DNA from: Bolinopsis microptera
Taxonomy: Eukaryota > Ctenophora > Tentaculata > Lobata > Bolinopsidae
DNA: 64,000 nucleotides
Direction of reading: 5' to 3'
NCBI RefSeq assembly: GCF_026151205.1
Contig: NC_087079.1
Coordinates: 15,485,445-15,549,444 of the forward strand
Shown here: piece after piece, positions 1 through 64,000 of the stretch
How positions within the stretch are numbered: position 1 is the first letter of the stretch
How the letters are laid out: every line of letters begins with the position of its first letter
Notes under the pieces: model-generated
Databases searched by the model: none
Seen by the model: only the letters and a program-made list of their open reading frames with translations
Told to the model about the DNA's origin: nothing
Translations under genes and position numbers: made by a program

Positions 1-2628
1 ATAACGCCTACTTTTTAAAATGCTGCTCACATAAAAAGTATAAGAGATAGACATTAAACTTTTGTTGCCACATTATAACAAACGTTTAAACTTCATTCTG
101 ACTTTATATTATCATGCTGCTAATGTTAGCCTACAATTAGCATGCAATTAAAAGCTAAATGTTGTGCAAAGTGTGAATTACACTACGTGGAATTGCCCAT
201 TTATAAATCACCAGGTACAGTACATGTATTTATTGAAAAGAAACTTAAAATCTAGAAATCAGTTTATACCAACTTTTTGTTTTATTATCACTACAGTTAT
301 TTTCCTCTCTCACTAAGATCTGAACTAGATTCACAGGTATGCGAAGTATGCGAAATGTATCTATACAAGCCAAGCACACTAATTGTTGTACAGCATACGA
401 CACACCACTTACTCTATCAACTTTAAGAGCTTTGCGGTTACAAACAAAATGATCACATTCGGTCGACACGTTTCATGTGGTTTAAGTCATTAACAGTGTA
501 ATTCGTCACAATAACGAGTGTAGTGTGATAAAAAGTTTGACTATAAAATAAGTTTACGTTTTTGATAGTCTCGCTATATCGATTTGGCTTATAATATGTC
601 TATTATTAGTTTGTTATTTTAAATGCTTTTCGTACAAATTTACAACAAAGTCTTCTTGTTATGTATCCTGGGTTTGGACAGGATATTACCCGCTTAAAAT
701 ATTTCCATCGCGCCGCGTTACATAATATTCAATAAATGTAATAGATTTGTAGTGTTGTAATTAGTTTTTTTGAAATGGAACAGAACATGTGCGAATGCTC
801 AATCTCCATTTCAGCAGTAGTATGTAACTATGTAAATGTAATCCATTTACTTTGCAATCGATTAGACTTAAATCGTTAATTATGCTATTACGTAACTTGT
901 TAAAACGTGCATTTGTATGATTACCGAACAAATATTTCAACATATAATGCAACCTGACCAGAGTCATTATTGTAAAATATTCGCATAGTTTGTTATGCCT
1001 CGTTGATTACATTACTCAATTCCCGATTAGCTTAAATACCGTGACCTGTGTTCAATACAGGCAAACGACTGATATCACAATAATACTCTTTTTAATTATT
1101 TAAGTCATACATGATTATAGAAACTATGTTATTAGCAGGGTGCCAGAATTATTGGCGTGTTTTGAATTTTATGTGTAATATTCTATAATTATTTATTATC
1201 AAACTTTACACAAATCTGAAGTAGTTAACAATAAACGTCCTTTAAACTTTTAAAGATCCGGTTAGTCTACAAAGAAGATCGGTAAGAACATATTGAATGG
1301 CAATAAACTTTAAACTTTAAAAACAAAAACATAAAACGTGTTTAAACATATCATTTAATACAAAAACATAAAACTTCTAAATACATAATGAAAATAAATT
1401 TCTCCATAAAATACGGTTCGAGTCAATATTTCTCAGTTCTGTCAAGCCATCTGTATTCTATAATGAATTAAATGTTTTATGTTTGAACTTTTTCTTAGTT
1501 TTATAATTTTTAATTTTTTGTTTCTACTCCCAAATATTTATGATGATTTGTAGGGATCGTTCAGTGTTCACATTTATGGAAACCAGATTTTGGCCATTAT
1601 GAACCCCAACTTCATCTATAACACAAATAGTTACACAATAGCGCTTTTTAAAGCCCCTCCCTCCAAGGCTTAAGTAATATTATATGAATGATCACTTAAA
1701 TCATATTATTGTAGATGTGTTTTTAATAGGTGTAATGAAAAGTTTATTTATATAATACCAGCTCCTCAGGTTTAATCAAATCAGAGATATTAGAAAACGA
1801 AAGGTTCATTAGTATTACAATATGATAAAATGATCTATGATGCTAGCGGTCCATACTCCATATTAGTCATCAGAATACGGGGTTTGAGAAGGCCGTTAAA
1901 ACGTTTTGCAAGTACGGTAGTCACAGTTCTTGTTCATAATGTCTAATCTCTCGTAATATCATATAATTAGTAATATTATATTACGACGCTTGATTATAAT
2001 TATTCTGCGTTATAGCCACTCCTTATCAGGATAACCAATAAAACCCACTCACGCGTGAATAATTTAACTTAAAATCATATTACTTTAAATTATATTGCTT
2101 TAATGGCTTCTTGACTATAATTGGTAGTAACACTTCGGGTTCGTGATATCATTTTATGACAAAATCGTTTCAAACGAAGTTATGTTGAAATGGTTTAGTT
2201 AATTCATTCTCCTCTCTTCACACCCTTAGTACCATCATCTCACTCTCCTCGCCTCTGTTATTCTGGCTTATCAATTTCTGAAAGTTTTTAATTTCTGGTC
2301 TTCCCTTCCCCAGTTTCTAGCCTCCTCTTAAATTCCTTATAATTAACCTCTCATCCTCTCGAGTTTCTAGGTTCTCAATCTTTTTGGCATATCAATGTAC
2401 CTGGTCTCTCCCATTCCACCATTAATCTTTTGCCAAACCGTCTACGAATATTATCTCATAATCACTTCTAATTGTCCTCTGCAAATTATGTAATTTTCCA
2501 CACAATTCCTAGATATTGTTGAATGTTGATATGCTATCAGATCGTGGGCCGGTTGTTTTCATGATTATAATAGAGACATTATTTTATAACTGCAACTTCT
2601 CCAAGTAGGGAAGTAATAACCGCACAAT
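1..2628. other. AT-rich intergenic DNA, no gene recognised
   Basis: No reading frame here has recognisable protein motifs, and the longest ones are short and low in complexity. A stretch near 727-772 (direct-strand text aataaatg..attgatttgtag-like) recurs near 10722-10768, so at least part is a dispersed repeat. The last few hundred bases before 2629 presumably hold the TSEN54 promoter, but I see no defined element. Confidence 0.5.
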
Positions 2629-3440
2629 ATGTTTGAAGAAGAAGATATCCCACCTGCATCACCCCCAACACCTGAAGTCCTGAAACTATCACAGAAAGTA
2701 AACGAGCTACCCCGGTACACGGCATACAAATACTTCATTCCTGACGAACACTCTGAACGGACAGTACAGATGGCACGAGGTCTGTACGGCACAGTTATAA
2801 AAGAGTTGACCACTAACAGGGAGAAGCATATCTTTAAAGGGGTGCTGAATCTTGAGGATAAGGCGGTGTTCTGTAAGGGCAGGAAAGCTAAGGGCAACGC
2901 GTTCAACAACATGGGAGTGCAGTCTTGTTTGGGGTTTCGTTTTCAGCCGGAGGAGGCTTTGATTCAGTTTGAGTATGGAGTTCTGGAAGTATTTCTGAGT
3001 GAGGAGAGTAAGGTTCCGATGTGTATGCAAGATTTGTATGATATCATGATACCTTGGATTTCCCTTGAGTTCTACCAGGCTTACTGTCATCTTGTTCGGC
3101 TGGGATATATTGTCAAGAGAGCAGATCCAAATATCCCATCAAATAATTCATATCAGAGAAAGAGAGGTTATCAAAACTTCACGTGACGTCATCAAATGAT
3201 ATGACGTCACCGGCTGATAATATCAGAGTACTGAAGGTACGTAAACCTTTATCAGCGCAAACAGACTTTCACGTTGTGATTCTAAAGAGTTGTAGAACTT
3301 TTCCCTCCTTGAAGAATATTCTGGAAATTATTCGGATCGTTGGAAGGACTAGCATTAAAATTGCTAGAGTAACCGATGGCAAGATTTATTTTTATTCTCT
3401 TGCAATGGTTGATTTTCCTGATGCTGACGAAATTTCATAA
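2629..3440 (+). CDS. TSEN54: tRNA-splicing endonuclease subunit Sen54-like, two exons
   Basis: Sen54 is a structural subunit of the heterotetrameric nuclear endonuclease that cuts introns from pre-tRNAs. Exon 1 (2629-3182) carries the Sen54 N-terminal domain: an NNMGVQ segment matching the family's (T)MGF core, then PEEALIQFEYG and HLVRLGYIVKRA, the most conserved blocks of the family. Exon 2 (3227-3440) carries the C-terminal domain, with PLSAQTDFHVVI and ARVTDGKIYFYSL resembling the family's final DGDISFYS strand. The frames differ between the two parts. They join in frame across a 44-nt intron (GT at 3183, AG at 3225-3226); a 62-nt alternative (GT at 3167, AG at 3227-3228) also keeps frame. 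The product would be about 255 aa, against roughly 526 aa in human, because the long low-complexity middle linker is missing. Start chosen at the first ATG before the conserved domain. A frameshifted pseudogene is the main alternative. Confidence 0.85.
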
Positions 3441-4521
3441 AAGAGTTAAAATCTTTCTTTTACCATGTGTATTCTGGTTAGTGGTTATTGTTAAAGATTG
3501 TATTCTGGTTGTTGTTAAAGAAATGGCTCTTTCCCACGCCCTTTTTACGTACGAACCATTTCTTGTTAAAGAATTGTTAAAAATTGTCAAAGAAATGGTT
3601 CATACCCTGCCCACGCCCCACGTACGGTACTCTATTTCTAAATGTTAGTCCCGCAAAATACAATATTTTAAGTTGCAGCACTGAAATTGTACGTCAAATC
3701 ATGAAGTTATCTCATCTTATCTTTAGAAACTGAACTTTGAGAGGTATTATGAACTGCATGAGCTGTTTTTTTATAATGTAATCACAGAATATAAGACAGT
3801 GTATGCCATGAATAAGGTGTGATATGCTCAGGAGGTCGTTACAGAAATTTGAGATGGCACGAGCGTGACACTGCCTTATAACAATTTTACAGTTTTACCA
3901 GCTGCTCAATGCTCATTTGCAAGGGTTTAGTGCTCTAATCGCTATTTAATGTAACTTGCAGTCCTTTTTTGTGTCGAATTGATCTTACAGCTCAACAATT
4001 TCCATAGCACTCTAGTAGTAGTGAATAGATTAATTTGCTCTGTAGCTTATAGTGATATTGTCAGTGACTACTTAACTATTATTAGGTTATATAATAGATT
4101 CATAACCACAACTAATATCACTCTAATTAGTAAAAGTGACTAGACATTTCGAATATATATCTCCAAGAGCGTGTACAACTCTGATTGGGTGTTTAAATGT
4201 TGGCTGGAGCCACCAAATTTAAGTGCCTTTGCTAGTTCACCAGTAACACAGGGTTACAGGGTTAGTGGAGCAACTTGTAGTTTTACACATTGATATTTGT
4301 GTGTGTTCCGACCGGCTCTCCTGTGCAATTATATTTACCTCTCTCATCTCTGTGCGGTATTTTTATGCACTTAATAAGACCGTCCATGGATCTAATGGAT
4401 CTAAATCTTGATGGTGCAAAACTAGAATGCTGATATGAATCGTATTTGATTGTTTGATTTATTGATTATATATCCTTGATTAAATTAACTCAGATACTGT
4501 TTTATATAGCATTAGATAACC
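3441..4521. other. intergenic spacer between TSEN54-like and MOSPD2-like genes
   Basis: About 1.1 kb with no coding signal. Between 3440 and 3625 several degenerate copies of a 'ttgttaaagaaatgg'-like word occur. The region should contain the TSEN54 3' end and the promoter of the next gene; no canonical AATAAA or TATA arrangement stands out. Confidence 0.5.
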
Positions 4522-7500
4522 ATGGCAGCAGCACCCATCGCCAAGGATGTAGCCGACGAGATCAGAAACAAGTTTACCGCCCTGGCAACAGACGCCTCAA
4601 AATACTACGAGGCGGATTTGGAGCGCATCAAGACAGATGATAAACTAGTATCACGCTTCCTGGCGCATCAACGAGATGTAAGTAGTACGGTTATGTTACG
4701 TGGTGTTATGACGTCACGTGATTTTATGACGTCACGTGGTGTTATGACGTCACGATGATAAGCTAGCATAATATTATAATCTTACATTGCCTACAATTAA
4801 TCTGAAGCGCACTAAACCAGTGCAGCAGTGCTGTAACCAGCAGGTGGAACAATGAAATAATCTAAGACGGACAGGATAGACCCAGTGTAATTTCATTGTC
4901 TCAGGACAGAACAACCTTGCTATATAATAAACTTTGGGTTGTTAAGAGTTAGAACAAAAAGTTAGAAAACTTCTGGGAAAGTTTTTTTTTAAATTTAAAC
5001 CTTTTGTAATATGCTTTCATTCTTCTTAGCCATATCCTTTTATATGTAGGAACAATTGGTAACTCCCGGCATACGGGTGTGATTAATAATTGTACGGTAA
5101 GAAATACTATAAAACTTTTAAAATGACGGTAAGATATTGCAGTTATTTACTGCACGCACTTTTATTATAAAATTTCCTGATATCAAATCTTTTCTTGATA
5201 TTACATAATGTTATCTCATCAAATAGGGCAAACCTGGCAAACCGAATGTAAGTTCATTGTTCATTTCGTTGCCAATGCCACCATTATTTGTCAACCCTTG
5301 ATTTTTAAACTTTGATTTTATCGAGACACGATCTTCTTTTGATCAAGAGATGCAGTAACAAAACTGTTCTAAAATTCATTAAATGTACGTGTAATAAATG
5401 ATCATTGTTCATAAAAACTGTCATTTAATTTTCATTAAAATGTTCATATAATAAATGTTTATCGAAACTATCTTAAATGTTGTGATGTTACAAATTTATC
5501 AACCAATTACTTGGATGAATTATGAGTGTCATGTAAAATTTGCTATTTATATTGAAGTTTTATCTAAAAACTTTCCTATTTAAAATGTCCCTACGTGAAC
5601 TTAAAAAACTTTATCGGTTATCTATTTTGGTCATATTTGGTATTAGATCTTTAGTTATAAGTATCATATTCTTGCATTAGTATTAACGATATATTATTTT
5701 CAAGCTTATGTTTCCAGTTCTCACCTTTTATTCGAGTAAATTTCTAGGATGTTTAGATTAAACACTGCTGAGTATACTTTTTATCTTAATAGTGGTGTTA
5801 TTAAACTTCAAATTAATATTATTTGTTGTTAAATCAATCCTTGTTTAGTATAAAAGTTACATTTTGTCGGCTGGTAATTATTTGACTATATTTGACCTAA
5901 AATCTCAAATCAACTTACTAAATACACTAAATTCCTGAAATATAAAATTAAATTCCTTTCTCAGGACAAAGATGAGACCGCCAAGATGATCGAGAGTGTA
6001 TTTACGTGGAGGAAGGTGAACTCTGTGAGAGATCTTGACTTCTCCAAGGACCCGGACCATGTGCTAACCTCCATGTACTTCAGGGGACAAGATCTTGATG
6101 GTAAGTTGGTGAAACTGAAACTGTAACTGAAACTGAAACTGAAACTGAAACTAAAACTGAAACTGAAACTGAAACTGTTAATTTGTTTCAGCCCGCCTTT
6201 TTAATTTTGTCTAGTATGAAAATAAATTCGTCAATGTAATGTGAAGTGAGTGAAAGGAAGAACCTTGAAGTTGAGTAAAACGTCTCTGACCAGTGACCTT
6301 GTTGTGATGACAAGGGTAATATCCGGAACATTATTTATAAGTCACACTGTTTTAATGATCCTGGGGCAAAATTTGTAGTGTTCCCGTTTGTTGCGACAAC
6401 GAAAAGGCTCTTATCAAGATTTAAAAATTCCATTATCCTGATAAGGGGCCTTTTCCGTGTCGCAACAAAGATTCATTGATGGTTTACTTTCAGTTTGTAA
6501 GAAAGATTAGGCAGCAGCGTTGTTAAATTTTTAGCTATCTTTTGCTTAGAACTTTAGTATATATTATATATATAATATATGTATGAAATTAAATGTAAAT
6601 TAATGTGAAGTTAGTGAAGGAAGAAAGTAGAATTTTGAGTTGAGTAAAACAGTAAAACGTATTGTTGCCCCTTGAGGATAGTTAAACCCCCGTTAAATCC
6701 CCGTTAAACCCCCGTTAAACCCCCGTTAAACCCCCGTTAAATCCCCGTTAAACCCCCGTTAAATCCCCGTTAAACCCCCGTTAAACCCCCGTTAAATCCC
6801 CGTTAAACCCCCGTTAAACCCCCGTTAAACCCCCGTTAAACCCCCGTTAAATCCCCGTTAAACCCCCGTTAAATCCCCGTTAAACCCCCGTTAAACCCCC
6901 GTTAAATCCCCGTTAAATCCCCGTTAAACCCCCGTTAAACCCCCGTTAAACCCCCGTTAAACCCCCGTTAAACCCCCGTTAAATCCCCGTTAAACCCCCG
7001 TTAAATCCCCGTTAAACCCCCGTTAAACCCCCGTTAAATCCCCGTTAAACCCCCGTTAAACCCCCGTTAAACCCCCGTTAAACCCCCGTTAAATCCCCGT
7101 TAAATCCCCGTTAAATCCCCGTTAAACCCCCGTTAAACCCCGTTAAACCCCCGTTAAACCCCCGTTAAACCCCCGTTAAACCCCCGTTAAACCCCGTTAA
7201 ACCCCCGTTAAATCCCCGTTAAACCCCCGTTAAATCCCCGTTAAACCCCCGTTAAACCCCCGTTAAACCCCCGTTAAACCCCCGTTAAATCCCCGTTAAA
7301 CCCCCGTTAAATCCCCGTTAAACCCCCGTTAAACCCCCGTTAAATCCCCGTTAAATCCCCGTTAAACCCCCGTTAAACCCCCGTTAAACCCCCGTTAAAC
7401 CCCCGTTAAACCCCCGTTAAATCCCCGTTAAACCCCCGTTAAATCCCCGTTAAACCCCCGTTAAACCCCCGTTAAATCCCCGTTAAATCCCCGTTAAACC

Positions 7501-9491
7501 CCCGTTAAATCCCCGTTAAATCCCCGTTAAACCCCCGTTAAACCCCCGTTAAACCCCGTTAAACCCCCGTTAAACCCCCGTTAAACCCCCGTTAAACCCC
7601 CGTTAAACCCCCGTTAAACCCCGTTAAACCCCCGTTAAATCCCCGTTAAACCCCGTTAAATCCCCGTTAAATCCCCGTTAAACCCCCGTTAAACCCCCGT
7701 TAAACCCCCGTTAAACCCCCGTTAAACCCCCGTCTATCCGCAGGTGCTGATGTTCTGTGGGTAGAGCCCAAGTACTTTGACAAGACAAAGAGGGCTGAGT
7801 TTGAGAAGTACCTGATGTGGCTGGTAGAGAATAGACCGGGGGAGGCGGACAGTTCACAGATCACTGTGAGTTCAACTAATGCTGTATTTCATACTCTTAC
7901 ATTTATAATAGGGTTTCTAATTATCATTATGGATTATATTGTGTGCGTCTTGTCTGGATTGTTTAAATATATCAGATGATATTGTCTAGACACCATTGTC
8001 TAGATAAAGCCATGCTATACAACTTTGATACAGATAAGATGTAATTATTCTGTATGTTTCAATGTTAAAATCAAGTAGTATTTCGCAATCTTTCAAGTTT
8101 CAACGTAAGCAACGAAATAATAGGGCCCACAATTAGACCTTATTAGCGGTATTGCTTTCCACAAATGTAATGCTAGTTTTGGAGGATTTCCACAAATCTA
8201 ATGTTAGTTGTGGAGGATTTCCACTAATCTAATGCTAGTTTTGGAGGATTTCCACTAATCTAATGCTAGTTGTGGAGGATTTCCACAAATCTAATGTTAG
8301 TTTTGGAGGATTTCCACAAATCTAATGCTAGTTTTGGAGGATTTCCACAAATCTAATGTTAGTTTTGGAGGATTTCCACAAATCTAATGCTAGTTGTGGA
8401 GGATTTCCACAAATCTAATGCTAGTTGTGGAGGATTTCAACTAACCTAATGTTAGTTGTGGAGGATTTCCACAAATCTAATGCTAGTTTTGGAGAATTTC
8501 CACTAATCTAAACTAATGCTATTGTTGGAGGATTTCCACTAATCTAATGCTAGTTGTGGAGGATTTCCACAAATCTAATGCTAGTTTTGGAGAATTTCCA
8601 CTAATCTAAACTAATGCTATTGTTGGAGGATTTCCACAAATCTAATGCTAGTTGTGGAGGATTTCAACTAATCTAATGTTAGTTGTGGAGGATTTCCACT
8701 AATCTAATGCTAGTTGTGGAGGATTTCAACTAACCTAATGCTAGTTTTGGAGGATTTCCACTAATCTAATGCTAGTTGTGGAAGATTTCCACTATTCTAA
8801 TGGTAGTTTTGGAGGATTTCTCTTGGAAATCTTCCTCAGTCCTAGAGTTATTTGTAGCTCTGTATTTCATTATCATTATATAATACACACAACTAATAAC
8901 TATTCATATGTAGTACACTAATCATTATGCCTATAATGTACACTGTACATGTATTATCCTGCAGATCGTGCTAGCACTAGGCGACGTTGGGTTGACTGAG
9001 GTTGATGTTGAGTTTATAAAGTACTTTATCAACATATTCATGTACTACACAGCTGACGTAATGAAGGTAATCTTTTAACCAGTTCTAGAGTGATTTCTAA
9101 CTTTAATAGGGCGTTTCTCATTGCTGTTTTTAACGGGTTTCCTCATTTTAAAATAATTTAGAGATAATAAGATTTAAACGTTATATACGCCCACGTGCCA
9201 AATTGGAATAATAATGTTGATTAGTGTTTGATAATGTTAATAATAATATATGTTTAATAATATTATGTATGAGATAACTCACAAATTATTCCTCCTTCCC
9301 AGAAAATGATAATCCACAATATGCACTGGTTGCTGAACGGTGTGTGGAAGCTAGTTAGTGTTATGCTTTCTGAGGGGGCCAAAAAACGAGTCCTATTCCT
9401 CAAGAACAAGGAGGTTAACAAGCATATTCCTGAAGCAAGCGTACTGGCCTGCGTTGGGGGTCCTGATCCTTTTAGATATCAAGCTGCTTAG
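4522..9491 (+). CDS. CRAL-TRIO domain protein, MOSPD2-like (five exons)
   Basis: Exons by splice consensus: 4522-4677, 5965-6100, 7744-7865, 8965-9066 and 9303-9491. They join in frame to 234 aa. The start is ATGG in good context (aaccATGG). The product follows the N-terminal CRAL-TRIO (Sec14) half of motile sperm domain-containing protein 2 block by block: KYYEADLERIKTDD, the DETxKMxxxxxxWRK stretch, DVEFIKYFINIF, IHNMHWLLNGVWKLV, then a final GGPDPFRY. MOSPD2 is an ER-anchored contact-site protein; its CRAL-TRIO domain is thought to bind lipid or droplets. Unlike MOSPD2, this protein stops right after the CRAL-TRIO domain. The MSP domain that binds FFAT motifs and the C-terminal membrane anchor are absent, so it is probably a soluble single-domain paralogue. 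Its introns are rich in tandem repeats (listed separately). The ORF shown by exon 1 alone reads through into the intron and is not real beyond 4677. Confidence 0.85.
4690..4756. repeat. four ~18-bp units with CRE/E-box motif in intron 1
   Basis: Starting about 12 bp after the exon-1 donor, an 18-bp unit is repeated about four times. Three units contain TGACGTCACG (4709, 4727, 4745), and two of these continue to the fused CRE plus E-box word TGACGTCACGTG. The first unit is degenerate. Full TGACGTCA words also occur twice in the TSEN54-like mini-intron (3184, 3202). Confidence 0.7.
6108..6178. repeat. (CTGAAA)n microsatellite in intron 2
   Basis: About eleven copies of a 6-bp unit (ctgaaa, with a few substitutions) directly follow the donor site of exon 2 of the CRAL-TRIO gene, beginning within 10 bp of it. 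Confidence 0.9.
6388..6468. ncRNA. 81-nt imperfect hairpin, pre-microRNA-like (candidate)
   Basis: The segment folds back on itself with arms of 29-30 nt and a loop of about 22 nt. The outer 11 bp pair perfectly (TTGTTGCGACA against its complement). A two-base mismatch follows, then GAAAAGGC paired, then a small bulge and CTTATCA paired. Length, single-hairpin form and short internal mismatches suit an animal pre-microRNA. A tiny MITE would look the same. It lies in intron 2 of the MOSPD2-like gene; strand is undecided. Confidence 0.35.
6681..7733. repeat. 11-bp minisatellite (CCCCCGTTAAA)n, about 96 copies
   Basis: An uninterrupted array of an 11-bp unit in intron 2 of the MOSPD2-like gene. 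Two unit types alternate: AAACCCCCGTT and AAATCCCCGTT, with a few 10-bp units missing one C. The order of the two types is not random; a block of roughly 10-12 units recurs with small changes (see findings). The array runs to within 10 bp of the exon-3 acceptor at 7743, so its C-rich end forms part of the polypyrimidine tract. The other strand carries runs of four or five G every 11 bp. Confidence 0.97.
8153..8822. repeat. ~31-bp minisatellite in intron 3
   Basis: About 21 copies of a 31-bp unit (ggatttccac-aa/ta-atctaatg-c/t-tagtt-g/t-tgga). Some copies are expanded by an inserted aactaatg word. Copies differ by point substitutions only and have no unique spacers, so this is a plain minisatellite in intron 3 of the MOSPD2-like gene. 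Confidence 0.95.
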
Positions 9492-9723
9492 TAGGAATTA
9501 ATTAGCTTTACACGATATAATTAATTGGCTGGTTCAACTTTTGGTGCTCTGTTTATGTTAATCTTGCTTTATTGTGCGAACTTATTTGATTGTATACAGT
9601 ATGTGAACATATTATACATTCGTCACTTTCAACAGTTTTGATGCGAAGGAGTAAAATGTATAGTGTTTGATGTGTATTCTTACTGAAATGAATGGAAATA
9701 TCTGATCCTATTAGGCTTGGTAT

Positions 9724-9858
9724 AATAAATTATTTATTGGGGAGATATATTGAGATATATTGAGATATATATATATTGAATCGGGACGGCTTTCTCATGT
9801 TTTGTTATAGAAACGAGTTCTAAGAGTCATCACAGATTTGTTTGTATCACTAATAAAG
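9724..9858 (+). promoter_or_regulatory. candidate polyadenylation signals of the MOSPD2-like gene
   Basis: AATAAA occurs at 9724-9729 and again at 9853-9858, 230-370 bp after the stop codon at 9491. Either could direct 3'-end formation. Confidence 0.4.
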
Positions 9859-11350
9859 AATTTAAAACTACGCAACTTTACGTCGTTTCTGGTTCATATT
9901 TGATTTATTACTCATTCGATCATTTTTTCTGGGAAACTAATATTTATTGATTCACTCGTGATACTGTATGTTGATTGCTTTGCCATGTGTTGCTGAATTG
10001 GAAACTTTTAAGAAGACTTTCTATTCCTTTGTAAAGTCGATTTTTAAAAATCAAACAAACTCCGAACGGTGTCAGGTAACTTCAGGTTACTGATAAAACG
10101 TCAAACTAGTCTCTGTAAATATACTGATAAGGGTCGCATCTGGTGATAATATTTCATTACTATACCAGAGCTGTTGTAACGGCCACATTTGAATTTGGTC
10201 ACATAATCGTTCAGTCATAAGCGGAGCGCGCATTGCAATAGCCTTATTGCGCAGCGCCAAAATAGGCAAGCAAGCGACTAGATCGATCGACTCGACCAAC
10301 CACAAACGTAACGAATTAACCTACTTAACTAACTACCTAACTACCTAGTTCAGCTTAGATTCGTTGGCGTAACGAAGGCGACCCCGCTATTTTCGTTCTG
10401 TAAAGCTTTCTGTACTACTGTAGTGATTTTTTCGACCGGAATGAAACTTCGAGCACCTCAATTGTCTCACATGCCATCTATAGTTCACCGACTAATTGGT
10501 TTCTGGAGAAGAATTCGGTAAAAACTGTGAAATTTCGGCCCGGGAAAATGCGTCTTCAAAAGCTGAAAATGGGACAAGGTTTGGGAGAATATGATTTTTT
10601 CATTCTGTCGGGTATTTTGACTTCCTCAATTGTGTCATATTTGATACAAGAGAAACGCCATTTTCGGACGTGGGGAGAGTTAGGATTCCTCAAACTACAT
10701 TAAATTATTACCTTCTGTAACGTCCTCAATAAATGCAATTGATTTGTAGTGTTGTAAGTAGTTTAGTCGGCTATCTATAGTTGACCGACTAATTGGTTTC
10801 TGGAGAAGAATTCTGTCAAAACTGTGAAATTTTGGCCCAGGAAAATTCGTCTTCAAAAACTTAATTTTATTGTTAATCGAATTAGTTTGGCCAAAATTCT
10901 GGTATTTATATGTAGCATTAAAGTTTTACAAGCTTTGAAGAAATACAGATCTTACAAGTTTGACGTACAACTGTCACAAGTTTTACAATTATTATAGTAA
11001 ATCTTTATATCAGTACAATCCATAACCAGTATAACTTTCCATTCCAAAATTTGATATAATCATAACAAAGCCGAGTTGTGAGAAAAAGGAAAAATATTTA
11101 ACCTTGGGCACTCATAAAATGCCAAAAAATCTACATAATCGACCACCATGATAGTAAACGTGTTGTACTTATTTTTTCACAGACCTAAAAACTGAAATTG
11201 CAGGATATGTTGAATGACGGCCTTAGTATTATCAAAACATGGATAGAATACTCTAACTCTACATATATAACCCTTAGTTCGTACTAATAGTTATAATTAT
11301 TTATGTCACATAAATATTTACATTCTTAATTTGACGAAGTCTTGTTAAAC
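9859..11350. repeat. intergenic DNA with an ~85-bp direct repeat
   Basis: No gene is visible. An 85-bp segment at 10478-10562 recurs at 10775-10859 with about 90 percent identity (shared words include ccgactaattgg and tggagaagaatt). Between them lies a 40-bp segment (around 10722-10768) also found near 727-772. This points to dispersed, transposon-derived sequence. Confidence 0.6.
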
Positions 11351-11947
11351 TTAGAGTACGGTGACTGCAAGGAAAGAGACCAGCTGGATGAGAAGGAAAG
11401 AGATGGTCAGTTTACTTCCCGAGGACTCATAGTCGTAGTTATCTTTTTCCCCGTCGTACTCCTCCTCTCCGTCGTCCTGGAATTTCTCCATTCCTTGTGT
11501 GTTGCAGTTATCAGTACTGCAGACATCCACTTTGCAGGAAGTAAAATCAAATGCAGCTTCTGAACTCCCTGTCATGGACTTTTCGATTGCATTACAATAA
11601 GCTTCCTCCAGTGCGGCCTGGTTGTTGGAGTCTACAAACGGTAAAGTTGAGTGTAAACACAATCTTTGGGCCAGTTCAGCTTTTATCGAGACACCGAATA
11701 TATTTGAACCGTAGCTAACGCTTATAGCTGCGCACATATCATACGAGCCTCCGTCATCAGGACAAGCAGTCATGTGGTTTGAGTCACATCGTGGTTGATC
11801 ATCAGTTCCGCCATCTCCGTCATTCATCATTTCGTTCGTGACATCGGAGTCGTACTCCATGGCCACATCTTGGCATTGATAACAGCTGAGAGCCTTGGTA
11901 CAAACCACAATACAACTTGCAGCTATAATAGATAGTATTATCTTCAT
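11351..11947 (-). CDS. Ly6/uPAR (three-finger) domain protein, GPI-anchor type
   Basis: A 198-aa secreted or surface protein. Residues 1-19 are a hydrophobic signal peptide. The mature part opens with LSCYQC and closes with CSTDNCN, the signature ends of a Ly6/uPAR domain. Ten cysteines (22, 25, 54, 62, 72, 97, 118, 138, 143, 148) match the canonical number for five disulfides of the three-finger fold. The first finger is enlarged by an acidic, Met/Asn/Gly-rich insert (about residues 29-53). After the domain come an acidic Tyr-rich spacer (152-175) and a hydrophobic tail (179-198) with no charged residue after it, as expected for a GPI signal. Such proteins act at the outer cell surface in adhesion, receptor modulation or septate-junction assembly; the specific role cannot be read. 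A splice-acceptor-like atttacag lies about 19 nt upstream of the ATG, so a 5'-UTR intron or trans-splice site is possible. Confidence 0.85.
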   Translation of the reverse strand: MKIILSIIAASCIVVCTKALSCYQCQDVAMEYDSDVTNEMMNDGDGGTDDQPRCDSNHMTACPDDGGSYDMCAAISVSYGSNIFGVSIKAELAQRLCLHSTLPFVDSNNQAALEEAYCNAIEKSMTGSSEAAFDFTSCKVDVCSTDNCNTQGMEKFQDDGEEEYDGEKDNYDYESSGSKLTISFLLIQLVSFLAVTVL

Positions 11948-12075
11948 CTTCTTTACTTCTGGCTACTGTAAATATATTTTTAATCAATGCCTACCAGAAT
12001 CCAGATATGTAGTATAATCGATCAAAATATATATCACATTTCTTAAAAAATACTCTTGCACACAGTTTGAGTTAA

Positions 12076-12792
12076 CGGGTGATACTCGTAAAATATCTGT
12101 TCCATATTCGGCGCGCGTCCTGGTAGGTTGTAAACCTACAAGCACACAGGGACTTATAAATTTAAAATAAGCTTTTTAATTTTATCTATCAGCGATAAAT
12201 ATAAGTTTAAGTTGTCAAAAATTAGCGACCTCCCTGAATTAGTGGAAACGGAACAGTGGAATTCTTGACTAGCAATTTAAATAATGTAATGCTAAAAATT
12301 CTCATGCTGGGCCAGAGAATTGAAAATAGAAGGATTATTTGTTAATAAAAATCGAAGTGAAAATTATGTAACCCTATGTTTTTGAGGACGCTGAACACGA
12401 TAAAACTGGTTATAATTATCATACTTCAGGGCAAATTGCTTTAAAATGCACTAATTGAATGTCATATATGTTATTATAAGCTAAGCGCCTGAGCGGCTTA
12501 TTATCGGGTGGCACCGGTCTCTCTGCCGAATCTCAGTAATTGTAAACAACGACGCCTCTATTTCACAGCCAATGAGCGGGCTTATGAAAGAAAGATCTCA
12601 AGTTGAGAAGATGAACAAATTTTTTCCAAATACAGGGTGTATCCACAAAAAGATTAACCCATTAGGGACGATAGGGTCGTTTACGTGTTACGACCCATAT
12701 TTTCTTGTAGGTTTACAACCTACCAGGACGCGCGCCGAGTTGGACTCGTCGACGGTCAATATATGGAACAGATATATTACGAGTATCACCCG
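12076..12792. mobile_element. TTAA-flanked inverted-repeat element (nonautonomous, piggyBac-like target)
   Basis: Terminal inverted repeats CGGGTGATACTCGTAA... are flanked on both sides by TTAA (12072-12075 and 12793-12796). A second inverted pair sits just inside, around 12110-12145 and 12700-12740 (ggtaggtt-gtaaacctacaa). There is no transposase frame. Isolated ends of the same family occur at 15957, 50708 and 58553, each preceded by TTAA. The target duplication is that of piggyBac-type elements; superfamily assignment is inference. Confidence 0.75.
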
Positions 12793-13129
12793 TTAAATAC
12801 TTTCTAGAGGCTATAGATGACAAACCAAAATATTTGATTACACAACTTTTATGCAGTTGCACTGATGTTCAAAATTTATTGGGCTACATTATTTAGTTCG
12901 GAATATGGGCCTAATGAGTAACTAAAAATTAGATAATTAAGTTAATTAGTCGTGATAATTGGAAATTATTCCAATTAACTTCTGGCCTTCACAATTATTG
13001 GGCCATTAAAACTTCACGTTTTAACCCATCAAGTTTAACCACGTCATTAATAGATTAATTATCAGTACCACTACCAATATCATGCGGTTCCACCATCAGT
13101 TAAGTCAGCGTAACAGTTGGTGTAACTTC

Positions 13130-15310
13130 ACTGAAAGACTGATCAGGTCTGATGTCACGTGATTATGAGCCTTAGGTCACGTTACTATGACGTCATCAGA
13201 GCTTGTTCTCTGTTTTCCGCTCACTGGACCAGGTGAGCTCACATGCTTGTGAATGTGGAATGTGAGTGTATGTGTACTTAAAAAGTATGACTATGATAGA
13301 ATATAGAACGCAAAATAGTTTACTGCTTAAAAGTTGTATAACAAACGATTCCCGCACCATATAATGACAACACTAACACCATATAATGACAACACAAACT
13401 GTGAAAGAGTGGTCAACGTAAATAAAACGTGGTCAACGTGAATAAAAAAACGTAAATAAAACAACGTAATTAAGACAATGTAAATATAGGAGGCTGAGTC
13501 GCAGAAAATCCTGACTACGTCGCGTAAGATCATATTTTTTAAAGCCAAATGATCTATAAAGGTGGAATTTGCGAAGACGATTCTATGCTTAATGTCAGTC
13601 TGCGACCCAAGACTTTTACTGGACCTCCAGGGATCATTATTTGAACAAAGCACCGCTATCATCTAATTCGATTAGAGAAGCAAGAAATAGACAAACACAC
13701 TCGGTCTTATCTTCAATGAATAGTTTGTGCAAGGGTTAAAATAATAATAATAATTAACTTGCAATAGAGTGGAAAATAAACATATATGCAATGCAATAAA
13801 GATGCAAATTCAATAAACGAATTATTCATTATAATTGTTAGGCTGCAGGCTTGGCTACTCCGTACTCATAGAATAATCCATAACCTTCTAGAATATTCTG
13901 AAATAATATTTATTTTACTTTTAGGTAAAGTGCAGGAAAGTAGTGAGCATAATGATAATCGACGACACATTCCTATCCTATATATTTTTTCGAATATTCA
14001 ACTTTCAGCTACTCTTAAAGTATTAATCGTGCACTATAAAAAGTATTGATCACATAAAATTATAACCCAGTAGCAGTTTCAGATCATGTCGGGGCAGTTC
14101 AAAAAACGTGTCTGATAAAACGTTGTAAAAACGATATTTCTCAGTCATCAGCACCATCAGTCGGAGCGTAGGCTACAACAAACCGCTATGAAGACTTGAA
14201 ATACCGATATAGAAGTCCCGATACAATCCTTGGTAGTCCTTTTCGATATTGATTGAAATCCGTTAATCTTAAGCAAATATTTGGATAAATTTCTTTCGTC
14301 TTCTGAACTTGAGATCTTTCATTCATAAGCCCGACTATTAGCTGAGAAATAGTGGCGTCGTTGTTTACAATTACTGAGATTCGGCAGAGAGACTGGTGCC
14401 ATCCGATAAGCCGCTCAGGCGCTTAGCTTATAATAACATCTATGACATTCAAGTGCATTTTAAAGCAATTTGCCCTCGAGTATGTAATGATAATTATAAC
14501 CAGTTTTATCGTGTTCGGCGTCCTCAAAAACATAGGGTTACATGATTTTCGCTTCGATATTCATCAACAAAAAATTCTTCTATATTCAAATCTCTGGCCC
14601 AGCTGCCTGCTGGGTTTCAAAAGGTGATACCTGATCAATATGCAGCAATAATTGCGCAACTCCCATAATTGGATCCAATTACACGCGATACACTAAATTA
14701 TTCCATATAAGGCCTGATCGAGTAGCTCGAGTTCGGAGAGCAAGCTCTGGTGACGTCACAGCCACGTGACCTCAGAGTCAGGTTCATAATTTCACGTGAC
14801 CTTATACCCAATCAATTTGTTCTGGCCTGAACATGAAGAGTATCGGTTTTAATTCAACACACTTCACCTCCTGTGGTAAAGTTCTATTTTGACCAGCATT
14901 GTCCGGTAGAAACTGGTACAATTATGATAGAGGGTTTTCATCGTGGATTTAAATCCAGGGTGAATCGACCCAAGCCGACCGTGCAAGAGTACTTCCGTGC
15001 TATTCGGGAGCAGCAGGTAAATTCACTGATTACCATATCGATAGACTGGGTGTTGGAAAAACTCCTTCTAATAAAAGGATTAAAAGGAAAACTTCAGTGG
15101 ACACCTGATTTAAAGTATCTTCAGAGGTTCCCAGTTGCCCGGGATATGTAATGATTGGTTCCCAGTTGTCAGAGATGATTGGATTTCCCAAGCTTGCATG
15201 TTAATTAGTTAACCAGGTAAAATTGACAGGTTCCCAGTTGTCCGTCAGTCGGTCAACCCCCTGTCACCCGATCTTGAGGTGACGTACGACACCTCGTTGA
15301 CCCAATCAAT
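13130..15310. mobile_element. composite inverted-repeat element with MULE-like scrap
   Basis: Related ends in opposite orientation bracket this region. On the left (13145-13230) are GTCACGTGA and TGACGTCATCAGAGCTTG. On the right are inverted counterparts at 14735-14830 and 15245-15305 (GAGGTGACGTACGACACCTCG). The same end occurs on its own at 39885-40090. Inside, 13640-13930 is an inverted match to 40205-40500, and 14270-14605 is an inverted partial copy of the interior of the 12076-12792 element. Exact outer borders and target duplication are not resolved. Confidence 0.5.
14873..15151 (+). pseudogene. fragment of a MULE/FLYWCH-type transposase-like protein
   Basis: The first 50 codons read like the end of the transposase domain of Mutator-like elements, as in FLYWCH-associated transposases: EGFHRGFKSRVNRP followed by PTVQEYFRAIREQQ resembles the family's EGWH..F...+...P....F+..++.EQ block. 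A donor-like gtaaat follows EQQ at 15017, so the rest of the frame to 15151 may be intron. There is no upstream catalytic part or start codon (the first codon is not ATG). It is a truncated, probably inactive piece inside an inverted-repeat element. Family by pattern memory; moderate certainty. Confidence 0.5.
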
Positions 15311-15955
15311 GTCTGGAAGGCTGCAAATTTTCACATGCCAAATTCACAAGATTCTTAAAGAGTTGTGCGAGATGACGATACATAGAGGCCGCAGAATTAT
15401 GAGGACTACCAGATCCTGGTGGAACCTAAGCGATCCATGATATCATGACAGGCCCTCAGAGAGAGGGAGAGATTGGGATCTGACGGATAATGATCATGAA
15501 TCACTTTACATGACAGTGGACTTTCATGTGACTAAGTTTAACACCTAGCTCTATATTAATATAGCTTTTACAGACGAATCAGACCCTCCACTTTGTACTC
15601 AATTCTTTAAATAAATATAGTTCAATAGTCAATACTGTTGGTGGTACCACTCGTATTTACACTAAAACCTAAGTCGGATGATTACCCACTATACCCAGGC
15701 CAATACAAGATTTTAGATTGGAACAGAAAACAAACCAAACTAACAAAAATCTCGGACAATTCAATGTTCCAATTCGTGTGAAAAGAATATTAAATGCAAA
15801 ACAGCGCACATAATCGTGAAGCTTATACTGAATTCAAATATTTGTGCGTAACATGTACGCGTGATCACTAACTAAAAGCAAAGAAGGCCGAAGAATACCA
15901 AACTCGAGGAACCAACATGCGTAATGCACGCACGAAAATCTTGTTAAATTTTACT
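15311..15955. other. no gene seen
   Basis: About 650 bp without coding or repeat structure that I can define, apart from short words shared with neighbouring transposon ends. Confidence 0.4.
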
Positions 15956-15956
15956 T

Positions 15957-16150
15957 AACGGGTGATACTCGTAAAATATTTGTTTCAAACAGGACCGTCG
16001 ACGAGTTCAAGTGATTCAGCTCTGGTAGGTTATAAACCTACAAAATTTTACCTGCATCATACTTGTTACATGCTTGTTATGCTTGTTATGCTTGTTATGC
16101 TTGTTATGCTTGTTATGCTTGTTGTCTTTGATAGTTGGAACATCTAGTCG
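15957..16150. mobile_element. left end of a TTAA-type element with 9-bp microsatellite
   Basis: Begins TTAACGGGTGATACTCG, as in the 12076 element, and includes the subterminal ggtaggttataaacctacaa word at 16023-16042. From about 16057 to 16125 a 9-bp unit (tgcttgtta) is repeated about seven times. No matching right end was found, so the copy is truncated or disrupted. Confidence 0.65.
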
Positions 16151-16370
16151 TGCTCAATCACTTCACATGACATGGGGCTCCGGCTGAAATGCTTTCTTAT
16201 CGAGTTATTGGCGAAAAATGTTTCGATCACCTGACATGACAATATTTCTCGTTAAATTTCTCGTCAAAATTCTCGTTAAATTAGCGTTTTGGTAGTTGAT
16301 TGGGCTAGGTTAGGGGCTTGATTTGTCCGTCAAAACCGCATAGAAGCCGTGTTAAAGTTAGTCATGTAAT

Positions 16371-16549
16371 AGTTCCCCGTAGGGTGATCATTATTACGTA
16401 ATCAGCTGAGGGGGGGGGGGGTTCCGAATGATTACGCTATACGCCTATAGTGTAATTTTGACACAATAGCTACGTGGTAAACTGATTACGGAGAGGGGGG
16501 GGGTAAAAATTTTCCAAAAAATGATTACGTAATATGTGAACGACCCCTT
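16371..16549. mobile_element. small MITE with GATTACGTAAT-type inverted ends
   Basis: The left side contains attacgtaatcag and a G-run. The right side ends tgattacgtaatatgtgaacgacccc, the inverse of the left end seen at 29651 (agggatcgttcacatattacgtaatca). Two related partial copies lie at 29651-29750 and 50306-50420. There is no coding capacity. Confidence 0.6.
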
Positions 16550-17336
16550 AATCAGGTCATCCAGAAGGTACAGGGGTCGTACTCGTAGTAATAATTTTTA
16601 GCCAATTTTTAAACTCAATTCAAACCTTTGAACAGTTTCTTATGCAAGTCACCAAGTGGGTAAACACTTTTTTACTCGGAACTGAAAATTGTGAACAGAT
16701 AAGATAATGCTATTTTTGACCAAATATGGAATTTTTGAGAGTGACACAAACAATTATTAGCATCAATTTCAAACGAACTGGCAATTGGTATTTAATTGAA
16801 CGGTACACATTTTAAGTGGACATTATTTTAAACAATTCGCAATAGAAATCATAATACTTTATTTAGTTAATATAAAATTGGGAATTGGCAAAACTATTGG
16901 CAGAACAAATCATGAAGACGAAATTTTTTCCCGATCCATGACTCAAAGTGCCGAAGGCACAAAAGAGTCAAGGACAAGGGTTAGCGATCGAGGTTTTTTT
17001 TGTATATGGTAGCTTGCGACCGTGCGTGCGTGCGTACGTTACGTGCCCTCGCCCCCATGTCGACAGTCTAGTTATCGCCCACGTGTCTGCCTGCGCAAAG
17101 TCATTTTGCGCGATCATCTGAATTAAAAAATTGTTGGCGCGCGGTGCTGAAATGTTCAAGTACATTGTTAATTTCAACATGTACGCATCCCGCTAGGGAC
17201 AAATTGATAGCATTGTATTATTATTTTGAGTTAGTATTACTATTTTGCAAAGATCCGTGTCAGGTTGCATAAACAATAAACATATGGTTACATAGAAAAT
17301 AGAAATATACACGATTTTCAAATTCAATATAGAATT
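16550..17336. other. no gene seen
   Basis: AT-rich DNA. A GC-richer patch at 17010-17130 (gtgcgtgcgtgcgtacg and nearby) has no recognisable protein or RNA motif. Confidence 0.4.
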
Positions 17337-17413
17337 ATATCAACTGGGCGGCGCTCGGCCTGTCTCTCCGCCATATCTGCATGCTTATAAACCGCAAAGA
17401 CTGGGGTCCCCAG
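17337..17413 (-). repeat. ~80-bp dispersed short repeat (copy 1)
   Basis: The segment from ctgggcggcgctc to ggggtccccagg is one of at least seven copies of a short repeat. Others: 30832-30908 (+), 42338-42415 (+), inside the tandem array near 44065-44145, 45410-45485 and 47236-47312, and 59763-59850 (-). All share a GGGGACCTC start, a middle ..AATGACAGGC and a GAGCGCCGCC end. The ends (ttacctggg / cccagtaa) form a weak 8-10 bp inverted repeat, so a tiny MITE is the best guess. Confidence 0.7.
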
Positions 17414-17533
17414 GTGGTATGGAATATGATAAAATACTTCATCCCGGATCGGAAAATTGAGCGGCCATCCACAAAAGAAAAGCGGCCGCATTTCTTGTTA
17501 TACGAAAAATTATAACTATGCAAACAAATGTCC

Positions 17534-18962
17534 TCATTTGGTTTCAAAATCTCTGTCAAGAAGGTCGTATACAGGATCACCCTTGCCACTGGCCGGTTGT
17601 TTTGAAGTAAATCTCAGCAATTTCGGATCGTAAAGTGTGCAATATACTCCAGAACCCTCAATATCAGATTGGCATGGCTCGGAATAATGTCTGGTCCGGT
17701 CCCTACACACTGCCTCTAACGCTTTACTCCCGCCTACTATATACGATACAAAAGTTGGCTTTGAGAATTGTCTCGATCTTCTACGAACAAAATACTTCCC
17801 CGTTAGTTTTCTGTCCGGTTCTCTGTTTGGATTAATGTCCACATCCTGGTAAATAATTTTAGTTTCTGGACATGAGGCACGTCGTTCACTTCCTGTCCCA
17901 AATCTTTCTTGGGAAAACTCTTTAGAGCTAAATGAGTTATTTACAAAAGGGTAAATATCTGTGCAATATCTCAATATGATGAATAGTCAGATTTGTCCGT
18001 CATGCTTCTCTCGCGAGGCAGTTCGTAGCTTATAGATTCTGCAAAACTGTTAAATTCTGAGCTGTCTGAGTTATAACCGTCCTTAGATTCACAAGAATCA
18101 GAATTATTGGCGCCTAAGTCTTCGTACTCGAACTTCGTAGAATTGGCGCCTAATTTTTCGTACTCGAACTCGATACAATCTTGAGATGGAACTAATGCAG
18201 AAACGCTTTGTGGAGAACAATTTTCCGCTTGAACACATTCTGAGTGGGCCATATTCGCTGAATCAAGTCCACTCACTGCCTGGTTAACCGTGTGATCTCT
18301 AGCAATAGTGTTCCGTCTGATCTCAACAAGATTTGAAATTATCTTAATCTGGTCTCTTAAAGCTGTGATGAATTCTCCCGCTCTCTCAGACCGGAAGGAA
18401 TATGTTCGGTTACCATCCTTCATCCTGCCAACCTCTAATAGTATTGTGTTGGGATAGGTTGAGTCTCTGTGATACCTGTTAGAGATAGCAATTAGTTAAT
18501 AATCTCTGGCATAATTCGTGTGTCTTCGCATTAAAGAGCTTCATTATCATATTTTTACAGTGCAATCGATATCAACAATCTATGGTAATTTGGTAATCAG
18601 CCCTTAGTGTCCATACTTTGTGCTTCAATCCCATGCATTTAAAGTATCACTTAATTGTCAAGCCGTCAAGGTATCATATCATCAAAACATACGTTCTTAT
18701 CTTGGTAAAGGGTAGAGATCTGGTGATGCAGCTACGGTAGCCGTAGAGTGATATCACGCTCACTTCTGAAGGAGTAACTGCTAGCAGAAACTCTGTTTCA
18801 TCTACATCCACCTGCAAATATCTATCATAGCAACAGCTGTAGACTAGGTGACAGGGGTGGTGCAGTAAAACATATTGTGTTAGTTTTGAGATTAATGCAC
18901 TGAATGAGGGGCCTTGGGGAATTTGTTTGTAGCTCGATTGATATTGAGTGGTCGGTACCAAC
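17534..18962 (-). CDS. 3' exons of a gene with a FERM-F3/PTB-like domain and tyrosine-rich tail
   Basis: One exon spans 18962-18693 (acceptor tttag, donor gtatgt). The next begins at 18424 (acceptor ttggcag) and runs to a stop at 17971. They join in frame at T-MKDGNRTYSF. Across the junction, FLLAVTPSEVSVIS, SLPFTKIRT and RTYSFRSERAGEFITALRDQI follow the strand and C-terminal-helix pattern of a FERM F3 or PTB-like fold (compare L(L)AV/IT...PFTKI in talin or MyTH4-FERM proteins). The tail has a duplicated 12-residue unit giving two YExL motifs 8 residues apart. A second open frame (17958-17534, charged, Tyr-rich, ending DLLDRDFETK) overlaps the stop with a frame shift. A short intron using the acceptor gcacag at 17959-17960 and a phase-1 donor upstream would fuse it to the tail; a frameshift is the alternative. 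Upstream exons were not found. The protein is likely a cytoplasmic adaptor, but the family is unproven. Confidence 0.5.
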
Positions 18963-19079
18963 CTAAATTAATATTTAGGATATCGTCCCAGAGTTACTTC
19001 ATTATGACGTCGGCCTGATTATATCAACTAGCAGGATCCCGTCTAACCCAGAACCCTAAAGCGGTGTCAATTATTACCT

Positions 19080-19705
19080 ATGATGATGATCACAATGCTG
19101 GCAAGCATAACCGTTGCCCTTATATTCACAACACTATGTACCCCCTATGAGTATTGCTGAAAGCACAGTGTAAGGCCTACACGGACCGCCTCTAACTAGC
19201 CAATCCCTGTTTACATGCCGTGTAGCAGGGGACTAGAAAGAGCTAAACTAGTAAGCGGGGCATAGCCAATACACTATACTCCCATCATTGAGTATATTAC
19301 CAACCAGAAGGAAAATTTCCTTGTGTTTGGAATCTATACTATTATATCCCCTTTATTGTTTTCCAGGCATTAAGACTCATCGAAAGTAGTTCAGCAGGTA
19401 TATTTAAGTTCAAAACATTCTAATTCAATGTTAATGATGACAGGAATAAGAAATAGTTATGTGGAGGTTTTTAAGAAATTTGCGCAAAATACGCGCCAGC
19501 ATGTTATACGAAATTAGGTAAAAAACCCAAAATCGCCATATTCAGGTGCCTTAAAAACCATGTTAAAATTGAGTTAGAGATCTGAAACTTTGCAGAGCGT
19601 CTAGACCTTGTCCAAATCGACTGTAAAAAAATTCCATGTTGCAGGAGTATCGGGAAGTGGGTTTTCTGGAACCCCTGTTTTACAACAGATTGTCGTGAAG
19701 CTATC
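19080..19705. repeat. dispersed repeat, copy at 32115-32540
   Basis: 19080-19140 plus about 19335-19700 match 32115-32540 at high identity (shared words caatgctggcaagcat, cgccatattcaggtgcc, gattgtcgtgaagc). The first copy carries about 195 extra bases (19141-19335), so one insertion or deletion separates them. Short translated frames here are repeat-derived, not genes. A (TGTC)n-like microsatellite follows at 19724-19763. Confidence 0.75.
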
Positions 19706-20090
19706 AACTTAATAACACCAGAATGTGTGTGTGTCTGTGTGTCTGTCTGTCTGTCTGTCTGTGTGTAATTTCCGAACGGTTATACAAAAAAAACGGTAAG
19801 AGTGGTTTTTTCGGTATAGTGCGGACAAAAATCTGATGAAGCCCATAAGCAAATTTTTTTAAATCGGCCGGTGGTAAGTGGTTTAATTGACGGTTTTGTA
19901 CCACAAATGTTGCATAAAATAGTTTGAGCAGAACGGCAAGAGTTACGGGGCTTGCTCTCTATATCTCATTACTGTATAATATGCATTTAAGTAGCGTCAT
20001 AATTGCGTTAGCCCTGGAAGATTCGCTGTAATGTTATACCATAAGCTTATTAGGGGAGGGGGACTGTTAGTGCTTGGGGTCTGTTTGGAC

Positions 20091-20093
<3 letters not shown>

Positions 20094-20121
<28 letters not shown>
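20094..20121. repeat. (GA)n microsatellite
   Basis: About 14 perfect GA dinucleotides. The surrounding frame (20031-20312) is an artefact of it. Confidence 0.95.
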
Positions 20122-20124
<3 letters not shown>

Positions 20125-20499
20125 ATACGACAATGTTATGCGTGTTTTCAAATATAATAGGCGGGTGTGGTGCGGAGTTAACAAGGGTTAATTTCTATAA
20201 CGATTTCAATAAAAATAGAAAGCGGTTCAAGACGGGAGTGATGAGGTGTAATACTCGGTGTTCAGACCTTATGATCATGGAATGTGGTGCCTCATGGCTA
20301 ATAATGACTTAATTATCCACAAGAAATAACTGATTATGAGATTATTGTTTAAGAAACTATTGGGTCACCTAATGCGGGTTTTGACTCAGCGGGTAATTAC
20401 TCCTACCCTTTTAACTGCGGCAGTGAAATCCCGGCCGAAGGCCGGGTTACACTAGTATATATATATATATGTATAGACGCTTTTGCAGTAAATTGTAGC

Positions 20500-21800
20500 C
20501 TACATTTAAGTGTCCGTAGATTCAAAAGTATAAAAGATACAGTCATTTCGAACCACAGGTTTTAAAGATAATTGTTTATACTTTAGTTTACATTATATCG
20601 AAAAATAATTTATCGTCATCATCATCACTTGATCACGTCATCAATTTAAGTGTTTTTAAAACTTGATTTTTGACAAAATAACAACTTTTCAAATCGATTT
20701 TAAAGCATTAAGGAGTAATTTTATTCAAAATCTGAGGACATTTTCACCTTAGATAATTGTTCAAGCATTCTGAAAATCTACCGGAAAGTTTTCCTACCTT
20801 GCTCCTTCATAAAGATATTCGCTATTGAAGTTTGTGCTTTTTTGAAGAATAATTTTATAAAAACACAAAAGTTGTGAATTAGTATTCTCTGGTGTTGGGC
20901 CATCCCTTGAGTTGTGGAGCTCAATTTTGCTTCCTAAAGGTCTAAATTGTGTTATAGGCTAGTTTAAAAGTTGAAAATCGAAAAGTTGCACACGTGGGGA
21001 CACGCCCAAATTCATTTAAAATAGCTAAAATCACTAAAAATTGTTATTTTCACGATTTTTACCAACTTTGGAGTCCCGTTGTGATCCAAGTTCTTTTTGA
21101 AATCTTCTGAAACTTTTCATGCATATCAAACTATATATTAAATAACACTATGCAAAAATTTATGGTGATTCAATATTTTATGCGCACGCAACGTCCGCTC
21201 AAAGTTTGCACGTGCGAAAGGTGAGAATTTTGCTCATTCGTGATTTCGAATATATTCTGCTTTCCCACGATATTAAAATGGCATTATATATGAATTTAAT
21301 GCCAACTTGAAAGAGTAAAAAGTGCTATATTCAGTCTGTTATTGACAGATATGCCTACCTAAACACAAGGAAACGTTTTCAAAGGTAAAATTTCGAAATC
21401 GTTGAAATTACCTCCTTATTAAGTTTCGACTGTGTAAATTATCCTGACATTATAATCAAAAAGAGATGATATTTGACCAAAACCCATAATCATGGGTAGA
21501 GTGAACCGCTGCCAGTGTCTCTCTTTTCCAAACAAAAGAAAATGATATTAATTTGAGGAACCGTCCGCAAATGCAAATTGATACCGAGAATGAAATCGGT
21601 CGCTCGCTTTTCCCATTCATTCACGGCTTACGTATTGTAATAAAGCTTATTGAATGGGAAAAGCGAGCGACCGATTTCATTCTCGGTATCAATTTGCATT
21701 TGCGGACGGTTCCTCAAATTAATATCATTTTCTTTTGTTTGGAAAAGAGAGACACTGGCAGCGGTTCACTCTACCCATGATTATGGGTTTTGGTCAAATA
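20500..21800. mobile_element. foldback element copy 1 (outer arm plus central palindrome)
   Basis: 21476-21630 and 21650-21800 are nearly perfect inverted copies (each with ccgctgccagtgtctctc and gcgagcgaccgatttcattc), making a ~325-bp hairpin. Outside it, 20505-21476 is a ~970-bp arm that reappears inverted at 33022-34022. The element seems to end with cctacatttaagtgtcc at about 20503. The opposite outer arm is missing here. No transposase is encoded. Confidence 0.75.
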
Positions 21801-22756
21801 TGATATAGATAATAACTAAAATAACACGATCTACCCAGGCCCAAGCACAAATCATGCTGAAAACAAAGCTTTGGGTGAAATACCTGTAATTGTAGCTTCT
21901 GGTGTCGCACTAATGTCTTATTTAATTGTAAAAAAATAGCTGGGCAATAAACATGAACAGAAACGCTATAAGTATAATTAATTCATATATACTGTAGTTA
22001 TATATGCCCAATACCCATATATACTGTAGAATACAAATGTACCAAATATTAAGCCACAATAAGATGTGGTATGGATCTTTAAAATATTTAAAATAAAATG
22101 TTTTTCGTTTAAAATTATTGATATTTTAAATTCCATAAATTTTCCAATACGGTTTTATTAGGAAACTGAAAGCTACACATTTAATGTTTAAATCTAGAGC
22201 TCTAGTATGGCTATGATTATATAATGATAGATTGGATCATGCATGCATGCATATTGGCCATATCCGTCCATATTCATCCATATTCGTCTTTATTTGTTTT
22301 ATAATTACGGTGTTCAAACATTTTCAACGTGACTTTTAGTAAATCATGTTTATTGCACATAGCAAAGTACCAAATAGAATTGTACTAATCGTCATGCTAT
22401 TTCCAGCATCTGACAAGTTGTGATTATCTTCATTATTGGTCTTCGTATTGTCATCCTCTGAAGGAGATTACCGTCATTCTAGAAAAACAACTAAATTCAT
22501 AAACATCTTTCAGGCAACTTAATGGGGGGTGGGTGGGGGTGGTTGGTGCCAAATTGTCGTTTGAATTGTTTCCGCTGTTATAAACTTATTTATTCGATAG
22601 TATTAACCGAATAATAATAATAGATAGCATGCATGGTGCAATTCAGGGAAAAAAATGTAATTCGCAGTATCGCGATTTTTGGCCAAAATAACCGCGAAAT
22701 CCTTTTGTCCCTGGTGCAATTGGTTACAAATGCGCCGTCTACACTTTACAGTCTAC
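21801..22756. other. no gene seen
   Basis: About 950 bp of AT-rich DNA without recognisable coding or repeat structure, apart from short words such as catgcatgcatgcat (22240-22252) and a G-rich tract near 22522-22545. Confidence 0.4.
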
Positions 22757-23493
22757 ATTATCGAACCTTATTTGGACGGACATTAAATGAACGCTGGAGC
22801 CCCTAACGTTCATCTTAATGTCCGTTTAAATAAAGTCCGTTCATTTAAGGTCCGTCCAAGTTAAAGTCCGTTAAAGTACAAGACTTTTTTGTGGCGGACC
22901 AATTTGCGACGACCGAAATTTTGGCGGTCCGAAAATATGGCGAAATTGAACAAAAACCGTCAAATTTCGGACGTCACAGAAAATAAGGGTATTTTTCATC
23001 ATTTTTTGTGACAGTAAGCAGTAAGGAAATTTCTGAAATTCGGTAAAATCATGTTCAAACTTAGTCTGTATTAAGACTGTAAGACTTTCATGTTAGCACA
23101 TACATGTATTTTAATGCAAATTTAAACTGTATTGCTTAATATTCAATTCGTCATTGGTGTGGTGATAATTTGTCCCAAGATGCCAGAATTTATTTATTTA
23201 TACTTTTTAGAAACAAAATAAAGCAGTGAAGGCACAGTCATTGAAATAAGCTAAAATATAATGCAACGGATTCTATTACGACGACCGAAATTTTGGCGGT
23301 CCGAAAATATGGCGAAATTTTCGGAAAACCGCCACATTTCGTACGTTATAAATATGTCTTGTAAGGTATGAGGAAGGGTTCTCCTTGGTCTGCCGGAGGC
23401 ACAGAAAAATTTACTAGTACTATATGATCTTTTCAAGGGTCACTTGGCGGAAAAAGTCAACAAAATTATTATTTAATGGCACTCAACAACATA

Positions 23494-26400
23494 CCTTATC
23501 GGACCTTATTTGGACGGACATTACTTGAACGCTGGAGGCCCTACCGTTCATCTTAATGTCCGTTCAAATAAAGTCCGTTCAATTAATGTCCGTCCAAGTT
23601 AAAGTCCGTTAAAAATTTTTTTTAAATTTTTCCATTTCGAACTTTTGTCCAGAATATGACAACTTTGAGATCTTGATTGTGCCGTAAGTTAACGATGGAA
23701 AGGTTCTCCTTGGTCTGCCGGAGGCACAGAAAATTCTACTAGTTTATGATGTTTTCAAGGGTCACTTGGCGGAAAAAAGTCAACGAAATTATGGCACTCA
23801 ACAATATAGTTCATGAACTAGTCCCCGCCAACATGACAAACTTGTTCCAGCCTCTAGATATTACGGTAAATCGTGTTTCCAAGGACATTGTCCGACGTTG
23901 TTATAGTTCATATTACTCAGGGGAGGTAATGGAACAGTGCTAGGAAAGCTCCATGTTAAGGTTAACCTTAAGTTGTCTAAGATAAAACCACTTCACGCCG
24001 AATGGTTTGTAAAAGTTAACACTGAAATGCAGGACCGGGGTAGTTTGATAAAAAAAGGTTTCCATAAAGCTAGAAATCACTGATGCTTTAAGCATGGACT
24101 ATTTCATGCACGAAAACCCATTTGATGAAGATGATATGTGATATTAGACACTGATCATGTACATATATTTTAACATTTTTACTGCTCAATGACTGCTTTT
24201 CTTACTTACTGTAGAAAAAATGGATTTAAAAATCATTTGCTGAAATTTAAAAAACGTCAAAAAAATTGAAAAAAATTCGGATTTTTGATGGTTTTGATTG
24301 CCTTCGAGCGTTCATATTAATGTCCATTCATAATTATGTCCGTTCATGTAATGTCCGTCCAAATAAGGTCCGATAAGATAGTCAAGTATTTATAGTTGCA
24401 AGTTTCAGCCGCTGACAAGCAGCTTAAGATTCGAAGTACCCTTTTAGGGATGGTTCGCTTTTATTTGAATATTGGATAAGTGTCAAAGTGTGTGCGGGTG
24501 GTGTTCACATACAATAGTTGCATTTCATTCACAGGAATTCCTTTCGAGCATCTGTGATGGGACCTCATAAACGTATAGTAATACCAATTATTGTACAAAT
24601 ACTAAACTTTGCTTGTTGACGTCAGTATTTCAGTCTATGTTTATTCGCACACATTATTGCATTTCTAAGATTAACATAAATTTCAGGATGAACCCCTTCG
24701 GTCCCTCCAATTTTTAGGAAACAACAACTTACTCCATGTGCAGGCACTTTGTGATGTTCCTGATCCAGCGGCTACCCCTTTGCCAGCTGGACATGCCGTG
24801 CAGGTAGAAGCTGCGTTTGCTGCTAAACTCCATTCATCTGCCGGACAGGGTTGACAGCCAGTTGACTGATCCAGAGACTGGCCCGCAACACAATCTTCTG
24901 CAAGTATAGTCGAGTTTAGTCAAGTATTTATAGTTGCAAGTTTCAGCCGCTGGCAAGCAGCTTAAGATTCGAAGTACCCTTTTAGGGATGGTTCGCTTTT
25001 TATATTTGAATATTGGATAAGTGTCAAAGTGTGTGCGGGTGGTGTTCACATACAATAGTTGCATTTCATTCACAGGAATTCCTTTCGAGCATCTGTGATG
25101 GGACCTCATAAACGTATAGTAATACCAATTATTGTACAAATACTAAACTTTGCTTGTTGACGTCAGTATTTCAGTCTATAATGTTTATTCGCACACATTA
25201 TTGCATTTCTAAGATTAACATAAATTTCAGGATGAACCCCTTCGGTCTCTCCAATTTTTAGGAAACAACAACTTACTCCATGTGCAGGCACTTTGTGATG
25301 TTCCTGATCCAGCGGCTACCCCTTTGCCAGCTGGACATGCCGTGCAGGTAGAAGCTGCGTTTGCTGCTAAACTCCATTCATCTGCCGGACAGGGTTGACA
25401 GCCAGGGTTGACAACTGCAGTTGACTGATCCAGAGACTCGCCCGCAACACAATCTTCTGCAAGTATAGTCGAGTTTAGTCAAGTATTTATACTTTTATAG
25501 TTGCAAGTTTCAGCCGCTGGCAAGCAGCTTAAGATTCGAAGTACCCTTTTAGGGATGGTTCGCTTTTATTTGAATATTGGATAAGTGTCAAAGTGTGCGC
25601 GGGTGGTGTTCACATACAATAGTTGCATTTCATTCTGGAGGTCCTAGCGTTCACCTTAATGTCCGCTCAAACAAAGTCCGTTCAATTAATGTCCGTCCAA
25701 GTTAAAGTCCGTTGAATGTTTTTCAAAAATTTTTCCATTTCGAACTTTTTGTCCAGAATATGACAACTTTTAATTTCAGTCAATTTCAATAGCATGATCA
25801 CTATCTTGATCTAAATTTGTTTGCCCATAATTAAATCTACGAGGGAAAAACAAAGCAATCACTTTTTTATTCCTAAATATACATTTCCGAAAGACTTTGA
25901 GCTTTTGAGGTTATTTTTAACGACAATAATTGTTTTATCGAGAACATCATAGTGTCGTATGTTATAAACGACGAAAAGGTTCTCCTTGGTCTGCCGGAGG
26001 CACAGAAAACTTTTCTAGTATATGATGTTTTCAAGGGTCACTTGACGGAAAAAGTCAACGAAATTATAGAACTCAACAACATAGTTTATGAGCTAGTTCC
26101 CGCCAACATGACTAACTTGTTTCACATTTCAACCTCTAAATATAACGGTAAATCGTGTTGCCACGGACATTGTCCGACGTTGTTATAGTTCATATTACTC
26201 AGGGGAGGTAATGAAACAGATAAGTGCTGGGAAAGCTCCACGTGATGTTAAGGTTAACCTTAAGTTGTCTAATATAAAACTAATTCACGCTGAATGGGTG
26301 GTAAAAGTTTACACTGAAATGCAGGACCGAGGTAGTTTGATAAAAAAAATGTTTCCAAAAAGCGGGTATTACTGATGCTTTAACTTTAAGCATGGAATAT

Positions 26401-26675
26401 TTAATGCCCGAAAACCCATTTGATGAAGATGATATGTGATATAAGACAATAATCATGTACACATATTTTAACATGTTTACTGATTAAAGACTGCTTTTCT
26501 TGCTTACTGTATGAAAAATGGATTTAAAAATCATTTGCTAAAATTTAAAAAACGTAAAAAAAGATGAAAAAATTCAGATTTTTGATGGTTTTGATTGCCT
26601 TCTAGCGTTCATATTAATGTCCGTTCACACTTATGTCCGTTCAAGTAATGTCCGTCCAAATAAGGTCCGATAAGG
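23494..26675 (+). mobile_element. composite pogo unit inserted at TA inside element A
   Basis: A 3,182-bp insertion flanked by TA (23492-23493 and 26676-26677). It consists of a short complete pogo-like element (23494 to about 24378, with TIRs ccttatcggacc / ggtccgataag), a 1.26-kb non-transposon segment (24380-25633) in nearly three tandem copies, and a left-truncated pogo-like element (about 25634-26675) that supplies the right terminal repeat. Transposase remnants lie at 23746-23943 and 25952-26188. The arrangement suggests two elements that moved as one, or successive insertions. Confidence 0.6.
24380..25633 (+). repeat. tandem repeat of ~540-560 bp carrying an exon-like ORF
   Basis: Copies start at 24380, 24918 and 25477; the third is cut at about 25633. 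Each full copy has a splice-acceptor-like aaatttcag followed by a 55-codon open frame (24687-24854 and 25231-25398) that starts DEPLRSLQFLGNNN, contains PLPAGHAVQVEAAFAAKL and ends in TGA. The frame is intact in both copies. I do not recognise the protein; a captured host exon is one reading. The long minus-strand frame at 24834-25139 is a shadow. Confidence 0.7.
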
Positions 26676-27321
26676 TAGTTCATGAGCTAGTCCCCGCCAA
26701 CACGACAAACTTGTTCCAGCCTCTAGATATTACGGTAAATCGTGTTGACAATTGACATGGAAATTGTCCGACGTTGTTATATATGTAGTTCATATTACTC
26801 AGGGGAGGTAATGAAACAGTGCTATGAAAGCTCCTTGTGATGTTAAGGTTAACCTCAAATTTCTAGGATAAAACCACTTCACACCGAATGGCTTGTAAAA
26901 GTTAACACTGAAAATTTAAATGCAGGACCGGGGTAGTTTGACAAAAAAAGGTTTCCATAAAACTAAAAATCACTGATGCTTTAAGCATGGACTATTTCAT
27001 GCACGAAACCCCATTTAATGAAGATGATATGTGATATAAGACATTGATCATGTACACATATTTTAACGTTTTTGCTGCTTAACGACTTTTTTTCTTACTT
27101 ACTGTATAAAAATGGATTTAAAATCATTTGCTGAAATAAAAAACTTTTAATAAAATGAAAAAAATGAGGATTTTTGATGGTTATGTTTTGATTGCCTTCT
27201 AGCGTTCATATTAATGTCCGTTCATGATTATGTCTGTTCATTTAATGTCCGTCCAAATAAGGTCCGATAAGGTATAGTAATTCATATCATATATACATGA
27301 TATAGTTTAAGTTAGACTTAC

Positions 27322-28375
27322 CATCTTTTTGGAAAGCCCTGTAACCGTCCAGTACTATATCCTTGGAATCTCTTGATTCAATATCTATGTATACTGTGCC
27401 CTTTTTCCAATTATTTGCCCACGACTGTGATGTACATTCTGACATCAAAAAGTTGTAAAGAATGACCCCATTGACATCTATTGTTAGCCTTAGTTCGTCG
27501 TTAAAAGAAACGGTCCAGATCTTTTCATTTTCACTCGGTATGGCTGCGGACAATTTTGCTGTGCCTGAAGCCAGGCAGCCGTTTGGATGTATGATCATCG
27601 CATCTTTAAATTGAATATAGAACATTCCGGTTTCTTTTTCATACTTGTTCAGAAAAATAACAGATATAATGTGATCTTCGCTCCCCAAAACGCTATCAGT
27701 TTTAAATTGTATTCCCGCACTTTCTACACTTCCAGTTTGATTATAATAATCACCACTTCCGTCATTTTTGGTGATTGTGTCTGCAGCTATCCAGTCTTCG
27801 TCATCCCAGCCGCTCACCTTGGGATCTGATGGGGAGTTGTTTTCATAAATAAATTGATAATTGGTCCATTTAAATTTAACTTATACGTAGTGTTTGAATT
27901 TATTTTAGTGATACAAAATTTAGTTAAATATAACCGTGAAGTTTAATTCTGTCAAAAACTATTAAAGTGGAAAAAAGTCACACTTTATACGGTACACCCT
28001 GTAGGGAAAACAAGAAATGGGAAGACGGGAAGACGGGAAGACGGGAAGACGGGAAGACGGGAAGACGGGAAGACGGGAAGACGGGAAGACGGGAAGACGG
28101 GAAGACGGGAAGACGGGAAGACGGGAAGACGGGAAGACGGGAAGACGGGAAGACGGGAAGACGGGAAGACGGGGAAAAAAGACCCTGAACAGTGAAATTT
28201 TGGAGCATTGCTCCTTAGAACTACATTTTTGAATTTATAAGAAACAGAAATATGAACTTTAATTGATTTTATTTAAGATAGGCCCATAAGCTGACTATAA
28301 ATGAATAAATTCGTTACCTGATTTTGCTTGGTCCAAGGATGCAAGAATTAGCATCACTGCCACTAAATGAATCAT
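27322..28375 (-). CDS. secreted/extracellular protein, first two exons (3' end not found)
   Basis: Exon 1 (28375-28318) encodes a signal peptide, MIHLVAVMLILASLDQAKS. The donor is gtaacg. Exon 2 (27825-27322; acceptor ccatcag, donor gtaagt) continues in frame with DPKVSGWDDEDWIAADTI and about 168 residues that alternate hydrophobic and polar residues, as in a beta-sandwich. Recognisable landmarks: EKIWTVSFNDELRLTIDVNG, then CTSQSWANNW and a closing DGYRAF. I recall this kind of domain in uncharacterised invertebrate extracellular proteins but cannot name it. At least one more exon must follow, because exon 2 ends at a good donor. The next 4.5 kb downstream are nested transposons, so the next exon lies beyond about 22.7 kb or has been lost. 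The first intron contains the 9-bp minisatellite. Confidence 0.7.
28019..28174. repeat. 9-bp minisatellite (GACGGGAAG)n, ~17 copies
   Basis: A perfect array inside intron 1 of the minus-strand secreted-protein gene. Because 9 is divisible by 3 it stays open in several frames, giving spurious ORFs on both strands. Confidence 0.97.
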
Positions 28376-29650
28376 TTCCACTTTTTCTTAGAGGGGGTTT
28401 TCTTTTTTTGTTTGTCTCCTATCTAAAAGTAGAACAGTGAGCATACTTAAAGTAAGTAAAGATACAGTAACACAAATTGGATCATAATAAAAGGATGATG
28501 GCACTGCTGAAGAAAAATCAGGTCAAGATGTCACTATAGCTTCAACATATTTGTCACTCAGCTGATAAGTGAGCCTGTTCCAGGTGCGTGGACATCCATG
28601 GATGCTCAATTACAATCATTCTGGCCTCAATAATAAAGTTTCCCACAGGACAATTCATGTTTATTTACTGCACGGTAACAATCATATTTGAAAATTTTAA
28701 AAAGACAATACCTAATAGCGACATATAATAGAAATACATAAATGAAATAATGAAAGTGATGTAATTCACTATTTCACTATTTGTTCATTTCAAGATATAT
28801 GTTGCGTATGATAAACCTTATTTGATACAGCATTGTAAAAGGAGCAGTTAGTAAAAATGAAACAGCACTACAATAAAAATGGGCGACCTTTCCGTCCTCA
28901 GCGATCAAGTCAAAGACACGTCACCCCTCTGTCTCTAACTTGCTTGCAAGTTTTTTAGACTCAGTGACATCCACTGATCCAGTTAAATTCTCAACCTAGC
29001 CATCTGAATAAGATTACAATTATAAATCAAGAGGCTTGCATATAATGAACATATAATGAACATATCTTTATATATCTTTCAGGGAACCGACACTGATAAA
29101 CCCTTTGTTCAGGAAGCTAGGGATTTATTGATTCAATTTCACCTAATCATGATCCCTCCATTTACTGCGCTCTGATCTGATCTACCCCTATACTCTTATA
29201 CTTCTAGATTCCTCGCATTTTTTGATAACATCAGCTACTCCTAGATTCCTCGCATTTTTTGATAACATTTACTTCTAGATTGAATGACAATAGACCATGC
29301 TGACCCACCAGAAGAATTACTTCTAGATTCTTCGCATTTTTTATTTACATGATAAATATTTGTCTCTACTAGTACTACTACTAGTAAAAAATCAAGTCTT
29401 TCAGAAGCTTAATATTAGGGTAACATACGTTCCATATAACAGGAACCTGATCAGGCATGATGACAAAACAGTAGAAAACAATATTAATTTATCTTGCCTT
29501 AATCCTTATTAATAATAAAATTGGGGTCTTAAAGAACTATTTTACAGTCAAATTTCTGTTTTCTAAAACCGTTCTTAATGCAACCGGCAAAGGAAATGAA
29601 TTGATTTGAAACTTCCATCAAATAATACAGAATTATGCAGCAATGAACTT
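28376..29650. other. intergenic DNA with weak short repeats
   Basis: No gene recognised. Between 29200 and 29345 a word like cttctagattc.tcgcatttttt recurs three or four times with irregular spacing. The promoter of the minus-strand secreted-protein gene should lie just above 28375. Confidence 0.45.
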
Positions 29651-29750
29651 AGGGATCGTTCACATATTACGTAATCAGCCGGGGCCCGAGGGGGAGGGGG
29701 GTTTCCAAATGATTACGCTAATGTAATTTTGGCACAATAACTGCCTTATG
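29651..29750. mobile_element. left half of the GATTACGTAAT-type MITE
   Basis: Starts agggatcgttcacatattacg, followed by a G-run and a ttccaaatgattacgct segment shared with 16371-16549. It is interrupted about 100 bp in, where a pogo-like end begins. Confidence 0.6.
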
Positions 29751-29752
29751 AT

Positions 29753-30385
29753 CGGACCTTATTTGGACGGACATTAAATGAACGGACATTAATATGAACG
29801 GACATTAATATGAACGCTAAAAGGCATTCAAAATCATCAAAAATCCAATTTTTTTCAATTTTTTGACGTTTTTTAAATTCCAGCAAATTTTATACAGTAT
29901 GTAAGAAAAGCAGTCATTAAGCAGTAAACATGTTAAAATATGTGTACATGATCAGTGTCTAATATCACATATCATCTTCATCAAATGGGTTTTCGTGCAT
30001 GAAATAGTCCATGCTTAAACAAGGATCAGTGATTTCTAGCTTTATGGAAACCTTTTTTTTTATCAAACTACCCCGGTCCTGCATTTCAGTGTTAACTTTT
30101 ACAAGCCATTCGGCGTGAAGTGGTTTTTATCTTAGACAACTTTAGGTTAACCTTAACATCACGTGGGGCTTTCCTAGCACTGTTTTATTACCTCCCCTGA
30201 GTAATATGAACTATAACAACGTCGGACAATGTCCTTGGCAACACGATTTACCGTAATATCTAGAGGCTGGAACAAGTTTTTCATGTTGGCGGGGACTAGC
30301 TCATGAACTATGTTGTTGAGTGCCAAAATTTCGGTGACTTTTTCCGCCAAGTGACCCTTGAAAACATTATATATTAGTAGAACTA
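29753..30385 (-). mobile_element. pogo/Tigger-like remnant, inverted
   Basis: The right terminal repeat is at 29753-29800 (gatcggaccttatttggacgg). The sequence then reads backwards through the same transposase remnant as 23746-24150: the ELVPANM and VFKGH coding regions lie on the minus strand near 30270-30370. It is truncated at about 30385. Confidence 0.75.
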
Positions 30386-30831
30386 GTGTTATATTTTTAA
30401 GAGAATATTTTTATGAAAAAAATGTCTCAATTGCCAAATTGCTTCCAGGCGTTTTGCACGAGCAAAATGTTCAAAAATGTTTGCCTTCGGCAAACTTTAA
30501 CTGTACGGTACTACTACTATAGTATTGAAATTTATAAAACCTTTGATATTCTGACTGTGGCGCACAGAAAATAATTCCTACACCCCTCAATTATATGCTA
30601 TTACATGAGAACATTGCGAGGTATCTAGGGGTAGGACAGGAGGGATTATTTTAATTTTACGGGAAATTGAATAAAAATTGAATCAAGCTTTCTTGGAAAC
30701 GCGTAGCTCCAGTATAGACATGGGTTTAAGTATAAGTATAACTTGCAAGTCATTATCAAGTTATCAGGGTACCAACTACCACATTACGTTTGAAAAATTT
30801 AATTACATCTCCCCACGAATTTTACCTGGGG

Positions 30832-30908
30832 ACCTCGAGGCTTCTCTGTTCATAAGCAGATTAAATATATATTGGAATGACAATTGATAGGCCGAGCGCC
30901 GCCCAGTA
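30832..30908 (+). repeat. ~80-bp dispersed short repeat (copy 2)
   Basis: Runs from ctggggacctcgaggc to ccgagcgccgccca. Same family as 17337-17413, opposite orientation. Confidence 0.7.
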
Positions 30909-31477
30909 ACAAGAATTTTGATAGTATTAATTTGTTTATAATTATATTTATATGCTCTCTCGTACCACAATTAGAAAGTCTATCATTTTACTCTTAGTTC
31001 CCAAAAATTGTTTCGACAAAAATTTTGGCGGCCCTCTCGTAAATTAATGGCACATATAAATGTTTGCATTGCATTGACGCTTTTATTTGTCACTGACACT
31101 ATACAATATACATGCAGTACTTTTAGTTAAACTTAAATTATTTCATGTTCAATTCCATTGGAAATAGTTTTCAACCAAAACCCAAAATTGGGTAATAATA
31201 TAAAGTGCATGGAACGTAACAAAAGTTTCCTTTTTCCAAATAAAAGGAACTGATATCAATTTAAATGACTGTTTCTGTACTAAACGCGAAATGTTGCCGA
31301 GAATGAAATCGGCCGTGAATGAATCAGAATAAGAAAACCTTACGACCAATATAAACTGAAGTGTTTTTTCAAATTATCTGGTATCCTGAGGATAAAAATA
31401 GCCGCAGAGATATATGTTTATCTTAGAAACATAGTATGTCCGCAGGCTAGGTTATCGTCAAGGGAAGCATTACCTTA
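30909..31477. other. unannotated DNA with a faint foldback-family relic
   Basis: 31170-31330 weakly resembles the central arm of the foldback family (gccgagaatgaaatcggcc, aacccaaaattgggt). Otherwise nothing is recognisable. Confidence 0.4.
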
Positions 31478-31870
31478 CCGCGGTAGATGTTTACTTAACG
31501 ACTAGGAAAGATTCATAGATTCCTCTACTGGGTTAACTTCCGGTTACCTGATTAAGATTTGTATATGAAGTCTTGACCCCCATACCATTGTCGTGACCCC
31601 TATACCATCATGTCGTGACCCCCATACCGGGCATACCATTGTCATTTGTCGGTCCACTTAGTGTCGGGTGCAAACGTGAGGTAAAGTAAGATCATTTCCA
31701 GAAATTTCAGAAATCTTCCAGAAATTTCAGAATGTTTAAGAGCTGTTACACACCAATTATTCAGTCTTAAAATATTTATTGATTCATTGAATCATTCAGT
31801 CGGCTAAGCTAATTTATCATTCGATTCCACCGCCAGTTCATTTCCGGACTTCAACTTGTGTCAAACCCTC
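31478..31870 (+). repeat. ~370-bp dispersed repeat, inverted copy at 53085-53445
   Basis: Shared words such as taacttccggttacctgatt and ccgacactaagtgg occur in opposite orientation at 53220-53440. Inside this copy, 31575-31650 holds three irregular repeats of gtgacccc-a/t-ataccat, which are collapsed in the other copy. Confidence 0.8.
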
Positions 31871-32114
31871 TATAGTTCCATGGCCAAATAATACGGTAAA
31901 ATAATTCGGGCAAATCTTATTTGTGAACAAAATTTATTCGGGTGACATGTTCCATGACCAAATAATTTGCATGCAGAAATCGATACGCGTATCGGTTGCG
32001 TCGGGTGAGATCGAGACTGCGACCACCCAAGTTTAAATTAGGATTAAAATTACCTAAACATCACGCAAACTAGTGTAACAACCAATGTGCAGAAGCAAAT
32101 TAGTGTCCTTCATA

Positions 32115-32540
32115 TATCACAATGCTGGCAAGCATTACCGTCGCCCTTATATTCACAATACTATTTACCCCCTATACTAGTATATCCCCTTTATTGTTTT
32201 CCAGGCATTAAGACTCATCGAAAGTAGTTCAGCAGGTATATTTAAGTTCAAAACATTCTAATTCAATGTTAAAGATGACAGGAATAAGAAATAGTTATGT
32301 GGAGGTTTTAAAGAAATTTGCGCAAAATACGCGCCAGCATGTTATACGAAATTAGGTAAAAAACCCAAAATCGCCATATTCAGGTGCCTTAAAAACCATG
32401 TTAAAATTGAGTTAGAGATCTGAAACTTTGCAGGGCGTCTAGACCTTGTCCAAATCGACTGCAAAAAAATTTCATGTTTCAGGAGTATCGGGAAGTGGGT
32501 TTTCTGGAACCCCTGTTTTACAACAGATTGTCGTGAAGCA
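32115..32540. repeat. dispersed repeat, second copy of 19080-19705
   Basis: Matches the earlier region in the same orientation but lacks the ~195-bp segment found at 19141-19335. It ends gattgtcgtgaagc and is followed directly by (TA)n and a foldback arm. Confidence 0.8.
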
Positions 32541-32555
32541 TATATATATATAATT

Positions 32556-34022
32556 TGACCAAAACCCATATTCATGGGTAGAGTGGACCGCTGCCAGTGT
32601 CTCTTTTTCCCAAACAAAAGGAAATGATATTAATTTGATTGACCGTTCTCAAATGCAAAATGATACCGAGAATGAAATCGGTCGCTCGCTTTTCCCATTC
32701 ATTCACGGCTTACAATCAATCACATGTTGTAAAAATTCCTTTGGGTTGCGTTCGGGTCGATATACCTAGTATTTCGGGATAAGGGTGGTACTGGTAGTTA
32801 GTGAATTAGCTGAAGTTTATTGATTCTTTATTGCTGAGTACAGCTGCCTTCGGGTAGTTCTTCTTAATCTATTACAATTGTAAATTAATGGGAAAAGCGA
32901 GCGACCGATTTCATTCTCGGTATCATTTTGCATTTGAGAACGGTCAATCAAATTAATATCATTTCCTTTTGTTTGGGAAAGAGAGACACTGGCAGCGGTC
33001 CACTCTACCCATGATTATGGGTTTTGGTCAAATATCATCTCTTTTTGATTATAATGTCAGGGTACTTTATAAAGTCGAAATATAAACTGATGTCTTCATT
33101 AATAAGGAGGAAGTTTCAACGATTTCGAAATTTTTCCTTTAAAAACATTTCCTTGTGTTTAGGTAAGCATATCGGTCTATCACTGACTGAACATAAAACA
33201 TTATAATCATTCAAGTTGCCATTAAATTCATATATAATGACATTGAACTGTCGTGGTAAAGCAGAATTTGTTCGAAATCACGAATGAGCAAAATTCTCAC
33301 CGTTCGCACGTGCAAACTTTGAGCGGTTGTTGCGTGCGCATCCAATACTGAATCGCCGTAAATTTTTGCATAGCGGTATTTTATATATAGTTTGATAAGA
33401 GTGCAAAGTTTCAAAAGATTTCAAATAGAACTTGGATCACAGCGGGACTCCAAAGTTGATAAAAATCGTGAAAACACCAATTTTCAGTGATTTTAGCAAT
33501 TTTTAATCAATTTGGGCGTGTCCCCACGTGTGCAACTTTTCGATTTTCAACTTTAAAACTAGCCTAATGCACAATTTATACCTATAGAAAGCATAACTGA
33601 GCTCCACAACCAAGGGATAGCCCAACACCAGAGAATACTAAATCGCAAAATTGACGTTTTTATAAAATAATTTTTCAAAAAAGCACTAACTTCAAAGGCA
33701 AATATCTTTATGAAGGAGTAAGATAAGAAAACTTTCCGGTAGATTTTCAGAATGCTTGAACAATTATCTAAGGTGAAAATTTCCTCAGATGTTGAAAAAA
33801 ATTACTTTTAAATGGTGTAAAATCAATTTTAAAAGTTATTACTTTGTCGAAAATCAAGTTTTAAAAACGGTTAACTTGATGACGTCATCAAGGGGTGTTT
33901 ATGACGTCAAATAATTTTTTTATACAATATAAACTAAAGTGTAAACAATTATTTTCAAGATCTGTGGTCGGAAATGGCTGTATCTTTTATACTTTTGAAT
34001 CTATGGACACTTAAATTTAGGA
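32556..34022. mobile_element. foldback element copy 2
   Basis: The central inverted arms are 32556-32712 and 32887-33035, with a ~175-bp spacer. The outer arm runs 33022-34022 and is the inverse of 20505-21476. It ends with acacttaaatttagg at 34022, immediately next to the acceptor of the first recognised SLC22 exon (34032). Confidence 0.75.
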
Positions 34023-34031
34023 TACAGGTAG

Positions 34032-37000
34032 CTCGACGAAGAAATCAACAAAAACGACCATGAGATCTCGAAATCAGAAGATGCCATCTCAAAACAAAAA
34101 AGTTCCATCGAGGATGTTGTCAACCAAGTAGCAGTTAAACCAACATTGCTTTACATCGCTTTGATGATGGGCTTGGGGTCCTTCAACATGGTAAGAAACA
34201 TTCATTTTGTCTGTATCTTGAACTCTGATTACCTTACTCGGGAATATTATAGCGGGTTAATTTATGACTGGGAAAATTAATAACCGGGAAAAATATGGCG
34301 GAATTTCCCAAAACCCGCCAAATTATCCCGGTCATGTATTTACCGGTGGCCGACCTTTCAAGTTTTTTTTCAGAGGTCAACAAATTTTCAACCGAAATTT
34401 CTGTTTTTGTTACTTGTTAAAGAAGTTATTTCAATTTACAGTTACTGATATTACTCAGAAATAGAAAAAAAGACACGTCGATAGTATTTAAAGGAAAATA
34501 AATCTATAGCAATAATAAGTCAAATCTTCATTAAAGCGTATTCTCATTCTCATTATCGCTAATGTCCCCACTCCCCTCCATTATCATTATTGATATCCCC
34601 CTGCTGCTGACCGTCAAATTCGAAGTTGTATTGTTGTCTTAACAAGACTTTCATTTTGTCCGCTAATGGGGCTACTGCTCTGAAGGTCAGCCGTAGCTTA
34701 ATTTCCTGCCCACCGCTTGGTATTGGGGAACGTCTTGGCTTTGCATCTTCAACTGCTCCAGTAATCAATCCACCGTGGACCATGAAATAGTGGCACAGTT
34801 TACTCACTTCATGGGCAAGAAAAGTGAGAATCACGGTCCACCCTGAAATCTGATTTCTATAACCAAATTGTGATTTTTATAACGAAATTATGGTAGCAAC
34901 CGCCAATAAAGTTACAGCCCTCCATCCACTGCTTCAAAAGTCTTCTCTAGCACATATGAGACTTCAGGTAAAATATGATGATCACCACCCCCTTGGAACC
35001 CCATAATCTGAGTCGGCGGGTTTTTTTATGACTGGTAAAATTTTTGACCGGGAAAAATATGGCGGAATCTTCCAAAACCCACCACTTTATCCCGGTTATA
35101 ATAATCCCGAGTAAGGTAATGAAATTTATTCACATAATTTTCATTATCACTATGTTTAATACTGACTAATTCCAACTCAGACGTGTGCAGTTGTAGCTTA
35201 TTTTCCAAATTTTGGAGGCTACGTGCCCTACACAGATTGGAGATGTATATCAACGAGTGATAATTGCTATAAAAGAACCACCAAGTTCCTTGACCGAGGT
35301 GAGTCTAAATTTTAGTGATTGCCACTTCTTATTCCCATTAAAGTGAAACAAAGCTCGCAATCGGTCTCTTGAATTTGCACCAAACTCACGATCATCAATG
35401 ATTATTGACAGGCTGGGAGACAAGGCCTACAGATGAACTTGTTTTTATTGACAGTAGATGCGCTATCAAATTTAGACAGGATGACTTAACTGCGGACCTA
35501 CTGACCTTGGAGCTATGGGAGAACGCTACAACCCATCTTGGGACCCTAGATTTTGATGCAAGTGGCCAAAAAATTGTGATAAGATCAATGACATTTTGCA
35601 AGAATGAGGCAAGCTCCTGCACAAAAGAATTTCTCTATGATATGGAGACTGATAAGAAAGGCTTGAATTGCCAAATAACCTTTGCTGGATCGACTTGGTC
35701 GCAAAAAGAAACAACTCTTCTTTGCGAATCTACCAGTAGCGAAGAGAAATTGAATTTGACGGATGATGAAGGCGTGCTTACTGTGATTGATCGAGTTAAA
35801 TACATCAAACTTAACAGAATTGGGAGCTACAACCTCCACTGTCCAGGTGACCGGCTTTTATAAGTAACCGGTATTTTCAGGTTAGGTAACCAGTTTTTGG
35901 CGATGTTGATGAAACGATTCTGAAACCTGAATAATTATCGATGCGACTCTGGCCTTTTGTATGTGTGTTTAATCAACTGTATTGGTTTTAAGATTCAAAA
36001 ACACTAACTGACAAAACCTCTGATTAGATAAAGAACAATATAACAGAGATGACCTATGTGGATCGGGTGAAAGTAAATACGAGGGTCAGTTAAATGTCAG
36101 TGAGGACTTTAACTGGGACACAAAAGGACGGACTTCATTTGCAATTGACTGGGATCTTTATTGTGATAGGGAGTACCTCGGATCTATCATTAAGTCTGTT
36201 TACTTCGGTGGAGCTTGGGTTGGGCTATCAGCAGGCGGGTGGGTTCGTAGTGCTCTAATATCGGCCTTTAAAGGAAATTAATTGGAAGGTTGACTTAAAC
36301 TTCCTTTTAATTCCTTGTGCAGATCATAGTCTAGAGTTAATATTGTTATTTTATGTAATTATGTTCTCCCATTTTCGTAAGATGTTAATTGTTGACAATA
36401 TAGCATACATTTATATTTTTACTCTGAAATGATTTTGAAAAATCTTTCCAATATTCGGTAAGATCTTATCAGGTGGTTGTATGATGTGATAGGAAGGAAA
36501 AAAGGCGCTTTTGTCGGCTACGCTGTAGTAACAATAGCCTGTTTTGCCAACGCTGCTTCACCTTCAATAGAGTTTTTATTCGTGTGCAGATTTCTTCAAG
36601 GTAAATAGTTTCGTTAAGCTACTCATGTATTTGAGTCGACTGCTTTTTATTTTGTCTGGGATTTATTGACTCACTTTTCTGTCAATGATCACATGGCATT
36701 ATCTTTGTATCTATTTACCTATTTTCAAATCTTTGCAGGTTTTGGAGTCTACCTAGGCTTCATGGGCATGTATGTGCTATTACTGGAGTATACGGCATCC
36801 GAGTACCGGGCAATTGTTAACACTGTCACTCTCGTATTTTGGGCAGTGGGGTATCTTGTTGTTACCATGACTGGGTATCTGATATACAGGTTTTAAAGAA
36901 AACTCTGTAGGTTATATTACTTGATAAATGTAACGGGTTTTTTAAAAGGTTAAGATAAACTTTGAGGTCAGAGATTTTTTTCTGGAATAAAGTAACGGAA

Positions 37001-38550
37001 CAGCAATAACAGAGATAATAATCACAGTTGGCACTGGTTAGCAGCTACCCCTGGGTTTTTCTACTTGGCCTTCAATCTGATACCTCTTCTTTTGACACCA
37101 GAATCTCCTGGATTCCTTCTTACCACTAAAAGTGGGTAATTACAAATGGATGGTAAATTTTTTGATCACGATATGTCTTACTTACTTTGATAGTTAGGAA
37201 TTTTTCACACGTTTGTGTAAAAATTACAGAAAGCTTTCCCAAATTAGAATAAATTAATTCACGTGAAACTTTTTCTGCGAGTGATTTGATAAGAGCCCAT
37301 ATTTACCGAGAGATCCCCAGGAGATGTAGAAGGATCCAAGGCGATGTTCCTTGTTGGTAAGACACAAGCCATTGAAATTATCGAGTTGCTTTCATTTTGC
37401 CTATCATCTATTTTCATCCACCAGGAACCTTAACAATGATAGATGACTAATCCTAAAATTCAGGCAGTGCTTCCTTCCTATTTGCAATGATACCTAGCAA
37501 GATCAGTGGTTCCTTCACGGTGGAGCAACTAAGCTGTCTCATTGGGAGCATGTTCGTCTCAGCAGTCTTTGGTTTTGTTTATCTTTACACTGCAGAACTA
37601 GCACCCATCTCTCACCGAGGAAGGATATGCAGCTATTGCTCGTGTGCTGCCCGTATCGGTAGGTTTCTTAAACATTTTAACATTGAAAATTTCATTGTCA
37701 ACAATTTTCGAGGATACTTCAAAACTCTTTTGAATAAAGTAGCAAATATTCCACATTTTCAGGTGCTTTCTGTGGACCATATGCGAACCTGATGTTCGCC
37801 TGGAGCAAGTAAGTTCATTTAATATACATTTTAATCAGTGGAATTTTGAATGAATCATTCTCAGACAAAAAGAATTTTGCCACACGAATGGTTATTTATG
37901 TTTTTTCAGGCCAGGGACATTCATAATTTTTGCGATCTTGTCTGGCTTAGCAGGGTTGGCCACTTTTAGGCTTCCAGATACAAAAGGAATTCCAACCCTC
38001 AGCTCCGCAGAGGAGGTTTGTTCAAGAATCAAGATCCATTTGTTGTGATCTTTATAAACCTTTTTGATTATTATTAGTTATTTTTGGCGATAACAAAATA
38101 AATTACCGCGGAGTTTGGGAGAAAGGAAAAAGCCGCGGTAAGTCGGGGGTTGCGGTAAATCGGGGCGAGGTAAAAAGGGTTTTACTAGACTGTATTGAAA
38201 AATCATGAAGGAAATTTTTCTACATAGTGATAATGCATATAAATATACTTTTATTATGATGACTAGTCGGTGAGACTGTCAACCAACACACAACAGCAAT
38301 CCTGGAATATTACATTTATAATAATTGGATCACTCAAAAATTATAGTGACTTATCATAATTAGGGTATCTAATTTAAAATTTTAAATATACCAATTTGAT
38401 GCACCTATTAATCGATCAAAGGGGTCATTTAGCATTCTATATTCTCAGGTTCAGTCAAGAAGATTACAGAACTTGAATAAAACAGCCACGGACTCTGTCA
38501 TCGACAACAAAGCATTTACAAAATTACATGAAAAAACGTTTTTCGAATAA
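34032..38550 (+). CDS. SLC22-family (organic ion transporter-like) major facilitator, 5' end missing
   Basis: Exons read from splice consensus: 34032-34190 (TM1), 35236-35298, 35412-35846, 36028-36238, 36473-36600, 36739-36889, 37013-37131, 37294-37356, 37464-37658, 37763-37808, 37910-38015, 38449-38550. From 35236 on, all phases agree and give about 540 aa. Family marks: WDLYCDREYL before TM2, the MFS/SLC22 signature GWLYDVIGRKKG, then FLFVCRFLQG, a TPESPGFLL after TM6, YLYTAELAPISHRG and a terminal LPDTKGIPTL. SLC22 proteins move organic cations, anions or zwitterions across the plasma membrane; the substrate cannot be inferred. Unusual points: extracellular loop 1 is roughly twice normal size (about 210 residues, some 10 cysteines), and the TM6-TM7 cytoplasmic loop is very short. 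Exon 34032-34190 ends in phase 0 but 35236 needs phase 1, so a small exon is missing between them, as is the exon with the start codon. Confidence 0.85.
34228..35122. mobile_element. ~895-bp inverted-repeat element in an SLC22 intron
   Basis: The ends are inverted: attaccttactcggga near 34228 and tcccgagtaaggtaat at 35107-35122. Subterminal segments (gaccgggaaaaatatggcgg) repeat at about 34280 and 35045 in direct orientation. It fills most of the intron between the TM1 exon and the next recognised exon. There is no transposase. Confidence 0.6.
34559..34842 (-). CDS. antisense exon-like ORF, unknown protein
   Basis: An acceptor-like gatttcag precedes an open frame that begins WTVILTFLAHEVSKLCHYF and ends QQQGDINNDNGGEWGH before a stop. 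Composition is coding-like (SGGQEIKLRLTF, FEFDGQQ), and there is no ATG at the 5' end, so it would be a terminal exon. It sits on the minus strand inside the 34228-35122 element, within an intron of the SLC22-like gene. It could be a captured gene fragment, a terminal exon of a gene on the other strand, or chance. I do not recognise the family. Confidence 0.3.
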
Positions 38551-38936
38551 TTTCTGAGCTTCCTTCCTTTATCAATTATGAACTTGAAGCTATAATTATT
38601 ATCGCGTTTGCTCTACCGTCCGAATCGACTGCATCGGCTATAATTCAGTCAAGCAGTGATTGGCTAAAATTTTGGTCGGCTATATGTTTGTAGCAAACGG
38701 TTTGCCACTGCCATTTTTCTGCCATTTTGGTAAATTTTGCCTTTACAATATTGCAACTTTGATAATAATCCATTCTAATTGCAACTTGACTCTTACTTGA
38801 GCAAACAGGAAAAAAGTAAAACAATTTATTCAAAAGGTATTGTTTTAGAATAATAACATTCGATTTTTATATACAATTTAAACGACATTTAAAAAAACAG
38901 AAAAGCAATTTTTTCTGCTAGTACTATGATATAGCA

Positions 38937-39478
38937 CAGTTTGGGGAACAAGATCGCTAAACTCCGTTAAAAGAGTCTTCTCGGCCCAGAAAAAGGGCAT
39001 TCGCGCTGCAGATAACCAATACCACCGCTATTTTTATGACAAAGATCTGAACAGTACACCTTCACACACAAAGGAAATTTTCAATAAACTAGAAGTATTA
39101 GCTTTACCGAACGTGATAGCTAAATGTATATTATGCTTAATGCACAAAGTTTATTCTAACACTGCACCACCAAATATTATAAGAATGTTCACTGTTTTAA
39201 ACTTAAACGCACCTAGAAGAGAACCTGAGTTCTTTGCAGTACCATTTAACCGTTTATGTAATTCAGACAAGAGCATTTCTTACATTGGGCCTAAGTTATA
39301 TAACAAAACAGTCAACATTATTAACAAGGACATAAAATATGTCACGACTTGCCTACAAGACAAATTCCTAAATTCATTCAAGTCTACAGTCAGCAAGCAT
39401 GTGCTTACTGCACAAGCACTTAACCCGGATGACAAGGACTGGAACAACTCAAATTTCGTACTTTTAGAAATTTAAATA
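38937..39478 (+). pseudogene. 3' end of a non-LTR (LINE-type) retrotransposon ORF2
   Basis: From about 38967 the frame reads KRVFSAQKKGIRAADN.. to ..DWNNSNFVLLEI, ending at a stop at 39475. This is the post-RT C-terminal region of LINE ORF2 proteins: a QK+..IR block, then TKEIFNKLEVLALP, APPNIIRMF, SISYIGPKLYN and LNSFKSTVSKHVL. That order (Q+RAIR, LF..L.IL.., .P..I..LF, ...GP+LWN, FK..LK..LL) is typical of jockey/CR1/L2-like elements. The endonuclease and reverse transcriptase are absent, so the copy is 5'-truncated and starts after the end of the SLC22-like gene. The exact clade is not determinable. Confidence 0.7.
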
Positions 39479-39884
39479 ATTTGGTACAACATACGTTGAT
39501 AATAACGAGCAACAAAATTTTAACCTCATAACGAAATATGACTATTTTCGAGCATTTTCTACAATGCTATCGCTACCGCGCAATTTCACTGTCATTTTGA
39601 TTTACAAGACAAAAATATCACCGCGCATTCTTCAGACACTGTGTCGCTGTTCTAAATTTATGTCAAGAGATAAGAGTTATTTAGAAATTCTTAATAGTAG
39701 TACTATTCAAATTTGCTAATAGCGTAATCATATTTTATACATTATTCATATTTTATACATTGTGTGCATATTGATATATTTATATTTGATTGTAATTAAA
39801 GATTTTAAGGCGTTAGTGCCGAGTAATGCCTCTGGGTAGTGCTCCTCAATCAATATATATATGTTACTCGTATGCATTAGTGTA
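39479..39884. other. AT-rich DNA, possible retrotransposon 3' UTR
   Basis: No coding signal. It may be the 3' tail of the truncated LINE. A 15-bp word, atattttatacatt-like, repeats at about 39728-39760. Confidence 0.35.
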
Positions 39885-40578
39885 TGCGAGGTGTCGTACG
39901 TCACCTCAATTAAGATCAGGTTACAGAGAGCTGACCCAATTGATCGGGTCGGAGGTCACGTGAGTAAGAGCCTGAAGTCACGTGACTATAACGTCACCAG
40001 AGCTTCATGTTCTCCGTTTCCCGCTCATTGGACCAGGTGATCTCGCATGCTTTTAAATTTTATTTGAATCTGAGAATGTGGAATGTGAATGTAAGTGTAA
40101 TTCTAATAACCTGCCATAGAAAGCCAGATTTATTTTCTGAGAGAAAGCTAGATATTTACCAAAATATAATCGACCTTGTTATAAACTCATTTTGATGACC
40201 GTTCCTGACTTAAAAGTAAAACAAATATTTCAGAATATTCTAGAAGGTTATGGATTATTCTATGAGTACAGGGTAGCCAAGCCTGCAGCCTAACTATTAT
40301 AATGAACAATTCGTCGCAACTTTATTTTTAGATTCCAAGATTTATTGAATTTGCATTTTTATTGTTGCATATATGTTCATTTTCCACTCTATTGCAAGTT
40401 AATTATTATTATTATTTTAACCCTTGCACAAACTTATCATTGAGGATAAGACCAATTTTGTCTGTCTATTTCTTGCTTCCAATCGAATTAGATAATAGCG
40501 GTGCTTTATTGAAAGCAGGAATCCGTCTAACCCTAAAATGGTGTCAAGACTCAAGAGACTAAAACAATTATTACCTAT
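39885..40578. mobile_element. half of the inverted-repeat element seen at 13130-15310
   Basis: Carries the end gaggtgtcgtacgtcacctc and then GGTCACGTGAGT...GTCACGTGACTAT. After that, 40205-40500 is an inverted match to 13640-13930. Only one terminal repeat is present. The following TTAA is occupied by the next element. Confidence 0.6.
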
Positions 40579-40582
40579 TTAA

Positions 40583-41678
40583 GGGGGCATACCCCAAATC
40601 TGTCCAGACCTAATGACCTCATAGGCAGTTCAGTGACCTTCTAGCGCACCGTTTCCACACCAAAAAAAATTATTTTGAGAATTCCCATTTTTGTAATCGA
40701 GCATTTCCTGGTTGAGAGTGCAATTTTCGGAAAAAATTATTTTGTGGTTGAGACGCTATAAGTAAATTATTTCTTGCGGTATCGGGTTGAAATTTTGCTC
40801 GCCGTTTATTCACATCTATTTCAAGGTGTGTGTAAAATCTTGATATCGTATCTAAAAAGGCTGGTGTGTTATGAATTTTTAAAGTCAAAAAGCTAAAATT
40901 GTCCTTTTCAGGCTTATTTTAACAAAAAGACAGTCAGGGAAGATCGGATTGATTTGATGCTTGACATCAAATTGTTCTCTGAATTCTGGCGCAGTTTTTG
41001 ATGCCCTCAAAAATGTTTTTACTCATTCAGCTTCAGATCTATTGGACCTCAAAGCCAAACAACAAATTTTGGCACATTTTTCGGTTTTAATATTTACTGA
41101 TTTTTCTAAAATTTTGATAGGAATGTGCTAGTGACTTTTTGAAGGGTGCAAAATAACCGCAACTAGCACATTTATATATGAGTTATGAACAACAAAACAC
41201 CCTAAAATGCTTCCCTTTGAAGTTATGGGAAAAAATGTGATTTTTTATCTGCAAATCCAAAAAATCACAATTTGGTGTCAAGCATCAAATCAATCCGATC
41301 TTCCGGCTTCCCTGACTGTCTTTTTGTTAAAATAAGCCTGAAAAGGACAATTTTAGCTTTTTGACTTTAAAAATTCATAACACACCAGCCTTTTTAGATA
41401 CGATATCAAGATTTTACACACACCTTGAAATAGATGTGAATAAACGGCGAGCAAAATTTCAACCCGATACCGCAAGAAATAATTAACTTATAGCGTCTCA
41501 ACCACAAAATAATTTTTTCCGAAAATTGCACTCTTAACCAGGGAATGCTTGATTACAAAAATGGGAATTCTCAAAATAATTTTTTTTGGTGTGGAAACGG
41601 TGCGCTAGAAGGTCACTGAACTGCCTATGAGGTCATTTGGTCTGGACGGCACAAACCACTGTTTTGGGGTATGCCCCC
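40583..41678. mobile_element. 1,096-bp TTAA-flanked element with ~395-bp inverted arms
   Basis: TTAA is present on both sides (40579-40582 and 41679-41682). The terminal repeats begin GGGGGCATACCCC and continue as nearly perfect inverted arms of about 395 bp (40583-40975 and about 41280-41678). A ~300-bp centre has no transposase. The high arm identity suggests recent activity or gene conversion. The TTAA duplication points to piggyBac-type mobilisation. Confidence 0.9.
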
Positions 41679-41682
41679 TTAA

Positions 41683-42337
41683 TTCGCGTTTTTGACACCA
41701 CTTGGGGTACCAAATTTTGGCCAATTTTTTATTTTTTCATGCTGATTTGGAGGCCATTAAAGCATTTGACCCAGTCAAAAAGTTTCAGTTGTATATCTTT
41801 TACGGTTTTTGCAGAAATTCGCGTTAAAGTTGATGCCGTGGTGTCAGTAAAATGGCACGGATAAATATATCTCACAAGCATCTCGAGTCTCTCAGTGATC
41901 CTGCCTCCACACCACACTCAGTCTGGACTCCCTTCCGGCCGACCGAACTATTTTCCTAATATCTCCTAATATAACTTTGATCGATCAGGCCTAAATTCAT
42001 GATGCACTATAAACTTGATTTGCGACAGAAATTTTAGACAATTTATCTGCTTACGTGTAATTTCAAACTCTTATCAGTTACCATGTCTTTTATCTAATTT
42101 TTATCAGCAGATTTATAAATCTGCTGTTCATTTATAGTTATTACCTTTCTAGTTATGAGTAAATTTTTGCCTTCCATCAATTGAGTGCAGCTTTCAGTTT
42201 CAAAATTTTCAGTTTATTCAGATTTTTCGTTTTCAGTAGCGAGCTACTAGGAGTAGGTGACAATTGTAATTGTTATATTTGTACTCACTTGTAGGAGTAA
42301 GCTTTACTTGGTTGAATCACATGACACATATTATTAT
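41683..42337. other. no gene seen
   Basis: Unrecognised AT-rich DNA between two mobile elements. Confidence 0.4.
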
Positions 42338-42415
42338 TACCTGGGGACCTCAGGCTATTATGTTCATAAACATATTTTATAATAAAGATTCGGCGGAATG
42401 ACAGGCTGAGCGCCG
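42338..42415 (+). repeat. ~80-bp dispersed short repeat (copy 3)
   Basis: From ctggggacctcaggct to gctgagcgccgccca; see 17337-17413. Confidence 0.75.
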
Positions 42416-42702
42416 CCCATACCAGTAAATATTATTATTAAGTAATCAACTAAAGGTGGAGGATTCAGGATAATTATTAATCACTCGACTACACTCGACT
42501 GTCACGTTAATTGACGATGTCAATTCATGGCAGCTCGGCGCGGCACAGTAGCGCATCTCGCCGATCTAGCCAGGTGTCGCTGTGAGAAGCCTTATTGAGT
42601 GCGCGGCGCGGCACAGTAACGCATCGCGCTACAAACTGTCACGTTACTTTTTCAACCTATTCACCTGTTCTCTAGCTTGCCCTGAGCGACTACCTACCTT
42701 AT

Positions 42703-42800
42703 CGCTCGGAGCTTATTTGGATGGACATTAATTAAACGCTGGAGGGCTGGAGGCCCTAACCACTAACTTTCATTTTAATGTCCGTTCAATAAAGTCCGTT
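42703..42800 (+). mobile_element. left terminal fragment of a pogo-like element
   Basis: Begins ccttatcg and continues through ttggatggacattaat to aaagtccgttcc, as in the other pogo-like left ends. It is cut after about 100 bp, where ccggatatccgg-rich DNA begins. Confidence 0.65.
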
Positions 42801-43008
42801 CCGGATATCCGGCTAATTCCGGATCTGGCCGGATATCCGGTTTCAATATCCAGTTCCGGTTTCGGTCTGGTTTCAGAAAATTTGCCGGATATTTTTTCAA
42901 ACAAATATATTTCTAAAATTTTGAAATGCATATTTTTCGTCACATTTTAATTCGACTAAATGTTTCGGACTTCAAAAACCCGAAAAAATATTTTCGGCTA
43001 ATAATTGA

Positions 43009-46000
43009 TAATGAACAGGGTAGCTTACCTAGGGACCGGGACCTCAGGCATTCACAATAGAGATTAGGCGGAATGACATTTTCGGTCCGAGTCTGGAGTC
43101 ATTCTTGATAGGTACCTCTCGTATCGAGAACTCCCGCTTCCGGGCTCGTGTTGCAAAGGAGAGACCTGCCTTCCGAGATCGCGTTACCAAGGGAAGCCTC
43201 GAGTTCAAAATTGTGGAGAAAAGTGGTTTCCAGAAAATTAATTAAAATTAAAAAAAGATTTCAGAAAACCGAAAAGCCAACCTCCGATCCCCCTTCCCCT
43301 ACCCTTTAGCAGTTGCTTTAGTATTGCTCTTTATCGTGTTTAATATTACGATCCAGTTTTGGCTCCGAGTCAAGTTTTGTGCAGACTGCAGTAGAGATTG
43401 CATTACGACCAAGGGGAAGCCTCGAGTCCTGGGTGCAGATAATTATATAGAATTGAAATAGAATTAAAATCGATGTACCAAGCGCTTAAGGACCGTTCCA
43501 ATCTATAAATCAATTTTATATTGGAGAGAAAATATTGGAGTGATATTTTTCCGTTTATTAATGCGATCTCGGAAGGCATGCCTCCCCTTTGCCTCCCCTT
43601 CAGCCGGATATCTGGTCGGTTCATAATATGGTAATTCAAATTGATAATTGCCCAGGGTATAGGTTATAAGATTATCGCGTAGTCTGAACTTTCATATCAT
43701 TTGTCATTGTGGTAATTCAATTCCTCGAAGCTGCAAGATTTCGCAGTTTTTATAAATTCCTGGGTGCAGATAATTATAATTACATAGAATTAAAATTAAA
43801 TAGAATTCAAGTCGATGTACCAAGCGCTTAAGGACCGTTCCAATCTATAAATCAATTTTATAATGGAGAGAAAATATTGGAGTGATATTTTTCCGTTTAT
43901 TAATGCGATCTCGGAAGGCAGGCCTCCTCTTTGCCTCCCTTTCAGCCGGATATCCGGTCGGTTCATAATAATAATATGGTAATTGATAATTGCCCAGGGT
44001 TTAAGTTATATTTATAAGATTTCAGCGGATATGTTCGGCTAATAATTGATAATGAACAGGGTAGCTTAGCTAGGGACCGGGACCTCAGGCATTCACAATC
44101 ACAATAGAGATCAGGCGGAATGACAGGCTGAGCGCCGCCTACTCTAGAACATTGTAAAGGGTAGCATGAAACGTGGAAAAAAGTTGTTTCCAGAAAAACT
44201 TTGAAAAATGTTGACTTAAAACATTTTCGGTCCGAGTCTGGAGTCATTCTCGATAGGTACCTCCCGTATCGAGAGCTCCCACTTCCGAGCTGCAGGTGTT
44301 GCAAAGGGGAGCCTGCCTTCCGAGATCGCATTACCAGGGGAAGCCTCGAGTCCAAAATTGTGGAGAAAAGTGGTTTCCAGAAAAATATTTAAAATAAAAA
44401 AAAGATTTCAGAAAACCGAAGAGCCAACCTCTAGTAATAGTATTGCTCTTTATCGTGTTTAATATTACGATCCAGTTTTGGCTCCGAGTCAAGTTTTGTG
44501 CAGACTGCAGAATGCAGACTGCCTTCCGAGGGTCAGGTGCAGACTTCGGAAAACTGAAAAATATTTTCGGCTAATATTGAAAAGGGTAGCATCAAGCATG
44601 AAATGTGGAGAAAAGTGGTTTCCGGAAAAACTTTGAAATATTGTTGACTCCGAGTCATTCTCAATATGCGTACCTCTGAGGGCAGAGCTCCCGCTTCCGA
44701 GCTCGTTTTGGAAGAGGCCTAGAGGGAGGCCTATAATAGCTCAAGCTGCTTTCCAGGATCGCATTGCAATAATTTATTGCATCTTTTAAATTGTATAAAA
44801 TTGTACGGACGAAATGATCCCAAGGCCAAGGGGGACTCCCAACCTACCGCTTCGGCAGGTAGTTGATACATCTTTTACAAGCAAGAGCCAACCTTAGAGA
44901 GAATATCTTCGATCAGATTTGCAAGGGTTTCGCTTGACCGTCCTTTTTCCAGTTTCCGCTCTCATTAGCGATTCATCAAGCGCTTTTTCCATGGGATTTA
45001 TTTTCGTTGACTTACATATTGCGTAGTCTGAACTCTGATATCATTGAGGTACTGGTAATTCAATTTCTCGAAGCTGCAAGATTTCGCAGTTTTTATAAAT
45101 TCCTGGGTGCAGATAATTATATTTATATAGAATTAAAATAGAATTAAAGTCGATGTACCAAGCGCTTAAGGGCTGTTCCAATCTATAAATCAATTTTATA
45201 ATGGAGAGAAAATATTGGAGTGATATTTTTCCGTTTATTAATGCGATCTCGGAAGGCAGGCCTCCTCTTTGCCTCCCTTTCAGCCGGATATCCGGTCGGT
45301 TCATAATAATAATATGGTAATTGATAATTGCCCAGGGTTTAAGTTATATTTATAAGATTTCAGCGGATATGTTCGGCTAATAATTGATAATGAACAGGGT
45401 AGCTTAGCTAGGGACCGGGACCTCAGGCATTCACAATCACAATAGAGATCAGGCGGAATGACAGGCTGAGCGCCGCCTACTCTAGAACATTGTAAAGGGT
45501 AGCATGAAACGTGGAAAAAAGTTGTTTCCAGAAAAACTTAGAAAAATGTTGACTTAAAACATTTACGGTCCGAGTCTGGAGTCATTCTCGATAGGTACCT
45601 CCCGTATCGAGAGCTCCCACTTCCGAGCTGCAGGTGTTGCAAAGGGGAGCCTGCCTTCCGAGATCGCATTACCAGGGGAAGCCTCGAGTCCAAAATTGTG
45701 GAGAAAAGTGGTTTCCAGAAAAATATTTAAAATAAAAAAAAGATTTCAGAAAACCGAAGAGCCAACCTCTAGTAATAGTATTGCTCTTTATCGTGTTTAA
45801 TATTACGATCCAGTTTTGGCTCCGAGTCAAGTTTTGTGCAGACTGCAAAATGCAGACTGCCTTCCGAGGGTCAGGTGCAGACTTCGGAAAACTGAAAAAT
45901 ATTTTCGGCTAATATTGAAAAGGGTAGCATCAAGCATGAAATGTGGAGAAAAGTGGTTTCCGGAAAAACTTTGAAATATTGTTGACTCCGAGAGAAAACC

Positions 46001-49000
46001 GAAGAGCCAACCTCTAGTAATAGTATTGCTCTTTATCGTGTTTAATATTACGATCCAGTTTTGGCTCCGAGTCAAGTTTTGTGCAGACTGCAGAATGCAG
46101 ACTGCCTTCCGAGGGTCAGGTGCAGACTTCGGAAAACTGAAAAATATTTTCGGCTAATATTGAAAAGGGTAGCATCAAGCATGAAATGTGGAGAAAAGTG
46201 GTTTCCAGAAAAACTTTGAAATATTGTTGACTCCGAGAGAAAACCGAAGAGCCAACCTCTAGTAATAGTATTGCTCTTTATCGTGTTTAATATTACGATC
46301 CAGTTTTGGCTCCGAGTCAAGTTTTGTGCAGACTGCAGAATGCAGACTGCCTTCCGAGGGTCAGGTGCAGACTTCGGAAAACTGAAAAATATTTTCGGCT
46401 AATATTGAAAAGGGTAGCATCAAGCATGAAATGTGGAGAAAAGTGGTTTCCGGAAAAACTTTGAAATATTGTTGACTCCGAGTCATTCTCAATATGCGTA
46501 CCTCTGAGGGCAGAGCTCCCGCTTCCGAGCTCGTTTTGGAAGAGGCCTAGAGGGAGGCCTACAATAGCTCAAGCTGCTTTCCAGGATCGCATTGCAATAA
46601 TTTATTGCATCTTTTAAATTGTATAAAATTGTACGGACGAAATGATCCCAAGGCCAAGGGGGACTCCCAACCTACCGCTTCGGCAGGTAGTTGATACATC
46701 TTTTACAAGCAAGAGCCAACCTTAGAGAGAATATCTTCGATCAGATTTGCAAGGGTTTCGCTTGACCGTCCTTTTTCCAGTTTCCGCTCTCATTAGCGAT
46801 TCATCATGCGCTTTTTCCATGGGATTTATTTTCGTTGACTTACATATTGCGTAGTCTGAACTCTGATATCATTGAGGTACTGGTAATTCAATTTCTCGAA
46901 GCTGCAAGATTTCGCAGTTTTTATAAATTCCTGGGTGCAGATAATTATATTTATATAGAATTAAAATAGAATTCAAGTCGATGTACCAAGCGCTTAAGGA
47001 CCGTTCCAATCTATAAATCAATTTTATAATGGAGAGAAAATATTGGAGTGATATTTTTCCGTCTATTAATGCGATCTCGGAAGGCAGGCCTCCTCTTTGC
47101 CTCCCTTTCAGCCGGATATCCGGTCGGTTCATAATAATAATATGGTAATTGATAATTGCCCAGGGTTTAAGTTATATTTATAAGATTTCAGCGGATATGT
47201 TCGGCTAATAATTGATAATGAACAGGGTAGCTTAGCTAGGGACCGGGACCTCAGGCATTCACAATCACAATAGAGATCAGGCGGAATGACAGGCTGAGCG
47301 CCGCCTACTCTAGAACATTGTAAAGGGTAGCATGAAACGTGGAAAAAAGTTGTTTCCAGAAAAACTTTGAAAAATGTTGACTTAAAACATTTTCGGTCCG
47401 AGTCTGGAGTCATTCTCGATAGGTACCTCCCGTATCGAGAGCTCCCACTTCCGAGCTGCAGGTGTTGCAAAGGGGAGCCTGCCTTCCGAGATCGCATTAC
47501 CAGGGGAAGCCTCGAGTCCAAAATTGTGGAGAAAAGTGGTTTCCAGAAAAATATTTAAAATAAAAAAAAGATTTCAGAAAACCGAAGAGCCAACCTCTAG
47601 TAATAGTATTGTTCTTTATCGTGTTTAATATTACGATCCAGTTTTGGCTCCGAGTCAAGTTTTGTGCAGACTGCAGAATGCAGACTGCCTTCCGAGGGTC
47701 AGGTGCAGACTTCGGAAAACTGAAAAATATTTTCGGCTAATATTGAAAAGGGTAGCATCAAGCATGAAATGTGGAGAAAAGTGGTTTCCGGAAAAACTTT
47801 GAAATATTGTTGACTCCGAGTCATTCTCAATATGCGTACCTCTGAGGGCAGAGCTCCCGCTTCCGAGCTCGTTTTGGAAGAGGCCTAGAGGGAGGCCTAT
47901 AATAGCTCAACCTGCTTTCCAGGATCGCATTGCAATAATTTATTGCATCTTTTAAATTGTATAAAATTGTACGGACGAAATGATCCCAAGGGGGACTCCC
48001 AACCTACCGCTTCAGCAGGTAGTTGATACATCTTTTACAAGCAAGAGCCAACCTTAGAGAGAATATCTTCGATCAGATTTGCAAGGGTTTCGCTTGACCG
48101 TCCTTTTTCCAGTTTCCGCTCTCATTAGCGATTCATCAAGCGCTTTTTCCATGGGATTTATTTTCGTTGACTTACATATTGCGTAGTCTGAACTCTGATA
48201 TCATCGAGGTACTGGTAATTCAATTTCTCGAAGCTGCAAGATTTCGCAGTTTTTATAAATTCCTGGGTGCAGATAATTATATTTATATAGAATTAAAATA
48301 GAATTAAAGTCTAGACTGTACCAAGCGCTTAAGGGCTGTTCCAATCTATAAATCAGTTTTATATTGGAGAAACTGTTTTAATTAGTCTCGCCCAGGGTAT
48401 AGGTTATATAATAAGATTTCAGTGATGTTTTTCCGTTTATTAATGCGATCTCGGAAGGCAGGCCTCCCCTTTGCCTCCCCTTCAGCCGGATATCCGGTCG
48501 GTTCATAATATGGTAATCGATAAAATACAGTTGTGGAACACAAGAAGAAAATTGAGAATAATCTTGTGCACGAGGGCAGGGACCCAGAATCCAGATGTCG
48601 TTTCTAACCCGAATAAACTTTAATATAAGGAGGCTTCTCATCAGTAGCCGCACCTAGCTCCTTACTCGGTTTCTGAACTGGAATTCATGAGCTTCCCGCT
48701 TCCAGACGGCCAGACCGAGTATTACCATCCCATCCTTCTAGTATAGAGTTCATCACAAGTAGCACTCACCTTGAAGATCTTTGACATTAGCGATTCATCA
48801 AGCGCTTTTTCCATGGGATTTATTTTCGTTGACTTACATATTGCATAGTCTGAACTCTGATATCATCGAGGTACTGGTAATTCAATTTCTCGAAGCTGCA
48901 AGATTTCGCAGTTTTTATAAATTCCTGGGTGCAGATAATTATATTTATATAGAATTAAAATAGAATTAAAGTCTAGACTGTACCAAGCGCTTAAGGGCTG

Positions 49001-49447
49001 TTCCAATCTATAAATCAGTTTTATATTGGAGAAACTGTTTTAATTAGTCTCGCCCAGGGTATAGGTTATATAATAAGATTTCAGTGATGTTTTTCCGTTT
49101 ATTAATGCGATCTCGGAAGGCAGGCCTCCCCTTTGCCTCCCCTTCAGCCGGATATCCGGTCGGTTCATAATATGGTAATCGATAAAATACAGTTGTGGAA
49201 CACAAGAAGAAAATTGAGAATAATCTTGTGCACGAGGGCAGGGACCCAGAATCCAGATGTCGTTTCTAACCCGAATAAACTTTAATATAAGGAGGCTTCT
49301 CATCAGTAGCCGCACCTAGCTCCTTACTCGGTTTCTGAACTGGAATTCATGAGCTTCCCGCTTCCAGACGGCCAGACCGAGTATTACCATCCCATCCTTC
49401 TAGTATAGAGTTCATCACAAGTAGCACTCACCTTGAAGATCTTTGAC
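43009..49447. repeat. hierarchical tandem array (1.34-kb, 245-bp and 662-bp units)
   Basis: A marker (attgataatgaacagggtag) recurs at 43009, 44047, 45387 and 47215. The second-to-third distance is 1,340 bp, and the third-to-fourth distance (1,828 bp) equals one unit plus two extra copies of a 245-bp subunit, which is triplicated at about 45748-46482. At the far end a 662-bp segment is directly duplicated (48124-48785 and 48786-49447). Each unit contains a copy of the 80-bp short repeat, a ccggatatccgg palindrome and a small hairpin with a C-TTCG-G loop. All reading frames here recur only because the DNA does; I see no gene. Confidence 0.9.
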
Positions 49448-49630
49448 ACCCAGACACCCAATTGGCGAAAAAACTTTGGATATAATCCTACATGCTCCCG
49501 AAGGAATCCCTGGTTTATGGTCTTTCTCATCGTCACCAGCTCTTGAATTACAGTCTGTGAATTATAAGTTCCGTGACGTACATTTCTTGTGCTTGTAATA
49601 AAATGTATTAACTGCACACTGATAATTACC

Positions 49631-50305
49631 TTATCGGACCTTATTTGGACGGATATTAATTGAACGCTGGGGGCCCTAACGTTCATCTTAATGTTCGTTC
49701 AAATAAAGTCCGTTCATTTAAGGTCCATCCAAGTTAAAGTTCGTTGAATTTTTTTCAAAAATGTCTCCACTTCGAACTTTTTGTCCAGAATATGACAACT
49801 ATGAGAACTTTATTGTGCCGTAAGTTAACGACGAAAAGGTTCTCTGCCGGAGGCACAGAAAACTTTACTAGTATATGATGTCTCCAAAAGTTAACGAAAT
49901 TATGGCACTCAACAATATAGTTCATGAGCTAGTCCCCGCCAACATGACAAAATTGTTCCAGCCTTACCTCTAGATATTACGGTAAATCGTGTTGCCAAGG
50001 ACATTGTCCGACGTTGTTATAGTTCATATTACTCAGGGGAGGTAATGAAACAGTGCTAGGAAAGCTCCACGTGATGTTAAGGTTAACCTTAAGTTGTCTA
50101 AGATAAAAACCACTTCACGCCGAATGGCTTGTAAAAGTTAACACTGAAATGCAGGACCGGGGTAGTTTGATAAAAAAGGTTTCCATAAAGCTAGAAATCA
50201 CTGATGCTTTAAGCATGGACTATTTCATGCACGAAAACCCATTTGATGAAGATGATATGTGATATTAGACACTGATCATGTACACATATTTTAACATTTT
50301 TACTG
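49631..50305 (+). mobile_element. pogo/Tigger-like remnant
   Basis: The left end ccttatcggacc is at 49631, then the same transposase relic (ELVPANMTKLFQ-like near 49925, the GMQDRGSLIKK-like region near 50150, NPFDEDDM near 50238). It is truncated at about 50305 by a fragment of the GATTACGTAAT-type MITE (50306-50420). Confidence 0.75.
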
Positions 50306-50420
50306 CTTCGAGGCCAGGGAGAGCCGGGGGTTTCAAAATGATTGCGCTAGTGTTATTTTGACACAATAGCTATGTAAATGTGTAAAATTGATTACGGAGG
50401 GCCGCGCGGGGCGCAATCAG

Positions 50421-52486
50421 GTAACACATATTCAAATAACTTAAAAATGTTATGTTTTACACTGCACACTGAGTTTCTTGACAACATGATTTTAAAATTA
50501 TATTAATACCCCATAGTCATAGAAGCAGGAAGCTTTTACAATTAAATTAAATGTGCCGCATGGCTGGCGCCTGGCATGGGGTTAGTTGAGCAGACGGTTC
50601 TACAACATTGGATTCCAGCATTATTGTATAACAAGTTAAACTTAAGTATAAGCTAAAATTCCTTCAAAGCAAATTATTGACACACGTTGCCACCCCTTTT
50701 TGTTTAAGTTTAACGGGTGATACTTGTAAAATATTTGTTTCAAGCCCGCGACCGTTGATTATTTGACCAGAGTACATTGCATGAACGGACATAACAAAAT
50801 GAAATGGAATATGCTTTAATTTGTGTTAACGTTTATAAACGTTATACAAGCTATAAATAGCTTGTATCACTCCTAGACCTAGTATTTATTTATTTAATAA
50901 ACCAATACGTTCAACTATTTCCAAGATCCTTAGAGGTAGGTCCTGTGTCCCGAGTCGTAATTAGAACCCTTTTATAAACACCTCCTGTAGAGTAATAGTA
51001 GCACACAAGATGTTCGAATTGCTAGCTGCTAGTGTTAAATGACGTATTTTGTGAAGCACTGGGGAGGATGTCTGATGAAAGAAGTTTATTTTTGTTGTAT
51101 GTGATGCAGGTTATTCGTAATAAAGTGTTTAATAACATTCATATTATATATTACGTTGAGGACTTGAGGTATTTCGTCTATACTTATTAAATAAACGCCG
51201 AATTAATTTTTGGTATGAATAAACCAACGAAATTATGTACCTAAAATTGTGAATATCCTGCAAGCGTTACTGTTATGTGAAGGATTTCTGATGAAAGAAG
51301 ATGAGTTGTTTGTTGTGAGTGGTGCTAGTTTTTCGTAATAAAGTGTTTTTATCAACATTTGTAGGTGCGCAATTTCTGATTTCAGTGCTTTGTTCATTAT
51401 TTTAAGCTTATTCAGTAGTTAATTCAATATAAGACGATAATAGTACGCAAGTAGATAAATGAAAGGACTGCAGAGCTGCAGCCAATAAAGGTGAATAACT
51501 ATTATCTGTCCGAATATATTCGTCCCGAAATCCAGCCAGCCGGCCAACGCCTAATGCCGTTTCGAAGGGCCGATAATATTAGTCTACATAAAAGCCATCG
51601 TCTAAAGTGAGATTCACACTTCACAGGCACCTCAGTTTTAGGGTCACCAATACTTGTATAATTCCCAGAGTCTAACGGAAACTTCGTTGAATAGTTGAGA
51701 AGTTTAATAATTTGCTTTAAGTCTACTGAGGTCGGGTCACCAAACTGACCCGGCCCCCAATTTCCCACGGTGCCTCAAGCTTGCATGTTAATTACTTGAT
51801 GACACATATTATAGTGGTCAGATCACTTGGTGACCTTAGGTCCTCCATCCATACGTCACAGTCATCCGTCAGAGCTAATGAGGTGAAAATATTATCGTAT
51901 TATCTGAAAATGCAATAATAATTCAGTTTTTTGGCTCTGGAGTGAGGTTACTAAAGCACGGTGATTTACCGTTTGAATTCCACAAATAATGAATACAGCA
52001 AGATTTGCACGTAAAAAAGGTGAATAGATTGATATAGTAATTTGTGATTATATCAATTATTGTGGTATGTGCAATCCTGTCCTGGCAAAAGTCTAGCTCA
52101 CATTGGTACGTCTGCTACGTTTCTCGATATTATCGACTTATAACTTTTCCCGGAATTATAATTATATGCACTAAACTCGTGGTCACTGAGCTCTCATGAG
52201 AGATAATTTGCAGATTTTTCCCGCAAGGAACCGAAAGTATTATTAGCACAGATTGCGAGTCACCTCAGACTGGAAGTTTCATAACAAATAACAGTGGTTT
52301 CTCGGAATCACGACCTTTTTGACCGCACCCATATCGCGACCCCCACTATAAATTATCTCAGCTTCTGATTGAGCTACAGAACTCAGCCATGAACCAAAAT
52401 GTGCCTAAGATTCATGTTTATATAAGTGCTATGAACATACTTATATAAGTCCTAAGATATGATAATTGTGATAATTTCAGTAAATT
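50421..52486. other. mostly unannotated DNA with one TTAA-element end
   Basis: At 50708 a TTAACGGGTGATACTTG end of the 12076-type element appears without a partner. A minus-strand frame at 51768-51502 has coding-like composition in its first 55 codons but no recognisable motif, and I do not call it. The rest shows nothing. Confidence 0.4.
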
Positions 52487-52722
52487 ATACTCCATTAATT
52501 TAATTATAAAAAATCTAAAGCCTAAATCAAAATTCTAAGAATGCTATAGCCTATTCCTATCCTCTTTCTACAACCCTGCTAAAAATGGCGAGGTTTCAAC
52601 TCCATTTGCGAGCTGGGTTTGATTTCACCAGAGGGTCATTTTGAGGTCGATTTTCGGTGTTTTTTCTTCTATGTCCCCGTTGCCGGGGAAATTTCGTCAA
52701 GTTTAAATTATAGTATAGATAT
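52487..52722 (+). repeat. partial copy of the 59.9-62.0 kb repeat
   Basis: Shares tctaaagcctaaatcaaaat through cggggaaatttcgtcaag with 60475-60700, 61085-61310 and, inverted, 61385-61600. Confidence 0.85.
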
Positions 52723-53057
52723 GTATATATGTAGAAGAAAACACAACGCACGAAACGTACAGAGATCAGCTATGAAGGGTGATTCAGAAAATAAAAGGGA
52801 AACAGTGGAAAATGTTTGATGGTTGAGAAAGTTGTGCAACTTGTACGAGGGTCTGTGGCTTTATACCAGGACGTGACACGTTACGTAACGCGTCACGCGT
52901 ATCGCATCCATGAGTATAATTATAAATAAGACGGGTTTGTTGTTCCTTATATTATTTTTACCCTAGCACTAAGTCTAAAGCTAAATTGAATTATCGACGC
53001 GACGATAATATGCACTCCTCGTCAATACTGAAGTATGCGTCACAACTTGATTTCAAA
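52720..53057 (+). repeat. direct repeat flanking the Penelope-like region (left copy)
   Basis: About 340 bp (from gtagaagaaaacacaacgc to gtcacaacttgattt) also present at 57713-58088 in the same orientation. The right copy has an extra ~40-bp palindromic insert (around 57901-57965). Confidence 0.9.
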
Positions 53058-53084
53058 GTCAATAATATAATAAGTGACGTTCAG

Positions 53085-53445
53085 GAAAATTTGATGGACG
53101 AAGTTGAAGTCCGGAAATGAACTGGCGGTGGGATCGAATGATAAATTAGCTTAGCCGACTGAATGATTCAATGAATCAATAAATATTTTAAGACTGAATA
53201 ATTGGTGTGGAACAGCTCTTAAACATTCTGAAATTTCTGGAAGATTTCTGAAATTTCTGGAAATGATCTTACTTTACCTCACGTTTGCACCCGACACTAA
53301 GTGGACCGACAAATGACAATGGTATGCCCGGTATGGGGGTCAAGACTTCATATACAAATCTTAATCAGGTAACCGGAAGTTAACCCAGTAGAGGAATCTG
53401 TGAATCTTTCCTAGTCGTTAAGTAAACATCTACGGTAAGGTAATA
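53085..53445 (-). repeat. inverted copy of the 31478-31870 repeat
   Basis: Reads opposite to 31478-31870 over about 360 bp. It abuts a short foldback-element fragment (53448-53477). Confidence 0.8.
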
Positions 53446-53524
53446 CTTTGAAACTTTGCATGCTTATCAAGCTATATCATAGATCATCTGGTGATTTATT
53501 GTACTTCGGACTGTTCCTGTTTTC

Positions 53525-56473
53525 ATGAAACTTCGAAGTGGAAGGGTCTTATCTTATGCTCCCACCCTTCCATCGCCTATACCTCCTACTCCTTCCGCCC
53601 CACTTCCCTCTTTACAGCTTCCTCCATGTCCAGCACCACCCACTCCCACACCCTTACCCATACCACCGACCGCTGCTCCTGGTAATTACCCCAGTACTCC
53701 CAGTACTACGCCTAGTCCTATTACAGACTGTGGAAATTGTCTTATGTGCAATAAAGGCTTCCTCAAAACTGACCCCTGCTACTCCAATCGGATAACAGGA
53801 GAGGAGTACACAATCTCTGAGCCCATGACGTGTACTACCTCCGGTATAGTATACCTAATTACTTGTGCACATCCTGACTGCCCTCTCCAGTATGTTGGCA
53901 TCTCTATCCAATCGCTTAGAACCCGCTTCACAAATCATAGATCAGGCCTCAAAAATGGCAAAGGCTCAACTCATGTCCTTCACCATTTCACTAAAGTCCA
54001 CCAGCCTTCAGACCTACGCATCACACCCCTACAAACGGTTCTTACATCAGATCCTAATCCTTACTCCAAGAAAAAGTCTCTGACTGCTGCACTTAAGTCT
54101 GTTGAAGACAGCCTTATGCTGTCCTTAAACACTCTATATCCCTATGGACTAAACGATCGCCTGGAGAAGCCTTACTACCTGGATGCAGAGAACGAATTTC
54201 TGGATGGAGCATGTATCTACAAGCTCTTCCCCGATCGCCCTTCGTCCCGAACATCTCGAGGCTCGAAAAATTCCACAACCTCACCCCCTCCCAACCCTAA
54301 CAACTCTAACCCTAACATTACACTTTCCTATATTGTGAAACTTTTTAAAGAGGGTAATCTTCGAGCATGTCGTGCTTTAATCTGTAATCTTAAAAAGCAT
54401 CAAGTTATAGGCCTTGGTAGCTTTACTTCTAATAATATTGGCAATGCTACTACTGATATTAAAGTTTGTTATTTAATTGTGATTGATTTATGTAACCATT
54501 TTAAAACTCGCTCTATCTCATTTTTAGATTTTAAGAAACATAATTTTAAAGTTAATAAGAAACCAGTTAATAAATATTCAGAATTTGTGCCTATTTACTT
54601 TGTATCTAAAGAGTTGGAATATTTTGGATTAAATTGTATATTAAATGATTCTGACGCTATGAAAGTATTTCCGTTTAAGGATCTCAGTAAGAAATTCAGT
54701 AATCCTCAGTTTAGATTCTCGACCTGTTTTAAATATGAGAAGTCAATCCGTGCTGATGTTACCAATTATAAGGAACATGTTTTAAATAATGAGCCTATCT
54801 CTAATGTTAATTGTTTTTGTAGTCATTACAGTGATTTCATCAACCCGAGTGTCGGGCATGTTATCACTGGGAACGTAGATATTGTTAAGAATAATAAACT
54901 TAGAAAATTATTTAAGAAAGGTTACACTTTTATTGAACCAGTTTACAAAAATAAGTTTGCTATTTTTAGGAGTGTTAAATCAGACTTACATAGATATATT
55001 AAAAGTCTGGCAACTAAGTACAGTGTCAGCACTAAATTATTTGATGGTTGGCGAGCCATAGTTTTAGATACTCTTAAACCCAAGATTTTTTCCTCTAAGA
55101 TATTTTGTAAGCGGAATCAGTCTGTTATTTCCTCGGAGTTTGAGGACCTTAATGTCCTAAAAGAACATTTTATTATGACTAGCGTAGACAAAGCGAGTAA
55201 TAATGTTTCTTTTGTCTGCAAGAAGTACTATTTAGATAATTTATTGCATGAACTTTCCTCCACTAGTACTTATCAAGTTTCCACAGATTCTGAAGAGGAT
55301 ATTGTAAGAAAGCATGTGCAATTTTGCCAGAAGTTTAAGATTCCGGTGAATGATCTTTCGGTACCATTTATGCACATGTTGCCGAAATTCCATAAACCGA
55401 CCTTGGATTTCAGGTACATTGCAGCTGGGGTTAAATCTTCTACTAAAGTTCTTTCTAAAATTCTGAGTGGGGTATTTAAACTGCTTGGTACTACTTTAAA
55501 ATACCTAGATAATTTTAATTTTAAGTTCTTAAACGCTTCTGGTTATTGGATTGTCGACAATAAAGACAAAGTGACATCCAACCTTAATTATCTTAATAAT
55601 GCCTGCTCAGCTAAGTCAGTGTATTCGTTTGATTTTAAGAAACTGTACACCAACCTTCCCCATGATAAACTTATTGAGAAGTTATCATCTTTAATTAAAT
55701 TATGTTTTGAGGAAAAGAAACTTGACTTTATCAATATCAACGACCAGTTTAAAGCTAGATGGTCGGGAGTTAATAAGACTAAGTGGTCTTTTACATGTAG
55801 TGACCTGATAGATATGTTTAAATTCTTAATGGATAATATTTATGTTAAGTTTCGAGGTGTGATCTACAGACAGGTAATTGGTATCCCAATGGGATGTGAT
55901 TGTGCTTCCCAGGTCGCAGACCTTTTTCTATACTGGTACGAGCATAATTACATCACATTGCAAGTTAAAAACAAGAACCCTGTGGTTCACACTTTGAAAC
56001 ACGCCAGTCGATACATTGACGATTTAACCACCCCCAATATCAACAATAAGACTGTCGATATTATTTGCAATGATATTTACCCCGCAGAGTTGAAGATTAT
56101 ACTTACAAACTCTTGCAATTTATCTACGACTTTTCTTGATTTAGACATTAATATTTTGAACAATCGTTTCTACACTAAATTATATGACAAACGACGTGAC
56201 TTTAGTTTTAAAGTCGTTACTTTTCCTAACCTTCGCTCCAACGTACCTGTTAAACCTTCGTATGGAGTATTTGTAGGTGAATTATATAGAATATGCAAAT
56301 CTTCCTCAGTAGTTACTGAATTTATTCATGATGTTAAATTATTAATTGATAAACTGATTACCCAGAATTTTGAACGGAAAATCTTACATAGATATCTTAA
56401 ATTATTTATTAATAGTCAGCCAGCGTGTATCCTCAGACACTGGCATATTTTCACAGTTAATGACTTCATGTAA
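53525..56473 (+). CDS. Penelope-like reverse transcriptase with N-terminal GIY-YIG endonuclease
   Basis: An uninterrupted 982-aa ORF. Order: a short basic start (LRSGR), a Pro-rich linker (residues 12-66), a Cys cluster CGNCLMC (69-75, with C85), and a GIY-YIG nuclease domain (about 100-215). The nuclease shows GIVYLITC, QYVG at 122-125, Arg/His near 132-138, a Glu in SVEDSL (E194) and the family's closing LYPYGLN. After a ~300-aa region without a recognised domain comes the reverse transcriptase: LPKFHKP near 619, motif A SFDFKKLYTNLP (D703), motif B GIPMGCDCAS (786-795), motif C RYIDDL (D832, D833), and FLDLDI near 870. Canonical Penelope elements carry GIY-YIG after the RT. The permuted order with a Cys cluster is the mark of the Naiad/Chlamys branch. 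RT catalytic aspartates are present and there are no stops, so it may be active. Cellular role: target-primed integration of its own RNA. Confidence 0.88.
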   Translation: MKLRSGRVLSYAPTLPSPIPPTPSAPLPSLQLPPCPAPPTPTPLPIPPTAAPGNYPSTPSTTPSPITDCGNCLMCNKGFLKTDPCYSNRITGEEYTISEPMTCTTSGIVYLITCAHPDCPLQYVGISIQSLRTRFTNHRSGLKNGKGSTHVLHHFTKVHQPSDLRITPLQTVLTSDPNPYSKKKSLTAALKSVEDSLMLSLNTLYPYGLNDRLEKPYYLDAENEFLDGACIYKLFPDRPSSRTSRGSKNSTTSPPPNPNNSNPNITLSYIVKLFKEGNLRACRALICNLKKHQVIGLGSFTSNNIGNATTDIKVCYLIVIDLCNHFKTRSISFLDFKKHNFKVNKKPVNKYSEFVPIYFVSKELEYFGLNCILNDSDAMKVFPFKDLSKKFSNPQFRFSTCFKYEKSIRADVTNYKEHVLNNEPISNVNCFCSHYSDFINPSVGHVITGNVDIVKNNKLRKLFKKGYTFIEPVYKNKFAIFRSVKSDLHRYIKSLATKYSVSTKLFDGWRAIVLDTLKPKIFSSKIFCKRNQSVISSEFEDLNVLKEHFIMTSVDKASNNVSFVCKKYYLDNLLHELSSTSTYQVSTDSEEDIVRKHVQFCQKFKIPVNDLSVPFMHMLPKFHKPTLDFRYIAAGVKSSTKVLSKILSGVFKLLGTTLKYLDNFNFKFLNASGYWIVDNKDKVTSNLNYLNNACSAKSVYSFDFKKLYTNLPHDKLIEKLSSLIKLCFEEKKLDFININDQFKARWSGVNKTKWSFTCSDLIDMFKFLMDNIYVKFRGVIYRQVIGIPMGCDCASQVADLFLYWYEHNYITLQVKNKNPVVHTLKHASRYIDDLTTPNINNKTVDIICNDIYPAELKIILTNSCNLSTTFLDLDINILNNRFYTKLYDKRRDFSFKVVTFPNLRSNVPVKPSYGVFVGELYRICKSSSVVTEFIHDVKLLIDKLITQNFERKILHRYLKLFINSQPACILRHWHIFTVNDFM

Positions 56474-56780
56474 TTATAGTGTGTGTGAAGCCCTCTTGTA
56501 ATTCCTTATGCATGTTACCTTTTGCCTTTCTCCTTTAGCCATTATTTCTTTGATCGTATCGGTACAGTTTACTTTCACAGTTTATTGTTAAACTTTCAAG
56601 CGGTAAACCAGTTTATTTTCTATATTATTTCAGACTTTTATTTAAGTCTAGTTAACAGTTATACATTATTATATCATATTTTATTGATCTAAGGTGTAGT
56701 ATTGCCAGATCCTAGTTCATTTTGTAACGGAGTTTTATACTAACAGGAAACGATGTAACAGAGTCGATATATTTTAATGT

Positions 56781-56804
56781 TGCCATGGGGTGGCAAGTCC
56801 CCAT
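56781..56804 (+). promoter_or_regulatory. candidate H-type pseudoknot in the retroelement 3' region
   Basis: TGCC (56781-56784) pairs with GGCA (56792-56795), and TGGGG (56786-56790) pairs with CCCCA (56799-56803). The interleaved order gives an H-type pseudoknot with loops of 1, 1 and 3 nt, about 35 nt before the inferred 3' border. It might be an RNA recognition element for the reverse transcriptase. Confidence 0.4.
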
Positions 56805-56837
56805 ACATCGCAGTCCGGTAGTTTCATTGCGTCATAA

Positions 56838-57706
56838 TATATAAAACAATTACATGCAAAAATTTACGGCAATTCAATATTGGATGCGCATGCAACGTCC
56901 TCTCAAAGTTTGCACGTGCGAAAGGTGAGAATTTTGCTCATTCGTGATTTCCAAGTCCAACAAATTCTGCTTTGCCACGACAGTTTAATTTCATTATATA
57001 TGAATTTAATGTCAACTTGAATGAGTATTAAGTGGTATATTCAGTCAGTGATGGACCGATATGCTTACCTAAACACAAGGAAATGTTTTTAAAGGAAAAA
57101 TTTCGAAATCGTTGAAACTTCCTCCTTATTATAATGAAGATATCAGTTTATATTTCGACTTTATAAAGTACCCTGACATTATAATCAAAAAGAGATGATA
57201 TTTTACCAAAACCCATAATCATGGGTAGAGTGGACCGCTGCCAGTGTCTCTCTTTCCCAAACAAAAGGAAATGATATTAATTTGATTGACCGTTCTCAAA
57301 TGCAAAATGATACCAAGAATGAAATCGGTCGCTCGCTTTTCCCATTCATTTACAATTGTAATAGATTAAGAAGAACTACCCAAAGGCAGCTGTACTCGGC
57401 AATAAAGATTCAATAAACTTCAGCTAATTCAATAAGTGATAACTACCACCCTTACCCCGAAATACTAGGTATCGACCTGAACGCAACCCAAAGAGATTTT
57501 TACAGCATCTGATTGACATGTAATCAATCGAAAATTATTACAATTCGTAAGCCGTGAGTGAATGGGAAAAGCGAGCGACCGATTTCATTCTCGGTATCAT
57601 TTTGCATTTGAGAACGGTCAATCAAATTAATATCATTTCCTTTTGTTTGGGAAAGAGAGACACTGGCAGCGGTCCACTCTACCTATGATTATGGGTTTTG
57701 GTAAAA
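56838..57706. mobile_element. foldback element copy 3 (right part of the interrupted copy)
   Basis: An outer-arm segment (56838-57205) like 21130-21476 is followed by a central palindrome with arms about 57207-57355 and 57555-57706 and a ~200-bp spacer. Its missing piece lies at 53448-53477, on the other side of the Penelope-like element. Confidence 0.75.
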
Positions 57707-57712
57707 TAATAT

Positions 57713-58088
57713 GTATATATGTAGGAGAAAACACAACGCACGAAACGTACAGAGATCAGCTATGAAGGGTGATTCAGAAAATAAAAGGGAAACAGTGGAA
57801 AATGTTTGATGGTTGAGAAAGTTGTGCAACTTGTACGAGGGTCTGTGGCTTTATACCAGGACGTGACACGTTACGTAACGCGTCACGCGTATCGCATCCA
57901 TGATCATGGAAACCCGTCTTAATCTTATTTATAATTATACTCGAGTATAATTATAAACAAGATTAAGACGGGTTTGTTGTTCCTTATATTATTTTTACCC
58001 TAGCACTAAGTCTAAAGCTAAATTGAATTATCGACGCGACGATAATATGCACTCCTCGTCAATACTGAAGTATGCGTCACAACTTGAT
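57713..58088 (+). repeat. direct repeat flanking the Penelope-like region (right copy)
   Basis: Same orientation as 52720-53057, with an added self-complementary piece around cttatttataattatactcg / gagtataattataaacaag. Confidence 0.9.
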
Positions 58089-59762
58089 TTTTACATTTTT
58101 AGATTAAAACTCCTAGATTAATTGAATTTGCATTTTTTTTCTTCCTATGTCAATTTTTCCCCTGCTCTTGCCGAAGGCAAAAAGATCGTAGGGAATAAGT
58201 AATCGGGTTTGGATATATAAGGTGGCCCGATGGACCTGCGATGACGACAAAAGTCTGCTCCAATTCGCAATATAGACCACTCCCCTATAACTAAGTGTAT
58301 AGGATTAGGAACAAGGAAGCGTCTGTTATGCTGCGCGCGACGCTAGCCATGTTGCATGTGTTAATTAATTACAGTGAAATTCCTCCTTCGCAAAATTATT
58401 TTCCGCAATTTTCTGGATTCATTTATTGTTGATGCGCGGCACTACATTGGTCAAATAAATCGTCAATTTTTACCATGCACGAATCCCACTCATTTATAAA
58501 AAACATAATATGTAAATATGGTGCACTTTTTTCCAGTCACACTTTTCACTTTAACGGGTGATACTCGTAAAATATTTGTTCCATATATTGGACCGTCGAC
58601 GAGTCCAACTCGGCGCGCGTCCTGGTAAGTTGTAATGTGTAAACCTACAATTTTCACTTAAAAGAATTAATGCCATAATATTAATGGTAAAAGTACATGG
58701 TAGGGAAAATTGATCGTGCGTGGTTTTAACCGCGGCGAAATTCTCATTACAGTCACGATCTTTTCTGACCATCATGAAATAATTTTCAATTCTTAAAGTC
58801 ATTAAAATACAGCGTTACAGGTTAAATTTCAAGTTACAGGTTGAATTTCGAGTGGTCCTTAGGTGCAGAAAACGATGTTGCAGGATTAGCGCAACTCAAT
58901 TGTTGCCAACAATTTCAAAATTTGTATAAGTTTTCAATTCTACCAATTAGTAATTTTTCATTTTTCTGTAAGTGTAAGTGTAATTTTTTGAGTTTGACCA
59001 ATATAAAACTAAAAAAGAAACTGAAAGGAAATGACACACATAAATTGTTCGAGTTTTTTTGTGGTGTACACTGTACCCGCGACGAAATTATTTGCCCTTG
59101 ATATAAATGAGCCATCTCGGTTCTTAGATTTTTGTATTTAAACATGTATTCTGTTTTTTGATTTATAGCGGTTCAGAGGAAACCCCGGTCATGATCATTT
59201 TTCAACGGATTCTGGGTATAGGGTTAGCATCAGGCATGAGGTTACCACTTACCAGCCTTCGAGCTATTTTTACATTACGTGTTCGCATTTCCTTTTTCCT
59301 GGTCTTTCCTAAAATGTGGAAATTTATTCTCAATTTCGATCAAAGTTGTAGATGATTCATTAGTCTACATGTTTTTTGCAGCTGTTGCAGAGTCATAATT
59401 TGATCTGGATCTGCATTGCAGATCCAAATCAAATTATGACTCTGTAAAATTCATTACATAATTAGTATACTTTTGCTGCATTAATGTTTTTTGTAGGGTA
59501 ATCTGAAAAGAAACACGATGATCTCAATTCCGAATATCGTGACCATCACTTTATAATTCAGTTTATATGTTTTCTATAATGATTACAAATTAGGTCAACA
59601 AAGATCACAATTACTGTTCATTTTCCTTCCTAACCCGGTCATGAACTAAAGTTCGACACATACAAGTCTTGTCATACGTTGTATGACCCGCCGCGCACGA
59701 AGTCACATAGTGAAACGACCGTGGGGGTCGCAACGTGATACAATACAAGTCTAAACTACTGC
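58089..59762. other. unannotated DNA with a TTAA-element end and a 57-bp palindrome
   Basis: 58553-58655 is a left end of the 12076-type TTAA element (cgggtgatactcgtaaaat, then ggcgcgcgtcctggtaagtt), with no right end found. 59388-59444 is a near-perfect palindrome with 28-bp arms (cagagtcataatttgat...). The short ORFs here have no recognisable motif. Confidence 0.5.
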
Positions 59763-59850
59763 AGGGCGGCGCTCAGCCTGTGATCATCATTCCGCTGCAT
59801 CTTTATTCGGTTTATTATGTTAATGAACATAATAGCTTGGGATCCCCAGA
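59763..59850 (-). repeat. ~80-bp dispersed short repeat (minus-strand copy)
   Basis: Runs from gggcggcgctcagcctg to ttgggatccccag; see 17337-17413. Confidence 0.75.
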
Positions 59851-59864
59851 TAAAGCTGTTGCTA

Positions 59865-62013
59865 GGCAACGACGCAGTTAACCTTTGCTAAAATAACGTC
59901 ATTATTTTAACGTTTATTTTCCTCACTTCCAACGTAATTATACAAAATCTAAAGCCTAAATTAAAATTCTAAGAATGCTGTCTCCTATTCCTTTGTCTAC
60001 AACCTTCCTAAAAATCGCGTGGTTTCAACTCCATTTGCGAGCTGAAGCTGAAAATTGAAATTTAAAATATAATATACTAGAAACCCGCTAGTCGAAAGCT
60101 TTGTTCGAGGAAATTTTAAAAATCAGTTATGTTTTAATTTCTCTTCATCATATAGCTCTGTTATACTGTAGACATAATGGAATTTATCTAACAATGGCGA
60201 CAGCGTTGTTAGTATTCGGATTCCCAAAACGATACTTTTTACCGCATCAAAAAATACCAATCACAACCAAAGTTATGAATATAAGTCCTAGCGTGAGCGT
60301 AAATGTGAGCTAGTTTTGAAATTATGACGTAGCATACAGCATAACAACGCGCGTAGTTAAGATGTTCTTGCTCGCGCACGTGCATTTTAACGTTGCTACG
60401 CAACAGCGCAGTAAACCTTTGCTAAAATAACGACATTATTCTAACGGTTATTTTACCTCACTTCCGACGCTAATTATAAAAAATCTAAAGCCTAAATCAA
60501 AATTCTAAGAATGCTATAGCCTATTCCTATCCTTTTTCTACAACCCTGCTAAAAATGGCGAGGTTTCAACTCCATTTGCGAGCTGGGTTTGATTTCACCA
60601 GAGGGTCATTTTGAGGTCGATTTTCGGTGTTTTTTCTTCTATGTCTCCGTTGCCGGGGAAATTTCGTCAAGTTTAAATTATAGTATAGACTAGAAACCTG
60701 CTAGTCGAAAGCTTTGTTCGAGGAAATTTTAAAAATCAGTTATGTTTTAATTTCTCTTCATCATACAGCTCTGTTATACAGTAGACATAATGGAATTTAT
60801 TTAACAATGGCGACAGCGTGTTAGTATTCGGATTCCCAAAACAATACTTTTTACCGCATCAAAAAATACCAATCACAACCAAAGTTATGAATATAAGTCA
60901 TAGCGTGAGCGTGAATGTGAGCTAGTTTTGAAATTATGACGTAGCATACAGCATAACAACGCGCGTTGTTAATCTGTGGTTGCTCGCGCACGTGCATTTT
61001 TATCGTTGCTACGCAACAGCGCAGTAAACCTTTGCTAAAATAACGCCATTATTCTAACGATTATTTAACCTCACTTCCGACGTTAATTATAAAAAATCTA
61101 AAGCCTAAATCAAAATTCTAAGAATGCTATAGCCTATTCCTATCCTTTTTCTACAACCCTGCTAAAAATGGCGAGGTTTCAACTCCATTTGCAAGCTGGG
61201 TTTGGCATCACCAGAGGGTCATTTTGAGGTCGATTTTCGGTGTTTTTTCTTCTATGTCCCCGTTGCCGGGGAAATTTCGTCAAGTTTAAAATATAATATA
61301 GATAGATAAAAGTATGAAATTATGTACTGCAAATATCTTACTATATATAAAGCGAGACGATATATATATATATATATAAAAAATATATATATATCTATAC
61401 TATAATTTAAACTTGACGAAATTTCCCCGGCAACGGGGACATAGAAGAAAAAACACCGAAAATCGACCTCAAAATGACCCTCTGGTGAAATCAAACCCAG
61501 CTCGCAAATGGAGTTGAAACCTCGCCATTTTTAGCAGGGTTGTAGAAAAAGGATAGGAATAGGCTATAGCATTCTTAGAATTTTGATTTAGGCTTTAGTT
61601 TTTTTATAATTAACGTCGGAAGTGAGGTAAAATAACCGTTAGAATAATGTCGTTATTTTAGCAAAGGTTTACTGCGCTGTTGCGTAGCAACGTTAAAATG
61701 CACGTGCGCGAGCAAAGACATCTTAACTACGCGCGTTGTTATGCTGTATGCTACGTCATAACTTCAAAACCAGCTCACATTTACGCTCACTGCTCACGCT
61801 ATGACTTATATTCATAACTTTGGTTCTGATTGGTATTTTTGATGCGGTAAAAAGTATCGTTTTGGGAATCCGAATACTAACACCGCTGTCGCCATTGTTA
61901 GATAAATTCCATTATGTCTACAGTATAACAGAGCTATATGATGAAGAGAAATTAAAACATAACTGATTTTTAAAATTTCCTCGAACAAAGCTTTCGACTA
62001 GCGGGTTTCTAGT
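59865..62013. repeat. tandem and palindromic cluster of a ~615-bp repeat
   Basis: One partial copy (59865-60070) and two direct copies (about 60075-60688 and 60690-61312) are followed by an inverted copy (61385-62013). The last two form a ~620-bp-arm palindrome around an AT-rich centre (61313-61384) with (TA)n. Shared words: tctaaagcctaaatc, aaatggcgaggtttcaac, cgctagtcgaaagctttg, gcgcacgtgcattttaa. No transposase is present. ORFs such as 61252-61494 (-) come from the repeat. Confidence 0.9.
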
Positions 62014-62144
62014 TATATATATTACAGTCATGGTTGCTATGGTGGCAATGGTAGGGGTTACATTTTGAACGTTTCAAATTGAAATATGTGTTCGTAGAAT
62101 GATAGGCTGCGCCGGTTAGATGAACTGCTTAATGCTTGTGACAA

Positions 62145-62475
62145 GGTAATAACACGTCACGTACAGTAAACACACACGTCACGTACAGTAAAAACAATAA
62201 ACATACATCACACGTACAGTATAATTATTAACACACATCACACGTGCAGTAAAAACACATGTCACGTACAGTAAACAATCGTCACGTACAGTAAAAACAC
62301 ACGTCACGACGTCACGTGCATTAAACGATCGTCACGTACAGTAAACGATCGTCCACTTCACGTATAGTAAACGCACGTCGCACGTACAGTAAACAATCGT
62401 CACGTATAGTAAACACACGACACGTGCAGTAAAAACACACGTCACGTACAGTAAATAATCTTCACGTGCAGTAAA
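62145..62475. repeat. imperfect minisatellite rich in TCACGTAC/CACGTG words
   Basis: About 14 irregular copies (20-27 bp) of a unit like acacGTCACGT-a/g-CAGTAAA. The array ends about 270 bp upstream of the CAP-protein start codon and contains several CACGTG (E-box) and GTCACGT words. Confidence 0.85.
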
Positions 62476-62742
62476 CAAACACGTACTGGAAACAGAGGGC
62501 ACGCCTTCAATACGAGGATAGAAACCCCAGTTTTGGATAAAATCTGTTCGGGCTAACTGAAACTCTATGCACAGTGTTTGTTACATGCAGAGGAAATATT
62601 GATTTCATTTTATAGTCAGAGGTTAACTTACATAGCTTGTTAAAGGTTTGTTTTAGTAATTTTGCCATTCTACAGTCCTTGTTTATGTTTAACTTTAAAA
62701 AACACGGTCCACATTACATAACCAAACCAACTTTTCAGCGAA

Positions 62743-63717
62743 ATGACTGCCAAGGTTGTGACAATAGCAATTCTCTTCTGTACGCTGATATGTCCAGCTA
62801 AAGGATTCTGCAAAGATACCCTCACGGCTTTAGAGCAAATAATTTTAGACAAGCACAACGAACTGCGGGCACGGCACGTAGATACCGAACCACTTTGTTT
62901 CGGTTCATCGAACCCGGGGGATGATTTTACCTTCAGCACTCAAGAAAGGGTTACCGAGTGGAACCCAACAGGAACATTTACATTTGACGTAGACATCGGG
63001 GAGAGCTACCTGATTGAACTTTTGAGTAACGTCCCATCCCAAACTGATGTTTACGAAATGGTACCTCCATTTGCTTGGTATCCGAAATGGATTCACTGGG
63101 ACTACACCACCAGCACAAAATCCATTTCTAGTTCTTCTGATCAAGATATTCATGACTTCACAAACATTGTTTGGAGGAGTACCAAAGAGGTGGATTGCAA
63201 GTACAGAGAGGCCGGGATTTATTTCATTTTGCTCTGCCAGTACTATCCACCCGGAAATGAAGAGGACCCAGAAGCAGCTGCAGCTAATGTCGGACGTCTC
63301 AAAAGTGTTTGTGAAAGACCTGAAGTCGCGGTGGAGATCGCAATCCTGGAGCCGGACGCAGCAACCTTGATGGAGGGGTCATCTTTCACACTCAAATGTA
63401 GAAATGGGGTCGTGAAGTTGTTGACATGCGGCTCTGACGGAAATCTGACACCAGCCGGCCCTATCTCTTGCGAAGTTGACCAGAAGAAAACCTGTGACAA
63501 ACCAATGGTAAAGAACGCAATCCTGGAGCCGAACAGCGTGGAGGAGGGGGAATCTTACACAGTCAAATGTTTGAGTTTTGGGGTCGAGAAGTTCTTGACA
63601 TGCGGCTCTGACGGTAACCTCACACCTTCCAGTGTCACCTGTGATGAGATGAGTGGAGCAGGAAAACTGGCTCTGTCTGCAGTGCTCGTTGCCGGTACTG
63701 CTGCTCTATTTTTATAG
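62743..63717 (+). CDS. secreted CAP/SCP-domain protein with two sushi-like repeats
   Basis: 324 aa in one exon. Residues 1-21 are a signal peptide. About 27-175 form a CAP (CRISP/antigen 5/PR-1) domain: LDKHNELRARHV at the start, a GESYLIELLS block in place of GENL, HDFTNIVWRSTKEVDC matching the family's H(F)TQ(V)VW..t..vGC signature, and ILLCQYYPPGN at the end. The usual helix bearing the first cavity histidine is not evident (residues 51-75 diverge), so the typical His/Glu metal site is incomplete. Two short Cys-rich repeats follow (190-243 and 251-300), each with ILEP, G..(Y/F)T(L/V)KC and LTCGSDGNLTP, resembling sushi/CCP modules. The tail 303-324 is small-residue and hydrophobic, fitting a GPI signal. 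CAP proteins act outside the cell in defence, reproduction or lipid binding; the role here is open. A splice-acceptor-like cttttcag lies 5 nt before the ATG, which suggests a 5'-UTR intron or spliced-leader site. Confidence 0.85.
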   Translation: MTAKVVTIAILFCTLICPAKGFCKDTLTALEQIILDKHNELRARHVDTEPLCFGSSNPGDDFTFSTQERVTEWNPTGTFTFDVDIGESYLIELLSNVPSQTDVYEMVPPFAWYPKWIHWDYTTSTKSISSSSDQDIHDFTNIVWRSTKEVDCKYREAGIYFILLCQYYPPGNEEDPEAAAANVGRLKSVCERPEVAVEIAILEPDAATLMEGSSFTLKCRNGVVKLLTCGSDGNLTPAGPISCEVDQKKTCDKPMVKNAILEPNSVEEGESYTVKCLSFGVEKFLTCGSDGNLTPSSVTCDEMSGAGKLALSAVLVAGTAALFL

Positions 63718-64000
63718 ATGCTCTATTTTTCTAGGCCACTAGCCTACCTTTTTAACTGACATTCGCTGCTATCACTGTGCATGGTTAACAAGACATCGAA
63801 CGTAATTTTTAGTTTTTAGAGTCATGTGAGTAAGAAGTTTTTAAAAAAATGTTTCCGTATATTAAACCTTTTTTAATCATTTTTAAGAAATTTTTTATAA
63901 AGATTATTTGGAATGTAAAAATGTTTTTTAAAAAAATGTAAATGAGTAGTCTCTGTCACTGTAAAGTATAAATGACTATTTTTCCATAAATACATTGTAC
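63718..64000. other. 3' flank of the CAP-protein gene
   Basis: AT-rich 3' untranslated or intergenic sequence with T-runs. No exact AATAAA was seen; tataaag or ataaat variants could serve as the polyadenylation signal. Confidence 0.4.

Follow-up and report, generated by a model that had tools for sequence, protein, structure and literature searches.

The window, a stretch of 64,000 nucleotides of the Bolinopsis microptera genome, contains a complete retroelement of 3364 bp that interrupts an older repeat, here called repeat R. The element carries a single open reading frame (53525-56473), which begins with ATG and runs for 982 codons with no interruption, with a GIY-YIG nuclease at the N-terminus and a telomerase-like reverse transcriptase (RT) at the C-terminus. 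We assign it to a family, F1, with many copies elsewhere in the genome, and represent its parts as follows.

53478..56841, + strand: complete retroelement, family F1, 3364 bp; ends fixed to within 1-2 bases through the shared ends of copies
53478..53524, + strand: 5' UTR, 47 nt; starts CATAGATCATCTGG
53525..56473, + strand: single ORF, 982 codons; N-terminal GIY-YIG nuclease, C-terminal RT
53693..54181, + strand: GIY-YIG nuclease region, residues 57-219; BLASTP match to the C-terminal GIY-YIG of element L050 (1e-12) and invariant columns
54308..55129, + strand: linker, residues 262-535; motifs invariant in five families
54812-54820, + strand: CxC motif C430/C432, inside the linker
54857-54871, + strand: H445-V446-x-T448-G449, inside the linker
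55130..56404, + strand: telomerase-like RT, residues about 536-960; from Pfam, alignment, model and BLASTP
55631-55651, + strand: RT motif A, DFKKLYT
55880-55894, + strand: RT GIPMG
56009-56026, + strand: RT motif C, RYIDDL
56474..56841, + strand: 3' UTR; ends GCGTCATAATAT(A), the fixed insertion end
53442..53477, no strand given: older repeat R, left part; interrupted by the F1 element, with empty sites elsewhere
56842..57721, no strand given: older repeat R, right part; 56842-57196 found in at least 39 other places at 97%

The intact frame with both domains had been claimed in an earlier, sequence-only reading, and it was found as described. That reading placed the element at 53478-56837: the 5' end stands to within one base in five copies, while the 3' end lies 3-4 nt further, at 56840/56841 in 27 insertions. 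All evidence considered, the element is very probably a recently mobile Penelope-like element with an N-terminal endonuclease.

Nuclease, linker and reverse transcriptase

The Pfam GIY-YIG family has no match in the window protein itself (E up to 10), and the nuclease was therefore examined through relatives. PF01541 was matched at E<=1 by four of the seven proteins of our first family alignment (A1), with a best value of 2.7e-06, and the protein of a sister family, F5, scored over the curated cut-off. A second alignment, used for conservation, comprised F1 and four sister families of the same genome (F2, F3, F4 and F5); four of the five families were also in the earlier one. Ten nuclease columns are invariant in all five (Y110, C114, C119, Y123, G125, R134, H138, H154, E194, N210), among them the residues of the CCHH motif (C114, C119, H138, H154), and C72/C75 also lie within the nuclease region. 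The AlphaFold model of residues 62-250 is of low confidence (pLDDT 46), and its likeness to the GIY-YIG domain of UvrC is too weak to count as proof: this domain accounts for five of 24 Foldseek rows, at E 5.7-10 with no row at E<=0.001, and three of the four VIA rows listed score Z 2.2-2.3.

L050 is an element of 1013 aa in the same genome whose GIY-YIG domain lies at the C-terminal end (886-932, E 4.1e-07). It emerged when the genome was searched with PF01541, which gave 147 matches among 150 scored (from 525 candidates); a subset of these was inspected. By BLASTP, window residues 57-219 align to 836-1007 of L050 (1e-12), and residues 487-954 align to 305-719 (3e-8). Both domains are thus homologous to those of L050 and stand in the opposite order, so that the permutation is shown without outside references. 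Together with the PF01541 matches of relatives and the invariant residues, the alignment to this Pfam-positive domain bears out the N-terminal GIY-YIG of the earlier reading, and the swapped blocks, with the same order in four other families, bear out its permuted arrangement. No CxC linker was noticed when the L050 sequence was read by eye.

Could a canonical Penelope-like element, with a C-terminal endonuclease, have been misread? Elements of that kind do exist in the genome, as L050 illustrates, and only some of the 147 PF01541 matches were inspected. The single unbroken frame of the window copy nevertheless holds the nuclease (residues 57-219) ahead of the RT (487-954), which already refutes a misreading, and the nuclease-first arrangement recurs in four other families; the chance of this alternative is vanishingly small.

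The linker had been described as some 300 residues with no recognised domain. The stretch is not featureless: C430, C432, H445, V446, T448 and G449 are invariant in all five families and form a CxC motif and the motif H445-V446-x-T448-G449. We take the CxC motif to be the linker hallmark of the Naiad and Chlamys elements discussed below.

The RT domain was matched by Pfam RVT_1 at 5.7e-05 over residues 680-835, below the curated cut-off, and its key residues are conserved across the five families (D703, G786-x-P788-x-G790, R829/D832/D833). An AlphaFold model of residues 262-982, built from five alignment rows, has a mean pLDDT of 54; 183 of its 721 residues reach 70. Searched with this model, Foldseek gave 91 matches at E<=10; the three at E<=0.001 are all telomerase, as are ranks 1-13. 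Among 300 chains compared by VIA, telomerase occupies ranks 1-16 (Z 8.6-11.7, rmsd 4.8-7.1), followed by a group II RT at Z 8.5, level with the weakest telomerase rows at Z 8.6. With the conserved residues, these rankings uphold the C-terminal RT motifs and the Penelope-type RT claimed from the sequence, and on a model of middling quality the RT appears closest by fold to telomerase RTs.

As a lead only, residues of about 415-535 may resemble the telomerase RNA-binding domain: nine of the 16 telomerase rows in VIA start at model residues 154-158. About half of this region has a pLDDT under 50, and two confident helices are modelled at about 477-523.

The fold comparison also bears on whether the element might be a LINE-type non-LTR retrotransposon that acquired an N-terminal GIY-YIG domain. 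Its copies do look LINE-like in being single units with 5' truncation, a fixed 3' end and no pseudo-LTR (pLTR). Against this, L1 ORF2p reaches only Z 7.8 in VIA, behind the 16 telomerase rows, on the same model of pLDDT 54, and homologous families that share its domain order occur with pLTRs or in tandem arrays, which makes a LINE origin highly improbable.

Copies, insertion site and age of family F1

Searching the genome with the 3' UTR of the element revealed at least 40 places (681 candidates), of which 30, the window included, were examined. All 30 match to the 3' end of the element by blastn, as the choice of loci implies, and one alone (L022) has a second matching piece, which corresponds to an internal deletion. 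Four loci (L026, L027, L028, L030) represent a single insertion within a larger repeat, and removal of the last three as duplicates leaves 27 insertions. The 3' end reads TAATAT in 26 of these and TAATATA in 19. Many F1 copies are 5'-truncated. Short 3'-tail copies were considered as a SINE or non-autonomous partner and rejected, being 5'-truncated copies with varying truncation points.

The first 423 nt of the element gave eight matches from eight candidates in the genome. In five of them the match starts at query base 1 or 2: the window, L001 and L062, whose shared sequence opens at 53478, and L063 and L064, where it opens at 53479. The other three begin at query bases 9, 45 and 104, the locus at 104 being the one of these that was inspected. 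No element sequence was found upstream of the five 5'-intact copies within 1.2-3.5 kb, and in two of them (L062, L064) the stretch examined contains no further part of the element. From these shared starts and the shared 3' ends, the element spans 53478-56841 within a base or two.

Repeat R, which the window copy interrupts, is present in at least 40 places in the genome, the window included. In five of its copies (L013-L017) the empty site reads CAAGCTATATATAAAACAATTAC. Comparison of filled and empty sites fits an insertion at TATAT^ATA in which, 1-2 ambiguous bases aside, nothing was duplicated or deleted. Across 12 copies, matched ends that could represent a target-site duplication average 1.4 nt, against 1.1 nt in permuted pairs, and 137 of 500 permutations were as high. 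We detected no microsatellite next to the 3' end in any of the 27 insertions, scanning 120 nt downstream for at least six dinucleotide, five trinucleotide or four tetranucleotide units. A pair of direct repeats flanks the window copy (52715-53053 and 57706-58090, 99% and 96% identical in two blocks) and was considered as its pLTR. The former repeat stops 424 nt short of the element and the latter begins 864 nt past it; both consist of non-element sequence and were therefore set aside.

From 3883 candidates at first look, a genome search with the window protein arrived at 47 scored matches. Among them, 16 belong to F1 (85-100% aa identity, several with open frames) and 31 to other families (30-35%). 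The window copy differs from L001, L002, L003, L005 and L008 by a dS of 0.004-0.014, from L010 by 0.015 (211 codons) and from L004 by 0.024. Against these seven its dN/dS is 0.17-0.79 on few changes; for L001 the value of 0.49 reflects 9 synonymous and 16 non-synonymous differences. Across the 28 pairs of eight copies, dN/dS is below 1 in 25 of the 27 defined pairs, again on few changes, and at least 0.88 in three, of which two are at 1.05.

The sequence-only reading had suggested a recently active copy, and the near-identical copies elsewhere in the genome, together with the empty sites in five copies of R, agree with it; recent activity of F1 is well supported by these comparisons. An intact frame and a dN/dS below 1 in most pairs would also suit a domesticated host gene that derives from such an element and is no longer mobile. 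That reading is extremely improbable, as near-identical copies with the same ends occupy unrelated loci and the window copy splits a repeat whose other copies have empty sites.

Sister families in the same genome

At least five families in the B. microptera genome (F1-F5) combine an N-terminal GIY-YIG domain, the CxC motif and an RT. We examined nine F2 and F4 loci. The five with a complete 5' end (L036, L037, L040, L042, L043) all have a pLTR, in which 546-613 bp of a further, incomplete unit stand upstream and are 99-100% identical; the other four are 5'-truncated. F3 forms head-to-tail arrays with a unit of about 3.35 kb. A pLTR is thus present in five of five 5'-complete copies of F2/F4 and in none of five of F1, a division that chance would give 1 time in 252 if the groups were alike. 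The element ends of F2 and F4 (TAATA, TAAATA) are similar to that of F1.

In a tree of ten rows, among them the five families, L050, L057 and L058, rooted at midpoint only, F5 pairs with L057 (99/100), F3 with L058 (87/88) and F2 with F4 (94/100). F1 branches off by itself at an open fork, and L050 lies on a very long branch. With F5 and F3 paired with L057 and L058 and F1 alone, several old lineages of such elements probably coexist in this genome.

Two candidate RNA structures were not supported. A hairpin at the RT start, at the unit junction (CACTAA-TAT-TTAGTG in F2, TGCTT-TAT-AAGCA in F3), is not a general feature above dinucleotide shuffles: shuffles as good numbered 265 of 2000 for F2, 875 for F3 and 1823 for F4 and, for hypothetical junctions, 1044 for F5 and 1963 and 2000 for F1. 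An H-type pseudoknot in the 3' UTR at about 56781-56806 is unsupported, with a single-strand fold z of -1.52 and 12 of 200 shuffles as good; the 3' UTR alignment over it is 83% identical, too conserved for covariation to be judged by eye.

Known relatives and replication style

Naiad is the name given to Penelope-like elements of invertebrates with an N-terminal endonuclease. These elements have a CCHH motif in the endonuclease, a CxC linker between endonuclease and RT and an insertion-in-fingers domain in the RT, and are not known to carry a canonical hammerhead ribozyme; a pLTR or tandem structure and an insertion bias to microsatellites are usual rather than defining. Chlamys elements, found in green algae, spike mosses and Physarum, also have an N-terminal endonuclease, which is not known to carry the CCHH motif.

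The window family resembles Naiad in its N-terminal GIY-YIG with CCHH, its CxC linker, its C-terminal telomerase-like RT and the absence of a hammerhead ribozyme from the 16 Rfam matches (E<=5) to positions 50000-60000. It has the domain order of Chlamys and differs from it by the CCHH motif, which points to Naiad rather than Chlamys. The Naiad/Chlamys assignment of the earlier reading agrees with the N-terminal endonuclease and CxC linker found here. On domain order and these motifs, the element fits the N-terminal-endonuclease ('Naiad') branch. Unlike Naiad, whose pLTR or tandem structure is shared by F2, F3 and F4, the window family lacks a pLTR in all five 5'-complete copies; it differs further in that none of its 27 insertions has a run of simple repeats downstream and that 12 copies show no more target-site duplication than chance would give. 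F1 adds a new family to a known kind of element, and its insertions are built more simply than those of three sister families. Among the papers checked by title and abstract opening, none deals with Penelope-like elements in ctenophores.

The mobility of Penelope-like elements is little understood, and PAc of Anolis (Penelope/Poseidon) is called the first active one in vitro (PMC11167929). Like the window element, PAc has GIY-YIG and a telomerase-like RT in one ORF. Its nuclease, however, is C-terminal, and it possesses pLTRs together with a hammerhead ribozyme (PMC11167929), in contrast to the N-terminal nuclease and pLTR-free copies of the window element. PAc cuts AT-rich DNA and starts reverse transcription inside its RNA (PMC11167929). 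By analogy, the F1 GIY-YIG domain may cut A/T-rich target DNA and the RT may start at a fixed RNA site, TAATAT. The F1 protein would bind the 3' part of its own RNA, and the RT would copy from TAATAT up to the 5' end of the RNA at 53478, in many cases halting early.

Because complete F1 copies are single units, unlike their pLTR-bearing or tandem sisters, we infer that the template could be a unit-length RNA starting at the first base of the element, 53478, and such an RNA would require an internal promoter or a nearby host promoter. This template, with its putative promoter, is a tentative proposal, to which we give somewhat less than even confidence. Equally tentatively, N-terminal-nuclease Penelope-like elements of one genome may split into two replication styles, one with pLTRs or tandem arrays and one, that of F1, which would have left tandem organisation behind, with a unit-length RNA, fixed ends and clean insertions free of target-site duplication.

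F1 might instead depend on pLTRs like its sisters, its single units being dead-end products and its tandem source loci missing from the assembly or collapsed in it; this would dispute only the single-unit step, not the identity of the element. Three sisters (F2, F3, F4) do have pLTRs or arrays, only five 5'-complete F1 copies are available, and an assembly of 232 contigs may have gaps. The arrays of F3 did assemble, however, and the contrast in pLTRs, none of five complete F1 copies against five of five among the nine F2/F4 loci, argues against such dependence, which we consider rather unlikely, if by no means negligible. Should the proposed split into two styles be true, the pLTR would not be essential to Penelope-like retrotransposition, and a single host would allow a direct comparison of both styles.

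One genome thus offers N-terminal-nuclease families with a pLTR, a tandem array or a single unit, as well as a C-terminal-nuclease family, in which the roles of domain order and tandem structure can be compared. Its host is a ctenophore, and several deep lineages of such elements would lie within a group for which a position as sister to all other animals has been argued. Beyond this genome, no related elements were found in viral_contigs, searched with the family alignment and with L050. The family-alignment scan of prokaryote genome records matched five contigs, all of which resemble eukaryote DNA in bacterial or archaeal bins.

Frame and leader of family F5, and arrays of family F3

Family F5, a sister family with the same N-terminal GIY-YIG nuclease in the B. 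microptera genome, is represented here by three loci (L051, L052, L054). The whole 924-codon query was covered in 18 of 52 matches, 17 of which keep a stop-free frame, and this frame has no ATG ahead of the nuclease. A leader of variable length adjoins the element upstream in 16 of the 18 query-spanning matches; in L054 it measures about 488 nt, and its first 149 nt are matched by tandem arrays on contigs C7 and C10.

In another sister family of this genome, F3, elements with open frames are arranged head-to-tail in arrays with a period of about 3.35 kb:
C6:13646374-13659000, F3 head-to-tail array
C5:23560812-23570079, F3 head-to-tail array

Irregular F1 and F1-like copies

F1 is the family of the window element. 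At L035:2325-2359 the terminal CATTGCGTCTTAATATA appears a second time, 18 nt beyond where the element ends, which would be consistent with a restart of reverse transcription. L022:1077-1788 is an F1-like copy with an internal deletion that joins element positions ~2680 and ~3104. Elsewhere, L007 and L063, the latter retaining its 5' end, lie within C1:18227409-18233258 with about 2.9 kb of other DNA between them, and look like a single old F1 copy that has been split.

A Penelope-type reverse transcriptase fused to a ubiquitin hydrolase

Among the few papers that a literature search listed, none evidently dealt with such a fusion. In L059:1-2640 (WVYN01000087.1), a relative from the family-alignment scan of prokaryote genome records, one frame encodes a Penelope-type reverse transcriptase, 30% identical to the window protein over residues 539-974 in that scan, and ends in a ubiquitin hydrolase domain fused to its C-terminal side (PF00443 match at E 5.6e-27).

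Other repeats and palindromes in the window

52715-53053 and 57706-58090, direct repeats (two blocks, 99% and 96% identity)
43963-44388 and 47129-47554, pair of identical 141-aa frames
59386-59446 and 57910-57975, near-perfect palindromes

The direct repeats, about 5 kb apart, enclose the element and part of the older repeat R that it interrupts. The paired frames are spaced by 3166 nt and belong to a near-identical repeat, and both palindromes gave sub-threshold miRNA matches in Rfam.
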